A stretch of DNA of 64,000 nucleotides, from contig CP011806.1 in NCBI GenBank assembly GCA_001664505.1, forward strand, positions 5,921,001 through 5,985,000. Direction: 5' to 3'. The stretch comes from Acidobacteria bacterium Mor1 (GTDB lineage: Bacteria; Acidobacteriota; Polarisedimenticolia; Polarisedimenticolales; Polarisedimenticolaceae). Below, in pieces: positions 1 to 64,000 of the stretch. How positions within the stretch are numbered: position 1 is the stretch's first letter; every line of letters begins with the position of its first letter. Below the pieces are notes generated by a model, which saw nothing but the letters and a program-made list of their open reading frames with translations, was not told the DNA's origin and made no database searches. Both the position numbers and the translations under genes were made by a program.

Positions 1-275
1 TGCAGCGGCAAATCCTCGACGCCTGCGCTGCCCGGGTCGCTCCCGGAGGCGTGCTGGTCTACGCGGTCTGCTCCCTGGAGGCCGAGGAGGGACCGCAGCA
101 GGTCGAGGCCTTTCTGCAACGGGATCCGCGCTTCCGGCTGGAGGATCCTCGTGAATGCCTGCCCGCCGGCGCCCACGTCCTGCTGGACGAGAAGGGCTGC
201 CTGGCGACGTCCCCGCCCGACGGCGTCGACGGCTTCTACGCCGCCCGCTTTCGCCGGGACGGTTCCGCTCTATAA
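1..275 (+). CDS. rsmB: 16S rRNA m5C967 methyltransferase RsmB, C-terminal fragment
   Basis: The window opens inside this gene, so only about 91 C-terminal codons are visible, reading in frame from base 3. The visible part has the NOL1/NOP2/Sun-family LVYAVCSLEAEE segment, whose cysteine is one of the two catalytic cysteines of these SAM-dependent rRNA methyltransferases. It ends with the typical DGFYAARF close that sits near the RsmB C-terminus. The family methylates C967 of 16S rRNA. The stop codon is TAA at 273-275, and a perfect TATAAT hexamer overlaps it. The N-terminal NusB-like RNA-binding domain would lie outside the window. The family call is secure; the assignment to RsmB rather than another NSUN member rests on length and neighbours. 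Confidence 0.85.
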   Translation, partial: QRQILDACAARVAPGGVLVYAVCSLEAEEGPQQVEAFLQRDPRFRLEDPRECLPAGAHVLLDEKGCLATSPPDGVDGFYAARFRRDGSAL

Positions 276-276
276 T
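271..276 (+). promoter_or_regulatory. Perfect -10 hexamer (TATAAT) ahead of the PASTA protein
   Basis: TATAAT overlaps the rsmB stop codon in otherwise very GC-rich DNA. The best upstream match sixteen bases away is the poor TTTCGC, so only the -10 element is convincing. A transcript would begin near 283 and give a leader of about 50 nt before the PASTA gene. Confidence 0.4.
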
Positions 277-334
277 CGGGGTTCGCGGGTTCCGGCCCGT
301 CGAAGCGACCCCCAGAAGAGGTTCCGACCCGAGC

Positions 335-1093
335 ATGAAGATCGTGATCCCCGAACGGCTGAGCCGACCGCTCAAGGCCGTTCTGCGCGCCTGCCTGTGG
401 ATCTTCGGCGGCGGAGCGCTGGTCGGCTTCGTGTTCGCCGGCTGCTTCTACATGTCGATGAAGAGCGAGATGCGCTCCACCGAGGTGGTGGTGCCCGATC
501 TGCGGGGGCTCAAGCAGGTCGACGCGTCCCAGCAGGTGGAAAACCTCGGGCTGCAGCTTCAGGTGGTCGACCAGCGCCACGATCCGGACATCGCCAGCGG
601 CCGCATCCTGCAGCAGGAGCCGCCCGGCGGGGCCACGGTGCGGCGGGGGCGCAGGCTCAAGCTGGTCCTCAGCCTGGGGGGTAAGACCCTGACGGTGCCC
701 GATCTGGTGGGCAAGGCCAACCGGGCCGTACAGATCGAACTGCGCCGGGATGGTTTCTCGCCGGGGGATGTTGCGCGGATCGCCGCACCGGGACAGAGCA
801 CCGGGCGGATCCTGGCTCAGGTGCCTCCCGCCGGCAGCCCCGGGGTGCCCAACACCCGGGTGCACCGGCTGGTCTCCGACGGCCCACCGCCGGCCCGTTG
901 GGTCATGCCGGACCTCACCGGCCGCTCCCGGCGCTCGGTCGAGCGCTGGCTCGACCGGGTCGGCCTGCGCTACGGGCGGGCCCGGCAGGTTTCCATGCGC
1001 AACCGGGCGCCCGGCACGATCATCGGACAGTTTCCGCTGGCCGGGCATCCGATCGAGGCCAGGGATGTCGTTGAACTGACCGTGGCTCGTTAG
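335..1093 (+). CDS. Membrane-anchored protein with three PASTA domains
   Basis: Protein of 252 residues. A short basic N-terminus is followed by one membrane segment (about residues 18-40) and then three PASTA repeats at roughly 50-115, 118-183 and 187-252, each starting with a VPDL-type or MPDL motif. PASTA domains bind peptidoglycan fragments and are best known from Ser/Thr kinases and penicillin-binding proteins. There is no kinase or transpeptidase domain here, so this is a free-standing extracytoplasmic sensor or wall-binding protein. The ATG at 335 was chosen because the membrane segment starts soon after it and AGAAGAGG lies upstream; the reading frame extends further upstream without any recognisable protein. 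Free-standing PASTA proteins between rsmB and rpe are familiar from Acidobacteriota. The biological partner is unknown. Confidence 0.85.
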   Translation: MKIVIPERLSRPLKAVLRACLWIFGGGALVGFVFAGCFYMSMKSEMRSTEVVVPDLRGLKQVDASQQVENLGLQLQVVDQRHDPDIASGRILQQEPPGGATVRRGRRLKLVLSLGGKTLTVPDLVGKANRAVQIELRRDGFSPGDVARIAAPGQSTGRILAQVPPAGSPGVPNTRVHRLVSDGPPPARWVMPDLTGRSRRSVERWLDRVGLRYGRARQVSMRNRAPGTIIGQFPLAGHPIEARDVVELTVAR

Positions 1094-1116
1094 GCCCGGA
1101 CGATCCGGGCTAGAAT
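1094..1116 (+). promoter_or_regulatory. Inverted repeat abutting a TAGAAT -10 element upstream of rpe
   Basis: Directly after the PASTA stop codon, GCCCGGA and TCCGGGC form a perfect 7-bp inverted repeat around CGA (1094-1110), and TAGAAT follows at once (1111-1116). It could be a weak intrinsic terminator hairpin without a U-run, an operator overlapping the rpe promoter, or chance in GC-rich DNA. Confidence 0.35.
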
Positions 1117-1137
1117 CCCGTCCCCTTGGAGGTTCCC

Positions 1138-1821
1138 TTGTCTGCCGTACTCGCACCGTCGATCCTGTCCGCCGATTTCGCCCGTCTGGGCGCCCAGGTC
1201 AAGGAGGTCGAGGCCGGAGGGGCCGCGTTGATTCACGTCGACGTGATGGACGGCCACTTCGTGCCCAACATCACCATCGGTCCGGCGGTGACCGCCGCGC
1301 TGCGCAAGGTCACCCAGCTCCCCCTGGATTGCCACCTGATGATCTCGGATCCGGACCGCTACGTGCTGGACTTCGTCGAGGCCGGCGCCGAGATGGTCTC
1401 GGTGCACGTCGAGGCGGCGGTTCATCTGCACCGTACGGTGAAGCGAATTCAGGATGCAGGGGCCAAGGCGGGGGTGGTGCTCAACCCCGCTACGCCCCTT
1501 TCGGCCATCGAGGACATCCTGCCCGAGGTGGACTTCGTGTTGTTGATGTCGGTCAACCCGGGGTTCGGCGGACAGAAGTTGATCCCGCCGGTGCTGCAGA
1601 AGGCCCGCAGGCTGAGGGAGTGGATCGAGCGGGAAGGGCTCTCCACGCGTATCGAAATCGACGGCGGCGTGACCGTCGACAATCTGCGCGAGGTGGCCTC
1701 CTGCGGCATCGACATGATCGTGACCGGTTCGGCGGTGTTCGGCACCCCCGATCCCCGAGCCACGACCCAGAAGATGGTGCGGACCCTGGCGGAGATGGTC
1801 GAGGATGGCTCCCGCTGCTGA
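1138..1821 (+). CDS. rpe: Ribulose-phosphate 3-epimerase
   Basis: Rpe interconverts D-ribulose 5-phosphate and D-xylulose 5-phosphate in the pentose phosphate pathway. The 227-residue protein is a complete TIM barrel with the family signatures APSILSADF at the N-terminus, HVDVMDGHFVPN (metal-binding His and catalytic Asp), HLMI, MSVNPGFGGQ and DGGV near the phosphate-binding end. TTG at 1138 is preferred because GGAGG (1128-1132) lies five bases upstream; an in-frame TTG at 1126 would sit before that ribosome-binding site. The gene overlaps the following thioesterase by 17 bases, which suggests co-translation. Confidence 0.95.
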   Translation: MSAVLAPSILSADFARLGAQVKEVEAGGAALIHVDVMDGHFVPNITIGPAVTAALRKVTQLPLDCHLMISDPDRYVLDFVEAGAEMVSVHVEAAVHLHRTVKRIQDAGAKAGVVLNPATPLSAIEDILPEVDFVLLMSVNPGFGGQKLIPPVLQKARRLREWIEREGLSTRIEIDGGVTVDNLREVASCGIDMIVTGSAVFGTPDPRATTQKMVRTLAEMVEDGSRC

Positions 1822-2245
1822 AGATCGGTCCCCGGTCCATCGCACCTGCACCCGGGTGCGCTACCCGGAGACCGATCGGATGGGGGTGGCCTACCACGCC
1901 CACTACCTGGTCTGGTTCGAGTTGGGCCGGACCGAGATGATGCGGGCCATCGGCGCTCCCTACGGGGAGTTGGAGGACGAGGCCGGCATTCTGTTCCCGG
2001 TGATCGAGGCCGGGGCGCGCTATTTGCGGCCGGCGCGCTACGATGACGTGGTCGCCATCGACACGACGGTTCGCGCCGTCGGTGGAGCGCGGGTACGCTT
2101 CGAGTACGCGCTCTCGCGAGAGGCCGACGGCGAACGGTTGGCTACCGGCTTCACCGAGCATGCGTCGGTGGGGCGTGACGGCAGACCCACGCGGTTGCCT
2201 GCCGAGCTGCGGGAGCGGCTCGAGGAGACACGAGAAGGTGAGTGA
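1805..2245 (+). CDS. YbgC/4-hydroxybenzoyl-CoA thioesterase family acyl-CoA thioesterase
   Basis: A 146-residue single hot-dog-fold protein. The active-site helix region reads YPETDRMGVAYHAHYLVWFE, matching the Y-x-x-D-x-x-G-x-x-Y-x-x-Y-x-x-W/F-x-E pattern in which the Asp (residue 24) is the catalytic residue of YbgC-like enzymes. Members hydrolyse acyl-CoA or acyl-ACP thioesters, and YbgC is associated with the Tol-Pal envelope system in proteobacteria. Here it lies between rpe and a BamD-like lipoprotein, overlapping both (17 and 8 bases). The substrate cannot be read from sequence. Confidence 0.85.
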   Translation: MAPAAEDRSPVHRTCTRVRYPETDRMGVAYHAHYLVWFELGRTEMMRAIGAPYGELEDEAGILFPVIEAGARYLRPARYDDVVAIDTTVRAVGGARVRFEYALSREADGERLATGFTEHASVGRDGRPTRLPAELRERLEETREGE

Positions 2246-3044
2246 ACGACGTTTTGCCCGGGACACGATTCTGCTTGCGGGGCTTGTGGCCGTCTGCGCC
2301 GTGAGCGTCGGCTGCGGGAAGAAGGACAAGAAGGACCTTCAGGCCTACGCCACGGCCCAGGAACTCTACGACGAGGGCAGCCGGCACCTGGCCGAGCGGG
2401 ATCTGAACAAGGCCCGCCGGGTGCTCGAGCAGGTCTATTACACCCCCGAAGACCGGGCGCGGCTCGAACCGCTGGTCCGGCTGCGCATCGCCGACGCGGT
2501 CTTCTACCAGGGGACCGACCTGGCGTTGATCGACGCCCGTTCGCTCTATCTCGACTTCGTGACCCTTTACGGCGATCATTCCGAAGCCCCCTACGCCCAG
2601 TTCCAGGCGGGGGTCAGCTCTCTGGGGCAGGGCAACGACCCGACCCGGGACCAATCGCAGACGCTGCGGGCGATTCAGGACTTCCGCGTGGTGATCGACC
2701 GCTTCCCCGACTCCCGCTACGCCATCGCCGCACGGGACATGATCGGTTCCGCCGAGTCGAAGCTGGCCGAGCACGAGTTCGTCGTGGGCCGGTTCTACAT
2801 GAAGAAGAAGGCCTGGGAGGCGGCGGCCAACCGGTTCAAGGTGGTCGTCGAGCGCTACCCGAGTTACCGGGACAAGGACAAGCTCTACTTCAACCTGGGC
2901 AAGGCGCTGATCCGGGGCAACAGTGCGCCGGAAGGCCGCATCTACCTGGACAAGTTGCTCAAGGACTATCCGAAGAGCGACTACATCAAGGAAGCCAACG
3001 GACTGCTGGCCGAGAAGCCCGCGGTCGACAGCGCCGAGGGTTGA
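2238..3044 (+). CDS. BamD/YfiO-like outer-membrane assembly lipoprotein
   Basis: Protein of 268 residues with an N-terminal hydrophobic signal ending in SVGC, a slightly imperfect lipobox, and then several tetratricopeptide-like helical repeats (for example around AQELYDEGSRHLAER, AAANRFKVVVERYPSYRD and IYLDKLLKDYPKSDYI). This matches BamD (YfiO, ComL), the lipoprotein that works with BamA in inserting beta-barrels into the outer membrane. The GTG at 2238 is chosen because the signal peptide begins there, and it overlaps the thioesterase end by eight bases; the longer frame upstream is only a shadow of the thioesterase gene. bamA itself lies at 37321. Another periplasmic TPR lipoprotein is the main alternative. 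Confidence 0.75.
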   Translation: MSERRFARDTILLAGLVAVCAVSVGCGKKDKKDLQAYATAQELYDEGSRHLAERDLNKARRVLEQVYYTPEDRARLEPLVRLRIADAVFYQGTDLALIDARSLYLDFVTLYGDHSEAPYAQFQAGVSSLGQGNDPTRDQSQTLRAIQDFRVVIDRFPDSRYAIAARDMIGSAESKLAEHEFVVGRFYMKKKAWEAAANRFKVVVERYPSYRDKDKLYFNLGKALIRGNSAPEGRIYLDKLLKDYPKSDYIKEANGLLAEKPAVDSAEG

Positions 3045-3066
3045 TTCCGGCGCCGTCCCGGCCGGG

Positions 3067-3483
3067 TCAAACCTGGTCGGGCACGAAGCGGGTCAGGTAG
3101 ATCACCAGCACGCCGCCGACGGCGATCGGTGGCCCCTCGAACCAGGTCCAGTACCAGGGCATCCCGGCGAACAGGTCGATGGCCAACATACCCAGGCCGA
3201 AGAACGTGTTCATCCAGCCGATGAAGATCACCACCGGGCGCAGCCGCCGCACCTGGAAGGAGACCAGGCCGCAGAGCGCGCCGTGGAACCCGTAGAGCAG
3301 CGCGATCGACCGGGTCAGGTACTGCATGATCGTGGTGTCGGGGAAGGTGCCCAGCCCGAGCCAGGCGTGGGAACTCTTCATCCACTCGGTGGGCAGCAGG
3401 GCGGCGCCGAAGGCCAGGGTCACGATGGCGGCGATACAGCGGAGCACGAATACGAGAAACCGCTCTTCTCGACTCACTTCCAA
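3067..3483 (-). CDS. Small integral membrane protein of unknown function
   Basis: A 138-residue protein with four predicted membrane segments (about residues 8-30, 55-77, 83-103 and 112-132) and the motif WMNTFFGLGMLAIDLFAGMPWYW between the last two. I do not recognise a named family. The start is taken as TTG at 3483, with GGGAG five bases upstream; an in-frame GTG lies two codons later. It is the last gene of a minus-strand group after the beta-propeller lipoprotein and peroxiredoxin, and is convergent with the BamD-like gene. Nothing in it reveals a catalytic function. Confidence 0.7.
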   Translation of the reverse strand: MEVSREERFLVFVLRCIAAIVTLAFGAALLPTEWMKSSHAWLGLGTFPDTTIMQYLTRSIALLYGFHGALCGLVSFQVRRLRPVVIFIGWMNTFFGLGMLAIDLFAGMPWYWTWFEGPPIAVGGVLVIYLTRFVPDQV

Positions 3484-3558
3484 GACATCTCCCTCGCGCC
3501 CCCGCTCGGATCGAACCCGCCGATTCTAGCAAGCGCCGCGGCCGGAAGGGCAAACTGC

Positions 3559-4008
3559 CTACAGGTTGTCCAGATCTTCCAACACCTGGGCGGCGTGCTT
3601 CGAGGTCGAGACCTTCTGGTAGATCTTGGCGATCTTGCCGTCGGCGCCGATCAGGAAGCTGGCCCGCTTGGCGAAACCGAGCATGCCGCGCACCCCGTAG
3701 GCCTGGAGCACCTCTCCCTGGGGATCGCACAGCATCGGAAAGGTCAACCCGTTCTTCTCGACGAAGCGGCGCTGGGCCGCCACCCGGTCGGCGCTGATGC
3801 CGACCACCTTGCAGCCTGCCGCCGCGAACTGTTCTTCTGCGTCGCGGAACCCGCGCGCCTCGATGGTTCAACCCGGGGTGGAAGCCTTGGGAAAGAAGAA
3901 CAGCAGCACCGGGCTACCCCGCATCGAGTCGAGACGCACGGTCTTGCGGAAGGCGTCGGGCAGCTCGAACGGGGGTGCCGGATCCCCGACCTGAGGGCCG
4001 GAACTCAC
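3559..4008 (-). CDS. Peroxiredoxin (PrxQ/BCP type), probable selenoprotein with in-frame UGA at the peroxidatic position
   Basis: Reading from GTG at 4008, the frame encodes a 149-residue PrxQ/BCP-like thiol peroxidase: GDPAPPFELPDAF at the N-terminus, VLLFFFPKASTPG, then TGA (3870-3868) as codon 47, then TIEARGFRDAEEQF and VVGISAD to a normal TAG at 3559. PrxQ proteins have TPGC-T at this place, so the TGA replaces exactly the peroxidatic cysteine. No other stop interrupts the frame. I infer selenocysteine insertion; see the hairpin entry. The resolving Cys expected five residues later is Arg, so this would be a 1-Cys type enzyme. The start overlaps the stop of the beta-propeller gene (GTGA, 4005-4008), which indicates translational coupling. 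Without Sec the product would be a useless 46-residue peptide. A single-base sequencing error (TGC to TGA) is the alternative. Confidence 0.8.
3839..3858 (-). promoter_or_regulatory. Candidate bacterial SECIS hairpin downstream of the UGA
   Basis: Seventeen nucleotides after the UGA, the mRNA can form GCG-C-GCGG, apical loop GUU, CCGC-GA-CGC: four loop-closing G-C/C-G pairs, a small internal loop, then three more pairs. Bacterial SECIS elements are expected as a short stem-loop in the coding region just after the UGA, with the apical loop about 16-37 nt away and a G among its first two bases. All three criteria are met. GC-rich DNA forms hairpins easily, so the element alone is not proof. Confidence 0.5.
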
Positions 4009-5342
4009 GCGCCCACCTTGCCCAGCTCGTAGGCCCGCAGCGAAGCACCGTCCCGCACGAACAGCCGGGTATCCACCAGGGTCGGCGGGGTCCAGGTCTT
4101 CTCCTCGGTGATGCGCACCTCGGCCATGCGGGTCAGGCCCTCGGGGCTGAAGCGCACCATCGCCAGATGTCCCTTGGAATCCAGCAGGATCGTCCGGTCG
4201 CCGACGTGCAGCAGGTTGGATTTTTCGTAGCCCCGTTCCCGCCAGAGGATCTCGCCGCTATCCACCGACACTCCGGCGAGGATCGAGCCCTGGCCGCCGA
4301 TGTTGGCGTAGACGTGGTTGTCGACCCGCAGGGCGTTCCAGTAGTGCAGGTTGACCTTGGGGTTGAACCAGATCTGCTCCGCCTCGATGCCGTCGCCGTT
4401 GCGCTTCAGGTCGAGCAAGCGGGTCCCGCCGTCGAGCTGGGTCGCGACCCACAGCTTGCCGTCGCCGGACCACAGCGGATCGGTCGCGTTGTTGGCGTAC
4501 CGGTTCTCGACCGGTTCGCGCCACAGCACCCGGCCCTCGCCCGAGGCGACGCTGATGACCTCGTCGCTGGTCATGTAGACCACCTGGTCGAGGCCGTCGA
4601 CATCGAAGGCGATCGGCGTGGCGTAGCTGACCGAAGACGGCGGGGTTTCCCACAGGATCGAGCCGTCGTCGGGGGAGAGCGCGATCAGGCCGCGGTCCCC
4701 GCCGACCAGCACCAGCACCGCGCCGTCGTGGAGTACCGGACTCGCCGCGTAGCCGAACTTGGGGACCACTCCGCCGAGCTCTTCCACCAGGTCGTGCTTC
4801 CACAGCAGGGAGCCGTCCTCACGGGACCAGGAGCGCAGCTGTCCGCCGAAGCCCAGGGTCACGATGCGGTCGCCGAGGAGCAGCGGCGTGGCGTTGGGGC
4901 CGAGGCCGAAGTCGGTGACGATCTGATCGCCGGCGATCGGGGCGGTGTAGCGGCTCTCCCAGCGGGTCGCGCCGTCCACGGCGGAGAGCGCCACGATCAC
5001 GTCGTCGTCGCCCTCCCGGTAGGCGCTGTAGAGGGTGTCGCCGGAGGCGGCGAGCGCCGCGTAGCCCGGTCCGAAGTCCCGCTGCCAGATCAGGGGCGGT
5101 CCGTTCTCGGGCCAGCTGTCGGCAAGGTCCCGGGCGGCGAGATGGAAGTCGCCGGCCGGCCCGCCCCAGGCGGGCCATTCACCGTCGAGGGTGGCCGAGA
5201 GCGCGGCACCCGGATCGGGTTCGCTGTCGACCGCCGGTGCATCGGAACCGGAGCAGCCGGACAGAATCAGCATCGCCGTGCAGAGCGCGAGAAACCCGAA
5301 GCCCGCGAGGGACCGGACGGAACGTTTCGGCGTCGATCTCAT
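4005..5342 (-). CDS. Lipoprotein with PQQ-like (BamB-type) beta-propeller
   Basis: A 445-residue protein whose signal peptide ends in the lipobox LSGC, giving a lipoprotein. The rest is built of repeated beta-propeller blades with the PQQ-enzyme-like pattern, such as VDGATRWESRY, EDGSLLWKHDL, DDGSILWETP and DSGEILWRERG. This architecture is shared by BamB and by many periplasmic proteins without bound cofactor; no quinone-binding dehydrogenase signature is visible. The ATG at 5342 has GGAGG six bases upstream; the ATG at 5354 lies before that site. The gene ends in a GTGA overlap with the peroxiredoxin, so the two are probably made together. Confidence 0.8.
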   Translation of the reverse strand: MRSTPKRSVRSLAGFGFLALCTAMLILSGCSGSDAPAVDSEPDPGAALSATLDGEWPAWGGPAGDFHLAARDLADSWPENGPPLIWQRDFGPGYAALAASGDTLYSAYREGDDDVIVALSAVDGATRWESRYTAPIAGDQIVTDFGLGPNATPLLLGDRIVTLGFGGQLRSWSREDGSLLWKHDLVEELGGVVPKFGYAASPVLHDGAVLVLVGGDRGLIALSPDDGSILWETPPSSVSYATPIAFDVDGLDQVVYMTSDEVISVASGEGRVLWREPVENRYANNATDPLWSGDGKLWVATQLDGGTRLLDLKRNGDGIEAEQIWFNPKVNLHYWNALRVDNHVYANIGGQGSILAGVSVDSGEILWRERGYEKSNLLHVGDRTILLDSKGHLAMVRFSPEGLTRMAEVRITEEKTWTPPTLVDTRLFVRDGASLRAYELGKVGA

Positions 5343-5439
5343 CGAATCCTCCATGAATGTCCTGGAGCGCTTCGTCCCGGCCGGGGCTCCGGATTCAGGA
5401 ACCGGATCCTACCACCGCTGGTGGGCGGCAAACAGGGAG

Positions 5440-6336
5440 CTAGAACAGCCGTTCCCGGCGAACCGTCGCGACCTGTTCAAGATCGGGATAGGTCTCCACC
5501 AGGGCCTGGGGAGCCGGCGGTTTGGTCCCGCTGATCAGGTGTTTGAGCTGGATCGTGTTGGCCAGCGCCTGGCCGCGGAAATGGTTGTTCTGCACCACCA
5601 GGACCTCGGCGCTCTCTGCCGCCAGCGCCTGGGCCGCCTCGGCGAGTGGGGCCAGCTCTTCCATGGCGTAGCGGTAGTCGTAGCGGCGGTCCCGGCCGGC
5701 GTCGGGCCGGAACCAGTCCCGGTGGTTGCGGCCGTGAAGCCGCAGGTAGCCGGTGGCTCCGGTCGCCCGGGCGCGCACGCCCAGGGTCTTGTTGCCGACG
5801 AGCGGCTGGTCCACCGCGCACCAACCGGCGCCCCGCTCGGCCAACCAGTCGAATACCTCTTCGCGGTCCCAGGAGCTATGCCGAACCTCGAAGGTCAGGG
5901 GCCACCCGGAGGTTCCCTCGACGATCCGCTCCATGCGCTCGAAGGCGGAAGGGGTCCGGTGAAAGGACTGGGGAAACTGCACCAGGATCGTGGAGAGCCG
6001 CCCGGCGTCGCGGAGCGGTGCCAGGCCCTGCAGGGTCGCCTGGATCGAGGCGGTCAGGTCGGCGTCGGGATCGTGGGTCCAGGAGCGATGGGATTTGGCG
6101 CTGAAGCGGGTGCCCTGGCGCTCGGTGCGCGCTGCCCAGCCCTCGGCGGACTCCGGTGCGTTGGGGCGATAGAAGGTGCTGTTGATCTCGATCACGTCGA
6201 CGAAGCCGGCGACGTAGGCCAGTCGGTCGCGGCAGGCGCCGCTGCCGGCCGGATAAACCGTGCCGCGCCAGTCCGGGTAGTCCCAACCGGCGATGCCGAC
6301 ACGGATGGTGCCCGGGCTCGATTCCTCCTTCGCCAT
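5440..6336 (-). CDS. DUF72 (YecE-like) family protein
   Basis: A 298-residue TIM-barrel-like protein of the DUF72/YecE family. Diagnostic segments are VGIAGWDYPDWRGTVYP at the N-terminus, VIEINSTFYRPN, FSAKSHRSWTHD, ILVQFPQSFHRT, LTFEVRHSSW, YLRLHGRN and VVQNNHFRGQALANT near the C-terminus. The family is widespread but its reaction is not established. The ATG at 6336 lies 85 bases from the divergent acyl-CoA synthetase start. Downstream on the same strand is the beta-propeller lipoprotein, after a 97-base gap holding a possible TAGGAT -10 element at 5405-5410. Confidence 0.9.
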   Translation of the reverse strand: MAKEESSPGTIRVGIAGWDYPDWRGTVYPAGSGACRDRLAYVAGFVDVIEINSTFYRPNAPESAEGWAARTERQGTRFSAKSHRSWTHDPDADLTASIQATLQGLAPLRDAGRLSTILVQFPQSFHRTPSAFERMERIVEGTSGWPLTFEVRHSSWDREEVFDWLAERGAGWCAVDQPLVGNKTLGVRARATGATGYLRLHGRNHRDWFRPDAGRDRRYDYRYAMEELAPLAEAAQALAAESAEVLVVQNNHFRGQALANTIQLKHLISGTKPPAPQALVETYPDLEQVATVRRERLF

Positions 6337-6409
6337 GTCGACGATGGTCGCAATTCCGCGCCGGGAAGGCCAGCCCGGCCCGCGGAGGGAGCACCGTGGC
6401 TCCCGGTGC

Positions 6410-6415
6410 TATCTT
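6410..6415 (+). promoter_or_regulatory. -10-like TATCTT giving a leaderless start for the acyl-CoA synthetase
   Basis: TATCTT ends six bases before the ATG at 6422, so transcription would start at or next to the A of the start codon. There is no Shine-Dalgarno sequence between them and no clear -35 element. Confidence 0.4.
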
Positions 6416-6421
6416 GCCTCC

Positions 6422-8548
6422 ATGAGCTCTTCGACCTCGCTCGACGCGATTTTTCGTCCCCGTTCGGTAGCGGTCATCGGGGCCTCACGGCGCCAGCAGA
6501 CCATCGGCTACGAGATCCTGCACAACCTGATCGGCTACGCCTTCACCGGGCCGGTCTACCCGGTCAACCCGGGGAGCGACGTGGTGCACTCGATCCGCGC
6601 GGCGGCGAGCATCGAGGATATCGAAGGGCCGGTCGATCTGGCGGTCATCGTCGTGCCCCGGGACCACGTGCTGGGCGTGGTCGAGGCCTGCGCCCGCAAG
6701 GGGGTCCGCGGCATCGTCACCATCACCGCCGGCTTCAAGGAGGTGGACGAGCAGGGGGCGGAGCTCGAGGCCAAGGTGGTCGACGTGCTCGAGCGCAACG
6801 GGATGCGGATGGTCGGACCCAACTGCATGGGGGTGATCAACACCGAGCCGGACGTGCGGCTCAACGCGACCTTCGCCGCCGAGATGCCCGAGCGGGGCAA
6901 CGTCGGCATCGTTTCCCAGTCGGGCGCCCTCGGCGAGGCGATCCTCGCCGATGCCCAGCAGAGCGGCATCGGAGTGGCGATGTTCGTCTCGATGGGCAAC
7001 AAGGCGGACATCTCGGGCAACGACCTGCTGGAGTACTGGGAAGACAACGACGACATCCAGGTGATCCTGATGTACCTGGAGTCCTTCGGAAACCCGAGCA
7101 AGTTCACCCGCTATGCCCGCAAGGTGACCCGCAAGAAACCGGTGATCACCGTCAAGGCCGGGCGCACCGCCGCCGGCGCCCGGGCGGCGTCCTCGCATAC
7201 CGGATCGATCGTGGGGCTCGACATCGCGTCATCGTCTCTACTCGAGCAGTGCGGCGTGCTGCGGGTCTCCTCGATGGAGGAGATGTTCGTGCAGGCCTCG
7301 GCGCTGGCGAGCCAGCCGGTTGCGGCAGGGGACCGTATCGCGGTGGTGACCAACGCCGGCGGTCCCGGAATTCTCTGTACCGACGCCCTGGTCGGCCGCG
7401 GGCTGACCCTGGCCGAACTCAGCGAGGACACGAAGGCGGCCATGCGTGCCGCCCTGCCGCCGGAAGCCTCGGTGGTCAACCCGGTGGACATGATCGCCTC
7501 GGCCGACGCGACCCACTACCGGGCGGTGCTCGAGGCGGTCAAGGCGGACCCCGGCGTCGACGGCATCATCGCCATCTTCGTCTCCCCGATCATGATCGAT
7601 GCCTTCGAGGTCGCCCGGGCCATCGCCGATGCGTCCACCGGCGAGAAGCCGGTGCTCTCGGTGTTCATGGGCAAGCGCCGCTCCGATGAGGGCATTCAGA
7701 AGCTGCGGGAGAGTTCGGTTCCGATCTATCGCTTCCCCGAGGAGGCGGCGTCGGGCATGAGCGCGCTGGTGCGCTACCGCCAGCTGCGGGATCGTCCCCA
7801 CGGCGAATCCCGTAGCTTCGAGGTCGACCGGGACCGCGCCGCGGCGGCCATCGCCGCCGCCCGCAGCTCAGGACGCCTGGATCTATCCTCCTTCGAGGTG
7901 GGGGAGATCCTCGCCGCCTACGGTTTCCCCGTCGCTCCGGCGCGGCAGGCCGGCAGTCTCGCCGAGGCCATTGCCGCCGCCCAGGAGCTGGGCTACCCGG
8001 TGGTGGTCAAGGTCGACTCCGAGAGCATCTCCCACAAGAGCGACGTCGGCGGCGTGCGGGTCGACCTGCGCAACGCCGACGAGGTCGGGGCGGCCTACCG
8101 GGAGATCACCGACGCGGTCAAGGATCAGGATCCCGACGCCGGCGTCCTGGTTCAGCGGCTGATTCGCGGCGGCCGGGAGGTGATTCTCGGCATGGCCCGG
8201 GACGGCGTCTTCGGCCCGGTGCTGATGTTCGGGCTGGGCGGTGTGTTCGTCGAGGTGATGAAGGACGTCGCGGTGCGGGTCCACCCGCTGACCGACGCCG
8301 GGGCTCACGACATGGTTCGCCGGGTCAAGGGCTTCCCGCTTCTGGCCGGCGCCCGGGGAGACAAGCCGGTGGCGATCCCGCTGATCGAGGAGTCGCTGCT
8401 GCGCCTCTCGCAGCTCGTCGCCGACTTCGAGGGTGAGCTCGAGGAGCTGGACCTCAATCCCTTCATCGTCACCGAGAACCCCGAGGACTCCTTCGTCGTC
8501 GACGCCCGCATGCGGCTGCGGGACGCGGATGCCCGGGACGAAGACTGA
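6422..8548 (+). CDS. ADP-forming acetyl/acyl-CoA synthetase (fused alpha-beta, ACD family)
   Basis: A 708-residue fusion. The N-terminal CoA-binding Rossmann domain (SVAVIGASRR, YPVNPG) is followed by succinyl-CoA-ligase-like domains with the PNCMG and SQSGALG motifs. The phosphohistidine loop reads SSHTGS with His259. The C-terminal ATP-grasp domain starts near residue 500 (YPVVVKVDSESISHKSDVGGV) and ends with ELDLNPF. Such enzymes interconvert acyl-CoA + ADP + Pi and acid + CoA + ATP, conserving energy from acyl-CoA. Some members of this superfamily are instead acetyl-CoA synthetase-like proteins of uncertain direction. The ATG at 6422 was chosen because the domain starts there; upstream codons in frame overlap the divergent promoter region. 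Confidence 0.9.
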   Translation: MSSSTSLDAIFRPRSVAVIGASRRQQTIGYEILHNLIGYAFTGPVYPVNPGSDVVHSIRAAASIEDIEGPVDLAVIVVPRDHVLGVVEACARKGVRGIVTITAGFKEVDEQGAELEAKVVDVLERNGMRMVGPNCMGVINTEPDVRLNATFAAEMPERGNVGIVSQSGALGEAILADAQQSGIGVAMFVSMGNKADISGNDLLEYWEDNDDIQVILMYLESFGNPSKFTRYARKVTRKKPVITVKAGRTAAGARAASSHTGSIVGLDIASSSLLEQCGVLRVSSMEEMFVQASALASQPVAAGDRIAVVTNAGGPGILCTDALVGRGLTLAELSEDTKAAMRAALPPEASVVNPVDMIASADATHYRAVLEAVKADPGVDGIIAIFVSPIMIDAFEVARAIADASTGEKPVLSVFMGKRRSDEGIQKLRESSVPIYRFPEEAASGMSALVRYRQLRDRPHGESRSFEVDRDRAAAAIAAARSSGRLDLSSFEVGEILAAYGFPVAPARQAGSLAEAIAAAQELGYPVVVKVDSESISHKSDVGGVRVDLRNADEVGAAYREITDAVKDQDPDAGVLVQRLIRGGREVILGMARDGVFGPVLMFGLGGVFVEVMKDVAVRVHPLTDAGAHDMVRRVKGFPLLAGARGDKPVAIPLIEESLLRLSQLVADFEGELEELDLNPFIVTENPEDSFVVDARMRLRDADARDED

Positions 8549-8566
8549 ATCGGCGAGACGCCGACG

Positions 8567-9589
8567 CTAGAGGGGAATCGCGTCTCCCTCCCGCAAGACC
8601 TTGAAGCCGCGCCGCTCCACCTCCCGCCGGGCGGCGCTGTCCTCTTCGAGTAGCGGGTTGCTGTGGTTCAGATGGGTGAACCAGACCTCGAGGGTGCCCG
8701 CCGCGACCCGCTCCGCCAGCAGATTCATCGAGTCGATGACCAGGGGGTGGGGGATCTCCGACGGATCCCGCCCGGGCAACTCGTCGGCGGAGTAGAAGGT
8801 GGCATCCAGCAGCGCGATGTCCACGCCCTCGAGCACTTCCAGGAGCGGCGGGTCCCAGTGATCCCAGGTGTCGGTGTCCGGCACGTAGAGGGCCGAACGT
8901 TCGGGCCCATGGATCAGGAAGGCCACGGTGTCGCTGAATTCATCCCGGTGAGGCACGGTCATCGCCTCTACCGACACCCGGCGGTCGCTCAGCGGGTGAA
9001 ACGGCGTGCCCGGCGTGATCTCCTCGAGGGAGATCTCCCGGAGGTCGACGAGCTGGCTCCAGGGACCGTTTTCCCGCAGGAACCCGGCCATGCGTTCGGT
9101 GCAGTAGACCGGCAGTTCCGAGGTGTGGACCGCCTCGCGGCCGAAGTGCATCAGTCCGGTGTAGTGGCCCATGTGGGCGTGGGTCAGCAGCACGCCGTCC
9201 AGGGGATCCCGGTCGGTGCGACCCTGGGGCGGGTCGCCGATGTCGGTGAGGGCGTGAAGCTGGGTGCGGATATCCGGCGTCGCGTCGATCAGGACCCGCT
9301 CTCCGCGTTCCGGGTCCAGCAGCCCCAGGCTGGCCACCCGCCGCCTTGCCGACGGAGGGCGTCGCCGCGCATCCTCGCAGCGGATGCAGTTGCACGAGGC
9401 GTGGGGCAGGCCGCCGTCCTGCACCGTGCCCAGCGCCCGCAGAAACGGGCCGTCGGGGATTGGCGCGACGGGAGCTGCCTGGCCGGCCGGCGGATCACCG
9501 GGACCGGCGTCGCCGGCGGGGGCGCAGGCGAGGGCAAGGCATGACAGGAGGCCGAGGGCCGCGGCGCGGTGTCGGATCGTCGAGTTCAT
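8567..9589 (-). CDS. PqqB-like metallo-beta-lactamase-fold hydrolase, exported
   Basis: A 340-residue protein with an N-terminal signal peptide (LLSCLALAC, a possible but non-canonical lipobox). The mature part begins LGTVQDGGLPHASCNCIRC, the cysteine-rich start seen in PqqB-type proteins. The metal motif is THAHMGHYTGL (His137, His139, His142), with Gly where classical members have Asp. Further conserved stretches are VPHRDEFSDTVAF and FTHLNHSNPLL. Proteins of this subgroup are often named PqqB, but no other pqq genes are nearby, so a role in PQQ synthesis is not supported. The substrate is unknown. Confidence 0.75.
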   Translation of the reverse strand: MNSTIRHRAAALGLLSCLALACAPAGDAGPGDPPAGQAAPVAPIPDGPFLRALGTVQDGGLPHASCNCIRCEDARRRPPSARRRVASLGLLDPERGERVLIDATPDIRTQLHALTDIGDPPQGRTDRDPLDGVLLTHAHMGHYTGLMHFGREAVHTSELPVYCTERMAGFLRENGPWSQLVDLREISLEEITPGTPFHPLSDRRVSVEAMTVPHRDEFSDTVAFLIHGPERSALYVPDTDTWDHWDPPLLEVLEGVDIALLDATFYSADELPGRDPSEIPHPLVIDSMNLLAERVAAGTLEVWFTHLNHSNPLLEEDSAARREVERRGFKVLREGDAIPL

Positions 9590-9595
9590 CGGCCG

Positions 9596-9601
9596 AGTTT
9601 A
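9596..9601 (-). promoter_or_regulatory. -10-like TAAACT giving a leaderless start for the PqqB-like gene
   Basis: On the minus strand TAAACT (9601 to 9596) is followed by six bases and then the ATG at 9589. The spacing puts the transcript start at the start codon, and no ribosome-binding site is present. Confidence 0.4.
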
Positions 9602-9617
9602 GCCCGGCCGGGGCGGG

Positions 9618-11960
9618 TCAGTGAACGTCCCCCTCGCCGGGATCGTCCAGGGCGCCGATGGCGTCGGTCAGCGAGTCGAGGGTGTAGGGTTTGGTCAGCA
9701 CCGGGTTGGACCGCCGTTCGAGGAACGCCACGTTGGTCTCGTCGTTGAGGTCGCCGGTGGCGAACACGATGCGGCGGGCGAGATCGGGGCGGCTCTCGTG
9801 CAGCCGGCGGTACAGCTCTCGGCCGTCCATACCCGGCATCAGCAGATCGACCAGCAGCGCGTCGTAGGCGGTTTGTCCGACCTTGCGCAACGCCTCGAAC
9901 CCGTCCCGAGCCACATCGACCGACCAGCCCTGGGCCCGGAAGTAGCTGTCGACCATCTCCCCGATGGTCGGATCGTCCTCGACCACCAGTAGCTTCCCCG
10001 GGGCCGGCCGCGCCGTTCCCCGCGCTTCGTCGCGGGGCTGTTCCTCGGCAATCCGGGTCGGATCGGCCCGGGGAATCTCGATGCGCAGGGTCGTTCCCTG
10101 GCCTGCGGCGCTGTCGAAATCGATCGAGCCGCCATGTTCGGTGACGATGCCGTGGCACAGGCTCAGTCCGAGACCGGTGCCTTCGCCGGCGGGCTTGGTG
10201 GTGAAGAACGGCAGGAACACTTGGTTGATCTGCTCCCGGGGCAGGCCCGGCCCGTTGTCGATGAACAGGATGCCGACCCGTTCCCGTTCGGCGCGGGTCT
10301 CGACGATCAGGCGCCGGGGCTGGTCGCGGTCACGCAGGGCGTGTTCGGCGTTGTTGACCAGGTTGAGGAACACCTGTTCGAACTGGTGGTCGTCGATCCA
10401 GACGGGCGGGAGCACCGGAGCGTAGCGCCGCTGCAGCTCGATGTTGCGCATCTGCAGATCGTGGGCCTTGAGTTCGATCACGCGGTCAAGCACGTCGTTG
10501 ACGTTGGCCAGCCGCTTCTCCACGACCCGCTTGCGCGAGAAGGACAGCAGCTGGTTGACGATGCGGACCGAACGGTGCGCCTCGCTGCGCACCTTGTCGA
10601 GGCCGCGGCGCTTGCCCGGATCGCTCTCCTTCATCATCAGCAGTTCACAGAAGCCGATCACCGACGTCAGCGGATTCTTGAGCTCGTGGGCCACGCCGGA
10701 CACCAGCATGCCCAGCGCCGAGATCTTCTCGCTCTGCAGCAGATGTTCGTGAAGCTGTTTCTGCTCGGTCACCAGCTGGGCGTTGGACAGCGCCATGTTG
10801 ACGAAGCGCACCAGGGTGCCGAGCCGCTTGCAGTCGTCGTCATCGAAGGGGCGCCGGCGCCGTCCCCGGGTCAGCACCAGCAGGGCGTCCCGGCGTCCGA
10901 GGATGCGTACCGGAGCGCAGAGCACTCCCGACACCCCTTCGAGGAAGCGTAGGTCCGGGTAGAGATCCCGCTGGGCCTCGAAGTCCTCGACGACCCGGAT
11001 CTGCCCGGTTTCGAAGAAACCGTCGGAGAAGCGAGAGAGGGGAAGGGTCGCGGCTGGCACCGGCCGCAGGCCCAGGTGAGCCTGAACCACCAGGTGCTTC
11101 CCCTGTGGGTCCGGCGCGGCCAGCAGCGCGCCGCTGGCCTGAAGCGCGTCGGTGGCGGTGCGGACCACGGCGGCGCGAACCCGGTGTTCATCCAGTTCCG
11201 AACCGATCTCGAGGCCGAGCCCCTGAAGGGAATCCAGGTCGGCCTGATGCCGCTCGAGTTCCTGTTCGCGGCGGCTGAGCATCATGAGCAACAGCAGCAG
11301 CAGTCCGATCGGAGCGATGCCCAGGGTCAGGAGCCACGGGTTGATCGTCCAGAACAGCGCCAGGGTCAGGCCGTACACCGCGCAGAGCAACTCGGCCAGC
11401 AGGCCGACCCGGGTGATCGGGCGCAGGCTGTAGAACGGGCGGCGGTTGGCCAGGTTGGTCACCACCACCGTCAGCAACTGGTTGATCAGCGCCAGCACGA
11501 CCAGCGAAGCGAAGGCGGCGATCAGGGCCCAGGGAGCGGTGCTGTCCAGTCCTTCGAAGCCGGGGTCGAGCAGGTGCCGCACCCCCCAACCTGCAGCGAG
11601 GGCCAGGGTCAGCTGAGCCAGGTTGAAAAAGCCGGTCAGCGGCCGTCGCCGGTTGAGCCCCCAGTCGGCGAGGATCGAGGTCCAGAGCGGCAGGCAGGTG
11701 GCGGCGGGACCGACGATCAGGAACAACGCCTGCCAGAACGCGGCGCCTACCTGGTGGGTGATGCGGGTCGGGAGATGGTCCCGGCGGGAGAGGGTCAGGG
11801 TGGACGAAACCACCGCCAACACGCCGAATACGGCGATGGCGCTCCAGTCCCAGTGGTAGGGCTCTCCCCGGGCGATCAGGGCGACGCCGAGTGCGGATCC
11901 GGCGAGGATGACACTCCAGACGTAAGCACGTGCCACGGGTGAGAGGGGTCTGCGGCTCAT
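9618..11960 (-). CDS. Membrane hybrid histidine kinase (multi-TM sensor, GAF, HisKA, HATPase, REC)
   Basis: A 780-residue hybrid kinase. The first 240 residues contain about seven hydrophobic membrane segments. A GAF domain follows (about 255-395, LGLEIGSELDEH to LVRFVNMALSNAQL), then HisKA with SGVAHELKNPLTS (His425), the HATPase with NLVNNAEHAL, DNGPGLP and GTGLGLSL, and a C-terminal receiver with VVEDDP and the phosphoacceptor Asp705 in VDLLMPGMDG. No output domain is fused, so phosphate probably passes on or the receiver controls the kinase. ATG at 11960 is preferred over an in-frame TTG at 11981. The PqqB-like gene follows after 28 bases, and hslV is divergent. Confidence 0.85.
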   Translation of the reverse strand: MSRRPLSPVARAYVWSVILAGSALGVALIARGEPYHWDWSAIAVFGVLAVVSSTLTLSRRDHLPTRITHQVGAAFWQALFLIVGPAATCLPLWTSILADWGLNRRRPLTGFFNLAQLTLALAAGWGVRHLLDPGFEGLDSTAPWALIAAFASLVVLALINQLLTVVVTNLANRRPFYSLRPITRVGLLAELLCAVYGLTLALFWTINPWLLTLGIAPIGLLLLLLMMLSRREQELERHQADLDSLQGLGLEIGSELDEHRVRAAVVRTATDALQASGALLAAPDPQGKHLVVQAHLGLRPVPAATLPLSRFSDGFFETGQIRVVEDFEAQRDLYPDLRFLEGVSGVLCAPVRILGRRDALLVLTRGRRRRPFDDDDCKRLGTLVRFVNMALSNAQLVTEQKQLHEHLLQSEKISALGMLVSGVAHELKNPLTSVIGFCELLMMKESDPGKRRGLDKVRSEAHRSVRIVNQLLSFSRKRVVEKRLANVNDVLDRVIELKAHDLQMRNIELQRRYAPVLPPVWIDDHQFEQVFLNLVNNAEHALRDRDQPRRLIVETRAERERVGILFIDNGPGLPREQINQVFLPFFTTKPAGEGTGLGLSLCHGIVTEHGGSIDFDSAAGQGTTLRIEIPRADPTRIAEEQPRDEARGTARPAPGKLLVVEDDPTIGEMVDSYFRAQGWSVDVARDGFEALRKVGQTAYDALLVDLLMPGMDGRELYRRLHESRPDLARRIVFATGDLNDETNVAFLERRSNPVLTKPYTLDSLTDAIGALDDPGEGDVH

Positions 11961-12038
11961 CCGATGTCCATCGTGGGCCAAAAGTAACCGGAACCAGGAA
12001 GAGTGTCCAGACTCCCGGGTAGTGTTTTCCCACCTTCG

Positions 12039-12054
12039 GGGAACGCTTGTTCCC
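12039..12054. promoter_or_regulatory. Perfect inverted repeat GGGAAC-N4-GTTCCC, operator candidate
   Basis: GGGAAC and GTTCCC flank GCTT in the 200-base divergent region between the hybrid kinase and hslV. The core GAAC-N4-GTTC resembles the LexA box of Gram-positive bacteria. It could equally be the site of another dimeric repressor or a chance palindrome. Confidence 0.35.
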
Positions 12055-12162
12055 GATGGGGTGGCCGGATGACTCCTCCGGGGATCCGGGCTAAACTCGT
12101 GGTCCCGGCCGGTCCCAAGCCGGCCTCGCGGTCCATGGCACCCTCAACTAAGGAATGAGCCC

Positions 12163-12732
12163 TTGAGTGACGACCTCATCGGGACGGGATCCGGTTCCCG
12201 CCCGCGGTTCCATCACACCACCATCCTGGCGGTAAGGCGAAACAATGGTGTTGCCATTGCGGGAGACGGCCAGGTCACCCTGGACAAGACCGTGTTCAAG
12301 AACGGCGGCCGCAAGGTGCGCCGGCTCGGCGGCGGCAAGGTGATCGCCGGATTCGCCGGCGGGGCGGCGGACGCGATGTCCCTGCTCGATCGCTTCGAAC
12401 AGAAGCTTGAGCATCATGGCGGTCAGTTCGAGCGGGCGGCGGTGGAACTGGTCCGCGACTGGCGCACCGACCGGGCCCTGCGCCGGCTCGAGGCGATGCT
12501 CGTGGTCGCCGACGCCCAGAAGACCTTCCTGTTGTCGGGAACCGGCGACCTGATCGAGCCCGACGACGGGGTGCTCGGTATCGGCAGCGGCTCGGTGGCC
12601 GCCATCGCCGCCGCCCGCGCCCTTTGCGCCCATAGCGAGATGGCGGCCCGGGAGATTGCCGTCGAGTCCCTGCGTATCGCGGCCGGGCTCGACATCTACA
12701 CCAACGCCGAGTTGACCGTCGAGGAGATCTGA
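12163..12732 (+). CDS. hslV: ATP-dependent protease subunit HslV (ClpQ), with N-terminal propeptide
   Basis: HslV is the threonine peptidase of the HslUV protease. The 189-residue frame contains [42 protein letters not shown] and LEAMLVVAD, as in E. coli HslV. The catalytic Thr normally follows the initiator Met or a very short propeptide. Here the first Thr of HHTTI is residue 19 of the frame that starts at TTG 12163, and no ATG, GTG or TTG lies between. AAGGA at 12150-12154 gives good spacing to the TTG. An 18-residue propeptide must therefore be removed to expose Thr. hslU follows after one base. Confidence 0.9.
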
Positions 12733-12733
12733 C

Positions 12734-14137
12734 GTGGTTTTCTACATGCCCGGCGAGGTGGACACCGGCAAGGTGGTCTCGGACCTCAGCCCCCGCAAGA
12801 TCGTCGAAGAGCTCGATCGCTTCATCGTCGGCCAGGCCGACGCCAAGCGTGCCGTGGCCATTGCGCTGCGCAACCGGATGCGGCGCCGCAAGCTCTCTCC
12901 CGAACTGGCCGAAGAGGTGATGCCCAAGAACATCCTCATGATCGGCCCCACCGGCGTCGGAAAGACCGAGATTGCCCGCCGCCTGGCCCGGATGGCCGGC
13001 TCGCCGTTCCTCAAGATCGAGGCGTCGAAGTTCACCGAGGTCGGCTACGTCGGACGGGACGTCGAGTCGATGGTGCGCGACCTGGTCGAGATCGGCATCG
13101 AACTCGTGCGCAAGGAGCGCCGCGATCAGGTGGCCGAGCAAGCGCGTGAGGCGGTGGAGGATCGTCTGCTCGACGCGCTTTTGCCACCGCGGCCCCGCCG
13201 GCCCCGATCGGCGGACCCCGAAGCCGCCGAACGTGAGAACAAGGAGCAGGCTTCCTGGGAGAAGAGTCGTGAGCGGTTGCGTGGACAGCTGGCTGCGGGG
13301 TCTCTCGAAGACCGCATGATCGAGATCACCGTCAGCTCCCAGTCGGGAGCCAGCTTCCGCATGTTCAGTCCCGGCGGCATGGAAGAGATGGACATGAACC
13401 TGCAGGACATGATGCCGGGCCTGTTCCAGCAGAAACCCCAGCAGCGGAAGATGAAGGTCTCCGAGGCGCGGGATGCCCTGCAGCGGGAGGAAGAGGACAA
13501 GCGGATCGATCCGGAGCAACTGGCCCGGGAAGCGATCCACCGGGTCGAGGAGTCGGGCATCCTGTTCGTCGACGAGTTCGACAAGATCGCGACCCGCGAG
13601 GGTGGGCGCGGACCGGATGTCTCCCGTGAGGGAGTCCAGCGGGACCTGCTGCCGATCGTCGAGGGCACGCTGGTCAAGACCAAACACGGGATGGTGCGCA
13701 CCGACCACATCCTGTTCGTCGCCGCCGGCGCCTTTCACCTGTCGAAGCCCTCGGACCTGATTCCGGAGCTCCAGGGACGTTTCCCGATCCGGGTCGAGCT
13801 GCAGTCCCTCGGCAGGGAAGAGCTGCTGCGAATCCTGACCGAACCCGAGAGCTCGCTGATCGTCCAGTACCGGGCGCTGATGGAGACCGAGGGCATCGAC
13901 CTCGAGTTCACTGCCGACGGGGCCGAGGCGCTGGCCGAGTTCGCCGAGTCGGTGAACAGCCGGACCGAGAACATCGGAGCCCGGCGCCTGCATACGGTGA
14001 TGGAGCGGCTGCTGGAGGACATCTCCTTCAAGGGGCCGGAGCTGCGCGGGGAGCGGATCGTCGTCGATGCCGCCTTCGTTCGCGAGCGGCTCACCGAGAT
14101 CGCAGGCGACGCGGACCTGTCCCGCTACATTCTCTGA
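12734..14137 (+). CDS. hslU: ATP-dependent protease ATPase subunit HslU (ClpY)
   Basis: HslU is the AAA+ unfoldase that feeds proteins to HslV. The 467-residue protein begins with [17 protein letters not shown], has Walker A GPTGVGKT (about residue 75), the [20 protein letters not shown] pore-loop region with the conserved GYVG, a long charged intermediate domain (about 125-255), Walker [11 protein letters not shown], and the C-terminal sensor region with [16 protein letters not shown]. It ends in the hydrophobic tail SRYIL that inserts into HslV. The start is GTG at 12734 with GAGGAG upstream inside the hslV end. Its length is slightly above the usual 440-450 because of the acidic I-domain. 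Confidence 0.97.
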
Positions 14138-14143
14138 GGCGCG

Positions 14144-15220
14144 ATGATCCCGATACGTGCGGTGCGAGGTTTGCTTTGGGTGGGCGCGCTTGGGGTGTCC
14201 TTGCTGGCGGTCTCCTGCGGCAAGGTCGGTCCACCCCTGCCCCCCGAACCGCGGGGCCCCCTGGCCCCGGAAACGCCCCGGGTGCGCCAGTTGGGTGAAC
14301 GGGTGCTGGTTTCGACCCGCCTGCCACCGACGAGAGGGGACAAGCCCCACCAGGAACTCTCCCGGATCGAATTGGTCCGGGTGGACTACCCGGCCGGGGC
14401 CAACGCGTCTCTCGATCCCGACGTGTTCCGCCGCCGAGGCGTCATCGTCGGCGAGTGGAGCGGAGATCCGCTGGAGTCGGGCACCCTGGCTCGCTTCGTC
14501 GACGAGGAACCCCCGGGAGAGGTCGGGGGGCTGTTGCGCTATGCGGTCCGTCTCGAGGATCGCCGCGGGCGCGGTTCGGCGCTGGTGGTCGGTAGCGATC
14601 TGGTCTGGATCGCACCGCTTCCGGCTCCCGGCGGGGTGTCCGGGGTGGCCACTGCCGACGGAGTTCGGCTGCGCTGGAATGCCGCGGGCGACGACGTGCG
14701 TTACAACGTGTATCGACAGCCGGAGAACGGTCCGGCCTCGGAGCAACCGTTGAATACCGCGCCCCTTTCCTCTCTCGAGTACCTCGACGCCTCGGTCGAG
14801 TTCGGCAGCACCTTCATCTACGAGGTGCGGACCTCCTCGTCCGAGTCGCGTCCGTTCCGCGAGAGCGAGTCCGGCACGCCGGTGCGCATCGTCGCCGAGG
14901 ACCGCTTTCCCCCGGCGTCCCCCGACGGCCTGGTCGCGGTGCAGGAGGGTGTCGCGGTCCGGCTGTTCTGGAACCCGAACCGGGAGCGTGACCTGGCGGG
15001 CTACCGGATCGAACGCCGCGCCGGCGACGGGCCCTGGAAGCCGGTCGGGCCGGAGATCGTGACCGAATCGCTCTACCTCGATCGCGACGTCCGGATAGGA
15101 CAGCGCTACGGCTATCGGGTGCTGGCCCTGGACCGGGCGGATCCGCCCAACGCCAGCGCACCTTCGCAGGCGTTCGAGCTGGATGTCGCCGTGGAGCCGG
15201 TGGGGGATCCTTCCTCATGA
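14144..15220 (+). CDS. Lipoprotein with LptM-like N-terminus and fibronectin type III-like domains
   Basis: A 358-residue lipoprotein: the signal peptide ends in LAVSC (Cys25) and is followed by GKVGPPLPPE. This CGxxGPL/PP start resembles LptM (YifL), the small lipoprotein that assists LPS-transport protein LptD. The remainder holds two or three fibronectin type III-like beta-sandwich domains (for example VSGVATADGVRLRWN, VYRQPEN, VAVRLFWNPNRERDLAGYRIER and GYRVLALDRADPPNAS). It overlaps dapF by an ATGA. In E. coli yifL/lptM also precedes dapF, so synteny supports the resemblance. Function in LPS transport is an inference; FN3 lipoproteins also bind envelope polymers. Confidence 0.75.
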   Translation: MIPIRAVRGLLWVGALGVSLLAVSCGKVGPPLPPEPRGPLAPETPRVRQLGERVLVSTRLPPTRGDKPHQELSRIELVRVDYPAGANASLDPDVFRRRGVIVGEWSGDPLESGTLARFVDEEPPGEVGGLLRYAVRLEDRRGRGSALVVGSDLVWIAPLPAPGGVSGVATADGVRLRWNAAGDDVRYNVYRQPENGPASEQPLNTAPLSSLEYLDASVEFGSTFIYEVRTSSSESRPFRESESGTPVRIVAEDRFPPASPDGLVAVQEGVAVRLFWNPNRERDLAGYRIERRAGDGPWKPVGPEIVTESLYLDRDVRIGQRYGYRVLALDRADPPNASAPSQAFELDVAVEPVGDPSS

Positions 15221-16056
15221 TTCCGGCGCGGAAGAACCCGGTACAGATCACCAAGATGTCCGGTGCGGGCAACGATTTCATCGTGCTCGGTGCCGAGGAC
15301 CGGGCGCGGATCGGAGAAGGGCTCATCCCCTGGACCCGGACCATCTGCCGGCGCGGCCTCTCGGTCGGTGCCGACGGAGTGCTGATCGTCGAGGGAGTGG
15401 AACCCGGGCGGGTGCGGATGCGTTACCTCAACGCAGACGGGACGCCGGCCTTCTGCGGCAACGGGTCCCGCTGTGCCGCCCGCTTCGCCTTTCTCAACGG
15501 CCTCGCGGGGGAGACGATGATGCTTCTGACCGATGCCGGCGAGATGCCGGCTCGGATCGAGGGAGACCGGGTCCACGTGTCGATGCCCCGTCCGACCGCG
15601 CCGTTGGCTCACCAGCTGGAACTGGGCTCCAGTCCGGTTGCGGGTCAGCGTGTGCTCGCCGGCGTGCCCCATTTCGTGACCTTCGTCGACGACCTGCCCA
15701 ACGCACCGCTCGACCGGCTCGGTCCGGGTTTGCGAGCCCACCCTTCCTTCGGGGAGGAGGGGACCAACGTGAATCTGGTTCAGTGGTTCGGCGACGAACA
15801 TCTCGGGGTGCGCACCTTCGAGCGCGGCGTCGAGGGGGAGACCCTCTCCTGCGGCAGCGGCGCGCTGGCGGCGGCCTGGGGCGCCCGGCTTCACGACCGC
15901 CACGGCGCGGTGCGGGTCACGCCGACCAGCGGCGTCGAGCTCGAGATCGTCTACCCGGATCCGGAGCACGGGGCGGAGTTCATCCGGCTCAGCGGCGAAG
16001 CGCGGGTGGTGTTCCACGCCACCGTCGACGGCGAGGCGTCCCGAGGGTTCGCGTGA
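15217..16056 (+). CDS. dapF: Diaminopimelate epimerase
   Basis: DapF converts LL- to meso-diaminopimelate for lysine and peptidoglycan synthesis. The 279-residue protein has both catalytic cysteine motifs: Cys80 in FCGNGSRCAA and Cys212 in ETLSCGSGALAA. The N-terminal KMSGAGNDFIV signature and the mid-protein EGTNVNLVQ segment are also present. The two cysteines act as acid and base in a cofactor-independent epimerisation. The ATG at 15217 overlaps the preceding lipoprotein stop, and the stop overlaps the following membrane protein start (GTGA), so the three genes are translationally linked. Confidence 0.95.
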   Translation: MIPARKNPVQITKMSGAGNDFIVLGAEDRARIGEGLIPWTRTICRRGLSVGADGVLIVEGVEPGRVRMRYLNADGTPAFCGNGSRCAARFAFLNGLAGETMMLLTDAGEMPARIEGDRVHVSMPRPTAPLAHQLELGSSPVAGQRVLAGVPHFVTFVDDLPNAPLDRLGPGLRAHPSFGEEGTNVNLVQWFGDEHLGVRTFERGVEGETLSCGSGALAAAWGARLHDRHGAVRVTPTSGVELEIVYPDPEHGAEFIRLSGEARVVFHATVDGEASRGFA

Positions 16057-16364
16057 GCGAGGTCGAACCCACAACCGGCGTGGAGCCGGGGGAAGAGCTC
16101 GCGCCGCGCAAGCAGGTCTCGACGCTGCGTAAGATCTTCGACTGGATCCTCGGGATCCTGTTGATCGTTGCGGGCATCATCGCCGGCCCGATTCCGATCC
16201 TCCAGGGCTGGATCTTCGTCGGCCTCGGGTTGATGGTGCTGAGCAGCCACAGCCGTTTGGCGCGCAAGCTGCTGGACCGGCTGAAGCAGGCCGGCCACGA
16301 CATCAAGGCGCGGGTCGGCGGCCGCGGCAAGAGCGGCGACGAACCCCCCAAGGAAACGAGCTAG
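16053..16364 (+). CDS. Small PGPGW-type transmembrane protein
   Basis: A 103-residue protein with two closely spaced hydrophobic segments (about residues 30-45 and 50-66) joined by AGPIPILQGWIFVGLGLMVLS. This matches the PGPGW family of putative membrane proteins, where a Pro-Gly-rich turn precedes Trp. The C-terminus is a basic cytoplasmic tail. Start GTG at 16053 overlaps the dapF stop. Its TAG lies in the 12-bp palindrome CGAGCTAGCTCG (16357-16368), which also supplies the stop of the convergent transporter gene. Function unknown. Confidence 0.7.
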   Translation: MSEVEPTTGVEPGEELAPRKQVSTLRKIFDWILGILLIVAGIIAGPIPILQGWIFVGLGLMVLSSHSRLARKLLDRLKQAGHDIKARVGGRGKSGDEPPKETS

Positions 16365-17233
16365 CTCGCGTCTTTCGCTCGCGGCCAGAGTTCGGTCACG
16401 AGCATCCCGGCCAGAATCAGGATCGATCCGGCGATCTCGCCGCTGCCGAACCGTTCGCCCGCAAAGGCGAAGGCGGTGACCGTGGCGAAGACCGGCTCCA
16501 TCGTCAGGATCACCGCGGCCCGGGTCGGGGTGGTCTTGCGCTGGGCGTAGTTCTGGGCCATCACCGCGATCAAGCTTCCGAGGAACGCGGTGGCCAGCAG
16601 GGCGGCCCACACGTCGGGGGTCGAGACCCAGCGCGGCGTTTCCAGCAGGGTCGCCGGCCAGCAGAGCAGCGCGACCCAGAACATCTGGGCGAACAGCAGC
16701 GGCAGCAGTTCGCAGCGCCGGCTGAAGCGATCCACCGCCAGGATCTGGACGGCGAAGGAGAGGGCGCAGCCGAGGGTCAGCAGGTCGCCGCGCAGCCAGT
16801 TGCGCGGGTCGACGCCGGTGAGCAGCACCAGCCCCGCCGTGGCCAGCAACACGCCGATCACCGATCCCGCCGCGGGCAGCCGTCGCAGCACGACGACCAG
16901 CAGCAGGGGGACCATCACCACGTAGAGCCCGGTCAGGAACGCCGAGCGTGCGGCTCCGATCTCCTCGAGGCCGACGGTCTGGAGGGCGAACCCGACCATC
17001 AGCGGCGCACCGACGGCGAAGCCCGCGATCCAGGCCTCGCGGGAGGGCCAGGTCCGGCGCACCACCACCACGGGCAGCAGCATCAGCAGCGCCAGGGTGA
17101 AGCGCAGCGCGTTGAACAGCAGCGAGGAGACCCGCTCGATGGCGGCGTCGACCACCACGAAGGTGCTGCCCCAGATCAGGGCGGCGCCGAGCAGGACGAG
17201 GTCTGCGCGGAGGGTGTGGTTGCGGTTCGCGAT
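16361..17233 (-). CDS. EamA/DMT-family transporter with non-standard start codon
   Basis: A ten-helix drug/metabolite transporter of the EamA type with two repeated five-helix halves. The first annotatable ATG/GTG/TTG codon (GTG 17158) would cut through helix 1. The frame remains open upstream and encodes RADLVLLGAALIWGSTFVVV, a normal EamA start, back to a TAG at 17249-17251. Between that stop and 17158 there is no ATG, GTG or TTG. ATC at 17233 has CGGAG seven bases upstream and is my best guess for a rare start; CTC or CTG starts, or readthrough of the TAG that ends the upstream gene in the same frame, are alternatives. Substrate unknown. Confidence 0.75.
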   Translation of the reverse strand: MANRNHTLRADLVLLGAALIWGSTFVVVDAAIERVSSLLFNALRFTLALLMLLPVVVVRRTWPSREAWIAGFAVGAPLMVGFALQTVGLEEIGAARSAFLTGLYVVMVPLLLVVVLRRLPAAGSVIGVLLATAGLVLLTGVDPRNWLRGDLLTLGCALSFAVQILAVDRFSRRCELLPLLFAQMFWVALLCWPATLLETPRWVSTPDVWAALLATAFLGSLIAVMAQNYAQRKTTPTRAAVILTMEPVFATVTAFAFAGERFGSGEIAGSILILAGMLVTELWPRAKDAS

Positions 17234-17248
17234 CGAAGCGCTCCGAAC

Positions 17249-18244
17249 CTACTCCGCGGGAGGCAGAAGCTCGGCGTTGCCGGCGGCCAGGACCTGAACG
17301 AAGGCGCTGTGCAGGATCTCGAGACCGCCCGGTCCCAGGTGCGAGTAGCGGCGCATGAAGGTCTCGCGGCCCCGGTTCAGGTGATCACCGATGCGCTTGG
17401 CCAGGTCGCCGTTCTGGCGGCCGAGCATTACCGACTCCTCGTTGTAGAGCCGGATATCGGTGGCGATCAACTTGGCGTAGCGCTTTGCCGAGACCTGATC
17501 GGGATTCTCCTCGGCCTCGGCGGGCTTGCTTTCCACCGGAGCCATCGCCGACGGTTCCGGGCGGATGCCCGGGTTGGTTCCGGCGGAAACTCGCGGAGTG
17601 GTCTCGGCGGAAGGCTGAATCACCTCTACCGCAGGCGTATCCGCTTCGACGGTGGGGGCGGTGGCCGGCGCCGCAGTGGCCTCGTTCACGGGAGCAGGGG
17701 CCGCGGGAGCCTGGGCCGCCGCTGCCTGATTCGCCGTAGCCTGATTCGCGGCAGGCGACGGCTGTTGGGCCGGCCGCAGCTTACGGCGGGCCAGATCCAG
17801 GTCGAGCTTGAGCTCGGCGAACTGTCCGAGAATCGAGAGGGTGGCCGGATTCCAGCCGGTGGATTCCTGCCCCCGCTCGGCGAGCAGCAGCGCCACGGCT
17901 CGTCCGCCGACCCGGACGGCCAGGGCGACGGTTTCGCCGGCCGGCGGTTGTCCGAAGTCGGGTGCGGCGACACCGTCGGGTTTGGTCACGAGCCCCTGGC
18001 CGGACTCCAGGACCTCGCCGACCCAGCCGTTGCGTGCGTCGTCGCTCCATTCCTTGAGCCGCGGGCTCAACGAGGGCTCGTAGCCGACGCAACCCCAGCC
18101 CTTGACCTTGCCCTGGCGGACCAGGAAGATCGCGCAACGGGACGATCCGACCCGGGACGCGTCGAGCAGCTTGTGAAAGACCTCGGACGGGGTACCGGCG
18201 CCGGCGAGCGCGCCCACTTTCTGAGCGAGGGTATCGAACGACAC
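17249..18244 (-). CDS. GAF-like protein with Pro/Ala linker and conserved C-terminal helical domain
   Basis: A 331-residue protein. Residues about 5-150 look like a GAF-type sensory domain (FHKLLDASRVGSSRCAIFLVR, WVGEVLESGQGLV, VRVGGRAVALLLAERG). A Pro/Ala/Thr-rich linker of about 90 residues follows. The last 70 residues hold AKRYAKLIATDIRLYNEESV, a helical segment I recognise as recurrent at the ends of Acidobacteriota and deltaproteobacterial regulatory proteins, function unestablished. Start GTG 18244 has GGAGG six bases upstream; TTG at 18250 directly abuts that site. The EamA gene continues in the same frame after the TAG. Confidence 0.7.
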   Translation of the reverse strand: MSFDTLAQKVGALAGAGTPSEVFHKLLDASRVGSSRCAIFLVRQGKVKGWGCVGYEPSLSPRLKEWSDDARNGWVGEVLESGQGLVTKPDGVAAPDFGQPPAGETVALAVRVGGRAVALLLAERGQESTGWNPATLSILGQFAELKLDLDLARRKLRPAQQPSPAANQATANQAAAAQAPAAPAPVNEATAAPATAPTVEADTPAVEVIQPSAETTPRVSAGTNPGIRPEPSAMAPVESKPAEAEENPDQVSAKRYAKLIATDIRLYNEESVMLGRQNGDLAKRIGDHLNRGRETFMRRYSHLGPGGLEILHSAFVQVLAAGNAELLPPAE

Positions 18245-18335
18245 GGACAACCTCCGATGAGTTCAGCAGGACACCGCGACTTTAGCACCGGGCCGGGGCC
18301 CAGAGAAGAGTTGATCCGAGCGGATTCGAGGCGGG

Positions 18336-19322
18336 TCAGCGCAGGCGCGGATCGTTCAGCAGGGGCGCGAACTCGCTGAATCCCGGCAAAACCACCCGCA
18401 TTCCTGGGGCAATGCGCACCAGCTCGGCCAGCACCTCGATCGCCTCGGAGGGGCGTTCGGCGCGTGCGAGGACCGAGGCGCGGTTCAGCCGGTAGATCGT
18501 CTCGTCGGGCGCGAAGCGGGAGGCCTCGCCGTAGGCGCGCTCGGCGGCATGGTCGTCGCCGGTCTCCTCGAAAACCCGGGCCAGGTTGTTCCAGGTCGGG
18601 TGGTAGTCGTGGCGCAGCTGGAGTGCCTGGACGTAAGCCCGTACGGCGTCGCCCCAGCGGTGGGCCTGGGCCAGGGTCAGCCCGAGGTTGTGCCAGGCCT
18701 CGTGGTCCTGCCGCTGAATGCGCAGTGCCGTGCGCAGGGCCTGCTCCGCCTCGTCGAGCAGGCCGAGATCGAGGCAGGTCGTGCCCAGGTTGTACCAGAC
18801 GCCGTGGTCCTGTGGGACCAGCTCCGCCGCCTGGCGGTAGGCGTCCATGGCGCCCCGGGCGTCGCCGATACGGCTCAGCGCCAGGGCCAGGTTGAACCAG
18901 ACCTGGTGATCCCGGGGTTCGAGCTGGAGCGACTGCCGGTAGTGTTCGACGGCGTCGTCGAAGCGTTCGAGGTCGCAGAGCACGTTCCCCAGATTGAACC
19001 AGACGGCATAGGCATGAGGGTTGCGCTCGAGGGCGGAGTGGTAACAGGTCTCGGCCCGCTCGAGTTGGTCGAGCAGGGCATAACAGTTGCCCAGGTTGTT
19101 CCAGCTCTCGAAAGGAGCCGGATTCAGGGCGACCGCCTGTTCGAACTCGATGGCCGCGGCGCGGTAGTCTCCGCGCTCCCACGCACCTTCGGCGGCGGCC
19201 AGACGTGTTTCCACCTCGCCGTCACGATGCGGCCGGGGTTCGCCTCCTCGAACGTGGATGGCGCTCCTCCGGCCAGGAGCTTTGCGGCCGGTCCCGATTC
19301 CCTTGCGCGTTCGATCCGTCAC
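18336..19322 (-). CDS. Tetratricopeptide repeat protein
   Basis: A 328-residue soluble protein made almost entirely of about seven canonical 34-residue TPR units between residues 40 and 300, with repeated features such as ESWNNLGNCYALLDQLERAE, VWFNLGNVLCDLERFDDAVE and VWYNLGTTCLDLGLLDEAEQ. No signal peptide or enzymatic domain is seen; the N-terminal 35 residues are basic. TPRs act as protein-binding scaffolds. The GTG at 19322 has AAGGA about nine bases upstream. It is divergent from lpxC and probably co-transcribed with the GAF-like gene downstream, since only 90 bases separate them. Partner unknown. Confidence 0.8.
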   Translation of the reverse strand: MTDRTRKGIGTGRKAPGRRSAIHVRGGEPRPHRDGEVETRLAAAEGAWERGDYRAAAIEFEQAVALNPAPFESWNNLGNCYALLDQLERAETCYHSALERNPHAYAVWFNLGNVLCDLERFDDAVEHYRQSLQLEPRDHQVWFNLALALSRIGDARGAMDAYRQAAELVPQDHGVWYNLGTTCLDLGLLDEAEQALRTALRIQRQDHEAWHNLGLTLAQAHRWGDAVRAYVQALQLRHDYHPTWNNLARVFEETGDDHAAERAYGEASRFAPDETIYRLNRASVLARAERPSEAIEVLAELVRIAPGMRVVLPGFSEFAPLLNDPRLR

Positions 19323-19406
19323 GGATGCGTGTCCTTCAGGGGGGGAAGGCTTGCCGATTCAAACACTTTGCAGACTCAGCGTCAACGTATCTTGTCTGCG
19401 ATATCA

Positions 19407-19427
19407 AGTTGTGGAATTGCAACAACT
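19407..19427. promoter_or_regulatory. Inverted repeat AGTTGT-N9-ACAACT in the TPR/lpxC divergent region
   Basis: Six-base perfect arms lie in the unusually AT-rich middle of the 236-base spacer between the divergent TPR gene and lpxC. The size fits a binding site for a dimeric regulator. The same spacer has TACAAT at 19524-19529 facing lpxC. No family can be assigned. Confidence 0.3.
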
Positions 19428-19523
19428 CTGGGGCATGATTGTCGCTGCCGATCGGTCGGAGCGCGCTACCGTTTCTCGACCGAACCCGGACCGGGGGCGG
19501 GGAGCCGCTTCGGCGAAAAGGTC

Positions 19524-19529
19524 TACAAT
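19524..19529 (+). promoter_or_regulatory. -10-like TACAAT upstream of lpxC
   Basis: TACAAT lies 29 bases before the lpxC ATG, and GGAG at 19546-19549 supplies a ribosome-binding site, so this transcript would have a short conventional leader. No convincing -35 element is visible. Confidence 0.4.
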
Positions 19530-19558
19530 GTTGCGGCGGAGGGGTGGAGCCGAAACCG

Positions 19559-20449
19559 ATGCTCACGAGACGCACGCTGGCCCGGGACGCGAAGATCGAG
19601 GGGATCGGTCTGCATACCGGCAAGATGGTCCACATGCACCTGCGGCCGGCGCCGTCGGGCAGCGGCATCGTGTTCGTTCGCACCGACCTTGATCACGCCG
19701 AGATTCCCGCGACTCTCGCCCACGTGGGCCCGAGCTTCTACGCCACCGTGATCGGCCGCGAGGAGGTCACGGTTTCGACCATCGAGCACCTGATGGCGGC
19801 TCTCTACGCGCTGCAGATCGACGACGTGCGCGTCGAGCTGGACGGTCCCGAGGTCCCGGTGATGGACGGTTCCTCCCGTCCCTTCGTCGACGCGCTGCGC
19901 AAGGCGGGCAGCTCCGAGCACGATGAGCCCCGCCAGTACATCACCATCATCCGTCCGGTCTCGGTCAGCCATGACGAGAAGCGTGTGGCGATCTATCCCT
20001 GCTCCGAGTTCCGGGTGACCTACGCCATCGACTTCGACCACCCTCGGCTCGGTTACCAGGAGTTGACCGCGGGGCTCTGGGGGCAGCGTGCCTTCGACGA
20101 GAAGCTGGCCCCGGCGCGCACCTTCACCTTCGAGCGGGACGTTCAGGCGCTGCAGCGGGAAGGGCTGGCGCTGGGTGGTTCGCTGGACAACGCCGTGGTG
20201 ATCGGGGACGAGGGCATCCTCAACCAGGAGCTGCGCTTTCCCGACGAGTTCGTCCGGCACAAGATGCTGGACCTGACCGGCGACCTGTCGCTGCTGGGGC
20301 ACCCTGTGCGCGGTCACGTCGTCGCCTACCGGGCCGGACACGACATGCATCTGCGTCTGGCCAAGCGAATTCTCGAATGCGGCGATTGCTGGTACCTCGC
20401 GCCCTGGTCGGGCGCGGGCATGAATCACGAAGCGGCAGCCGGAGCGTGA
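19559..20449 (+). CDS. lpxC: UDP-3-O-acyl-N-acetylglucosamine deacetylase
   Basis: LpxC performs the committed, zinc-dependent deacetylation in lipid A synthesis. The 296-residue protein has the full active site: STIEHLMAAL (Glu76 and zinc ligand His77), HKMLDLTGDLSLLG (zinc ligands His234 and Asp238) and YRAGHDMH (catalytic His261). IEGIGLHTG near the N-terminus is the usual start region. The ATG at 19559 follows GGAG. lpxC stands apart from lpxD-fabZ-lpxA (40641-42903) and instead heads an operon with DUF4390 and NtrY/NtrX-like genes, coupled by a GTGA overlap. Confidence 0.96.
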   Translation: MLTRRTLARDAKIEGIGLHTGKMVHMHLRPAPSGSGIVFVRTDLDHAEIPATLAHVGPSFYATVIGREEVTVSTIEHLMAALYALQIDDVRVELDGPEVPVMDGSSRPFVDALRKAGSSEHDEPRQYITIIRPVSVSHDEKRVAIYPCSEFRVTYAIDFDHPRLGYQELTAGLWGQRAFDEKLAPARTFTFERDVQALQREGLALGGSLDNAVVIGDEGILNQELRFPDEFVRHKMLDLTGDLSLLGHPVRGHVVAYRAGHDMHLRLAKRILECGDCWYLAPWSGAGMNHEAAAGA

Positions 20450-21039
20450 GGCGGGCGGCCGTCGGCCTGCGACGCGGTTGCGGCCTGCTCCTGGTGCTCG
20501 GGGCGGTCTGTGTCTCATGGGCCGGTTCCGGTCTCGACCCGGTCATTTCCGATCTCAGTTCCCGCATCGACGATGACGAGCTGCTGGTCAGCTTCCGGCT
20601 GGATCACGCGCTGTCCGAGGACACCCTCGAGCGCCTGCATTCCGGGGACGCGCTGCAGTTCCAGCACCGGGTCGAGTTGATTCGAAGGAAGGCCTACTGG
20701 GTGACCCCCAACCGTACCCTCGGCCGCACCGTGGTGGAGTCCCAGGTCGAGTACGACTCGCTGACCCGCCAGTACAGGCTCTACCGCCGCACCGAGAACG
20801 AGACCCGCGGCGACGCGCAGCCCTACGTCGATACCGAGGTGCGGCGCAGCACCAAGTCGCTGGCCGAGGCGGTGGACTGGCTGGTCGCCATGCAGGACGT
20901 GCCCCTGGCCTGGTCCCCGGACCCGGCCCTCGAGGACCGGCTCAAGGTCCGGGTGGAGTCGCTCTTCGGCCGCCGCATGATCCTCTACATGGTGCCCTCC
21001 CGCCGCTCGATCGCGGCGGAGCTGCGGCTGGAGTTCTGA
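20446..21039 (+). CDS. DUF4390-family exported protein
   Basis: A 197-residue protein with a signal peptide (LRRGCGLLLVLGAVCVSWAGS) and a beta-rich mature part including ELLVSFRLDHALSEDTLERLHSGD, VTPNRTLGRTVV and QYRLYRR. This matches DUF4390, which is commonly encoded just before an NtrY-like sensor kinase, exactly as here. The start is GTG at 20446, overlapping the lpxC stop. The genomic link suggests it could act as periplasmic partner of the kinase at 21046, but its biochemical role is unknown. Confidence 0.75.
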   Translation: MRRAAVGLRRGCGLLLVLGAVCVSWAGSGLDPVISDLSSRIDDDELLVSFRLDHALSEDTLERLHSGDALQFQHRVELIRRKAYWVTPNRTLGRTVVESQVEYDSLTRQYRLYRRTENETRGDAQPYVDTEVRRSTKSLAEAVDWLVAMQDVPLAWSPDPALEDRLKVRVESLFGRRMILYMVPSRRSIAAELRLEF

Positions 21040-21045
21040 TCGCCG

Positions 21046-23169
21046 ATGCCGACCAGCCGCCGCAACTTCCGATGGCTTCTGATGCTGGTGCTGATCGCCG
21101 CGGTGGTCGGGATCTACGTGCTGGCCTCCCGGCTGGCCGAGCTCGGCCCCGAGCTGGAGGTCAACCGCTACCTGCTGCCGACCCTCTCGATCGGGTTGGT
21201 CGTGCTGGTACTGGGGCTCGCCGGCATTCTGATCCGCAACCTGGTGCAGCTGGTCGTCGAACGCAAGAAGGGCATCCTCGGCTCGCAGCTGCGCAGCAAG
21301 CTGGTCTTTTTCTTCGTCGCCCTGATGCTGTTGCCGGCGTTGATCCTGTTCGTCGGTTCGGGAGCGTTCATCAAGAAGACCGTCGAGGGCATGGTGCGCA
21401 CGCCGGTCGAGGAGATCACCCAGAACGCCCGGGAGATCTTCGGCATCTGGAGCGACCACCTCGAGGGGCAAGCGGTAGAGAGCGCCGAGCGGATCGCCGC
21501 CGACCGCGGCGTGCGGCCCGGGCCCCGGGGGGAGCCGGTCGACTGGGTCGTCTGGATCGACGGAGAGCGGCAGCGGGCCTGGACCGCCGACCGGCCGGAA
21601 CTGGACGAGGGGCTCGACGCGGTGCAGCCGCTGTTCGCCGGGCTGGTCGAGGAGGTGCGGGAACAGGGGCGGTCGCGCAGCGGGATCGAGCGTCTCGCCG
21701 GAGGGCTCGTGGTGCAGGCCGCGGCGCCACGGGGGGATGGAGGCGGCGTCGTTTGCGTCGGCTACTTCGTCGCCCGGGACATGGTCTCCCGGATGGAGCG
21801 AATCACTGCCGGCACGGCGACCTTCCAGCAGTTCCGGCTGCAGCGCAAGGAACTGGTCAACCTGTACCTGACCCTGATCGCCCTGGTGTTCCTGATCACC
21901 GTGTTCGCCGCCAGCTGGATGGGCTTCTACCTGGCTCGGCGCATCACCGTGCCGCTGCAGGAACTCGCCGCGGCCTCCCGGGAGATTTCGACGGGCAACC
22001 TGGACGTGCGCGTCGAGGACACCGTGGGGGACGAGGTCGGAACCCTGGTCGAGGCGTTCAACGACATGGCCGCCCAGCTCCAGGAGAGCCGTGAAGTGAT
22101 CGTTCGCTCGACGGCGGACCTGCGCCGCTCCAACCGGGAGCTGGACGAACGCCGCCGCTACATCGAGACGCTGATCGCCAGCCTGTCGACGGCGGTGATC
22201 TCCCTGGACGACCACGGATACGTGACGACGACCAACCCGGCCGTCGAGTCGGTGCTCGGTCTGTCCTTGCGTTTCGGCGACCCGTTGGCCAGCAAGGTCG
22301 AGGTGCCGGGACTCGAACCCCTGGGGGAGATGCTGCGGCACTTCCGTGAAGATGCGGGGGAAACCGTGCGGCGGGACCTGACCCTGTCCCGGGCCGAGAG
22401 TTCGGTCAACGTGGCGGTGCAGATCTCGTCGCTGCGGGGAGCCGGAGGAGAATCGTTGGGCACGCTGTTGATGGCCGAGGACCTGACCGATCTGTTGCGC
22501 GCCCAGAAGGCCGCTGCCTGGCGGGAGGTCGCCCGCCGGATCGCCCACGAGATCAAGAACCCGCTGACCCCGATCCAGCTGTCGGCCCAACGGCTGCGGC
22601 GCAAGTTCGCTGCGGGTGCCGAGGATCTCGGGCAGGTGGTTCCCGAGGCCACCGCGTCCATCGAGCGGGAGGTCGGCGCGCTCAAGCATCTGGTCGACGA
22701 ATTCTCCCGTTTCGCGCGGATGCCCGAGGTCAACCCCCGGCCGGTGCGCTTCGACGAGGTGGTCGACTCGGTGCAGGCGCTCTACCGCGGCGTGCCGGGA
22801 CTCGAGTGGCAGGTCGAGACCGACACCGACATGGAATCGGTCCGGGTGGACGAGGAACAGATGCGCCGGGCGTTGATCAACCTGATCGACAACGCCGTCG
22901 CGGCGATGGAAGGCAGCGGCACGATCTACATCCGCGCTCACGAGTACGCCGGCCCCGGGTCGCTGCGGATCGAGGTCGCCGATTCCGGGCCGGGGATTCC
23001 GCCCCAGGACCGGGACAAGATGTTCGTGCCCTACTTCTCGACCAAGGACCGGGGCAGCGGCCTCGGGTTGGCCATCGTGCACCGGGTGATCACCGATCAT
23101 CGCGGCACGATTCGCATCGAAGACAACGAGCCGCGGGGAGCCCGGTTCGTGATCGAGATCCCGGCCTGA
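21046..23169 (+). CDS. NtrY-like membrane sensor histidine kinase (TM-HAMP-PAS-HisKA-HATPase)
   Basis: A 707-residue kinase. Three membrane helices near residues 10-30, 43-66 and 85-105 precede an extracytoplasmic domain of about 165 residues. Another helix (about 272-298) leads to HAMP (about 300-355), a PAS domain (375-480), HisKA with RRIAHEIKNPLTP (His501), and HATPase with NLIDNAVAAM, DSGPGIP and GSGLGLAIVH. This is the NtrY architecture. The NtrX-like regulator follows after 25 bases and is its likely partner. Being in one operon with lpxC and DUF4390 suggests an envelope-related stimulus rather than nitrogen, which is an inference from context. Confidence 0.85.
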   Translation: MPTSRRNFRWLLMLVLIAAVVGIYVLASRLAELGPELEVNRYLLPTLSIGLVVLVLGLAGILIRNLVQLVVERKKGILGSQLRSKLVFFFVALMLLPALILFVGSGAFIKKTVEGMVRTPVEEITQNAREIFGIWSDHLEGQAVESAERIAADRGVRPGPRGEPVDWVVWIDGERQRAWTADRPELDEGLDAVQPLFAGLVEEVREQGRSRSGIERLAGGLVVQAAAPRGDGGGVVCVGYFVARDMVSRMERITAGTATFQQFRLQRKELVNLYLTLIALVFLITVFAASWMGFYLARRITVPLQELAAASREISTGNLDVRVEDTVGDEVGTLVEAFNDMAAQLQESREVIVRSTADLRRSNRELDERRRYIETLIASLSTAVISLDDHGYVTTTNPAVESVLGLSLRFGDPLASKVEVPGLEPLGEMLRHFREDAGETVRRDLTLSRAESSVNVAVQISSLRGAGGESLGTLLMAEDLTDLLRAQKAAAWREVARRIAHEIKNPLTPIQLSAQRLRRKFAAGAEDLGQVVPEATASIEREVGALKHLVDEFSRFARMPEVNPRPVRFDEVVDSVQALYRGVPGLEWQVETDTDMESVRVDEEQMRRALINLIDNAVAAMEGSGTIYIRAHEYAGPGSLRIEVADSGPGIPPQDRDKMFVPYFSTKDRGSGLGLAIVHRVITDHRGTIRIEDNEPRGARFVIEIPA

Positions 23170-23194
23170 GGGCGCGGGGACCGACGGAGGAACG

Positions 23195-24487
23195 ATGGCA
23201 GGGGAACGCATCCTTGTAGTGGACGACGAGCCCGGAGTCCGCTCGGCGCTGGAGGGAATCCTGCGAGACGAGGGCTTCACGGTGATCACCGCCGAGTCGG
23301 GAGAGCAGGCGATCGAACAGGTCACCCAGATGCCCTTCGACGCGGCGCTGCTCGACGTGTGGCTGCCCGGGCGTGACGGCATCGACACGTTGACCGAACT
23401 GCGGCAGCGCAACCGGGACCTCGGGGTCGTGATGATTTCCGGACACGCCACCATCGACACCGCGGTGCGGGCGACGAAGCTGGGTGCGTTCGACTTCATC
23501 GAGAAACCGCTTTCCATCGAGCGGACCCTGCTGGTGCTGCGCAACGCATTGCGCCAGCGGCGGCTGGAGCAGCGCAATCGGCGGCTGCTCGATCAACTCG
23601 ACCGGCAGACCGAGATCCTGGGGCGTAGTCCGGCCATGGAGCAGGTGCGCAGCCAGGCCGAGGCGGCGGCGGCGGCGGATGCGCCGGTGTTGATCGTCGG
23701 CCAGCGCGGGACCGGTCGGGAGATCGTCGCCCGGCGGATCCATGCCCGCAGCAAGCGTTCCGAGGAGTCCTTCGTCAGCGTGCCGGCCTCGGCGTTGGAT
23801 GAGGCGGCGGCGGCGGTGGCGCTCTTCGGTGACGGCGAACGGCCGGGGCGGTTGGCCCTGGCCGCCGGCGGGTCGCTGCTGCTCGAGGATGTGGACCGGC
23901 TCTCCCCACAGCTCCAGGAGCGGCTCGCGGTGTGGCTCGACATGAGCCGGGGAGAGGGCAGCGGCGCCCGTTTGCTGGCCAGTGCCGCGGAGGTGGTGGC
24001 CGAGGGTTGGCACGAGCCGCTGCTGCGCCGGCTGGACGTGATGCGCATCGCGATTCCGCCGCTTCGGGAACGGCGCGAAGACATTCCGCTGATCGCCGAG
24101 AAGTTCATGCGCGACATCTCCCTCGAGTATGCCCGGCCCGAGAAGCGTTTCGATCCCGAGGTGCTCTCCCGTTTCCGCGCCCACGACTGGCCCGGGAACG
24201 TGCGGGAGCTGTCCAACCTGGTCGAGCGTCTGGTCCTGATGAGCGGCGGAACCACCGTCGCCGTGTCGGACCTACCCGAGGAACTGGGAGGCGATGCCGG
24301 TCCGGCCGAGGATCTGTACCGGGTGTTCGAGAGCCTGGACGACGGGCTCGCCGCGTACGCCCGCTTCGCCATCGGCCGTGCCCTGGCTCAGGCAGGGGGG
24401 GACCGGGCCAAGGCGGCGGCGGCGCTCAATACCAGCGAGGAACGGCTGGTCGAGCGAATGCAGGCCGCGGGGATGGAACCGGGCTAG
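23195..24487 (+). CDS. NtrX-like response regulator with degenerate AAA+ domain lacking the GAFTGA loop
   Basis: A 430-residue protein with a receiver (ILVVDDEPG, phosphoacceptor Asp54 in LLDVWLPGRDG, MISGHATIDTAV, EKPLS), a central AAA+ region and a C-terminal Fis-type helix-turn-helix (about 390-425). The AAA+ region is altered at every key site. Walker A reads GQRGTGRE with Arg for Lys. LFGDGERPGRLALAAGG has a deletion where LFGxxxGAFTGA should be. Walker B reads LLLEDVDRL. Such a protein should not remodel sigma-54 RNA polymerase, so I infer a phosphorylation-controlled DNA-binding regulator. The start ATG has GGAGG upstream. Confidence 0.8.
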   Translation: MAGERILVVDDEPGVRSALEGILRDEGFTVITAESGEQAIEQVTQMPFDAALLDVWLPGRDGIDTLTELRQRNRDLGVVMISGHATIDTAVRATKLGAFDFIEKPLSIERTLLVLRNALRQRRLEQRNRRLLDQLDRQTEILGRSPAMEQVRSQAEAAAAADAPVLIVGQRGTGREIVARRIHARSKRSEESFVSVPASALDEAAAAVALFGDGERPGRLALAAGGSLLLEDVDRLSPQLQERLAVWLDMSRGEGSGARLLASAAEVVAEGWHEPLLRRLDVMRIAIPPLRERREDIPLIAEKFMRDISLEYARPEKRFDPEVLSRFRAHDWPGNVRELSNLVERLVLMSGGTTVAVSDLPEELGGDAGPAEDLYRVFESLDDGLAAYARFAIGRALAQAGGDRAKAAAALNTSEERLVERMQAAGMEPG

Positions 24488-24504
24488 GACTCGCCGATTG
24501 CGGG

Positions 24505-25110
24505 CTAGCGGGAGCGCACGGCCCGGCCGGCGGCCAGGGCTGCCAGGGTCGAACCTCCGAAGACGCCCAGGGCCAGCGACATCACCACGCCGGCGATCAG
24601 CGGCAGGGCACCGGCGACGAACGGAGTCGGATCGAAGGTCGGGCCGCCGCGCAGCGCCTCGAGAGCCAGGGCCCCGAGGCCGGTCAGCGCCTCGAAACCG
24701 GGCTGGAGCGCCTGTTTCGAATCGAGGCCCATCGGGGCGCTCAGATCCAGCGCCGCACCGATTCGCGGCAACGAGGCGGCGGGCACCGGGCTCAACATGA
24801 GCGCGACCCCTCCGAGCATCGCGAGCTTCAGTCCGCGGCGGCGCGCTTTCTTGCTCGGTTTTTCGGGAGCGGTTTCGGGCAACCGCGCCATCACCGAGCG
24901 GCAGAAGTCTTCGTCGACCGAGATCGAGTCCTGCAGACCGTTTTCGAGAAAGTCGCCCAGGCGGCGCTCACGGGCCAGCAGGATGCGGCACGCGGTGCAC
25001 CCTTCGAGATGACGGGCGACGCGCATTGCCTCCGAGGGATCGGCCTCGGACTCGGCGAGCCGGGACAGAAGCGGCTGGATGTCACAACACTCGCTCAACT
25101 CACACCTCAT
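24505..25110 (-). CDS. Anti-sigma factor with zinc-finger (zf-HC2) domain and membrane segments
   Basis: A 201-residue protein. The N-terminal 50 residues carry HLEGCTAC, the H-x3-C-x2-C signature of zinc-containing anti-sigma domains. Hydrophobic segments follow at about residues 92-108 and 165-190, placing the C-terminal part in or across the membrane. It overlaps the sigma factor gene by 11 bases, the usual arrangement for a co-expressed sigma/anti-sigma pair. It is expected to bind and silence that sigma until a signal releases it. It is convergent with the NtrX-like gene. Confidence 0.85.
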   Translation of the reverse strand: MRCELSECCDIQPLLSRLAESEADPSEAMRVARHLEGCTACRILLARERRLGDFLENGLQDSISVDEDFCRSVMARLPETAPEKPSKKARRRGLKLAMLGGVALMLSPVPAASLPRIGAALDLSAPMGLDSKQALQPGFEALTGLGALALEALRGGPTFDPTPFVAGALPLIAGVVMSLALGVFGGSTLAALAAGRAVRSR

Positions 25111-25729
25111 GCTCGAGCAGGTCGGAAAGTTGGAGGCGTAGCATCTCCCGGGCGCGGAACAGTCGGTTCTTGACCGTTCCCAGCGGCAGTCGGGTGATAC
25201 GGGCGATCTCGTCGTAGCGGCAGTGTTGCCGGTGGCGCAGCAGGATGAGTTGACGGTAGCCGGTGGGCAGCGTGGCTACGGCGTCGTCGAGGCGCTCCTG
25301 GAGTTCCTGGAGCCGTAGCGCATCGAGGGGAGTCGGCTCGTTGCCGGGGTAGCTGTCCTCGGCGGGTTCGCGCCGGTCTTCGCCTGCGGGTTGGTGAATC
25401 GAGCAGGTCTGCGGCTGTTTGCGGCGCAGCTGGTCGATGGCGCAGTTGGAAGCGATGCGATAGAGCCAGGTGGTGAACCGGTACTCGGGGTTGTAGCTGG
25501 CCAGCGAGACGTACACCTTGGTGAACACCTCCTGGGCCAGATCCAGCGCGCCGTCGCGGTTGCCGGTAAGGCGGAAGAGGTGGTTGACCAGCGCCTTCTG
25601 GTGGCGCTGAACCAGCGTCTCGAAGGCGTCGCGGGCTCCCTCGAGAGCCTCGGCGACCAGCGCCTCGTCGGTCGGCCCCTGCCGTTTCGGCAGCGAGCGC
25701 GCTTTCTGGGTCACGGGTACGGTGGACAC
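25100..25729 (-). CDS. ECF (RpoE-type) RNA polymerase sigma factor
   Basis: A 209-residue sigma-70 family protein with only regions 2 and 4. Region 2 includes LVNHLFRLTGNRDGALDLAQEVFTKVY and FTTWLYRIASNCAIDQLRRK; region 4 includes LPTGYRQLILLRH and the HTH YDEIARITRLPLGTVKNRL. GTG at 25729 is chosen because GGGGAG lies seven bases upstream; the longer frame begins within the divergent promoter region. The overlapping anti-sigma gene should control it. A TGAAAC-N17-CGTA site about 40-70 bases upstream suggests autoregulation. Confidence 0.92.
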   Translation of the reverse strand: MSTVPVTQKARSLPKRQGPTDEALVAEALEGARDAFETLVQRHQKALVNHLFRLTGNRDGALDLAQEVFTKVYVSLASYNPEYRFTTWLYRIASNCAIDQLRRKQPQTCSIHQPAGEDRREPAEDSYPGNEPTPLDALRLQELQERLDDAVATLPTGYRQLILLRHRQHCRYDEIARITRLPLGTVKNRLFRAREMLRLQLSDLLEHEV

Positions 25730-25770
25730 AATCCGACTCCCCCTGGCCGGCCCCTCCAGCCTCTCTATCT

Positions 25771-25797
25771 TACGGGAGGGGCGGCAGATTGGTTTCA
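25771..25797 (-). promoter_or_regulatory. Candidate ECF-type autoregulatory promoter TGAAAC-N17-CGTA
   Basis: Read on the minus strand, TGAAAC (25797-25792) and CGTA (25774-25771) are separated by 17 bases, upstream of the sigma gene. The sequence resembles the TGAAAC-N16-CGTA pattern known for Bacillus sigma-W-type ECF promoters. Transcription would start about 35 bases before the GTG at 25729. Confidence 0.4.
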
Positions 25798-25898
25798 CCG
25801 GCCGGGGCAGGGCACCCTATCTCGCTGCATAAAAGGGGTTTCGGCGTGGTAGCATGCCGCCGCACCGCCGGCTGAGCCCGGTTTCTCGAGGATCGAGC

Positions 25899-27065
25899 GT
25901 GGCGTTACTCCCACTGGCCGAGCACACCCGACGCAGCCTGCTTGCGCTGCTCGAAGACGACCGGCCCGACGGGGATCGGTTGCTCGACCGGCTCGATCAT
26001 CTGGCCCGCCTGGACGGCCAACCGGTCTTCGCCGCCGCACTGGAGGCGGTGGGCGCCGCGTCCACCGACGAGGCGGACGATCCCCGCTACTGCTTCGCCG
26101 AACTCCTGAGACATCGCGGCGCCCTGCATCGCAAGCTGGGACGGGATCCCGGATTGCGGGTCGCCGCCCTCGATCTGCGCCTGCGGCCCGAGGAGCAGGA
26201 TCGCCCGGAGCTCGATGACGGCGGACTGCCGCTCGGCGAAGGTGCGGGCACTCTGGAGTCGACCCTGGGCCGCGAGGTTCGCCGGGTCAGTCGCTTCGGC
26301 GACGCGTTCAGCCTCCTTGTCTTCGAGATCGACCGCTTCGAGGAGAGCTGCCTGCGCTACGGCGACCTGTTCGGAGAGTTGTTGCTGCGCAAGCTCGACG
26401 GCTGGGCCCGCCGCGGCACCCGGGAGACCGACCGGGTCTTCGCCCTGGGCGGTTCGCGCACCGTGCAGGTCCTGCCCCACACCGATCGGGCCGGAGCCTA
26501 CGCCCGGGCCGAACGCTTGCGTTCGGGGGTGCGGCAATGGTCGGCGGCGAACCCCGTCGGGGGAAGGCGGCTGGCCTGGACGGTGAGTTGCGGGATCGCC
26601 TGCCATCCCCAGGATGGATCGGCGCCCGAGGACCTGCTGGAGTTTGCCGTGCGCGGGGCCGAACGCGCCGTCGCGGCCGGCGGAGACCGGGTCGCTCCCC
26701 ATGCAGACGAACGCCGGCGCAACGTGCGATTCCCGGCGCGTCCCGAAGCGCGCGCGGGCATCCTGCACCCGAGAGATGCCTCGGTCGAAGAAGTGCGGGG
26801 TCTCGACTGGAGCCGCGAAGGTGCGCTGTTCGAGACCCGGCTGCCTTACCGGGTCGACGACCCCTTGCGCTTGCTGCTTTCCGGTGAACGGGAGCCGTCG
26901 CCTCCGACCTCCTGGGTCGCCGACGGCCGGGTCGTGCGCATCGAGGGAGATGCCCAGGGGGCCCGTCGCGTCGGCGTGGAGTTCGACCGCGCCATCCCCG
27001 ACGATCGCCTGAGCCGCCAATCCCGCACCCCTCCCGGTTTCGAATCCGAGGAGGGCGACGGGTGA
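25899..27065 (+). CDS. Degenerate GGDEF domain protein with C-terminal PilZ domain
   Basis: A 388-residue cytoplasmic protein. Residues about 1-105 are helical. A diguanylate-cyclase-like domain follows (about 120-280: RRVSRFGDAFSLLVFEIDRF, then GGSRT in place of GGDEF, then SCGIACHPQDGSAPEDLL). Both catalytic acidic residues of GGDEF are lost, so no cyclase activity is expected. The C-terminus has the PilZ c-di-GMP-binding motifs ERRRNVRF (RxxxR-like) and DWSREG (D-x-S-x-x-G), implying it reads c-di-GMP. Start GTG 25899 has GAGGAT upstream. It is a paralogue of the next gene and overlaps it (GTGA). Confidence 0.75.
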   Translation: MALLPLAEHTRRSLLALLEDDRPDGDRLLDRLDHLARLDGQPVFAAALEAVGAASTDEADDPRYCFAELLRHRGALHRKLGRDPGLRVAALDLRLRPEEQDRPELDDGGLPLGEGAGTLESTLGREVRRVSRFGDAFSLLVFEIDRFEESCLRYGDLFGELLLRKLDGWARRGTRETDRVFALGGSRTVQVLPHTDRAGAYARAERLRSGVRQWSAANPVGGRRLAWTVSCGIACHPQDGSAPEDLLEFAVRGAERAVAAGGDRVAPHADERRRNVRFPARPEARAGILHPRDASVEEVRGLDWSREGALFETRLPYRVDDPLRLLLSGEREPSPPTSWVADGRVVRIEGDAQGARRVGVEFDRAIPDDRLSRQSRTPPGFESEEGDG

Positions 27066-28279
27066 TCACCCGCGAGCAGGCCCAGCGGATTCGCCAGCAG
27101 CTGCTCACCGTGTTGGCCGAGGACGCCCACAACACCGAACGGTTGCTCGGCCGGCTCGACTCGTTGAGCCGCGAGACCGGTGTCGAGGCACACGCGGCGT
27201 TGCTGCTGATCCTGACCCACCTGGCTTTCGACGAGAGCGAGGCCCGCCGTCACTGGGAGGCGATCCTCGTGCACCGGGCGCAGCTCACGGGACGGCTCGA
27301 GCGGGAGGTCGGGCTGCGGGTCGCCGTGCTCGATTACTTCATGAACGTGAACCGCCAGTCGGTGCGGCCGACGATCATCGACGTGGACATGTTCGAGACT
27401 CCCGAGACGCCGGGAGCGTCGGACCCGTGGACCGGACTGTCCAGCGACGCGACCTTCCGTTCGGCGGTCCAGGCCGAGCTGCGCCGAGCCAAACGCTACG
27501 GTTTGCACGCCTCGGTGGCGCTGTTCGACCTCGACGACTTTGCCGACTTCGCCGAGCGCCACGGCAACCTGGTCGCCGACCGGGTCCTGCGCGAGGCGGC
27601 GATCTTGTTGAACAACAACAGCCGGGACATCGACGAGACCGCGCGGCCCGGCGAGGACGAGCTGGCGATCCTGCTGCCCGAGACCGATCGCAACGGCGCG
27701 CTGCTGGTCGCCGAGCGTTACCGGCGGGAACTCGCCGCCCACTTCGCGCGCCGCGAAACCGGACAGGGGGCTGCCGGCCTGACCGTTTCCGCCGGCGTGG
27801 CCTGCTACCCCGACGACGCGACCTCCGCCGAGGCGCTGTTGCGTTCGGCGGCCCAGGCGCTCTACCGGGCCAAGTCGGTGGGCAAGAACGCCGTGCAGGT
27901 TTTCGCTCCCGAGCGGCGGCACTACCTGCGCTTCGAGCTGGAACCCAGCCGCTTCGAGGTCGAGGTGTTGGCCCCTCACGCGGGCCGGGGCCGGCCGCGC
28001 AATCTCAGTCGCAACGGGGTGCTGTTCGCCGTGCCGGAGCTCTTGGCCGTCGGCGAGGAGATCGAGATCCGCCTGATCGATGCGCAGATCGCCAAGGGGC
28101 GCCCGCTCAAGGTACGCGGCCGGGTCGTAAGGCTCGAGGAGTTGCCGGAAGCGCTGCCCGAAACCGGGGACCGCTACGAGGTCGGGGTCGCGTTCGAGAT
28201 CCAGGGGGGCGCCGACGAAGGGGAGTTGCTCGAGTTCCTCGAGCAGGCCCAGGCGGCCCGGGGAGAGGACGCACCGTGA
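27062..28279 (+). CDS. GGDEF-like domain protein with C-terminal PilZ domain, paralogue of the preceding gene
   Basis: A 405-residue protein with the same plan as its neighbour: helical N-terminus (about 1-110), GGDEF-like domain (about 118-285; RRAKRYGLHASVALFDLDDF, then ARPGEDELAILLPETDRNGA, then SAGVACYPDDATSAEALLRSA and YRAKSVGKNAV) and PilZ (RRHYLRFELEP and NLSRNGVLF, with N-x-S-x-x-G). The signature motif reads GEDEL rather than GGDEF: the acidic pair is kept, but the second Gly and the Phe have changed, so weak or no cyclase activity is possible. Its stop overlaps tsaB (GTGA). Confidence 0.8.
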   Translation: MITREQAQRIRQQLLTVLAEDAHNTERLLGRLDSLSRETGVEAHAALLLILTHLAFDESEARRHWEAILVHRAQLTGRLEREVGLRVAVLDYFMNVNRQSVRPTIIDVDMFETPETPGASDPWTGLSSDATFRSAVQAELRRAKRYGLHASVALFDLDDFADFAERHGNLVADRVLREAAILLNNNSRDIDETARPGEDELAILLPETDRNGALLVAERYRRELAAHFARRETGQGAAGLTVSAGVACYPDDATSAEALLRSAAQALYRAKSVGKNAVQVFAPERRHYLRFELEPSRFEVEVLAPHAGRGRPRNLSRNGVLFAVPELLAVGEEIEIRLIDAQIAKGRPLKVRGRVVRLEELPEALPETGDRYEVGVAFEIQGGADEGELLEFLEQAQAARGEDAP

Positions 28280-28950
28280 TCCGTGTGGTCGGGATCGACA
28301 CCTCCAGCTGGTGGGGCAGCCTGGCGTTGGTCGAGGCGGAGGAGGGGGAGCCCCTTCGAACCGTCGCCGACGTCGGACTCGCCGTGCGCAAGAGCCACAC
28401 CAGCCACCTGCTCGCGCTGCTCGAGACGTTGCTGGAACACGCAGGCTGGAGCAAGAGCTCCATCGACGGCTACGCCGCCTCGCGAGGGCCCGGATCGTTT
28501 ACCGGCGTACGCGTCGGACTCGGGACGGTGCGCGGGCTGGCTTTGGCCGCCGACCGGCCCGCCCTGGGCGTCGTGACCCTGGAAGCGATGGCCGAGAGCA
28601 TGGGCCCCGCGGAGATCGACCGGGTACCGATGCTCGATGCCGGCCGGGGCGAGGTCTACTTCGGCCGCTACGACGCGGCCTCCTGCCCACCCCGTGAAAT
28701 CGAACCGCCGACCGTGGCTTCCGCAGACGCGGCGTGGGCCGGCGGCGCCGGGGTGTACTTCGGTCCCGGAGCCGACGTCTACGCCGATCGCTGCCCCGGG
28801 CGGGTCGCCCGGTCGCCGCGGCGGGTCGCCGAGGGGGTCTCCCGACTGGCGTTGCTCAAACTGCGTCAGGGTGCGGTGGACGCCGAGGGCCTGTCTCCGC
28901 TCTACCTGCGGCCGCCCGATGCCGAGCTCAAGAAGAAAAAGCGGCGTTGA
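28276..28950 (+). CDS. tsaB: tRNA N6-threonylcarbamoyladenosine biosynthesis protein TsaB
   Basis: TsaB is the inactive TsaD paralogue that, with TsaD and TsaE, transfers threonylcarbamoyl to A37 of ANN-decoding tRNAs. The 224-residue protein has the family start VVGIDTSS, the KSHTSHLLALLETLL segment, YAASRGPGSFTGVRVGLGTVRGLA and the VPMLDAGRGEVYFGRY motif. Start GTG 28276 overlaps the previous stop by four bases. It is followed by rimI, a common tsaB-rimI pairing. Confidence 0.93.
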   Translation: MIRVVGIDTSSWWGSLALVEAEEGEPLRTVADVGLAVRKSHTSHLLALLETLLEHAGWSKSSIDGYAASRGPGSFTGVRVGLGTVRGLALAADRPALGVVTLEAMAESMGPAEIDRVPMLDAGRGEVYFGRYDAASCPPREIEPPTVASADAAWAGGAGVYFGPGADVYADRCPGRVARSPRRVAEGVSRLALLKLRQGAVDAEGLSPLYLRPPDAELKKKKRR

Positions 28951-29410
28951 GCGGACCTGGGACGGTGGGGCGCTGCGCGAGATGCGCGAGAGCGACCTGC
29001 CGCAGGTGCTCGAGATCGAGCGGGACGCCTATCCGACGCCCTGGACCCGCTCCCACTTCCAGTTCGAGATCCGGGACAACGCCCATGCGATCAACCTGGT
29101 GTTGGTGACGGCGGGGCATGTGATCGGCTACGTTTGCTGCTGGCGCCTGGGGCCTGAGCTCAAGATCAACAACGTCGCGGTCTGCCGTAGCCGCCGCGGC
29201 AAGGGGGCGGGGAAGGTGTTGCTCGACGGGATTCTGCGCAGGGCGAGGCAGCTCGGTTGCAGCGAGGCCACCCTGGAAGTTCGACCGAGCAACGAGGCAG
29301 CCCGGCGGCTCTACGACCGGTTCGGTTTCCGCCAGGTCGGCGTACGTCCCGGCTACTATCAAGACACCCGTGAAGACGGGCTTCTGTTGACCCTTCAGTT
29401 CGAGGAGTGA
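28919..29410 (+). CDS. rimI: Ribosomal protein S18 alanine N-acetyltransferase-like GNAT enzyme
   Basis: A GNAT acetyltransferase of the RimI group: MRESDLPQVLEIERDAYPTPWT at the N-terminus, acetyl-CoA loop CRSRRGKGAGKVLL, TLEVRPSNEAARRLYDRFGF, and GVRPGYYQDTREDGLLL. RimI acetylates the N-terminal Ala of ribosomal protein S18. The start is uncertain. ATG at 28919 gives 163 residues but overlaps tsaB by 32 bases without an obvious ribosome-binding site; ATG at 28982 gives 142 residues and slightly truncates the usual N-terminus. Its stop overlaps a GTG of the psd frame. Confidence 0.85.
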   Translation: MPSSRRKSGVERTWDGGALREMRESDLPQVLEIERDAYPTPWTRSHFQFEIRDNAHAINLVLVTAGHVIGYVCCWRLGPELKINNVAVCRSRRGKGAGKVLLDGILRRARQLGCSEATLEVRPSNEAARRLYDRFGFRQVGVRPGYYQDTREDGLLLTLQFEE

Positions 29411-29418
29411 GATCCGCG

Positions 29419-30024
29419 ATGCCGATCGCCCGCGAGGCCTTTCCTTTCATCCTGATCGCGCTCCTGGTGACCGTGGTCCCCGGATTCTTCCTGCCCTGGC
29501 TCGCCGTGCCCGGGGCGCTGTTCCTGCTGTTCACCCTGTGGTTCTTCCGTGACCCCGAACGGACGCCCCCCGACGACGTCCATGCCTTCGTCAGTCCGGC
29601 GGACGGCAAGGTCATCGAGGCGGGGCCCGATCGCATCTCGATCTTCCTCAACGTGTTCAACGTTCACGTCTGCCGCACGCCGGTCGCCGGCACCGTGACC
29701 AAGGTGACCCACCACCCCGGCCAGTTCCTCGCCGCCTGGGATCCCAAGGCCGCCGAGTGCAACGAGCGGGTCGTGGTCGATGTCGATGCGCCCCGGGGCG
29801 CCATGCGGTTCGCCATGGTCGCCGGGCTGGTCGCGCGCCGCATCGTTCCCAAGGTCTCCGAGGGGCAGACCTTGCAGGCGGGGCAACGGGTCGGCCTGAT
29901 CCGCTTCGGTTCCCGGGCCGATATCCATCCGCCTGCGGGGACCCGGATCTCGGTGGAGGTAGGCCAGAAGGTGGTGGCCGGAGAAACGGTGCTCGGCGTG
30001 TTGCCCGAGGGTGGGGCGGAGTAG
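29419..30024 (+). CDS. psd: Phosphatidylserine decarboxylase proenzyme (short, type II)
   Basis: Psd makes phosphatidylethanolamine from phosphatidylserine and uses a pyruvoyl group created by self-cleavage. The 201-residue protein has an N-terminal IAREAFPFI start with a membrane hairpin (about 10-40), the FFRDPER motif, SPADGKV, FLNVFNVHVCR with the conserved histidine, and RFGSRADIHPP, where the cleavage occurs between Gly and Ser. The ATG at 29419 is preferred over GTG 29407 because homologues start M-x-I-A-R-E. It is followed directly by pssA, the preceding enzyme of the pathway. Confidence 0.92.
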   Translation: MPIAREAFPFILIALLVTVVPGFFLPWLAVPGALFLLFTLWFFRDPERTPPDDVHAFVSPADGKVIEAGPDRISIFLNVFNVHVCRTPVAGTVTKVTHHPGQFLAAWDPKAAECNERVVVDVDAPRGAMRFAMVAGLVARRIVPKVSEGQTLQAGQRVGLIRFGSRADIHPPAGTRISVEVGQKVVAGETVLGVLPEGGAE

Positions 30025-30062
30025 CCGCCGGCCCGGGGGCGCGGCGAACGGCCCGGATCGGC

Positions 30063-30068
30063 TATATT
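30063..30068 (+). promoter_or_regulatory. -10-like TATATT giving a leaderless start for pssA
   Basis: TATATT is followed by seven bases and the pssA ATG at 30076, so the transcript would begin at the start codon. AGGGG touches the ATG and is too close to act as a normal ribosome-binding site. No clear -35 element is seen. Confidence 0.4.
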
Positions 30069-30075
30069 GCAGGGG

Positions 30076-30828
30076 ATGACTCGCACTCGAAAGTTGCGCC
30101 GCGGCATCTATCTGCTGCCGACCCTGTTCACTATCGGCAACCTTTTCTGCGGTTTTTCGGCCATTTTGCAGGCCTCCCGTGGGAGCTACCAGATTGCGGC
30201 AGTGCTGGTGTTCGTCGCTGCGGTGATGGACGTGCTCGACGGCCGCATCGCCCGGATGACCGGCACCACGTCGGATTTCGGCGTGCAGTTCGACTCGCTG
30301 GCTGACGTGGTCTCCTTCGGAGTCGCGCCCGCCTGCCTGACTCATGCCTGGGCACTGAACCAACTCGGCCGGGTCGGCTGGATGGTCGCCTTCCTCTACG
30401 TGGTCTGCGCCTCGATGCGCCTGGCCCGGTTCAACATCCAGGCCAGCTCTGCCGACAAACGTTTCTTCGTCGGCCTGGCGTCTCCGCCCGCGGCGGTCGC
30501 CCTGGCCGGAGTCATGTACCTGTTCCCTGAACTTCCGGACTCCCGGGCGGTCGCGGTCGGCGCGGCGATTCTGGTCGCCACCATCGCACTGCTGCTCATC
30601 AGCCACTTCCGCTACTACTCGTTCAAGGATCTCGATCTGCAGAGCCGGCTCTCCCACTACTGGGTCCTGCCCTTCGCTGCGCTGATCGTGATCATCCTGA
30701 CCGAGCCCGGATTGATGCTGATCCCCGCGACCCTGTACGTGTTGTCCGGTCCCGTGATCTTCCTCTGGATGCTGCTGCGCCGTCGTTCCGGCTCATCCTC
30801 GGAGACCCTCGATGAGCCCGCTCGGTAG
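30076..30828 (+). CDS. pssA: CDP-diacylglycerol--serine O-phosphatidyltransferase
   Basis: A 250-residue integral membrane enzyme making phosphatidylserine from CDP-diacylglycerol and serine. The CDP-alcohol phosphotransferase signature DG-x2-AR-x8-G-x3-D-x3-D is complete in DVLDGRIARMTGTTSDFG plus VQFDSLAD. About seven or eight hydrophobic helices are visible, and YLLPTLFTIGNLFCGF is the usual N-terminal helix. ATG 30076 was chosen over TTG 30067, which falls inside the -10 element. Together with psd it completes phosphatidylethanolamine synthesis. It overlaps the next gene by 17 bases. Confidence 0.94.
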   Translation: MTRTRKLRRGIYLLPTLFTIGNLFCGFSAILQASRGSYQIAAVLVFVAAVMDVLDGRIARMTGTTSDFGVQFDSLADVVSFGVAPACLTHAWALNQLGRVGWMVAFLYVVCASMRLARFNIQASSADKRFFVGLASPPAAVALAGVMYLFPELPDSRAVAVGAAILVATIALLLISHFRYYSFKDLDLQSRLSHYWVLPFAALIVIILTEPGLMLIPATLYVLSGPVIFLWMLLRRRSGSSSETLDEPAR

Positions 30829-31807
30829 GGGAGACGCCCGCGTCGCGATCATCGGCGCCGCCAGTCCGCTCGGAACCCAGATTCGTGAAGAACTCGCCCG
30901 CTGCCGGATTGCCGGCGAACGGGTCAATCTTTACGGCAGTGAGGCCGGCACCGAGATGGTGCTCAGCGAGTACGACGGCGAGGCCCGGATGATCCAGGAG
31001 CCCGACGTGAACGAGATCCTCGGTCACGACGTCGTGTTCCTCTGCGAGACCGGCAAGGTCGTCCAGTCGATCGTCGACGAGCAGGACCCCGAGGCGCTGG
31101 TCATCGATGTCGCCGGCGGCGCCGTCGGAGACCGCCCGGCTCCGCTGCTGCACTCGGCAGAACAAGCCGAGGCCCTGGGGGAAGAGTGCAACCTGTTGCG
31201 GGTGCCCCATCCGCTGTCGGCGGTGCTGGCCGAGGTCCTGGCACCGATCGAGCAGGCGGTAGGGGTGGAGCGGGCCTCGGCGGTGGTGTTGCGCCCCGCC
31301 TCGGACTTCGGCGAGGAAGGGGTCGAAGAGCTCCGGGATCAGACGGTACGGCTGCTCAACTTCGCAGACGCGCCGAAGGAGGTGTTCGGCCGCCAGCTCG
31401 TGTTCAACGTGGTGCCGCAGCAACTGTTCGATCGTGATGGACAGGTCGAGCGCCGCATCGGCGACGAACTGACCCGCATGTTCGGCTGGGAGCGGCCCCG
31501 TTTCGGCCTGCAGCTGGTCACGGTGCCGGTGTTCTACGGCCACTCCATCGCCCTGACCGTGGTACCCCGTGAAGAGACCAACCCGGCGGCGCTGGCGGCG
31601 CTCCTGGGCGAGCGGTCCGGGCTCGACGTCGCCCTGGAGGAGGGGGTGGCCACGCCGGTGGAGGTCACCGGCGATCGGCGCACCTCGGTCGCCCAGATCC
31701 GACCCGACGGTCTCGGCGGGTTTCAGCTGTGGCTCGTCGCCGGCGAGGCGTCCCGGGCGGCGGCCGCCCAGGCGATCGCCGCCGCCGGTCACCTTCGCGC
31801 CCTCTGA
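30812..31807 (+). CDS. Aspartate-semialdehyde dehydrogenase-like protein lacking the catalytic cysteine
   Basis: A 331-residue protein of the Asd family: N-terminal NADP-binding region (VAIIGAASPLGTQIREEL), SDFGEEGVEEL, and the VPVFYGHSIALTV segment with the active-site His. Where catalytic Asd proteins have PNCST, this reads VPHPLSAV, so the nucleophilic Cys is missing. E. coli USG-1 is a comparable Asd-like protein without the cysteine. Catalysis of aspartyl phosphate reduction is therefore not expected. The role is unknown; a regulatory or structural function is only a guess. The true asd is probably elsewhere. Confidence 0.8.
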   Translation: MSPLGRGDARVAIIGAASPLGTQIREELARCRIAGERVNLYGSEAGTEMVLSEYDGEARMIQEPDVNEILGHDVVFLCETGKVVQSIVDEQDPEALVIDVAGGAVGDRPAPLLHSAEQAEALGEECNLLRVPHPLSAVLAEVLAPIEQAVGVERASAVVLRPASDFGEEGVEELRDQTVRLLNFADAPKEVFGRQLVFNVVPQQLFDRDGQVERRIGDELTRMFGWERPRFGLQLVTVPVFYGHSIALTVVPREETNPAALAALLGERSGLDVALEEGVATPVEVTGDRRTSVAQIRPDGLGGFQLWLVAGEASRAAAAQAIAAAGHLRAL

Positions 31808-31894
31808 TCCGATCCGGTCCGGTCCCGCGGTAGACGCCCGGTGGCGCCCGGCCGTACCCTGGTCGTGAGTCCGGATCCACCCGAGGAGTCCCCG

Positions 31895-32635
31895 ATGAGA
31901 CGATTCAAAGCGCTGCCCGCCCTCGCTTCCGCCGCCCTGTTGCTGATCCTCGGCGGCTTCCCGGCCCATGCGGTCAACGATGCGGTCGAGGCGCTGGAGG
32001 CGGACGTCACCATCGAGCGGACCCTGCTGGAGCTCGATACCGAACGGTACCGGGACCTGGCCTCCCGCCGGGGGCGGGCCCTGACCCGCTTGACCGAACT
32101 CTACCGATCGCTTGACGGCGCCGTCAGCGGGGGAGAGGTGGCCTCCTTCCGGCTGATCGAGGAACGAATGCAGCAGATCCGGGTCGCCGAGAGCGAGCGG
32201 GTGGGACTGCTCTCCTCGGAGCACATCCTGGTCGACCGGATCCAGACCCGGCTCCAGCGCATTCTGCTGCTCGAGCAGGAGATCGCCCGGGTGGGTGACC
32301 GGGTCGAAGAGGATCTCGGCGAGCTGGGCGGGGACTGGGACGTCTCGATGATGCCGCTCAACCAGAACGGAGTGTTCTCGTTGTCCCAGCAGGGCACCCT
32401 GCTCTCGGGCACCTACGAACTCGATGGCGGGTGGACCGGCAGCTTGCAGGGTACCCTGGTCAATCGCAAGGTTTACCTGGTGCGGATCGACTCCCGTCTG
32501 GGCCGCTCGATGGAGTTCGAGGGCTACCTGTCCGGGGACGCCAAGACGATCCGCGGCACGTGGTTGAACTACGAGCTGGCCGGACAGGACGGCTCGACCG
32601 GTCAGTGGACCGCGACGCGCACTCCGCGCCCCTGA
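31895..32635 (+). CDS. Exported protein with coiled-coil and C-terminal beta domain, unknown function
   Basis: A 246-residue protein with a signal peptide (FKALPALASAALLLILGGFPAHA), a helical, probably coiled-coil region (about 28-145: DVTIERTLLELDTERYRDL, SFRLIEERMQQIRVAESERV), and a C-terminal beta-rich domain with alternating Gly/aromatic strands (GVFSLSQQGTLLSGTYEL, TLVNRKVYLVRIDS, KTIRGTWLNYEL). ATG at 31895 has GAGGAG seven bases upstream. It precedes the LolC/LolD pair by 12 bases and is likely co-transcribed, which hints at an envelope role. No family recognised. Confidence 0.7.
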   Translation: MRRFKALPALASAALLLILGGFPAHAVNDAVEALEADVTIERTLLELDTERYRDLASRRGRALTRLTELYRSLDGAVSGGEVASFRLIEERMQQIRVAESERVGLLSSEHILVDRIQTRLQRILLLEQEIARVGDRVEEDLGELGGDWDVSMMPLNQNGVFSLSQQGTLLSGTYELDGGWTGSLQGTLVNRKVYLVRIDSRLGRSMEFEGYLSGDAKTIRGTWLNYELAGQDGSTGQWTATRTPRP

Positions 32636-32647
32636 CCCCGAGGATTC

Positions 32648-33853
32648 GTGTCCTTCGAACTGCACAGCGCCGTCCGCTACCTGCGCCACAGCCTGGGCCG
32701 TACCGCTCTGCTGGTCGGCGCGGTGATGGTCGGGACCGCGGCGCTGGTGATCGCCTTCGCGCTTTCCACGGGAATGGAACACGACGTCCGGGAGCGGGTC
32801 TTCGGTAGCTCCGCCCACATCACGGTGCTCAGCAATTACGGGGAGTTCCGGGACGCGGCGGCGCTGGTCCAGCGGGTCGAGGCCTCCCCGGGAGTGGTCT
32901 CCGCCTCTCCGGTGCTCTACACCCCGGCGATGCTGACGACCCAGAGCATGGACGCGCCGACCTACGCCGAGGTCCAGGGGGTCGACCCCGGCGGACATGA
33001 CGCGGTGCATCCCCAGCGGGACGGCGAGTTCTTCTCCCTGTTGTCCGGCGCCACGGAGACCGGACGGGCGGGGATCCTGCTCAACAAGCAACTGGCCGAC
33101 GACATGATCGTGGGCAGAGGGGACCTTGTCCGGGTGCTGGCTCCCAGCGTGACCCTGACGCCGCTGGGGCCGATTCCCAAGAGCCACCTGTTCGAGGTGG
33201 TCGGAACCTACGAGTCCGGCTACTACCTGGACGCCCAGCGGGCCTACATCTCGCTGGAACAGGCGCGGAAGATCCTGCGGGCGGAGGACCGGACCAGTTG
33301 GGTCGACGTGCGGATCGAGGACATCCATCGGCTCGAACCGATGAAGGAGTCCCTGCGAGAACTGCTGGCGCCCGGGTGGACCGTGACCGACCTGGTCGAG
33401 ACCAACCGGGAGTTGTTTAAGGCGATGAAGCTGGAGCGGCTGGCCCTGACCCTGGCGATCAGCCTGATCGTCACCGTGGCGGCGCTGAACATCCTGCTGA
33501 CCCTGCTGTTGATGGTCACCGGCAAGGTCAAGGAAATCGGCATCCTCTCGGCGATGGGCGCCAACTCGTGGAAGATCGCCCGGGTGTTCGTGCTCCAGGG
33601 GTTGATCATCGGACTGGTCGGTACGCTCCTGGGCGTGGCCGCCGGTTGGGGGCTCTCGGCGCTGCTCGATCACTACTCGGTGATCAAGCTCGATCCCGAC
33701 GTGTACTACCTGGAGTACGTGCCGTTCCGCACCCAGGCGGGGCACCTGATCCAGATCTCGTTGCTCGCCGTGGCCATGTCGGTCCTGGCGACCCTCTATC
33801 CGGCCTACAAGGCCTCCCGGCTCGATCCGGTCCAGGCGCTGCGCTATGAGTAA
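32648..33853 (+). CDS. Lipoprotein-releasing ABC transporter permease (LolC/LolE/LolF type)
   Basis: A 401-residue MacB/FtsX-fold permease. The first membrane helix (about 18-42) is followed by a large periplasmic domain (about 43-260) and three C-terminal helices (about 268-295, 315-340, 370-390), then the typical end YPAYKASRLDPVQALRYE. LolC/E work with LolD to extract lipoproteins from the inner membrane for delivery to the outer membrane. Only one permease gene is present, so it may act as a homodimer. GTG 32648 has GAGGAT upstream. It overlaps lolD by eight bases. Confidence 0.88.
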   Translation: MSFELHSAVRYLRHSLGRTALLVGAVMVGTAALVIAFALSTGMEHDVRERVFGSSAHITVLSNYGEFRDAAALVQRVEASPGVVSASPVLYTPAMLTTQSMDAPTYAEVQGVDPGGHDAVHPQRDGEFFSLLSGATETGRAGILLNKQLADDMIVGRGDLVRVLAPSVTLTPLGPIPKSHLFEVVGTYESGYYLDAQRAYISLEQARKILRAEDRTSWVDVRIEDIHRLEPMKESLRELLAPGWTVTDLVETNRELFKAMKLERLALTLAISLIVTVAALNILLTLLLMVTGKVKEIGILSAMGANSWKIARVFVLQGLIIGLVGTLLGVAAGWGLSALLDHYSVIKLDPDVYYLEYVPFRTQAGHLIQISLLAVAMSVLATLYPAYKASRLDPVQALRYE

Positions 33854-34562
33854 CCCGGTGTTGGTCGCCGAGGGCCTGTGCAAGGCCTACGACGGAGTCG
33901 ATCGCATCACCGTGCTCGACGGACTGGACCTGACCGTCGAGGCCGGCGATTCGGTGGCGGTGGCGGGGGTCTCGGGAGTCGGCAAGTCGACGCTGCTGCA
34001 TCTTCTCGGTGGCCTCGACCGGCCCGACGCCGGCCTGGTGATCTTCCAGGGGGAGTCTCTTGGGGGATTCGACGCCGCCCGGCTGGCCGAGTATCGCAAC
34101 CGCCACGTCGGGTTCGTCTTCCAGTTCCACCACCTGCTGCCGGAATTCACCGCTCTGGAGAACGTGATGGTGCCGCTGCGCATCGGCGGGAACGAGGCTG
34201 AGGGGGCGGATCGGGCCCGCTTCCTGCTCGACCGGCTGGGGCTCGGCGCCCGGCTGCAGCACCGTCCCTCCCAGCTCTCCGGAGGCGAGCAGCAGCGGGT
34301 CGCGGTGGCCAGGGCCCTGGCGGTGGAACCCACCCTGGTGCTGGCCGACGAACCCACGGGGAATCTCGACCCGGGCACCGGTCTGGCGGTGTTCGAGACC
34401 CTGCGGGAGCTCCAGGAGGAGCAGCCCTTTGCGCTGGTTCTGGCGACCCACAGCGAGTCCCTGGCCCGCACCTGCGGCCGGGTCATGCGGATGCGGGCGG
34501 GAAAGCTGGAAACGATGGGTGAAAACGCTGCGCGGGACTACTTTGACGGTGTTGCCGGGTAG
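33846..34562 (+). CDS. lolD: Lipoprotein-releasing system ATP-binding protein LolD
   Basis: A 238-residue ABC ATPase with Walker A GVSGVGKST, Q-loop FVFQFHHLLPEFTALENV, the signature LSGGEQQRVAVARAL, Walker B LVLADEPTGNLD and a His switch THSESLA. The HLLPEFTALENVMVPL segment is characteristic of the LolD/MacB group. It overlaps the permease gene, so the two form the lipoprotein-release complex. clpC follows after an 80-base gap. Confidence 0.92.
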   Translation: MSNPVLVAEGLCKAYDGVDRITVLDGLDLTVEAGDSVAVAGVSGVGKSTLLHLLGGLDRPDAGLVIFQGESLGGFDAARLAEYRNRHVGFVFQFHHLLPEFTALENVMVPLRIGGNEAEGADRARFLLDRLGLGARLQHRPSQLSGGEQQRVAVARALAVEPTLVLADEPTGNLDPGTGLAVFETLRELQEEQPFALVLATHSESLARTCGRVMRMRAGKLETMGENAARDYFDGVAG

Positions 34563-34642
34563 CATCCGCTCGGGCAGAATATTAGCTTCGTAAGGTAGCC
34601 GTTCCGGACGGTCGGAGCCGGCTCGACCCGCAAGGCGCGAAC

Positions 34643-37069
34643 ATGTTCGAGAAGTTCACCGAGAAGGCGAAACGCATCCTCTTCCTGGCCCGCTACGAGG
34701 CCAGCCAGCAGGGCTCCAAGGTCATCGGGACCGAGCACCTCCTGCTGGGGCTGTTGAAGGAAGGGGAAGAGACCACCCGGGAGCTGTTCGACCGGGCCAA
34801 CGTCTCGATGGATTTCCTCCAGGCCGAGCTGGAAAAGCGCGGCCCCGCCCGGGAGAAACTCTCGACCTCGGTCGAGATCCCGTTCAGCGACGAAACCAAG
34901 AAGGTGCTGCAGTACGCCGAGGAAGAAGCGGAGCGGCTGATGCATCCGCACATCGGCACCGAGCACGTGCTGCTGGGGCTCCTGCGCCTCGAAGAATCGG
35001 TGGCCGGCCGGCTGCTGGCCGAGCGTGGCATGCGGCTGTTCGCGGTCCGCGAGGACGCGGTCAACATCTACAAGCGCCGCGCCCTGCCGCGAAAGAAGAA
35101 AGAGACCCCGTTCCTCAACGAGTTCTCCCGGGATCTCTCGGAGCTCGCCGAACGGAAGGTCTTCGATCCGCTGATCGGGCGTGAGTCCGAACTCGAGCGG
35201 GTGATCCAGGTTCTTTCCCGCCGCCGCAAGAACAACCCGGTGCTCCTGGGTGAGCCCGGAGTCGGCAAGACCGCCATCGTCGAGGGGCTGGCCACGCGTA
35301 TCGTCGAAGGGGTCGTTCCGCCGTCGCTGCTGCAGAAGCGGATCCTGGCCCTCGACCTGTCGCTGGTCGTTGCCGGCACCAAGTACCGCGGCCAGTTCGA
35401 GGAGCGGCTCAAGGGCATCATCACCGAGCTGACCGGCTCCGATGACGTCATCATCTTCATCGACGAGATTCACTCGCTGATCGGCGCCGGTTCGGCCGAG
35501 GGGTCGCTGGACGCGGCCAACATCCTCAAGCCGACCCTCTCCCGCGGCGAGGTCCAGTGCGTCGGTTCGACGACGCCTCGCGACTATCACAAGTACATCG
35601 AGAAGGACCGGGCGCTGGTGCGCCGCTTCCAGCCGATCTCGATCAAGCCGCCGACCAACGAGGAGACCTACGAGATCCTCGAGGGGGTCAAGGAACGCTA
35701 CGAGCGTTTCCACGGCGTGCGCTTCTCCACCCAGGCGATCCGGGCCGCGGTCTACCAGTCCAATCGCTACATCACCGACCGCTTCCTGCCGGACAAGGCC
35801 ATCGACGTCCTCGACGAGGCGGGCGCCCGGGTCAAGCTGGGCAAGAGCACCTGCTACGCCGAGATCAAGCGGATCGAGCGGGATCTGAAGCGGGTGGTCG
35901 AGGGGATGAAGGGGGCGCTGGCCCGCAAGGACTTCGACGAGGCGGTCTCCTTTCACGATCAGGAAGTCACCCTGCGCCGCCAACACGAAGAGTACAAGCA
36001 GCGCTACGAGACCGAGTGCAACAAGATCCTCGACGTGGGCCAGCAAGACGTCGAAGAGGTGATCTCCCGCTGGACCGGTATTCCGATCCAGTCGGTCGCC
36101 CAGGAAGAGGCGGACAAGCTGCTGAAGATGGAGGACTACCTCCACGAGCGCATCGTCGGGCAGGACGCCGCGATCTCTGCCCTGTCCCGGGCGATCCGGC
36201 GCTCCCGCGCCGGGCTCAAGAACCCCAACCGCCCGATCGGGTCGTTCATCTTCCTCGGCCCCACCGGCGTGGGCAAGACCGAGGTGGCCCGCACCCTGGC
36301 CGAGTTCCTGTTCGGCAGCGAGAAGGCGCTGGTGCGCTTCGACATGTCCGAGTACATGGAGAAGCACTCGATCGCCAAGATGATCGGTTCGCCTCCGGGG
36401 TACGTAGGCCACGAAGAGGGTGGCCAGCTGACCGAGCGGATCAAGCGCCAGCCCTACAGCGTCATCCTGCTCGACGAGGTCGAGAAGGGGCACCCGGACA
36501 TCCTCAACATCCTGCTCCAGGTGCTGGAAGACGGCCTGATCACCGACGCCTACGGCCAGGCGGTGGACTGCAAGAACACCCTGGTGATCATGACCTCGAA
36601 CATCGGGTCGACCCACATCGCCCGCACCGGCGGCAAGCTCGGGTTCAAGACCAACGACGAGACCCAGGCGTTCAAGGATCGGCGGGATCTCGTGCTCAAC
36701 GAGGTCAAGCGGACCCTGAGCCCCGAGTTCATCAACCGGATCGACGAGATCGTGGTGTTCGACGCGCTCAGCGAACAACAGCTGCGGGATATTGCCCGCA
36801 TCATGATCCGGCGGCTGAACGAGGGTCTCGAGGAGCGCAAGATCCAGCTCACGGTCACCGACGAGGCCTGTGACTGGCTGGTCCAGACCACCTGTCAGGA
36901 CCGCTCCTACGGAGCCCGCCCGCTGCGTCGGGCGATCCAGCGACACATCGAGGATGCGCTCTCCGAGTCCCTGATTCAGGGCGAATTCGAGGAAGGGCCG
37001 ATCGAGGTCTACCTCGAGGACGACCGGATCGCCTTCCGCAGCGCCATCCGCGAAGCCTCCTCGACCTAG
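34643..37069 (+). CDS. clpC: ATP-dependent Clp protease ATP-binding subunit ClpC
   Basis: An 808-residue two-ring AAA+ unfoldase of the ClpC type. The N-terminal double Clp_N repeat ([30 protein letters not shown], then [10 protein letters not shown]) is followed by AAA-1 (Walker A GEPGVGKT about residue 204; [14 protein letters not shown]), a UVR-containing middle region ([20 protein letters not shown]) that marks ClpC rather than ClpB, and AAA-2 (GPTGVGKT about residue 541; [13 protein letters not shown]), plus the VSRWTGIP linker. It delivers substrates to ClpP. AAGG seven bases before ATG 34643 serves as ribosome-binding site. Its place between lolD and bamA is unusual. Confidence 0.95.
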
Positions 37070-37100
37070 GGTTTCCCAGCCCGGCCGCAGTCATCTTTGC

Positions 37101-37118
37101 CCCGCCGGGACCGGCGGG
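37101..37118 (+). terminator. Stable hairpin downstream of clpC, doubtful terminator
   Basis: CCCGCCG-GGAC-CGGCGGG forms a 7-bp perfect stem 31 bases after the clpC stop. No T-run follows, so it is not a classical intrinsic terminator; it may stabilise the 3' end or be incidental. Confidence 0.25.
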
Positions 37119-37152
37119 CCGATCCCGTTGTGACTCCGGGCGGGATCTCGGG

Positions 37153-37228
37153 TAGAATCCGGTTTCCGAGGGGACTGAGGGCCTTCCTGGTCCGCTCCAG
37201 AGCGAGCGGATGCCTTCCGCGTTACAAT
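37153..37228 (+). promoter_or_regulatory. Two -10-like elements (TAGAAT, TACAAT) in the 251-base spacer before bamA
   Basis: TAGAAT at 37153-37158 has TTGTGA at 37128-37133 (19-base spacer), a fair -35. TACAAT at 37223-37228 lacks a clear -35. Either would give bamA and the downstream lipid A genes their own transcript, separate from clpC. The spacer also holds the hairpin after clpC and a nine-codon open frame overlapping the bamA start, and otherwise nothing I recognise. Confidence 0.4.
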
Positions 37229-37320
37229 ACGGTGCCGTAGTCGGGGCGCCTCGGCGCTCGAGTGGCTCGATACGGCTGGACCGATCGGGAGGGCATGACG
37301 CCCGGCCCGCCTTCTGGTGC

Positions 37321-40083
37321 ATGACTAGCAAGTTTTCAACCAAAGCGTATCGCTGGCCCGCCGCCCTCCTGGTGGCCTGGGCACTGCTCTTCCCGCTTTC
37401 CGGCAGTTCCGTTCAGGCGGCGCCCGGGACCATCGAATCGATCACGGTCCAGGGTCTCTTCCGCATGACGCCGGCCGCGTTCCGCCACGCCCTCGAGATC
37501 GAGGAGGGGGATGCGTTCGACCGCCAGCGGATCCTGACCCGCTACCGCTACCTGTGGGACCTCGGCCTCTTCAACGACATCACGATCAGCGCGGAGGACG
37601 CCCCGGAGGGGGGCAAGGCGCTGATCATCGTCGTCGAGGAACGCCCGGTGTTGACCTCGGTGACCTACGAGGACAACAAGGTCGCGACCCGGACCCAGAT
37701 CGAGGACGCTCTCGCCGAACGCAAGATGAGCATCGAGCTGGGCAAGCCCCTCGACCGGAAGCAACTCGGCGACGTCGCGGCGGCGATTCGCGACCTGCTC
37801 GGCTCCAAGGGCCACCTGGACTCCACCGTCGACTACAACGTCGAGCGGGCCACCGAGACCAGCCGCTCGGTCTACTTCTCGATCAAGCCCGGCCGCAAGA
37901 CCCGCATCCGGGAGATCGAGTTCACCGGCAACGAGGTGTTCCGGGACCGTCAGCTCAAGGATCAGCTCGAGTTGACCCAGGAGTACCAGTGGTACTGGCC
38001 CTGGTCCCAGAAGAACCTCTACCACCCGCTGAAGTGGGACCAGGATGTCGGCAAGATCCGTGAGCTCTACCAGAACTGGGGTTACCTGGACGTCGAGCTG
38101 CGGGCGCCCGTGGTCGAGGTCCTGAAGGAATCCGACGACAAGAAGAAAAAGAAGAAGCGCGGCGACGACGAGACGGGGTCCGAGGACATCGCCACGGCGG
38201 ACGCCAACGGCGTGGCGGCCAACGGTTACCCCGCTGCCGACGGCGCCGAGGCCGATTCCGCCGCGGGCGATTCCGACGATCGTGCCTCCAAGCCCAAGAA
38301 GGACCCGGCCCGCAAGCAGCGCAAGAAGCTGGCGAAGATCCAGGAACGGCTGGACGGCGAAGATCTCGACCTGGACGAGCGCCAGGAACTGCTCGAGAAG
38401 AAGGCCAAGGTCGAGAAGAAGATCCGCAAGAAAGAGGCGGATGCCGAGGACCCGGGACGCCGTTGGGTGCGCCTGGTGGTTCCCGTGGTCGAGGGAGAGC
38501 AGTACAAGGTCGGCGACATCACCTTCTCCGGCCACGCGGTGCTGACCGAAGATCAGGTCCGCTCCCAGATCCCGCTGGCCACCGGCGGCATCTTCAACAA
38601 CGGCGCCCTGGATTTCGGTGTCGACGTCCTCAGCCGCAGCTACGCCAACAAGGGCCACCTCTACGCCAACGTGGTCCGGCGCATTCAGCGCCGGGAAGAC
38701 GAGGCGGTGGCCGACGTGCACATCGAGATCGACGAGGACGAGCCCTACTTCGTCGATCACATCGAGTTCGTCGGGAACACCAGCACCAAGGACCGGGTGC
38801 TGCGCCGCGAGGTGCAGCTGATCGAGGGGCAGCTGTTCAACCGCAGCGCGATCGATCTGTCCCGGATCAAGCTCAACCAGCTGGGCTACGTGCAGTCCCA
38901 GGAAGATCCGGTCGTCGAGCCGATCGAGGGCGAACAGCGGGTCAAGGTCAAGTTCGCCGTGCAGGAGCAGGGCCGCAACGAGATCCAGATCGGCGGCGGC
39001 TACAGCGGTATCGACGGAGCCTTTTTCTCCGGCGTCTATTCCACCCGCAACTTCCTCGGCCGGGGGCAGGTGCTCTCGACGGCGCTGCAGATCGGCGGCC
39101 GTTCCAACCGCTATCAGCTGTCCTTCACCGAGCCCTGGTTCCTCAACCGGCCGTACAACCTCGGCTTCAGTATCTTCCGCCGCGACGTAGACTTCGGCGA
39201 CACCCTGCGCAGCACCAGCGAGGGCGGCGGCATCGTCTTCGGCAAGCTCCTGGGCCGCTTCGGCCAGGTCCAGGTCGGCTACAACTTCGAGCGGGTCGAA
39301 TCGTCGAGTTCGGCGTTCACCGTGGCCGGAACCCAGCTGTCCCAGTCGGCCAGCAACCAGATCTCGAGTCTGACCCCGGTCTATCGCTACAACACCGTCA
39401 ACAACCCCTACCGGCCCTCGTCGGGTACCCAGTTCAACGCCAGCCTGCAGATCGCCGGCGGACCGCTGGGCGGGGACACGTCGTTCGTCAAGCCGATCCT
39501 GAGCTACACCACCTACAAGCGGACCGGCCGCCGTGGGTTCTTCGGGTTCAACAGCCGCGCAGGCTTCGTGACCGAATGGGACCGGGGCAGCAGCCTCAAC
39601 TCCCAGAACGTGTTCGGTATCCCGCGATTCCAGCGCTTCTGGATCGGTGGCGACACCCAGGGCCCCCGGGTGTTCGAGATCCGCACGATCACGCCGCTCC
39701 GCTACGTGCTGCTCGACGACAACGGGGCCATCGACCGGGTCATCGGCGATCCGCGCAACATCCCGGTCGAACAGCTGGCCAACCTCGACGGCGTTCCGGT
39801 GCTGCTCGAGGTCGGCGGCGACCGTTTTTGGATGACCCAGCTCGAATGGGTCTACCCGTTCAACGAACAGGTCGATGTCGCACTGTTCGCCGATGCAGGC
39901 GACGTGCTGTTCGAAGATACGTCCTTCGGTTTCGATACCTTCCGCGCCTCGGCGGGTATCGAACTCCGATTCCACCTGCCGGTGTTCCCCGTGCCGCTCA
40001 GACTCATCTACGGAGTTCCCATCCGCAAGCTCGAGGATGACGACACCGGCGCCTTCCAGTTTTCGATCGGTCGAAGCTTCTGA
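37321..40083 (+). CDS. bamA: Outer membrane protein assembly factor BamA
   Basis: A 920-residue Omp85 protein. A signal peptide (residues about 1-34) is followed by five POTRA domains and a 16-strand barrel from about residue 560 (QIGGGYSGIDGAFFSGVY) to the C-terminal Phe of SIGRSF. POTRA3 (IREIEFTGNEVFRDRQL) is interrupted between its last two strands by about 110 residues (about 270-380) of Lys/Asp/Glu-rich low-complexity sequence, including a run of six lysines and a coiled-coil-like stretch. Typical BamA is about 800 residues, and the insertion accounts for the excess. The ATG at 37321 begins the signal peptide; no good ribosome-binding site precedes it. It inserts beta-barrels into the outer membrane with the BamD-like lipoprotein. 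Confidence 0.95.
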   Translation: MTSKFSTKAYRWPAALLVAWALLFPLSGSSVQAAPGTIESITVQGLFRMTPAAFRHALEIEEGDAFDRQRILTRYRYLWDLGLFNDITISAEDAPEGGKALIIVVEERPVLTSVTYEDNKVATRTQIEDALAERKMSIELGKPLDRKQLGDVAAAIRDLLGSKGHLDSTVDYNVERATETSRSVYFSIKPGRKTRIREIEFTGNEVFRDRQLKDQLELTQEYQWYWPWSQKNLYHPLKWDQDVGKIRELYQNWGYLDVELRAPVVEVLKESDDKKKKKKRGDDETGSEDIATADANGVAANGYPAADGAEADSAAGDSDDRASKPKKDPARKQRKKLAKIQERLDGEDLDLDERQELLEKKAKVEKKIRKKEADAEDPGRRWVRLVVPVVEGEQYKVGDITFSGHAVLTEDQVRSQIPLATGGIFNNGALDFGVDVLSRSYANKGHLYANVVRRIQRREDEAVADVHIEIDEDEPYFVDHIEFVGNTSTKDRVLRREVQLIEGQLFNRSAIDLSRIKLNQLGYVQSQEDPVVEPIEGEQRVKVKFAVQEQGRNEIQIGGGYSGIDGAFFSGVYSTRNFLGRGQVLSTALQIGGRSNRYQLSFTEPWFLNRPYNLGFSIFRRDVDFGDTLRSTSEGGGIVFGKLLGRFGQVQVGYNFERVESSSSAFTVAGTQLSQSASNQISSLTPVYRYNTVNNPYRPSSGTQFNASLQIAGGPLGGDTSFVKPILSYTTYKRTGRRGFFGFNSRAGFVTEWDRGSSLNSQNVFGIPRFQRFWIGGDTQGPRVFEIRTITPLRYVLLDDNGAIDRVIGDPRNIPVEQLANLDGVPVLLEVGGDRFWMTQLEWVYPFNEQVDVALFADAGDVLFEDTSFGFDTFRASAGIELRFHLPVFPVPLRLIYGVPIRKLEDDDTGAFQFSIGRSF

Positions 40084-40112
40084 CCCCGAATCCGTCCGAG
40101 GAGAGAGTTCGC

Positions 40113-40637
40113 ATGAGCAGAATGGCTATCAAGGTTTTCGTGTGTGCGGTCCTGGTGACCCTGGCCGCCGGTTCGCTGTCCGCCCAGCAGATCAAGATCG
40201 GCGTCGTCGATCCGGTCCGCGTCTCCGAGGAGACGGCCGAGGGACAACGCATCCAGACCCGGCTGAAGAAGTTCAGCGAGGACAAGCAGGCCGAGATCAC
40301 CGCCCTCGAGAATCAGCTGACCAACCTTCAGAAGGACTACCGCGCCCAGGCGCTGTCGCTGTCCGCCGACAAGCGGGCCACGATGGAAAAGCAGATTCAG
40401 CTCAAGCAGCTGGAGCTTTCCTCGATGCGCGACGCCGCCAGCCGGCAGTTCCAGCTGGAGTTCAACGAGGCCAACGACCGGTTCCAGGCGCAGCTGCTCC
40501 AGGCGGTCGACGAGTACGGCCGGCGCGAGGGCTTCGCCCTGATCCTCGACCGCAACCAGGTCGCCTGGGCCGCCCAGACGGTGGACGTGACCACCGGTGT
40601 GGTGGATCTGTTCAACCAGCTGTTCTCGGGTAGCTAG
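40113..40637 (+). CDS. skp: OmpH/Skp-family periplasmic chaperone
   Basis: A 174-residue exported protein: signal peptide ending near SLSAQQ, then IKIGVVDPVRVSEETAEGQRIQ, a long charged coiled-coil (about residues 50-125) forming the chaperone tentacles, and the C-terminal beta strand region EGFALILDRNQVAWAAQTVDVT. This is the Skp/OmpH pattern. It holds unfolded outer-membrane proteins on their way to BamA. GAGGAG precedes ATG 40113. Its place between bamA and lpxD is the same as in many Gram-negative bacteria. Confidence 0.9.
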   Translation: MSRMAIKVFVCAVLVTLAAGSLSAQQIKIGVVDPVRVSEETAEGQRIQTRLKKFSEDKQAEITALENQLTNLQKDYRAQALSLSADKRATMEKQIQLKQLELSSMRDAASRQFQLEFNEANDRFQAQLLQAVDEYGRREGFALILDRNQVAWAAQTVDVTTGVVDLFNQLFSGS

Positions 40638-40640
40638 GCG

Positions 40641-41675
40641 GTGACTCTCGAGGAACTGGCCCGGCACGTCGGCGGCAGCGTCGTCGGCGACCCGGGCCGG
40701 TGGATCTCGGGGGTTGCGACGCTGCAAGAGGCCGGTCCGGAACAGATCAGCTTCCTGACCAACGCCCGCTACCGGGCGGACGCCGAGGCCACCGGCGCCG
40801 GCGCGGTCCTGACCGCGCCGGGCAGCGGGCTCCAGGGGGTCGACCTGATCGAGGTCGAGAACCCCTACCGCGCCTGGGCCAGGGTGCTCGAGCGTTTCCA
40901 TCCCCGGCACCGGCCGGAGCCGGGGATCTCCCCGGATGCCCGGGTACACCCCACTGCCGAACTGGGTGAAGGTGTGTTCGTCGGCCCCTTCGCCGTGGTC
41001 GAGGAAGGGGTGCGGCTGGAGCAGGGGACGATCGTCGGAGCCGGCTCTGTCATCGAAGCGGGATGCCGGGTCGGGGCCGAAACCGAACTCCGTCCGAGAG
41101 TGATACTCTACCGCGGCACCCGGGTCGGGCGGCGCTGTCTGCTCCACTCAGGCGTCGTGCTCGGCGCCGACGGCTTCGGTTTCGCGACCGATGCCGAGGG
41201 ACATCACAAGGTTCCGCAGATCGGAGGCGTCCTCGTCGAGGACGACGTCGAGATCGGCGCGAACTCGACGGTCGACCGCGGGGCGTTGGGGGATACGGTG
41301 ATCGGGCAGGGGAGCAAGATCGACAATCTGGTGATGGTCGCCCACGGGGTGCAGATCGGAGCCGGCTCGATTCTTGTAGCCCAATCGGGGGTGGCCGGAA
41401 GCACCAAGCTCGGAAAGCGGGTCACGATAGCCGGTCAGAGCGGCATCGTGGGGCACGTCGAGGTCGGCGATCACACGGTGGTCGCGGCCAAGAGCGCGGT
41501 TTTCTCGGATCAGCCGGCGGGTCAGTTTCTCGCCGGGACCCCTGCCGTCGACCACCGGGTCTGGAAACGAGCTCAGGCGGCACTCAAACGCCTGCCCGAG
41601 ATGCGCAGCGAGCTCAGAAAGCTGGAAGCCCGGTTGGCCGCCCTCGAGGGTGCATCCGCCGGCGAAGAGGACTGA
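40641..41675 (+). CDS. lpxD: UDP-3-O-(3-hydroxyacyl)glucosamine N-acyltransferase
   Basis: LpxD adds the N-linked acyl chain in lipid A synthesis. The 344-residue protein has the uridine-binding N-terminal domain (LTNARYRADAEATGAGAVL) and a left-handed beta-helix of hexapeptide repeats. The region GSKIDNLVMVAHGVQIGAGS carries the catalytic His, and AKSAVFSDQPAGQFLAGTPA closes the helix. A C-terminal helix follows. Start is GTG at 40641, three bases after the skp stop; fabZ and lpxA follow immediately. Confidence 0.95.
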   Translation: MTLEELARHVGGSVVGDPGRWISGVATLQEAGPEQISFLTNARYRADAEATGAGAVLTAPGSGLQGVDLIEVENPYRAWARVLERFHPRHRPEPGISPDARVHPTAELGEGVFVGPFAVVEEGVRLEQGTIVGAGSVIEAGCRVGAETELRPRVILYRGTRVGRRCLLHSGVVLGADGFGFATDAEGHHKVPQIGGVLVEDDVEIGANSTVDRGALGDTVIGQGSKIDNLVMVAHGVQIGAGSILVAQSGVAGSTKLGKRVTIAGQSGIVGHVEVGDHTVVAAKSAVFSDQPAGQFLAGTPAVDHRVWKRAQAALKRLPEMRSELRKLEARLAALEGASAGEED

Positions 41676-41681
41676 CCTGCG

Positions 41682-42119
41682 ATGGAGATGGATATTCGCG
41701 GCATTCTCGAGACGATTCCGCACCGCTACCCGTTTCTCCTGATCGACCGGGTCGAGGAGATCGAGCGCAAGCAGCGGATCGTCGCTCTCAAGAACGTCAC
41801 CATGAACGAGCCGTTCTTCCCGGGACACTTCCCGGGCACCCCGGTGATGCCGGGGGTCTTGATCATCGAGGCGATGGCCCAGGCCGGAGCCTTGCTGGTG
41901 CTCAACGAGGTCCCCGACCGCAAGGACAAGCTCGTCTACTTCGCCGGCATCAACAAAGCGCGCTTCCGTCGAGCGGTGGTACCCGGCGACCAGCTGCGGC
42001 TGATTCTCGATGTGATCCACCTGCGACCGACCAGCGCCCGCATGAAGGCTCGGGCCGAGGTCGACGGTGAACTGGCGGCCGAGGGGGAGATTCTCTCGGT
42101 GATGCAAGATCGGAAGTAG
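41682..42119 (+). CDS. fabZ: 3-hydroxyacyl-[acyl-carrier-protein] dehydratase FabZ
   Basis: A 145-residue hot-dog-fold dehydratase that removes water from 3-hydroxyacyl-ACP in fatty acid synthesis. The active-site motifs are complete: [35 protein letters not shown] with the catalytic His and Glu, and [19 protein letters not shown]. It competes with LpxA and LpxD for 3-hydroxyacyl-ACP, which explains its constant place in this operon. ATG 41682 is six bases from the lpxD stop, and lpxA starts one base after its own stop. Confidence 0.95.
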
Positions 42120-42120
42120 C

Positions 42121-42903
42121 GTGGCGCAGACCACCATCGATCCCAGGGCCGTGGTCGAGCCCGGCGCGAAGCTGGGTACGGGCGTGTTCGTCGGCCCCTT
42201 CTGTATCGTCGGATCCGACGTGGAGATCGGCGACGGAACCCGCCTGATCTCCCACGTCACCGTCACCGGACACACTTCCCTGGGCGAGGAGAACGAGGTC
42301 TTCGCCTTCGCGTCGCTGGGTTCGGCGCCGCAGGACCTCAAGTACGACGGCGAACCGACCAAAGTCGAGATCGGCTCGCGTAACAAGATTCGCGAGTACG
42401 TCACGGTCAACCGCGGGACCCCCGGCGGCGGCGGCCTGACGAGGGTCGGCGACGACAACCTGTTGATGGGCCTGACCCACATCGGCCACGACTGTCAGAT
42501 CGGGAGCCGCATCATCTTCGCCCACGCCGCGACCCTGGCCGGTCACGTCGATGTCGGCGACGACGCCACCGTCGGCGCCTACAGCGGGGTTCACCAGTTT
42601 TGCCGGGTCGCCCGCCACGCCTTCATCGGCGGTTACTCGGTGGTGACCCAGGACGCGATGCCCTGGGTGCTGACCGTCGGCAACCGTGCCGAGAGTCACG
42701 GCCTGAACATCGTCGGGCTGCGGCGCAAGGGCTATTCCGCCGAGACCATCCGGGCGCTGAAGGGCTGTTACAGGATCCTGTTCCGCGCCAAGCTGACCCT
42801 CGAAGAGGCGATCCCGCAGGTCGAAAAGGAGCACGGCGAGCACGAGGAGGTGCGCTACTTCCTCGACTTCGTGCGCAGCAGCAAGCGCGGCGTGGTCCGC
42901 TAG
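42121..42903 (+). CDS. lpxA: UDP-N-acetylglucosamine acyltransferase
   Basis: LpxA starts lipid A synthesis by transferring a 3-hydroxyacyl chain to UDP-GlcNAc. The 260-residue protein is a hexapeptide beta-helix with the catalytic-His region LTHIGHDCQIGSRII, GVHQFCRVARHAFIGG and the C-terminal helical part with GYSAETIRALKGCYRILF. The start is GTG at 42121. A putative sugar oxidoreductase follows, as in genomes where the acceptor sugar is an amino-modified UDP-GlcNAc, so the acceptor could differ from the standard one. Confidence 0.95.
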   Translation: MAQTTIDPRAVVEPGAKLGTGVFVGPFCIVGSDVEIGDGTRLISHVTVTGHTSLGEENEVFAFASLGSAPQDLKYDGEPTKVEIGSRNKIREYVTVNRGTPGGGGLTRVGDDNLLMGLTHIGHDCQIGSRIIFAHAATLAGHVDVGDDATVGAYSGVHQFCRVARHAFIGGYSVVTQDAMPWVLTVGNRAESHGLNIVGLRRKGYSAETIRALKGCYRILFRAKLTLEEAIPQVEKEHGEHEEVRYFLDFVRSSKRGVVR

Positions 42904-42917
42904 GAAGGAGGGTGGCC

Positions 42918-43868
42918 ATGTCCCAGGATTCGATCCCCGTCGCCGTCGTCGGCGTGGGCCACCTCGGACGCCATCATGCCCGCCTCTACGCCTCGATGCC
43001 CGGGGTGACCCTGGTCGGGATCGTGGACCAGGACGCCGAGCGGGCCGCGGCCATGGCCTCGGAATATGGCTGCGAGGTGATCCCGCAGGTCGAAGATCTT
43101 CCGGGTCGGGTCCGGGCGGTCAGCGTCGCGGTCCCCACCGCCTACCACCGGGCGGTTGCCGAACCGTTGCTTCGGGCCGGATGCGACGTGCTGGTCGAGA
43201 AACCGATCGCCACCACCCTGGACGAGGCGGATGCCATGGTCCAGGCGGCGGCGGACAACGACCGTATCCTGATGGTCGGGCACACCGAGCGCTTCAACCC
43301 GGCGGTGCTGGCCATGGCCCGGGCCGTCGAGCGTCCCCGTTTCTTCGAGGTGCACCGGCTGGCTGCGTTCACCGCCCGCAGCACCGACATCGACGTGGTG
43401 CTCGACCTGATGATTCACGATCTGGATCTGATGCTGGCCCTCGACGGGACCGATCCTGTCGAGGTCGACGCCGTCGGAGTCGCGGCGCTGACCGACAAGG
43501 TCGATATCGCCAACGCCCGCATTCGCTTCGCCTCGGGCTGTGTCGCCAACCTGACCTCGAGCCGGATCTCCGCCGACCCGATCCGTCGCGTCCGGGTGTT
43601 TCAGGCGCGGACCTACATGAGCTGCGACACCGTGCAGAGGACGGTCGAGCGCTTCCAGCTGCTGCCTCGTGAAGGCGCGGCGCCGGAGATCCGCCACGAC
43701 CAGCTTCCCGTCGACGAGGGAGAACCACTCGGCAACGAACTCTCTGCGTTCATTGACGCCGTGCGCAGCCGCGAGATGCCGCGCATCGACGGTCGCCAGG
43801 GGCGCAAGGTTCTCGACCTTGCGTTCCGGGTGAACGCCGCGATCGAAGCCCACCCCGCCCGTCAGTGA
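42918..43868 (+). CDS. Gfo/Idh/MocA-family oxidoreductase in the lipid A operon
   Basis: A 316-residue NAD(P)-dependent sugar oxidoreductase: N-terminal Rossmann motif VAVVGVGHLGRHHARLY, the EKPIATTLDEAD motif with catalytic Lys, and VGHTERFNPAV and DLMIHDLDLMLAL in the C-terminal domain. Comparable enzymes beside lpxA include GnnA, which oxidises UDP-GlcNAc at C3 before transamination to a diamino sugar in some bacteria. No aminotransferase (GnnB) follows here, so that function is only a possibility. ATG 42918 has AAGGAGG seven or eight bases upstream. lpxB does not follow. Confidence 0.85.
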   Translation: MSQDSIPVAVVGVGHLGRHHARLYASMPGVTLVGIVDQDAERAAAMASEYGCEVIPQVEDLPGRVRAVSVAVPTAYHRAVAEPLLRAGCDVLVEKPIATTLDEADAMVQAAADNDRILMVGHTERFNPAVLAMARAVERPRFFEVHRLAAFTARSTDIDVVLDLMIHDLDLMLALDGTDPVEVDAVGVAALTDKVDIANARIRFASGCVANLTSSRISADPIRRVRVFQARTYMSCDTVQRTVERFQLLPREGAAPEIRHDQLPVDEGEPLGNELSAFIDAVRSREMPRIDGRQGRKVLDLAFRVNAAIEAHPARQ

Positions 43869-44941
43869 CTTCTTCCCTTGCCGGCGATCCGATTGCCGAA
43901 CGGCTCTCCCTCTTCGTGGCCGACGGCTGGATGCCCGGGGCGGCCTGGTGGGTCGAGCGGGAGGGGCGTTGCCTCTCCCGAGGCGCGGTCGGCAGCCTCG
44001 GCGCCGGCGAGGGTGCGCTGCCCGCGAGGGTCGAGACCGTCTACGACCTGGCTTCGCTGACCAAGCCGTTGGCCACCGGGCTGTGCTCGGTGCTGGCCGC
44101 TCAGGACGGGGCGTTCGACCTCGACCGTCCGCTGACCGAGTGGTTGCCCGAGCTCGCCGGAAGTGGCTACGAAGCGGTCACCGCTGCCGAGGCGGCGGCT
44201 CACCGCGGGAGACTGCCCGCCTGGGCGCCGCTCTACGCCGACGGTTCGACCCGCGACAGCTATCTCCGCTCCATCGCCCGCATCCCGCCGGTCGAACCGG
44301 GGCACACGGTTTACTCCGATCTCGGGTACCTGCTGCTGGGCTTCGCCCTGGAGCGGGCGTCGGGGCAAACGCTGGCGCGCATCTTCGCCGAAAGGGTGGC
44401 AAGGCCCCTCGACCTGGACCTCGGGTTCGGCCCGGTAGATCCCGCCACGGCCGCTCCGACCGAGGAGGGCAACCGCTACGAGCAGGGGATGGCCCGGGAC
44501 CGGGGTATCGAGCTCGAGGTGCGGACCCATCGGCTCCAGGGGGAGGTTCACGACGGAAACGCCGCCGGACTCGGCGGAGTCGCCGGACACGCGGGCCTGT
44601 TCGGTACCGCCGCCGGCGTGGCTGCGGTGGCCCGGGAGATCCTCTCGCCCCGGTGTCTGCCCCTTTCGGAGGCCTCCAGGCAGCGGCTGCTCCAGGTCGG
44701 CGGCAATGGACGCAGCTTCGGCTTCGAGGCGGCGTCGTCGACCCGGGCGGCCCGGGAGCTGCTGCCCGACGACAGCCCGGGGCACACCGGGTTCAGCGGC
44801 ACCTCCCTGTGGTTGGTGCCGGCCCGGCGCGTCAGCCTGGTGCTGCTCTCCAACCGGGTGCACCCGGAGGTGCAGGACAGGGGCTTCCAGGCGGTGCGCC
44901 GGGCGTTTCATGAAGAGGCACGGGTGCTCGCGGAGTTCTGA
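43865..44941 (+). CDS. Serine hydrolase of the beta-lactamase (class C/penicillin-binding) family
   Basis: A 358-residue protein with the SxxK motif SLTK (Ser64, Lys67), the second motif YSD (Tyr150) replacing Y-x-N, and HTG near residue 300 as the KTG-equivalent. TVYDLASLTKPLATGL and GHTVYSDLGYLLLGFALE are typical of this esterase, peptidase and beta-lactamase group. No signal peptide is visible, so a cytoplasmic location is likely unless exported unusually. The GTG at 43865 overlaps the oxidoreductase stop by four bases. Substrate unknown; an esterase or muropeptide-processing role is possible. Confidence 0.85.
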   Translation: MTSSLAGDPIAERLSLFVADGWMPGAAWWVEREGRCLSRGAVGSLGAGEGALPARVETVYDLASLTKPLATGLCSVLAAQDGAFDLDRPLTEWLPELAGSGYEAVTAAEAAAHRGRLPAWAPLYADGSTRDSYLRSIARIPPVEPGHTVYSDLGYLLLGFALERASGQTLARIFAERVARPLDLDLGFGPVDPATAAPTEEGNRYEQGMARDRGIELEVRTHRLQGEVHDGNAAGLGGVAGHAGLFGTAAGVAAVAREILSPRCLPLSEASRQRLLQVGGNGRSFGFEAASSTRAARELLPDDSPGHTGFSGTSLWLVPARRVSLVLLSNRVHPEVQDRGFQAVRRAFHEEARVLAEF

Positions 44942-44995
44942 CCGCGGCTACGGTCGGCGGGAGGACACCTCGATGGCGGCCCGCTCGTCTCCCGG

Positions 44996-45001
44996 TACAA
45001 T
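44996..45001 (+). promoter_or_regulatory. -10-like TACAAT, near-leaderless start for the TonB-like gene
   Basis: TACAAT ends eleven bases before the ATG at 45013. Only about five untranslated bases would remain, with no ribosome-binding site. No clear -35 element. Confidence 0.35.
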
Positions 45002-45012
45002 CGATTTGCCTC

Positions 45013-46104
45013 ATGAGTGCAACCCGACGCGAGCCCACGGATCCTTCAGCGCGCCGCCTGGCCCTGGCCCTGGCGGTGTCCGTCGGCGTGCATCTGCTGC
45101 TGATCCTGCTGTTCATGTTGATCCCCTCCTCCGAGGCCGCCGACGACGAGCCCGAGGAGAAGTCCATCACCTTCGACCTGACCGATTCCACGGAGCAGGC
45201 GGTCGCGCCGGTCGAGGAAGCCGTCGACGCGCCGGTGGAGGAATCGGTCGAGGAGATCGTGATGGCGATCCCGTCGCTCGCGGACGGCAACGATCCGGCG
45301 CCTACCGGCACCCCACTCGCGATTCCCCAGCCGTCCGTGCCGAGCCCCGAGCTGGACGAGGAGCAGACCCCGCAGCAGTCTTCTCCCGAAGCGGCACCGC
45401 AATCTCCGGATCTGGCTGCGAAGGAACAACCGGACCGGGCGGGGGACGACCCTTCCCGGGATCCGGGCACCACCTTCAACGAGGCCGACGACGGCAGCTA
45501 CTCCTCCGGCGAGCGTGGCGGGTCGCTCGATCCGCGACGGGAGGGCACTCCGTCGGGATTCGACCTGGGCCAGGCGCTCCAGGACTTCGACCAGGCGGTT
45601 CGGGACGGCCGGGCCCGGGAGGAACCGATCGAGCCGCCGGACCCGGACAAGCTCGACTTCGAGATCGATCCCAGCGAACTGCGCAGCCTCTCCAACTACG
45701 GCGTGGGCAACCTGGAGTTCTCGAGCCCCGACTTCGACTGGGACGACTACGGTCGCCAGGTCTATGTCGCCATCTGGCAGGCCTGGCACCGTCGACTGCT
45801 GTTGAGCGCCGAGGAGTTCAACCGCTGGGGCCTCAAGAACGGGATGTTCCTCGATCACCAGAACCGGGTGGTCTTCACCATCGAACGCAGCGGCCTGGTC
45901 ACCGGGGTCGCCGTCGAGACCCCCGCGGGCTGCTTCCCACTGGACCAGTCGGCGGTGGATGCCCTCAACGAGGTCGTGCTGCCCCCGCTTCCCGCTGCGT
46001 TCACCCGGGACAGCGAAACCGTGAGGGCCCGTTTCCTGATGGGTGGAAACATTCGCGGCATGCGCCGCGCCCTGCAGTACCTGAAGAACCAGGGCCGCTT
46101 CTGA
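45013..46104 (+). CDS. TonB-family energy-transducing protein
   Basis: A 363-residue protein. A short cytoplasmic N-terminus and one membrane helix (about 16-38, containing the SVGVHLLLILLF stretch typical of TonB/TolA) lead to a long acidic, Pro-rich periplasmic spacer (about 45-210) and a C-terminal globular domain (about 230-363: YGRQVYVAIWQAWHRRLL, NRVVFTIERSGLVTGVAVETPAG, DALNEVVLPPLP) matching TonB C-terminal topology. TonB couples proton-motive force to the outer membrane through ExbB and ExbD, which are encoded at 49086-50165. TolA is the alternative identity. Confidence 0.8.
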   Translation: MSATRREPTDPSARRLALALAVSVGVHLLLILLFMLIPSSEAADDEPEEKSITFDLTDSTEQAVAPVEEAVDAPVEESVEEIVMAIPSLADGNDPAPTGTPLAIPQPSVPSPELDEEQTPQQSSPEAAPQSPDLAAKEQPDRAGDDPSRDPGTTFNEADDGSYSSGERGGSLDPRREGTPSGFDLGQALQDFDQAVRDGRAREEPIEPPDPDKLDFEIDPSELRSLSNYGVGNLEFSSPDFDWDDYGRQVYVAIWQAWHRRLLLSAEEFNRWGLKNGMFLDHQNRVVFTIERSGLVTGVAVETPAGCFPLDQSAVDALNEVVLPPLPAAFTRDSETVRARFLMGGNIRGMRRALQYLKNQGRF

Positions 46105-46158
46105 TGCGATCCGGGATCCGGCTGGTGAGGGGCGATCTTAGGGCGAAAATCGCGTTAT

Positions 46159-46188
46159 TTGACGCTGTTCGCCGCCGCCCGCTACGAT
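46159..46188 (+). promoter_or_regulatory. Sigma-70-type promoter TTGACG-N18-TACGAT before the LeuA-like gene
   Basis: TTGACG (46159-46164) and TACGAT (46183-46188) are 18 bases apart. The -10 ends nine bases before the ATG at 46198, leaving at most two or three untranslated bases and no ribosome-binding site. GCGAT and ATCGC (46132-46136 and 46149-46153) form a 5-bp inverted repeat just upstream. Confidence 0.55.
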
Positions 46189-46197
46189 AGCCGCGCC

Positions 46198-47445
46198 ATG
46201 GACCATCAAGATCTGATTCACGACTGGAATCTCTACGACGGCACCGAGGCGGAATCCCGTCCGGCCAAGGTCATGCTCGACGACGAGACGCTGCGGGACG
46301 GCCTGCAGTCTCCCTCGGTCATCGACCCGCCGATCGAAGCCAAAAAGCGCATCCTGCACCTGCAGAACGACCTGGGCATCGAGAGCACCAACGTCGGGCT
46401 GCCCGGTGCCGGGCCCCGGGCGGTCGCCGATGTCGAGGCGCTCTGCCGCGAGATCGTCGAGTCCAAGCTTGCCATCCGGCCCAACTGCGCCGGCCGCACG
46501 GTGATCGCCGACGTCAAGCCGATGGAAGAAATCTCCCAGCGGGTCGGCCTGCCCATCGAGGCGTCGCTGTTCATCGGCTCCTCGCCGATCCGGCTCTACA
46601 CCGAGAGCTGGGACGAGGACTTCCTGCTGAAGTGCACCGAGGAAGCGCTGACCTACGCGGTCAACGCGGGCCTGCCGGTGATGTACGTCACCGAGGACAC
46701 CATCCGCGCCCGTCCCGAAACCATTCGCAAGCTGTACAGCACGGCGGTGCGCTGCGGCGCCAGCCGGGTCTGCGTCACCGACACCGTGGGGCACGCGACC
46801 CCTGCCGGCGCCACGGCGCTGGTCAAGTTCCTGCGCGGCGTGCTCGACGAGGCCGGCGGCCACGATGTCGAGATCGACTGGCACGGCCACCGCGACCGGG
46901 GCATGGGCCTGATCAACAGCCTCGCCGCGATTCGCGCCGGCGCCACCCGGGTTCACGGCTGCGCCATCGGTATCGGCGAACGCGCCGGCAACACCGAGAT
47001 CGACCTGCTGCTGGTCAACCTCAAGCTCCTGGGCTGGATCGACCGGGACCTGACCGCTCTCGGCGAGTACTGCGCGCTGGTGTCCGAGGCGATGGGGGTG
47101 CCTGTGCCGTCCAACTACCCGGTGGTCGGCACCGACGCCTTCGAGACCGCTACCGGCGTTCACGCCGCGGCGGTGATCAAGGCCTACAACAAGGGTGACG
47201 ACTGGCTCGCCGACCGGATCTACTCCGGCGTCGTGGCCGGCGACTTCGGCCTGCGCCAGAAGATCCGCATCGGTCCCATGAGCGGACGCTCCAACGTGAT
47301 CTTCTGGCTGCAGCAGCACGGCTTCGAGGCGGTCCAGGAAGATGTCGACCGCATCTTCGATGCAGCCAAGCAGTCCGACCGGCTGCTGGAAGATTCGGAG
47401 ATCCGCGCGCTGGTCCGGCAGCCTCACCCCGAGACCACGGCCTAG
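46198..47445 (+). CDS. 2-isopropylmalate/homocitrate synthase-family (DRE-TIM metallolyase) enzyme
   Basis: A 415-residue enzyme of the LeuA/homocitrate synthase superfamily: MLDDETLRDGLQSPSV at the N-terminus, the metal-binding HGHRDRGMGL, the GIGERAGNTEIDLLL signature, and TGVHAAAVIKA. The family condenses acetyl-CoA with a 2-oxo acid. The C-terminal allosteric domain of typical LeuA is absent, and the first motif reads RDGLQ, which is more like HMG-CoA lyase than the RDGEQ of LeuA. The precise substrate (2-oxoisovalerate, pyruvate, 2-oxoglutarate or oxaloacetate) cannot be told. The ATG at 46198 is used; the longer frame starting at TTG 46159 runs through the promoter. Confidence 0.8.
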   Translation: MDHQDLIHDWNLYDGTEAESRPAKVMLDDETLRDGLQSPSVIDPPIEAKKRILHLQNDLGIESTNVGLPGAGPRAVADVEALCREIVESKLAIRPNCAGRTVIADVKPMEEISQRVGLPIEASLFIGSSPIRLYTESWDEDFLLKCTEEALTYAVNAGLPVMYVTEDTIRARPETIRKLYSTAVRCGASRVCVTDTVGHATPAGATALVKFLRGVLDEAGGHDVEIDWHGHRDRGMGLINSLAAIRAGATRVHGCAIGIGERAGNTEIDLLLVNLKLLGWIDRDLTALGEYCALVSEAMGVPVPSNYPVVGTDAFETATGVHAAAVIKAYNKGDDWLADRIYSGVVAGDFGLRQKIRIGPMSGRSNVIFWLQQHGFEAVQEDVDRIFDAAKQSDRLLEDSEIRALVRQPHPETTA

Positions 47446-47568
47446 CCGGGTGTCGGCCATCGCATCAGGTTCCTGCTCAAACGTCCTTCCGGGACGCGCG
47501 CCCATCGGTGCGTTCTCGACCGGGGCTCCCAATCCTACGGGGCCGCGCCCCGGTTTCCCGGCGAGACC

Positions 47569-49038
47569 ATGACCTCAGAGACCAAGCCACCTGAAGAAGT
47601 GACGGCCAAGTTCCGCGACTACGAATTCCGCGAGGGCGTTCAGCAAGCCCTCGACGATGCCGGCTACGAGACGCCGACCCCGATTCAGTCGGCGGCGATC
47701 CCACCGCTGATGAAGGGGGGCGACCTGATCGGGGTCGCTGAGACCGGCACCGGCAAGACCCTGACCTACCTGTTGCCGATCCTCCACCGCATGGTGTTCG
47801 ACGGATCGAAGAGCCCCCAGGCGGTGGTGATCTGCCCGACCCGTGAGCTGGCCCAGCAGGTCGGCAAGGAAGCGGTGAAATTCGGACGACACCTCGGCCT
47901 GCGCACCATCGTCGCCTATGGGGGGACCTCCACCGCCGAGCAGAAGCGGCTCCTGACCGAGGGCTGCGAGCTGCTGGTGGCAACTCCCGGACGACTGCTC
48001 GATTTCGTCAACTCGGCGTGGCTTTCGCTGCGGCGGGTCAAATATCTGGTGCTGGACGAGGCCGACCGCATGCTGGACATGGGCTTCATCAACGACATGG
48101 ACGCGATCCTGCGCAAGATGCCGATGAGCCGCCAGTCGATGCTGTTCTCCGCGACCTTCTCCGACGAGGTTCGGGAACTGGCCGAGCGCTACATGCTGCA
48201 CCCCGAGATCGTGCGCATGAGCGCCCAGACCAAGGTCGCCGGCGGCGTGGATCACGCGCTGTATCCGGTAGCCGACTCGCAGAAGACCGATCTGTTGCTG
48301 GAGATCCTGCGCCGCCGCCGGGCCACCAAGACTCTGGTATTCATCGCCACCAAGAAGGGCACCTCGGAACTGGCGCTGCGGCTACGGCGGGATGCTCACG
48401 AGGTGGTCTCGCTTTCCAGTCTCCTGTCCCAGGCCAACCGGGAACGGGCGCTCAAGGCGTTCCGAGACGGCGAGTTCGATGTGCTGGTCGCGACCGATGT
48501 GGCGGCCCGCGGACTCGACATCACCGACATCGATCTGGTGATCAACTACGACCTTCCGATGCAGTCCTCGGACTACGTCCACCGCATCGGACGCACCGGC
48601 CGGGCCGAGCGGCACGGTCACGCGGCGTCGCTGGTCACGCCCCGCGACGAACGCAAGGTCAAGGAGATCGAGCGGCTGATCGGGGAACGCATTGCCCGCA
48701 TCGAACTGGAAGGTTTCCGCTACCGCAAGGCGGATCCGGTTCGTGACGGGGACCGCAGAGGCCGCGGGGGCGGGCGAGGCCGTGGAGACGGTGGTCGCTC
48801 TTCCGGTGGCCGCGGCGGTTCCGGCCGACGGCGCTCAGGCGGGTCGGGCCGTTCCGGTGGTTCCGGCCGCTCGGGCGGCTCCGGAGGCCGCTCGGGGGAA
48901 TCTTCGGCGGCGAAAGAGAACCGCGGAGAGGGGGGTGCCCCCAGGCCCCGCCGGCGTCGCCGGCGCCGGCCCGGCTCGGGATCCGGAGGGGGCTCGGGCT
49001 CCGGGTCCGGATCCGGCGGTTCCGGCTCCGCAGACTAA
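47569..49038 (+). CDS. DEAD-box ATP-dependent RNA helicase with Gly/Ser/Arg-rich tail
   Basis: A 489-residue RhlE-type helicase. Core motifs: Q-motif PTPIQSAAIP, motif I AETGTGKT, PTRELAQQ, GG, TPGRLLD, motif II DEAD, motif III SAT, motif V ATDVAARGLDI and motif VI HRIGRTGRA. Residues about 392-489 form a low-complexity tail of RGG, SGGSGR and GSGSGS repeats plus a short Arg run, with AT-free, repetitive DNA. Such tails bind RNA and promote condensation in other helicases. It remodels RNA, possibly during ribosome assembly or RNA decay. The 123-base gap upstream shows no clear promoter. Confidence 0.93.
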   Translation: MTSETKPPEEVTAKFRDYEFREGVQQALDDAGYETPTPIQSAAIPPLMKGGDLIGVAETGTGKTLTYLLPILHRMVFDGSKSPQAVVICPTRELAQQVGKEAVKFGRHLGLRTIVAYGGTSTAEQKRLLTEGCELLVATPGRLLDFVNSAWLSLRRVKYLVLDEADRMLDMGFINDMDAILRKMPMSRQSMLFSATFSDEVRELAERYMLHPEIVRMSAQTKVAGGVDHALYPVADSQKTDLLLEILRRRRATKTLVFIATKKGTSELALRLRRDAHEVVSLSSLLSQANRERALKAFRDGEFDVLVATDVAARGLDITDIDLVINYDLPMQSSDYVHRIGRTGRAERHGHAASLVTPRDERKVKEIERLIGERIARIELEGFRYRKADPVRDGDRRGRGGGRGRGDGGRSSGGRGGSGRRRSGGSGRSGGSGRSGGSGGRSGESSAAKENRGEGGAPRPRRRRRRRPGSGSGGGSGSGSGSGGSGSAD

Positions 49039-49049
49039 CCACGGGGCGT

Positions 49050-49079
49050 TTGCGAGCCCCTTGAACGTCAACCTAGAAT
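49050..49079 (+). promoter_or_regulatory. Promoter TTGCGA-N18-TAGAAT giving a leaderless start for exbB
   Basis: TTGCGA (49050-49055) and TAGAAT (49074-49079) are 18 bases apart. The ATG at 49086 lies seven bases after the end of the -10, exactly where transcription would start. No ribosome-binding site precedes it. The -35 element is only a fair match. Confidence 0.5.
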
Positions 49080-49085
49080 CGAACG

Positions 49086-49751
49086 ATGTCGCTGATCGAA
49101 ATCTTCAAATCCGGCGGTCCGGTCATGTGGCCGCTGCTGATCTGCTCCCTGATCGCCCTGGCGATCTCCCTGGAGCGGCTGTTCGCCCTGCGCACCTCCA
49201 AGGTGCTGGCACCCCGCATCGTCGAACAGGTCACCGGCCTGGTCGAAGGGGGGCGCGCCGATCGGGCCGCCGAGGTTTGCCGCGGCAATCCGGGGATCTA
49301 CACCAACATCGTGCTGGCCGGTCTGACCCTGGCGCACCGGGGTGAGTCCGCCGCCAAGGAAGCGGTCGAGGACGCAGGCCGCCACGAGACGACCAAGCTG
49401 ACCCGTTTTCTCGGAGCGTTGGGCACCATTGTCGGCATCTCGCCGCTGCTCGGCCTGCTCGGCACCGTCACCGGCATGATCAACGTGTTCAAGACCATCG
49501 CCCAATCGGGCGGCGGCCAGGCTGCCCAGCTTTCCACCGGCATCAGCCAGGCGCTGATCACCACGGCGACGGGGCTGCTGATCGCGATCCCGGCCCTGGT
49601 TGCCTACAACTACTTCCAGGGCCAGGCGGAGCGGATCATCACCGAGATCGAACGGGAGTCCCTCCGTGTTCTGCGCGGGCTATACCCGGTGACCGACGAG
49701 GAGATCCGGGGGGACGCCGAGTCGCGCAGCCCGGTGGCCGCGGGATCCTAG
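49086..49751 (+). CDS. MotA/TolQ/ExbB proton channel family protein
   Basis: A 221-residue inner-membrane protein with three helices: about 12-30, 110-132 (LGTIVGISPLLGLLGTVTGMINVF) and 150-175 (ISQALITTATGLLIAIPALVAYNY), the arrangement of ExbB/TolQ. A cytoplasmic loop lies between helices 1 and 2. With ExbD, ten bases downstream, it forms the proton-driven motor for a TonB or TolA partner, plausibly the protein at 45013. Confidence 0.93.
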   Translation: MSLIEIFKSGGPVMWPLLICSLIALAISLERLFALRTSKVLAPRIVEQVTGLVEGGRADRAAEVCRGNPGIYTNIVLAGLTLAHRGESAAKEAVEDAGRHETTKLTRFLGALGTIVGISPLLGLLGTVTGMINVFKTIAQSGGGQAAQLSTGISQALITTATGLLIAIPALVAYNYFQGQAERIITEIERESLRVLRGLYPVTDEEIRGDAESRSPVAAGS

Positions 49752-49760
49752 GGTGGAACC

Positions 49761-50165
49761 GTGCAGTTCCGGCGCAACATCGGCGGCCGCAAGGTAGGCA
49801 TCGACATCGCCCCTCTGGTCGACGTCGTGTTCCTGTTGGTCATCTTCTTTGCCGTGTCGACCACCTTCCTCGAGACCTCGGGGATCAAGCTCGAGTTGCC
49901 GAGCTCCAATTCCAGCGCCGACCGTGAGACCAAGGAGATCGCGGTGTTCCTCGGCAAGGACGGGAGCCTGTCCTTCGAGGAAGAGACCGTCACCCTGGAC
50001 CAGCTTCGCGAAAGGCTGGCCACGGTGCTGGAAGATGCCGAGACCAAGGTCGTGGTGCTGCGGGCCGATACCGAGGCCTCCCACGGCGCGGTGGTCGACG
50101 TGATGGACCTGGTCAAGGCGGCGGGAGCCGAGGCGTTGACCGTGGCGACCCGTTCCGCCGGCTAG
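49761..50165 (+). CDS. Biopolymer transport protein ExbD/TolR family
   Basis: A 134-residue protein with a short cytoplasmic N-terminus, one membrane helix (about 12-32, DIAPLVDVVFLLVIFFAVSTTF) carrying the conserved proton-binding Asp in LVDVVF, and a periplasmic domain (about 45-130). The start is GTG at 49761. With ExbB it forms the proton-motive-force-driven motor. Distinction between ExbD and TolR is not possible here. Confidence 0.92.
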   Translation: MQFRRNIGGRKVGIDIAPLVDVVFLLVIFFAVSTTFLETSGIKLELPSSNSSADRETKEIAVFLGKDGSLSFEEETVTLDQLRERLATVLEDAETKVVVLRADTEASHGAVVDVMDLVKAAGAEALTVATRSAG

Positions 50166-50173
50166 GCCCTCCC

Positions 50174-50740
50174 GTGGGCAAGATCCGCATCATCGGCGGG
50201 ACCGCCCGGGGCCGCCGCATCGAGGTGCCGCCGGGGCCGGCGGTGCGGCCGACCGGGGACCGGGTTCGCGAATCCCTGTTCAACATCCTCCAGCAGGTGG
50301 TGCCCGGCTGCCGGGTGCTCGACGCTTTTGCCGGCAGCGGAGCGCTGGGGCTGGAAGCGTTGAGCCGGGGCGCAATCCACGGCGTGTTCATCGAGAACGG
50401 CCCGGGGGTGCTTCCCACCCTGCGCAGCAACATCGAGGTACTGGGCTTCGCCGACGTGGCCGAGGTCTGGGCCCAGCCGGTGGCCCGGGCGCTGGCCGGA
50501 GCCCGCCCACAGCAGCCTTTCGACCTGGTTCTGGCGGACCCGCCCTACGACGATCCCGGGGCGCTGGGCTTCCTCGAGCCCCTGGCCGCAGGCGGCTGGT
50601 TGGCCCCGGAGGGGCTGGTGGTGGTGGAGCGGGAGCGGGGGTCCGAAGGGCTCGAGCCCCCGGCCGGGCTCCGCAAAACCCGCTCCCAGCGCTACGGCAG
50701 GGTCCTTCTCGAGTTCCTGGAACCTCTCGCAAGCTCCTGA
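50174..50740 (+). CDS. rsmD: 16S rRNA (guanine966-N2)-methyltransferase RsmD
   Basis: A 188-residue SAM-dependent methyltransferase: IIGGTARGRRIEVP at the N-terminus, RPTGDRVRESLFNIL, motif I VLDAFAGSGALGLEALSRG, and the catalytic DPPY in LVLADPPYDD. The combination is diagnostic for RsmD, which makes m2G966 in 16S rRNA. The start is GTG at 50174, nine bases after the exbD stop. A strong promoter for the next gene begins 44 bases after its own stop. Confidence 0.95.
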   Translation: MGKIRIIGGTARGRRIEVPPGPAVRPTGDRVRESLFNILQQVVPGCRVLDAFAGSGALGLEALSRGAIHGVFIENGPGVLPTLRSNIEVLGFADVAEVWAQPVARALAGARPQQPFDLVLADPPYDDPGALGFLEPLAAGGWLAPEGLVVVERERGSEGLEPPAGLRKTRSQRYGRVLLEFLEPLASS

Positions 50741-50784
50741 AAGAGAAGGGTTTTTTCGGCCGGGCCGGCGCATGGGCGCCCCGG

Positions 50785-50812
50785 TTGAAATCCAGTTTGT
50801 CGGGCTTATATT
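50785..50812 (+). promoter_or_regulatory. Sigma-70-type promoter TTGAAA-N16-TATATT for the LysM gene
   Basis: TTGAAA (50785-50790) and TATATT (50807-50812) are 16 bases apart, the best -35/-10 pair in the window. Transcription would start near 50819, giving a leader of about 38 nt with AGGAG (50844-50848) before the ATG at 50857. Confidence 0.7.
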
Positions 50813-50856
50813 TGGCCGCGGCGAGCCGGGTACGCCATGAAACAGGAGTGTGTGAG

Positions 50857-52002
50857 ATGAAAACGTGGAGTGGAATCGCGGCGCTGACCATCGTCACGCT
50901 GCTGGTGGGTGCTCCCGCGGTCGCCGAGTCGACCACCCCGCCGACGAACCTCAAGCTTGTGGGAGACCACTGGACTCCCTGGGATCCGCCGGCGGCAGGA
51001 CCCGATGACTACATCATCCAGAAAGGGGATACCCTCTGGGACCTCGCCGGCCAGTGGCTGGGCGATCCGTTCCTCTGGCCCCAGATCTGGGATGAGAACC
51101 GCTACATCCTGGATAGCCACTGGATCTACCCCGGGGACCCGCTTGTGGTGCCCGGACGTCCTACCGTGGTTCCGCCCGAGGGTCCGCCGACCCTGAGCGA
51201 GAACAGCGGCGACGAAGGCGACGGCACCGAGGCGGAGCCCTGGCCTGAAGAGGTCGCCCAGGCCGATCCGCTGCCTGCCGACTCCGGCGCGGGTGCACCG
51301 CCGGTGCGTGAGGTTCCGCTGCTTCCCGTCGCCGATCCGGTCGACGTCTACTGCTCGGGCTACATCGAGTCCGGCGAGGTGGATGCCGAGCTGGCGGTCG
51401 CGGGCAAGAAACTCGAGCGGGAGATCCTCGGCCAGGGTGACGTGATCTACCTCAGCGCCGGCCGGGATCTGGGCATCGAGCCCGGAACCGACTGGAGCGT
51501 CGTGCGCGAGACCCGCCTGGTGACCCACCCGGTCACCGGAGTCGAGCTCGGCACCTACGTGCGCCGGCTCGGCCGCGTTCGCGTGATGGCCGTGCAGGAC
51601 AACACGTCCATGGGTGTGATCGAGATGTCCTGCGAGGACATCCACGTCGACGACACCCTGGTGCCCTGGAACGAGATTCCGATTCCGGTCATGGCCCGTC
51701 CGGGCCTCGACGGGGACGACACCGACGAGACCGGCGGTGCCAACGGCTACATCGTGGCCGTGGGTGACGACATCAGCGCCTTCGGCGAGGGGCACGTGGT
51801 CCACACCGATCTCGGCGATCTTGCCGGCGTCCGTCCGGGTGCGCTCCTGCGGTTCTACCGTGAGCGCGAGAACAACCTGCCTCGCCGGGTGCTTGCCCAG
51901 GGGGTCGTGCTGACCGTCGAGGAAGGCACCTCCACGGTTCGCATCATCGACTCGCTGATGGAGAGCGAGCTGGGTGACCGGGTCGAGGTTGCGCGTCAGT
52001 AG
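50857..52002 (+). CDS. Exported LysM domain protein
   Basis: A 381-residue protein with a signal peptide (SGIAALTIVTLLVGAPAVA) and one LysM domain at about 45-100 (DDYIIQKGDTLWDLAGQWLGD and LWPQIWDENRYI, ending YPGDPLVVPG). LysM binds peptidoglycan. A Pro/Glu-rich linker (about 105-160) leads to a 200-residue C-terminal region with beta-rich segments (GQGDVIYLSAGRDLGIEPGTD, GTYVRRLGRVRVMAVQ, HTDLGDLAGVRPGALLRFYRE) of the kind seen in other large LysM envelope proteins. ATG 50857 has AGGAG eight bases upstream. Function is probably in the cell wall. Confidence 0.85.
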   Translation: MKTWSGIAALTIVTLLVGAPAVAESTTPPTNLKLVGDHWTPWDPPAAGPDDYIIQKGDTLWDLAGQWLGDPFLWPQIWDENRYILDSHWIYPGDPLVVPGRPTVVPPEGPPTLSENSGDEGDGTEAEPWPEEVAQADPLPADSGAGAPPVREVPLLPVADPVDVYCSGYIESGEVDAELAVAGKKLEREILGQGDVIYLSAGRDLGIEPGTDWSVVRETRLVTHPVTGVELGTYVRRLGRVRVMAVQDNTSMGVIEMSCEDIHVDDTLVPWNEIPIPVMARPGLDGDDTDETGGANGYIVAVGDDISAFGEGHVVHTDLGDLAGVRPGALLRFYRERENNLPRRVLAQGVVLTVEEGTSTVRIIDSLMESELGDRVEVARQ

Positions 52003-52030
52003 TTCGACGCACATCAGAGCTGACAGGAAA

Positions 52031-52055
52031 GGCGGGCCCCAGGGCCCGCCTTTTT
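52031..52055 (+). terminator. Intrinsic terminator after the LysM gene
   Basis: GGCGGGCC-CCAG-GGCCCGCC forms an 8-bp GC stem followed by TTTTT at 52051-52055, 29 bases after the LysM stop. The A-run just before the stem gives a weaker reverse version that could also serve the convergent CBS gene. Confidence 0.9.
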
Positions 52056-52074
52056 CGTATTTGGTCGTGCCGGC

Positions 52075-52545
52075 CTACTGGATGGGAGGTTCGGCTCCCA
52101 GAGCGCTCAGGTAGAGCAGCGGCTGGTCCTTGCGCGGCGACTCGGCGATCAGTTCCATCGAGCGCCGCAGCACGTCGCGGCGGCTGATCTGCCCCAGCAG
52201 CATGTCCCCGTCGATCACCGGGAGGCGGCGGTAGTTGGTGTTGAGGAACATCTGGACGACCGAGAGGAACGAGGTGTCCGGCGCGATGGTGCGGCCCCGG
52301 TCGGTGTTCATGAAGTGGCCGACCAGGCTCGACGGAGTCTGGTCGTAGGCGGCGTCGACCAGCAGCTGCATGCAGCACTTCTCGGAGAAGACCCCCAGGT
52401 AGGTGCCTTGATCCACCACCGGTGCGCCGGAGATGCGGTGGGCCAGCAGTAGCTCGATCGCTTCCAGGGCGTCCATGTCGGGGGTGAGGGTCACCAGCTT
52501 CTCGGTCATGAAGTCACGTGCGACGATGGGAGGAGGTGGGTTCAT
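52075..52545 (-). CDS. Protein with two CBS domains
   Basis: A 156-residue protein consisting of a tandem CBS pair (about residues 10-62 and 75-138), with VARDFMTEKLVTLTPDMDALEAIELLLAHRISGAPVVD in the first and LSVVQMFLNTNYRRLPVIDGDMLLGQISRRDVLR in the second. CBS pairs bind adenine nucleotides and act as energy sensors or regulators. No effector domain is attached. ATG 52545 has AGGAGA upstream. TATACT at 52605-52600 is a possible -10 element. Confidence 0.88.
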   Translation of the reverse strand: MNPPPPIVARDFMTEKLVTLTPDMDALEAIELLLAHRISGAPVVDQGTYLGVFSEKCCMQLLVDAAYDQTPSSLVGHFMNTDRGRTIAPDTSFLSVVQMFLNTNYRRLPVIDGDMLLGQISRRDVLRRSMELIAESPRKDQPLLYLSALGAEPPIQ

Positions 52546-52599
52546 GATCTCTCCTTTCGCGACGGGCGGGCGCCGGTCTGCGCCGCGCCAGGTGCCTTG

Positions 52600-52605
52600 A
52601 GTATA
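52600..52605 (-). promoter_or_regulatory. -10-like TATACT upstream of the CBS gene
   Basis: TATACT on the minus strand lies 54 bases before the CBS start codon, so the transcript has a normal leader with ribosome-binding site. The -35 region is not convincing. The remaining part of the 52546-52793 gap contains GC-rich hairpin-forming DNA but no gene I can support. Confidence 0.4.
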
Positions 52606-52793
52606 CGCCGGACGTCGGGGCGGCCTCGCTTGGGAGGCGGCGCGGAGCGGCCGGGTTTACCTCGACGAGGGGCGCCCTGCTGGAGAAAGGGCCCTGGCGC
52701 GAGCTTTGTGGCGAGGTGGTGGGTTCCCCTCGGCCGCCTCGTTCAAGGTGGCCCGCGCCAACGGGCGAGACGGAGCCTGACGGCCGGTCGCCG

Positions 52794-54026
52794 CTAGATG
52801 CGGCGTAGCTTCTGGCGCAGGATCACGAGCTCCAGCGCCATCCCCGCCTTGGCCGCGACCCGTTGCCAGGCGACGCGGTCCGGGTTCGGCAGCGGGTTGG
52901 CCTCATGGTCGAGGTAGAGCAGGGCAGCGGTCCGTCCGGCGACCCGGATCGGTACCAGCTGAAGGGTGGCCGGCGTCCGGCCGCCGAGGACCGTGAACAG
53001 ATCGCGATCGCCCGAGTCCCCTGCCGGGGGGCCGAAGTAGAACTCGCCGTCGCGGGCGGTCCGGGCCAGCAGGTTGTCCCCGTCGGCCGGGAGCTCCACG
53101 GCGTGGATCAGGTCGTCACTCAGCCCGCGGCCGCGCCCGGTGACCCCGCGCAAACCCTGTTTGCCGATGGAGAACAGGGCGGCGCGAGAGGCATGTGTTG
53201 CGGAGTATTCCAGCAGGGCCCGGCCGACGCTCTCGGGATTGGGAGCCGCGACCAGCTGCTCCTCCAGGCGCTCCATCGGGTCCCGGGGAGACTCGGCTGC
53301 ACCGGTAGCCGCCGGTGTGGCCGCTGCGGCGCTGCCGCCGGCCGCGCCCGGGGCGTCCACTCCCGCCGGGGTCGCCAGCATGCCGGGCATGGTCGCCTCG
53401 GGGTCGGTGCCGGGGTCGTCCGGGCTGTCGGAGCGCAGGCCGTAGAGCAGTTGGCTGTCCGGCTCGGCATCGAGAGGCAGGCCGTCCAGTCCAAGCTCAC
53501 TCTCGGGCTCCGGTTCCGGAGCCGGACCCTCGGCGGGCGTGGCGTGCTGCCGCGCTTCCGACGGGGGAGCCAGGGAGAGCGAGCGAATGCCCTTGGCTTG
53601 AACCCGGTAGTAGCGCTCGAGGGCGCTGTAGAGCCGGTATTCGATGGTGACCCAGGGTTCGATTCGCAGGCCGCAGGCCGATTCCAGCTCGCGCAGGGCG
53701 ATCGGGTCCCGCGGATTGAGCATCGCCACCCGCAGCACACCGCCGGACTGCTGCATGGGGCAGGCCCGGTGCAGCTCGACCAGCGAGGCGGGGATCCTGC
53801 GGATCACATCGCCGGGAATGTCCTGGAGCTTCTCGCGAGAGGCGTAGGGGACGCCGATGGTGTCGGTCAGCGCCTCGCCGAGCATACGCTCGTCGACGAA
53901 GCCGAGCTTCAGCAGGTGCGAGGCCAGCTCGCCTCCGAAGAATCGCTGGGTGCGGCGAGCCTCGTCAACCTGTCCGCGGCTCACCTTGCCGGCGTTCAGC
54001 AGATACTCGACGACACGGTCCGACAC
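52794..54026 (-). CDS. MshEN/GSPII-E N-terminal-domain protein
   Basis: A 410-residue protein. Residues about 1-140 match the GSPII_E N-terminal (MshEN) domain: VEYLLNAGKVSRGQVDEARRTQRFFGGELASHLLKLGFVDERMLGEAL, IGVPYASREKL, IPASLVELHRACPM and VAMLNPRDPIALRELE. MshEN domains of this type can bind c-di-GMP, and they normally precede a secretion or pilus ATPase. Here no ATPase follows. Instead there is a Pro/Ala-rich acidic linker (about 165-270) and a GAF-like C-terminal domain (about 285-400). GTG 54026 has GGAGG six bases upstream. I infer a regulatory role. Confidence 0.78.
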   Translation of the reverse strand: MSDRVVEYLLNAGKVSRGQVDEARRTQRFFGGELASHLLKLGFVDERMLGEALTDTIGVPYASREKLQDIPGDVIRRIPASLVELHRACPMQQSGGVLRVAMLNPRDPIALRELESACGLRIEPWVTIEYRLYSALERYYRVQAKGIRSLSLAPPSEARQHATPAEGPAPEPEPESELGLDGLPLDAEPDSQLLYGLRSDSPDDPGTDPEATMPGMLATPAGVDAPGAAGGSAAAATPAATGAAESPRDPMERLEEQLVAAPNPESVGRALLEYSATHASRAALFSIGKQGLRGVTGRGRGLSDDLIHAVELPADGDNLLARTARDGEFYFGPPAGDSGDRDLFTVLGGRTPATLQLVPIRVAGRTAALLYLDHEANPLPNPDRVAWQRVAAKAGMALELVILRQKLRRI

Positions 54027-54122
54027 GTTGCGGCCTCCGTGGGTGCCCGGGGTCGGGAGTGCGGTCCCCCGAGGGGATCCGCGGAAGGAAGCGGTGCGCG
54101 GAGGCACCGCTTCCGTTCGGAT

Positions 54123-54347
54123 TCAGCGGTCGTTGTTGCCGCCGCGATCACCACCGCGATCGCCGCCACGATCGTCGCCGCCACCGCCGTCACGACGGGG
54201 GCCACGGTCGCGTCCGCCGCGACCACCACCACCGCCGCCGCGTCCGTCCCGGCGCGGGCCACGGTCACGGCCGCCGCGTCCCCCGCGGTCGCCGCCACGT
54301 CCGTCCCGGCGCGGACCACGGTCGCCGCCGCGGTCGCCACGATCACG
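54123..54347 (-). repeat. Tandem RGG-type repeats at the PNPase C-terminus
   Basis: Three imperfect copies of an 18-19 residue unit, RDRGPRRDGRGG plus Gly/Arg-rich spacer, are encoded at the 3' end of pnp, with the matching DNA repeats. The tail is about 74 residues long. Confidence 0.85.
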
Positions 54348-56510
54348 GGAGTGCTCCTGGCGCTCGCCGCCACCTTCGGAGCCGGAGTCGTCGCCGCCAC
54401 CTTCACCGCGCTGCTTGTCCCGCAGCACGGCACGGCGGGAGAGCCGCACGCGGCCCTGGCCGTCGATGTCGATGACCTTGACGACGACCTCGTCCCCCTC
54501 GTTGATCACGTCGGTGACCTCCTCGATACGCTCCTCGGCGATCTCGGAGATGTGCAGCAGGCCGTCGACACCCGGGAGGATCTCGACGAACGCTCCGAAG
54601 TTGACCACGCGAACCGCCTTGCCGACGTAGGTCTTGCCCAGCTCGGCCTCGGCGGTCAGCTCCTTGATGATGTCCACCGCATGCTGGGCGGCATCCTCGT
54701 CGTTGGAGGCGATATCGACCCGGCCGTCGTCCTGGACCTCGATCTTGCAGCCGGTGCGCTCGACGATCGAGCGGATCATCTTGCCGCCGGGCCCGATGAT
54801 GTCGCGGATCTTGTCCTTGTCGATCTGGATCGTGATGATGCGCGGGGCGAACTTGGAGATGTCTTCCCGGTGGGAGTCGATCCCCTCGGCCATCTTGCCC
54901 AGGATGTGCATGCGGGCGTCCTTCGCCTGCTGCAGCGCCCGGGACATGATGTCGCGGGTGATCCCGGCGATCTTGATGTCCATCTGTAGCGCGGTGATGC
55001 CGTCGGCGGTGCCGGCGACCTTGAAGTCCATGTCGCCGTGGTGATCCTCGGCGCCGGCGATGTCGGTCATGATCACGGCGTTGTCGCCGTCCTTGACCAG
55101 GCCCATCGCGATACCGGCGACGGGCGCCTTCAGCGGTACGCCGGCGTCGAACATCGAGAGCGAACCGCCGCAGACCGTCGCCATCGACGACGAACCGTTG
55201 GATTCGAGGATGTCGGAGACGATGCGCACGACGTAGGGCCACTTTTCCTGCGAGGGCATGACCGGCATCAGCGCGCGCTCGGCGAGGGCGCCGTGACCGA
55301 TCTCGCGGCGGCCGGGGCCGCGCAGGAAGCGTGCTTCACCGACGGAGAACGGCGGGAAGTTGTAGTGCAGCATCACCCGGCGTTCGGACTCACCCTCGAT
55401 CCAGTCGAGTCGCTGGGCGTCGGCGGAGGTTCCGAGGGTGACCGTGGCCAGGGCCTGGGTCTCGCCGCGGGTGAAGAGAGCCGAGCCGTGGGTGCGGGGG
55501 AGTACGCCGACCTCGACGTCGATGTCGCGGATCTCGTCGAACGCGCGGCCGTCGAGACGCTTGCCGACGTTCATCACTTCTTCGCGCAGGATGATGTCCT
55601 GGATGTGATGCCAGTAGCTCGAAGCGAACTGCTTCTCCTCGGCCTGGTCATCCTCGAAGGATTCCATCATCGCTTTCTTCAGGGCGTCGACCTTGGCGTA
55701 GCTCTCGATCTTGCCCTTGTGCCGCATGGCGTCGGCCAGGGGTTCCTTCCACTCGGCCAGCAGCTTCTCGGCGAGCCCTTCCGGTTCGGCCTTCTTGGGC
55801 ACGTCGCGGAGGACCGGAGCGATCTCGGCGATCAGCTCCTTCTGCACGACGAGGATTTCCTTGATCGCGGCATGGCCTCTCTCGAGGGCCTCGACCATCT
55901 CGTCCTCGCTGACCTCCTTGGCACCGGCTTCGACCATCACGATGGCCTCGTCGGATCCGGCCACGATCAGATCGAGGCGGGATTCCGCCCGCTGCTCGAA
56001 GGTCGGGTTGATCATGTAGTCGCCGTCGGCGTTCAGTCCGACGCGGACGGCGGCGATCGGCGTGGCGAAGGGGATATTGGAAATACCGAGAGCGAACGAG
56101 GCGCCGGTGATGGCCAGCACGTCGGAGTCATTGCTCTGGTCGGTGGAGAGCACCATGGCGATGACCTGGGTCTCACAGTTCCAACCGTCGGGGAAGAGCG
56201 GCCGCAGGGGGCGGTCGATCATGCGCGAGGTCAGGGTCTCTTTTTCGTTGGGACGGCCTTCACGCTTGAAGAACCCGCCGGGGATCTTGCCGGCGGCGTA
56301 GGCGAACTCGCGATAGTCGACGGTGAGGGGAAGGAAGTCGACCCCTTCGCGAGGGGAGTTGGAAGAGACCGCGGTCACCAGGACGACGGTGTCGCCCATC
56401 CGAACGGTGACGGCACCGTCGGCCTGTTTGGCCATCTTGCCGGTCTCGACGACGAGTGTGTTCTCGCCTACGCGGACTTCTTTGGTACGAAGCAAAACTA
56501 CGGCTCCCAT
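54123..56510 (-). CDS. pnp: Polyribonucleotide nucleotidyltransferase (PNPase) with RGG tail
   Basis: PNPase degrades RNA 3' to 5' using phosphate. The frame has two RNase PH domains (about residues 15-150 and 330-470, including FFKREGRPNEKETLTSRMIDRP and LHYNFPPFSVGEARFLRGPGRREIGHG), a KH domain with IIGPGGKMIRSI, an S1 domain (GKAVRVVNFGAFVEILPGVDGLLHISEI) and the RGG-rich tail. ATG 56510 is given, but TTG at 56495, with GGGAG eight bases upstream, is a credible alternative; the first residues would then be LLRTKEV. A hairpin immediately precedes the ATG. rpsO lies directly upstream, as in most bacteria. Confidence 0.93.
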   Translation of the reverse strand: MGAVVLLRTKEVRVGENTLVVETGKMAKQADGAVTVRMGDTVVLVTAVSSNSPREGVDFLPLTVDYREFAYAAGKIPGGFFKREGRPNEKETLTSRMIDRPLRPLFPDGWNCETQVIAMVLSTDQSNDSDVLAITGASFALGISNIPFATPIAAVRVGLNADGDYMINPTFEQRAESRLDLIVAGSDEAIVMVEAGAKEVSEDEMVEALERGHAAIKEILVVQKELIAEIAPVLRDVPKKAEPEGLAEKLLAEWKEPLADAMRHKGKIESYAKVDALKKAMMESFEDDQAEEKQFASSYWHHIQDIILREEVMNVGKRLDGRAFDEIRDIDVEVGVLPRTHGSALFTRGETQALATVTLGTSADAQRLDWIEGESERRVMLHYNFPPFSVGEARFLRGPGRREIGHGALAERALMPVMPSQEKWPYVVRIVSDILESNGSSSMATVCGGSLSMFDAGVPLKAPVAGIAMGLVKDGDNAVIMTDIAGAEDHHGDMDFKVAGTADGITALQMDIKIAGITRDIMSRALQQAKDARMHILGKMAEGIDSHREDISKFAPRIITIQIDKDKIRDIIGPGGKMIRSIVERTGCKIEVQDDGRVDIASNDEDAAQHAVDIIKELTAEAELGKTYVGKAVRVVNFGAFVEILPGVDGLLHISEIAEERIEEVTDVINEGDEVVVKVIDIDGQGRVRLSRRAVLRDKQRGEGGGDDSGSEGGGERQEHSRDRGDRGGDRGPRRDGRGGDRGGRGGRDRGPRRDGRGGGGGGRGGRDRGPRRDGGGGDDRGGDRGGDRGGNNDR

Positions 56511-56513
56511 GCG

Positions 56514-56534
56514 CGCGCACGGACCTCGTGCACA
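56514..56534 (-). promoter_or_regulatory. Hairpin just upstream of the pnp start
   Basis: TGTGCACG and CGTGCGCG can pair (8 bp with two G-U pairs) around the loop AGGTC, ending three bases before ATG 56510. In E. coli the pnp leader hairpin mediates RNase III/PNPase autoregulation; a similar role here is an inference from position. Confidence 0.35.
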
Positions 56535-56600
56535 CAGAGGTATCGACGGAGGCGCCACGCCCCCGTTCCAGCAAACAAACTTGGGTGGGAAGAAACCCGG

Positions 56601-56870
56601 CTACTTACGGATGCCGAGTCGGCTGATGATTTGCTGGTAGCGATCAAGATTCTTGCGCTTGAGGTAATCCAGCAGCCGGCGACGCTTTCCGACCATCTTC
56701 AACAGACCCAGCCGAGAGTGGTGATCTTTCTTGTGGGACTGGAAGTGCTCGGTAAGGTACTCGATCCGTTTGGTCAGGATCGCGATCTGCACTTCAGGGG
56801 AACCGGTGTCCCCCTCGTGGGTCTGGTACTCACCGATCAGGTCGTTCTTGGATTCGCGAGACAGAGACAC
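56601..56870 (-). CDS. rpsO: 30S ribosomal protein S15
   Basis: S15 binds the central domain of 16S rRNA. The 89-residue protein has [68 protein letters not shown] and [13 protein letters not shown], the full length of E. coli S15. GTG 56870 was chosen because the mature protein starts SLS and AGG lies seven bases upstream; ATG 56882 would add four extra residues. It lies between truB and pnp. Confidence 0.97.
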
Positions 56871-56963
56871 CGGCAACCTCATTCCGGACCCGCCGACGTG
56901 AGCGAACGGGCCAGATAACAGAGTTTCTTCTTCCTTATTCTTTTTTCTGACCGGCGAACGTTA

Positions 56964-57887
56964 TCACAGGGCCCGGGGGCCCGGCAAGCTGGCCACCACC
57001 ACCCTGGGACGCAGGGCGGCCTCGGAAATCTCGGCGACTCCCAGCAGCCTGCCGTCGGGTCCCAGGACCCGGCAAAACCCGTCGGACAGCCCCTCGGGTG
57101 CCACCAGGGGGTTGCCCGAAAGGAACCGCCGGACCTCCTCGGGATCGCCCAGATCGACCGGGGGAGGGGAGAGGGGCATCTCGGCCAGGGAGCGAAGGCC
57201 GGAGCGCAACATCTCCGGGGTCAGCAGGTCCAGCCCCGGGACCGGAACCGCGTCGGCCACGTCCAGGGGGCCGATCCGGGTCCGGCGCAGGGAGGCCAGG
57301 GTGCCCCCGCAGCCGAGGGCCTGTCCCAGGTCCCGGGCCAGGGAGCGGATGTAGGTTCCCGCCGAGACCGAGGCCTCGAAGCGGAACTCGCCCGGTTCGT
57401 CCCCGGGGCTCAACTCGAACCGCGACACCTGGACCCGGCGGGGGGTGACCTTGGCCTCGACCCCTTGGCGGGCCAGCTTGTAGAGCCGCTTGCCCCCGAC
57501 CTTGCGGGCGGAGACCGCCGGCGGCATCTGATCGAATTCTCCGGTGAGGCCGGCCGCCGCGTCCAGGACCGTTTCCGCATCGGGGAGCGGGCCCTCGTGC
57601 CGTTCCAGCACCTCGCCGGTGATGTCGTCACTCGAGGTGCGCAGGCCCAGGCGAAGGGTACCCTCGTAGTCTTTGGGCGAGCCCGGCAGAAAGCGGACCA
57701 GCCGGCTCGCCCGGCCCAGCACCAGGGGCAGTAGGCCGGTTGCCATCGGGTCGAGGGTGCCGGCGTGGCCGGTGCGGGCGCGCCCGGTCAACCAGCGGAC
57801 CTTGGCCACCACGTCGTGGCTGGTGCAGCCGGCAGGTTTGTCGATCAGCAGCAGCCCTTCCCAGAGGGGCTCTTCCCGCTCGGTCAC
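56964..57887 (-). CDS. truB: tRNA pseudouridine55 synthase TruB
   Basis: TruB makes pseudouridine 55 in the T-loop of tRNAs. The 307-residue protein has LLLIDKPAGCTSHDVV, the catalytic Asp46 in HAGTLDPMATGLLPLVLG, KDYEGTLRLG, VSARKVGGKRLYKLAR and SAGTYIRSLARDLG. GTG 57887 overlaps the rbfA stop (GTGA). The rpsO and pnp genes follow after an 80-base spacer with an AT-rich tract that may hold the rpsO promoter. Confidence 0.96.
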   Translation of the reverse strand: MTEREEPLWEGLLLIDKPAGCTSHDVVAKVRWLTGRARTGHAGTLDPMATGLLPLVLGRASRLVRFLPGSPKDYEGTLRLGLRTSSDDITGEVLERHEGPLPDAETVLDAAAGLTGEFDQMPPAVSARKVGGKRLYKLARQGVEAKVTPRRVQVSRFELSPGDEPGEFRFEASVSAGTYIRSLARDLGQALGCGGTLASLRRTRIGPLDVADAVPVPGLDLLTPEMLRSGLRSLAEMPLSPPPVDLGDPEEVRRFLSGNPLVAPEGLSDGFCRVLGPDGRLLGVAEISEAALRPRVVVASLPGPRAL

Positions 57888-58288
57888 GAGGGGTCTTGCT
57901 CGCCGGGCCCCGCCTCCGGGTCCGCCGCTTCGGCGTCGGGATCGGGGCTGATCTCGATATCCGAGAGGATCTGCTCGATGCGCATGCCGGTCTCGAGGGC
58001 GGTATCCCACTCGAACTGGAGCTCCGGCGCATGCTTGAGCCGCGCTTCCCGGCCGACGGCCCCGCGCAGGAAGGTCGATGCCGCCTTGAGCCCCTGCAGG
58101 GTGCGTTGCCGATCCTCACCCTCGTCGAGGGATGACAGGAAGACCCGGGCGTGGCGCAGGTCGGTGGTCACCCGTACGTCGGTGATCGAGACCGCCCCGA
58201 CCCGGGGGTCCCGAACCTCCTCACGAATCAAGGTCGACAGGGTCTTGCGGATGACGTCCGCCACGCGGGCGGTGCGATGAGAAGTCAT
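57884..58288 (-). CDS. rbfA: 30S ribosome-binding factor RbfA
   Basis: RbfA assists late maturation of the 30S subunit. The 134-residue protein has RVADVIRKTLSTLIREEVRDPRVGAVSITDVRVTTD-type KH fold features, HARVFLSSL and KHAPELQFEWDTALETGMRIEQIL. The C-terminus has an acidic extension. ATG 58288 overlaps the DUF503 stop (ATGA), and its own stop overlaps truB, so this is one translationally coupled chain. Confidence 0.94.
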   Translation of the reverse strand: MTSHRTARVADVIRKTLSTLIREEVRDPRVGAVSITDVRVTTDLRHARVFLSSLDEGEDRQRTLQGLKAASTFLRGAVGREARLKHAPELQFEWDTALETGMRIEQILSDIEISPDPDAEAADPEAGPGEQDPS

Positions 58289-58614
58289 TCCCAGTCCTCG
58301 TTCCAACCACCGGGGCCGCCGTCGATGCCGTCGATGAACTCGCTGCCGGTATCGATGATCTCCCCGGGGACGTGGGACTGGGCCTCATCGCGAACCGCCT
58401 CGAACAGACGTTCCAGCGGTTCGCGGCGAGAGGCGACCGAGACCACGGCCAGAGAGGCGCGCTGCCAGAGGTCGGCATGTTCTTCCAGCTCCGATACCGC
58501 GACGTTGTAGCGGGAGCGCAGCCGGTCCTTGACCCGACGCAGCACCTGTCGCTTGTTCTTCAGCGACTGGGCGCCGGGCAGATGAATCTCGAAGGTATAG
58601 ACGCCGATGGTCAA
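58285..58614 (-). CDS. DUF503 family protein (YlxP-like)
   Basis: A 109-residue protein of the DUF503/YlxP family, usually found between infB and rbfA, as here. Typical segments are VYTFEIHLPGAQSLKNKRQVLRRVKDRLRSRYNVAVSELE, AVVSVASRREPLERLFEAV and ending EIID. The start is TTG at 58614 (encoding M-T-I-G-V) with no good ribosome-binding site. Function unknown, but its constant place in the operon suggests a link with ribosome assembly. Confidence 0.85.
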   Translation of the reverse strand: MTIGVYTFEIHLPGAQSLKNKRQVLRRVKDRLRSRYNVAVSELEEHADLWQRASLAVVSVASRREPLERLFEAVRDEAQSHVPGEIIDTGSEFIDGIDGGPGGWNEDWE

Positions 58615-58629
58615 ACGTCGCGCCGGAGA

Positions 58630-61260
58630 CTAGAGGCTCTCGGCCGCGACCTTCTCGGTGACGAAGCACTCGATCACGTCGCCGACCTTGATGTCGTTGT
58701 AGCCGGCGATGCCGATACCGCACTCGTACCCGGACTTGACCTCGGAGACGTCGTCCTTGAAGCGGCGCAGCGAACCGACCTTGCCGGTGTAGATCACGAC
58801 GTTGTCCCGGATCAGGCGCAGCTCGCCCTTGCGGGCGATCTTGCCGTCGGTGACGTAGCAGCCGCCGATGTTTCCGATCTTCGGCACCTTGAAGGTCTGG
58901 CGCACCTCGGCCTGGCCGAGCACGCTCTCGCGCAGGGTCGGCTCGAGCATGCCGAGCATCGCCTGCTTGACCTCGTCGATCACGTCGTAGATCACGGTGT
59001 ACTGGCGGATCTCGACTTCCTCACGCTTGGCCAGGTCGGCGGTGACCCGGTCGGGCCGTACGTTGAAGCCGAGGACGATGGCGTTGGACGCCGCCGCCAA
59101 CAGCACGTCGGCCTGGGTGATGGCGCCGATGGACGAGCGCAGCACGTTGACGCGAATCTTGTCGCTGGGAAGTTCGCCGAGGGATTTCTCGATCGCCTCG
59201 ATCGAGCCCTGGACGTCGGCCTTGAGCAGCACCGGCAGTTCCTTGACGTCTCCCTGGGCGATCTGGCGCGAAAGGTTCTCGAGGGTGCGCTTGGCCGAGG
59301 CCTGCATGGCGGCGGCGCGCTCCTTCTCTTGACGGAACGATGCGATCTGCCGCGCCTTGCCCTCGTCGGCCACCGCCTGCAGGGTGTCGCCGGCGTAAGG
59401 CTCGCTGTTGAGTCCCATGACCTCGACAGGGGTCGACGGACCTGCGGAGTTCACCCGCTTGCCGTTCTCGTCGACCATGGCGCGAACCTTGCCGTGGGCC
59501 GCGCCGGCGATGAAGGCGTCGCCGACCTTGAGGGTTCCGTTTTGAATCAGGAGCGTGGCGATGGTGCCGCGAGAGCGGTCGCGCCGTGCTTCGAGCACGA
59601 CACCGCTGGCGGGAGCTTCAGGGTTTGCCTTGAGCTCCTTCATCTCGGTCTCGAGCAGGATCATCTCGAGCAGGTTGTCGAGGCCGGTGCGCTTCTTGGC
59701 CGAGACCTCGCACGCGACGATGTCGCCGCCGTAGTCCTCGACGACGAGCTCGCGTTCCATCAACTGCTGCTTGACCCGGTCGGTGTTGGCGTCGGGCTTG
59801 TCGACCTTGTTGATCGCGACGACGATCGGCACGCCGGCAGCCTTGGAGTGATCGATCGCCTCGAGGGTCTGCGGCTTGACGCCGTCGTCGGCGGCGACCA
59901 CCAGGACCACGATGTCGGTGACCTTGGCGCCGCGGGCGCGCATCAGGGTGAACGCCTCGTGACCGGGCGTGTCGAGGAAGGTGATCTTCTTGCCCTTCTC
60001 CTCGACCTGGTATGCGCCGATGTGCTGGGTGATGCCGCCGTGCTCCCGATCGACCACGTTGGTGGTGCGGATCGCATCGAGCAGCGACGTCTTACCGTGG
60101 TCGACGTGGCCCATCACGGTAACCACCGGCGGGCGGGCGACCATCTTCGACGGATCCTCGTCGGCCTCCTTGGTTTCGGTGGAAGCTTCGGCAGGTTCGA
60201 CCGCGGTCTGCTGGGCCTCTTCCTCGAAGCTCAGCACCGAGGCGATCGAGCCGAACTCGAGGGCGACCTCGACTGCGACCTCGGGATCGAGCGGCTGGTT
60301 GATCGTGGCGAGCACGCCACGGCCGATCAGCTTGGCGATCACGTCCTTCGACTTGCGGTTCAGTTTTTCCGCCAGCTCCTTCACGGTTACCGCCTCGGAG
60401 AGGGTGATCTCCTCGGGAACCGGAGGAAGATCCGGCTTCGGCTTCGCAGGTGCCTGCGTGACCTCCGGCGCCTTGTTCTTCTTGCGTCGACGTGCCTTGG
60501 TTCCGGGTGCGCCCGGACCGGGGCGTTGATGATGCGGCGGGCGGCCGGGAATCTGGCGTGCGCCGGGAGCTCCCGGCGCACCCGTGCGGGCACCGGTCGC
60601 CGGTCGCCGGGTTCCGGCAGGGGAGCGGTCGGTGCGAGGCGCGGCCGGCGGCGTATTGAGCGAGGCCAGCGTCGGCCTTCTCTTGGCCGCGAACACCCGG
60701 GGCTTGCGGGCACCGGGGGCGGCGCCGGGCAGCGGATCGACCGCCGAACGCTTTGTCTCGGCTGCCGGGGCTGCGGGCTCGGGAGTTGCGGGCCGGGTCG
60801 AGGGCTTGGCAGCGACGGGAGCAGGGGCCGGCTTCGCCGGCGCCGGAGCGCCGGGGGTCTCGGTCGACGCCGCGGGCTTCGCAGCGATCGGAGCCTCGGC
60901 GGCCGGAACCTCGGTTGCCGGAGCCTCGGGTTGGGGCGCCGGTGCGGCCGGGGCTTCCGTGGGAGCCGGAGCCTCGGCGGCAGGAGCCTCAGCGGGCTCG
61001 GGCTGTTCAGCCGGAGCCTCCGCTGCAGCGGGAGCATCGGCAGCCGGTGCCGGGCTTGTCTGGGCAGCTTCCTGCTCGAGCCGCTTCGTTTCGGCTGCGA
61101 TCGCGCTGGTGACCCGTTCCCGCACCAGGTCGGCGGTTTCGCCGTCCAGGGTGCTGAGATCGGATTTCACGTCTTGTCCCAGCCGGTCGAGCAACTCGAG
61201 AATCAACGCACTCTGCACGTTGAGTTGCTTCGCCAACTGGTAGACCCTGACCTTCGCCAT
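58630..61260 (-). CDS. infB: Translation initiation factor IF-2
   Basis: The 876-residue GTPase that brings fMet-tRNA to the 30S subunit. The N-terminal IF2_N domain ([22 protein letters not shown]) is followed by a Pro/Ala/Glu-rich linker of about 220 residues, a second IF2_N domain ([22 protein letters not shown]), the G domain with [14 protein letters not shown] near residue 384, DTPGHEAFT and NKVDKPDAN, and the domains III-IV C-terminus. GGAG precedes ATG 61260. nusA lies 62 bases upstream; no ylxR gene is found between them. Confidence 0.97.
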
Positions 61261-61322
61261 GCTTACTCCACGTTCCTTCGAGCCCGTGCCCTAACCCTGC
61301 AATGTCGCGCTGACGGCGTGCG

Positions 61323-62813
61323 TCAGCCCTCTTTCGTCGTGTCGGCCTCGTCGGCTTCGGCAGTTTCCTGTTCGGCAACCACTTCAGCTTCCTCGGTCGT
61401 CTCTGCGGCTTCGGCCGCTTCGGCTTCAAACGCCGGCTCGCCGTCGTCGTCGGCTTCCTCAGCCACTTCGCCCTCGGCTTCTTCTTCCACGTACTCGCCC
61501 GCTTCGGCCTCTGCGGCTTCGGCTTCGGCCGCTTCCTGTTCGAGGATTTCGAGCAGTTGTTCGGCGGCGTCGTGGATCTCGATGGCGACGTCTTCGTCGA
61601 TTCCATCGATGCTGGTGAGGTCTTCCATCGAGGCCATGGTTACCTCTTCCAGGGCGCGGAAGCCCTGGTCGAGAAGCAGGTTGACCACCGACGTGTCGAT
61701 ACCGGGCAGGCGCCCCAGCTCCTGGCTGGCCCGCGCCATGCGCTCCATCTCGGCTTCGACCTCTTCCTTCTTTTCGAGCTCGCTCTTGATGTCCAGATTC
61801 CAGCCGACGAGCTTGCTGGCCAGACGCACGTTCTGGCCGCGCTTGCCGATGGCGAGGGACAGCTGGTCTTCGGAGACGATGACCTCCATGTCCCGGGTTT
61901 CATAGTCGCGAATCCCGACCCGGTTGATCGCGGCCGGGTTCAGCGCGTTGCGCACGTAGTTCGACGGGTCATCGTCGAACTGCACGATGTCGATCTTCTC
62001 GCCGCGCAATTCGCGGATGACCGCCTGGACCCTGGAACCCTTCATGCCCACGCAGGCGCCTACCGGATCCACATCGCGATCCTTCGAGCGAACGGCGATC
62101 TTGGTGCGTTCTCCGGCATCGCGCGCGACGCTGACGATGCTGACGGTGCCGTCGTAGATCTCGGGCACTTCCATCTCGAAGAGCTTGCGCACCAGCAGTT
62201 CGCTGGCCCGGGACATGATGAGCTGGGGACCCTTGCCCTGGCGTTCGACGTTGACCAGGATCGCCCGGATGCGATCGCCCGGGTTGTAGTGCTCGGCGCG
62301 GCTCTGTTCACGCCTGGGCGCGGCGGCCTCGGCGCGGCCGAGGTCGATGATCATGTCGCCGCGATCGAAGCGCTTGACCTGGCCGGTGAGCAATTCGCCG
62401 ACGCGGTCGTTGTACTCCTCCCAGACGATCTCCCGTTCGGCTTCCTTGACCTTCTGGTAGATCACCTGTTTCGCGGCCTGGGCCGCGATGCGGGTGAGGG
62501 GAGCCTCGGCACCGCCTCGCGGAGTTTCGATTACGGCGCCGATCTCGATTCCCGGGTCTTTCTCCCGCGCCTCTTCGATCGGAATCTCGGTCTGGGGATC
62601 GACCAGTTCTTCCTCTTCGACCACCGTGTGGCGAGCGAAGATCAGGAACTGGCCGCTGTCGGGGTCGAAGCGGGCGCCGAAGTCTTCCTTGGAGCGATAG
62701 TACTTGCGAGAGGCGGCGGCATAGGCCTCCTCGACCGCCTTGATGATGACGTCGGTATCGATGCCTTTTTCGCGTCCGATCGCTTCGATCGTATGGAACA
62801 ATTCACTGCTCAT
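61323..62813 (-). CDS. nusA: Transcription termination/antitermination factor NusA
   Basis: NusA binds RNA polymerase and RNA, affecting pausing, termination and antitermination. The 496-residue protein has the N-terminal polymerase-binding domain (about 1-120), an S1 domain (about 130-200, GELLTGQVKRFDRGDMIIDLG), KH domains with CVGMKGSRVQAVIRELRGEKIDIV and LAIGKRGQNVRLASKLVGW, a helix-hairpin-helix segment (LPGIDTSVVNLLLDQGFRALEEV) and a strongly acidic tail (about 430-496) rich in Glu/Ala repeats. ATG 62813 is preferred over TTG 62822. Confidence 0.96.
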   Translation of the reverse strand: MSSELFHTIEAIGREKGIDTDVIIKAVEEAYAAASRKYYRSKEDFGARFDPDSGQFLIFARHTVVEEEELVDPQTEIPIEEAREKDPGIEIGAVIETPRGGAEAPLTRIAAQAAKQVIYQKVKEAEREIVWEEYNDRVGELLTGQVKRFDRGDMIIDLGRAEAAAPRREQSRAEHYNPGDRIRAILVNVERQGKGPQLIMSRASELLVRKLFEMEVPEIYDGTVSIVSVARDAGERTKIAVRSKDRDVDPVGACVGMKGSRVQAVIRELRGEKIDIVQFDDDPSNYVRNALNPAAINRVGIRDYETRDMEVIVSEDQLSLAIGKRGQNVRLASKLVGWNLDIKSELEKKEEVEAEMERMARASQELGRLPGIDTSVVNLLLDQGFRALEEVTMASMEDLTSIDGIDEDVAIEIHDAAEQLLEILEQEAAEAEAAEAEAGEYVEEEAEGEVAEEADDDGEPAFEAEAAEAAETTEEAEVVAEQETAEADEADTTKEG

Positions 62814-62886
62814 ATCGCCCAACCTACTGAGTTTTCTGGCCGAAACTATAGCATGTGCCCTTGTTCGGGCCGTTCTCGCAAAGACC

Positions 62887-63366
62887 TCAGAAACCGATCT
62901 CTTGACGGGCTTTTACGATGCTCTCGCGCTCGATCTCGACGGCGTCTCCGTCATCGGTTTCGAGCTGCACCGTTGCTCCTTCAAATCCCTTGAGTGTCCC
63001 GACGATCGCCCGGGTCACTCCCTCGCGATCTCTGGATTCGACACGCACCTTGCGACCGGTGTTGCGCCGGAAGTCGTCGTCGGTTTCGATCGGTCGATCG
63101 ATGCCCGGCGAGGAAACCTCCAGGGTGTAGCTTCCCGGTATCAGTTCCTGTTCTTCCAGGATGGCGTCGAGCCCGCGGCTTACCTGTTGGCAGTCGTCGA
63201 GATTCACTCCCCGCGTGCCGGCGCGATCGACATCGAGCCGCACATGCCAGCGGGTCTTGGCTCTCCGGACCACCACATGAACGAGCTCCACCCCGATGGG
63301 GTCGACCACCTGGCCGGCTGCTTCGCGGACCGTGTCGGTCAGCGCTCGTTCTCGCGCGGTCGCCAA
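62887..63366 (-). CDS. rimP: Ribosome maturation factor RimP
   Basis: RimP is needed for maturation of the 30S subunit. The 159-residue product has the two-domain RimP pattern: VREAAGQVVDPIGVELVHVVVRR, NLDDCQQVSRGLDAILEEQ, SYTLEVSSPGIDRPI (the highly conserved motif) and a C-terminal SH3-like part including GRKVRVESRD and GTLKGFEGATVQLE. TTG 63366 was chosen because RimP proteins start about ten residues before ALTDTVREA and GGGGGA lies nine bases upstream. The longer frame crosses the hairpins at 63425-63504. TATAAG (63408-63403) is a possible -10. It heads the nusA-infB cluster. Confidence 0.88.
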   Translation of the reverse strand: MATARERALTDTVREAAGQVVDPIGVELVHVVVRRAKTRWHVRLDVDRAGTRGVNLDDCQQVSRGLDAILEEQELIPGSYTLEVSSPGIDRPIETDDDFRRNTGRKVRVESRDREGVTRAIVGTLKGFEGATVQLETDDGDAVEIERESIVKARQEIGF

Positions 63367-63476
63367 TGCTTGTCGTCCCCCGTTTCCGAGCCCCGGCGGG
63401 CCCTTATATGCGCTGATGCTCAAACCCCCGCCGAAGCGGGGGAGCGACGCTCGGGCCATGCTCGCTCGCGAGCAAT

Positions 63477-63504
63477 AAAAAAAAGGTGGGCTAGGCCCAC
63501 CTTT
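63477..63504 (-). terminator. Strong intrinsic terminator for a minus-strand transcript from the right
   Basis: AAAGGTGGGC and GCCCACCTTT pair perfectly (10 bp) around a three-base loop. On the minus strand the stem runs into eight consecutive U residues. It must end a transcript that enters from 63505 or beyond, yet no minus-strand gene is visible there in the window. Confidence 0.85.
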
Positions 63505-63898
63505 GCCAGATGCGTCCGGCGACAATCTATCCGATGCGCCGGTCTTCCGCAAGGCTCGCTAAATGCAACAATCGGGATGCTTTCCGGCTCCCCGGGGCAC
63601 CTCGGCACCGGGAGTTCGGGGCTCTTCGGGAGTACCTGTCCGTCGTTCTGGGGCTCGGCTTCGAAGCCTGTTTTGCTGCCGAATCACCGGCCGGGGACAT
63701 TCCTCGCAGGAATTTCTGTAGGCGGGCTCAGCCGGTTTGCCCTGGAGGCTCGGTGCGTCTAAGTAGCTTTGCCGTCAATGCGTTCGTGCAGGACGGCCGG
63801 TGTGCCCCGAGCGGGCTGGGTTGTAGGTATTTGCGTTATTTTCGGTGTCTCGGCCTTGTCGCTGTTTTCCGCCGGTCACTTTTTTGCCATTTTCCCTC

Positions 63899-63926
63899 TT
63901 GCGCTCTCCAGAGATGTTGCTAATAT
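63899..63926 (+). promoter_or_regulatory. Promoter TTGCGC-N16-TAATAT near the right end
   Basis: TTGCGC (63899-63904) and TAATAT (63921-63926) are 16 bases apart. Transcription would start near 63933. An ATG at 63960 opens a frame that stays open to the window end. Confidence 0.5.
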
Positions 63927-63959
63927 CTCGTGCGCTCCCGGCAGACGAGATGCACCTCG

Positions 63960-64000
63960 ATGAACCGGACGAGTCATTTGCATGACGAAGTCGGTTCTTC
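63960..64000 (+). CDS. Possible start of a gene running out of the window
   Basis: ATG at 63960 is followed by thirteen open codons (MNRTSHLHDEVGS) to the last base. It lies about 27 bases downstream of the predicted transcript start. There is only a weak ribosome-binding site and far too little sequence to recognise a family. Another frame could be the real one. Confidence 0.2.
   Translation, partial: MNRTSHLHDEVGS

Follow-up and report, generated by a model that had tools for sequence, protein, structure and literature searches.

A gene on the minus strand of the Acidobacteria bacterium Mor1 genome almost certainly encodes an enzyme that destroys peroxides and has selenocysteine (Sec) at its active site. 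We are highly confident that it is a peroxiredoxin of the PrxQ/BCP type, whose catalytic residue 47 would be Sec inserted by co-translational recoding of a UGA codon. The window analysed here, that is, the whole stretch of DNA under study, covers the terminal 64 kb of the genome, which is a single contig of 5.985 Mb with a completeness of 99.98; the relevant features of the window are collected in Table 1. The frame, the Sec machinery and the conservation of both the TGA and the hairpin behind it can be followed directly at the sequence level. An earlier, sequence-only reading of the window had already taken the gene for a probable selenoprotein with a peroxidatic Sec, and this proposal is now supported by the Sec machinery of the genome, by the alternation of TGA and TGC in homologues and by the SECIS-type hairpin of the TGA forms.

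Table 1. Positions of the peroxiredoxin gene and associated features in the Mor1 window.
Feature	Position	Strand	Basis or remark
Gene for predicted Sec-containing peroxiredoxin Q (PrxQ/BCP-like)	3559..4008	minus	GTG start at 4008, TAG stop
TGA in frame at codon 47, in place of the peroxidatic Cys of TPGC	3868..3870	minus	homologue column
bSECIS-type hairpin, apical loop GUU (3850-3848)	3839..3858	minus	folding and homologue comparison
Arg52 codon CGC, +5 position (usual resolving Cys, TGC), inside hairpin stem	3853..3855	minus	
Cys94 codon TGC, candidate alternative partner of Sec47 (inferred)	3727..3729	minus	enriched in Sec forms
Upstream gene, PQQ/BamB-like beta-propeller protein	4005..5354	minus	ORF list

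The frame (4008-3559) consists of 149 codons followed by TAG, and its sole internal stop is the TGA at codon 47. Our re-reading of the minus strand thus agrees with the initial description of a 149-codon PrxQ/BCP frame broken only by the TGA at 3870-3868. The AhpC-TSA domain (Pfam, PF00578) spans the TGA, covering residues 7-128 (3.4e-38, 130.8 bits vs a cut-off of 26), and the codon composition is coding-like on both sides, with GC3 of 0.80 before and 0.90 after the TGA and GC2 of 0.54 and 0.42, respectively. As had also been pointed out in the earlier reading, gene callers would deliver an 82-residue C-terminal fragment; in this frame the conventional ORF list indeed holds the 82-aa fragment at 3559-3807 only. 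The GTG start shares four nucleotides (GTGA) with the stop of the upstream gene and, given this overlap, translation of the peroxiredoxin is possibly coupled to that of the PQQ/BamB-like gene. At the locus of the nearest homologue (L127) the neighbours differ from those of the Mor1 peroxiredoxin, so that no inference can be drawn from operon context.

The AlphaFold2 model of the protein, computed with 48 homologues, has a mean pLDDT of 96.3. Among solved structures, BCP/PrxQ proteins come closest to it, the best match being 5epf, the BcpB of M. tuberculosis (40% identity). The top NCBIfam model is the thioredoxin-dependent thiol peroxidase NF006960. With the Cys-type PrxQ/BCP proteins of this model the Mor1 protein shares similarity over the whole length and the TPG(C/U)T motif, but it differs from them by its predicted active-site Sec, by an Arg at +5 and by a score below the cut-off (122.8 bits vs 140). 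Its fold is also that of the 1-Cys peroxiredoxin AhpE of M. tuberculosis (1xxu, TM 0.90), which likewise has no canonical resolving Cys; however, AhpE is a Cys enzyme from another Prx subgroup and is only 32% identical.

Homologues were gathered from 60 relatives, 396 genomes of the phylum and contigs of named genomes, and were translated with TGA kept visible. Looking at codon 47 across them, as the sequence-only reading had suggested, revealed that TGA and Cys alternate at this site: 47 of the 111 aligned homologues have TGA and 64 have Cys. Moreover, 47 of the 51 TGA codons within the aligned regions fall on the peroxidatic column, and the remaining four lie three residues earlier, at the UxxC position of Prx-like proteins. 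Random nonsense mutation is not expected to produce such a pattern. The closest homologue among the 396 phylum genomes (G091, 52%) likewise carries TGA, and the motif KASTPGUT, again with TGA, is found in two sequences labelled Acidobacteria (L047 and L050), in one labelled Myxococcales (L046) and in the MAG TMED198 (L045).

A hairpin with a GUU loop had been proposed 17 nt after the UGA. We found it at 3858-3839, and its core is conserved in the Sec homologues. With 8 bp, one bulged A, a distance of 17 nt past the UGA and -11.5 kcal/mol, this hairpin satisfies the published bacterial SECIS model, which describes a loop of 3-9 nt with a G within the first two loop positions, a stem of 4-16 bp, a distance of 16-37 nt from the UGA and an MFE <= -7.5 (PMC13188914). 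Its stability is no better than that of shuffled sequence (z -0.15), because the DNA is G+C-rich and such hairpins are easy to find; the weight rests on position and conservation. The SECIS criteria are passed by 43 of the 47 Sec genes vs 22 of the 64 Cys genes, and loop spacing clusters in the Sec genes, 17 of which have 17 nt and 15 of which have 21 nt, whereas it is scattered in the Cys genes. The strict 17-nt core, defined by a G-starting loop and the outer pairs, is present in 14 of 21 distinct TPGU genes vs none of 53 TPGC genes. In the ungapped alignment, the five inner stem pairs are formed in 88% of cells, compared with 37-65% when the alignment is slid, and for the stem pair at columns 17-27 we see GC, AU as well as CG, so that a base change on one side is compensated on the other. 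At this spacing, a core of five pairs whose loop starts with G is seen at 7 of 2904 codon positions of seven nearby ORFs, and the exact hairpin core arises in 4.5% of synonymous resamplings of the Mor1 peptide.

The genome contains one tRNA-Sec (C1:1275848, 72.7 bits, above the Rfam cut-off; ARAGORN anticodon tca, UCA) as well as SelA (C1:1427034, 516 bits), SelB (C1:1342028, 330 bits) and SelD (C1:2910488-2911429, 358 bits), the three proteins all scoring above the curated cut-offs. A search for selA, selB, selC and selD, which the initial reading had put forward as a check, thus found all four in the same genome, and the organism has the Sec trait. The SelA and SelB matches are free of internal TGA. 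Across the phylum, selA is present in 249 of the 396 sampled genomes. Eleven genomes have a TGA form among the best phylum matches, and selA occurs in all of them except G343, in which selB is present. With this base rate, the co-occurrence of the Sec machinery is supportive, though not strong alone. Two genomes with TGA peroxiredoxins, G018 and G343, have SelB above the cut-off and no SelA above the cut-off in the assembly, for which an assembly gap or another route to Sec-tRNA are candidate readings. The machinery therefore co-occurs with the TGA peroxiredoxins well, although not perfectly.

Other genes with in-frame TGA were observed. SelD (L013) itself has an active-site TGA (ASCAGUASKMGP) and is probably a selenoprotein too. 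In the same genome, a Prx-like gene (L053, C1:5378496-5378747) has a single in-frame TGA at its UxxC position (FYRGYWUPFC), and it is probably a further redox selenoprotein besides SelD. A separate group of Sec-peroxiredoxins (L043, L044, L059-L068, L070-L073), most of them with TGGUTAEC, has a SECIS-like hairpin mostly at 21 nt and is widespread in the class of the window genome. Several genomes of this class also hold redoxin-like TPTU proteins with a single TGA in the active-site column (L074-L076, L078-L080, L082); L077 and L081 are UxxC Prx-like proteins and stand apart from this set. Within the window, a scan for more TGA-interrupted genes gave none that was convincing by eye among the best 40 candidates.

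The TGA might be read in other ways. The gene could be an inactivated PrxQ in which a nonsense mutation chanced on the catalytic codon: the genome holds an intact Cys PrxQ (C1:4096996, 41% identical), so this copy could be dispensable, and the tip branch of the Mor1 peroxiredoxin is long (1.12). Nevertheless, a pseudogene is very unlikely in view of 149 codons without any other lesion, of a coding-like composition on both sides of the TGA, of the same-codon TGA in many phylum genomes as well as in MAGs that bear the labels of other phyla, and of the SECIS core accompanied by the full Sec machinery. The predominance of Cys among the collected homologues might rather point to a sequencing or assembly error that turned TGC or TGT into TGA, but such an error would have to strike the one codon where homologues have TGA and where a matching SECIS hairpin follows, the strict core of which is absent from the Cys homologues; we consider it extremely unlikely.

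In-frame UGA in more than one gene of the genome could also reflect a genome-wide reassignment of UGA to another amino acid, as in the Trp or Gly code variants. The probability of such a reassignment appears negligible, given that the TGAs found take the place of redox-active Cys residues (in PrxQ, at the Prx-like UxxC position and in SelD), that the genome has a dedicated UGA-decoding tRNA-Sec together with SelA, SelB and SelD, and that SelA and SelB are themselves read without internal TGA. Recoding of the codon as Sec is the reading that we retain.

Recoding of UGA by SelB and a hairpin, and peroxide reduction by a Sec selenolate, are familiar from the family. In Mor1, SelB would bring the Sec-tRNA(UCA) and bind the mRNA hairpin 17 nt 3' of the UGA, which would then be recoded co-translationally. 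The Sec selenolate is expected to attack H2O2 or organic hydroperoxides in a standard Prx active site, for which the PxxxTPGU motif and the conserved Arg115 are present. The resulting selenenic acid might be reduced directly by a thiol reductant, e.g. thioredoxin, in a 1-Sec cycle; alternatively, Cys94 or Cys66 might take part as a resolving residue outside the canonical position. What we infer for this peroxiredoxin is that Sec is actually inserted, that the protein acts as a peroxidase, and how the reductive part of its cycle proceeds.

PrxQ enzymes usually carry a resolving Cys at +5, although this is not universal in the subfamily. It is lacking in 9 of 22 Sec and 9 of 53 Cys homologues, and retained in 13 of 22 vs 44 of 53 (Fisher p 0.04). 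A link between Sec and loss of the +5 Cys fails when tested as independent changes on the tree, and we keep it as a lead only. In Mor1, the CGC codon at +5 is one transition away from TGC, and C is a better partner than U for the G on the opposite side of the hairpin stem. Since this codon lies in the SECIS stem, replacing a Cys codon (TGC) by an Arg codon (CGC) would strengthen the recoding hairpin too. Cys66 and Cys94 are both present in the Mor1 protein, and Cys94 is found in 15 of 22 TPGU vs 4 of 53 TPGC forms (p 1.8e-7). As an independent change, the association of Sec with Cys94 is likewise a lead only, as it is mostly clade-shared, with 3 independent pairs on starred branches.

Thus, the protein might be a selenoprotein and yet a two-residue Sec-Cys enzyme that resolves through Cys94 (or Cys66). 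Besides the frequency of Cys94 in TPGU forms, this option draws on the retention of Cys94 here while +5 is Arg, and on the model, in which Cys94 ends the strand 92-94. In contrast, the few independent pairs leave a correlated change unsupported, and one Sec form (L091) has no Cys whatever besides Sec, so that a second Cys is not obligatory and, if L091 is active, the family must allow a 1-Sec cycle. Taking both sides together, we regard a Sec-Cys enzyme as possible but rather unlikely. The 1-Sec mechanism advanced by the sequence-only reading is plausible: position 52 is indeed Arg, but the argument is weakened by the two remaining Cys, of which Cys94 is commoner in Sec forms. For the Mor1 protein, we would hold a 1-Sec cycle to be roughly twice as probable as a Cys94-resolved one. 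The broader idea of a Sec-PrxQ subgroup without the canonical +5 Cys, made up of true 1-Sec peroxidases or using Cys94 as a new resolving site, is a tentative one that we consider unlikely as it stands.

Comparison with known Sec peroxiredoxins goes through COG1225, which is the BCP/PrxQ class. In the Sargasso Sea survey, Sec peroxiredoxins (COG1225, TxxU) ranked second in abundance among the families, with 43 genes (PMC1088965); 253 Sec Prx genes were reported from the Global Ocean Sampling (PMC2398784), and Sec Prx is entered as PF00578 TxxU in a 2026 review (PMC13188914). A Sec peroxiredoxin of Eubacterium acidaminophilum was described in 2001 by Sohling et al., according to the passage citing it in PMC8533274. 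Membership in this PrxU type was considered for the Mor1 protein and rejected, with 41.3 bits vs a cut-off of 270 for the NCBIfam model peroxi_PrxU (NF040737). The Mor1 gene resembles the bacterial Sec Prx (TxxU) in its peroxiredoxin fold, its predicted peroxidatic Sec and a SECIS 3' of the UGA (PMC1088965, PMC2398784, PMC13188914). Unlike them, it is without the +5 resolving Cys, and the segment ahead of its conserved Arg is shorter than in most homologues. The family of selenoproteins that the gene joins has been known for some two decades, and the phenomenon is established.

When the active-site and +5 columns are left out of the tree, Sec and Cys forms are intermingled: the best tree requires no fewer than 8 changes, of which 3 are forced by well-supported branches, and grouping all Sec forms in a single clade is rejected (quick tree, p 0.024). 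Such repeated Sec/Cys exchange agrees with the study of Zhang et al. 2006, in whose count Cys changed to Sec five times in Prx (PMC1794560). The other five genomes of the same family gave no match of comparable closeness; the gene is therefore isolated in its family, and it may have been acquired, or retained, by this lineage alone.

To conclude, our analysis corrects the annotation of a gene that is easily missed by gene callers and would otherwise stand as an 82-aa fragment, and it gives one more well-supported selenoprotein to a lineage where selA is common among the sampled genomes. Moreover, since the exchange of Sec and Cys recurs at one catalytic codon, the homologue set can be used as a natural series in which to study the benefit of Sec to a peroxiredoxin.
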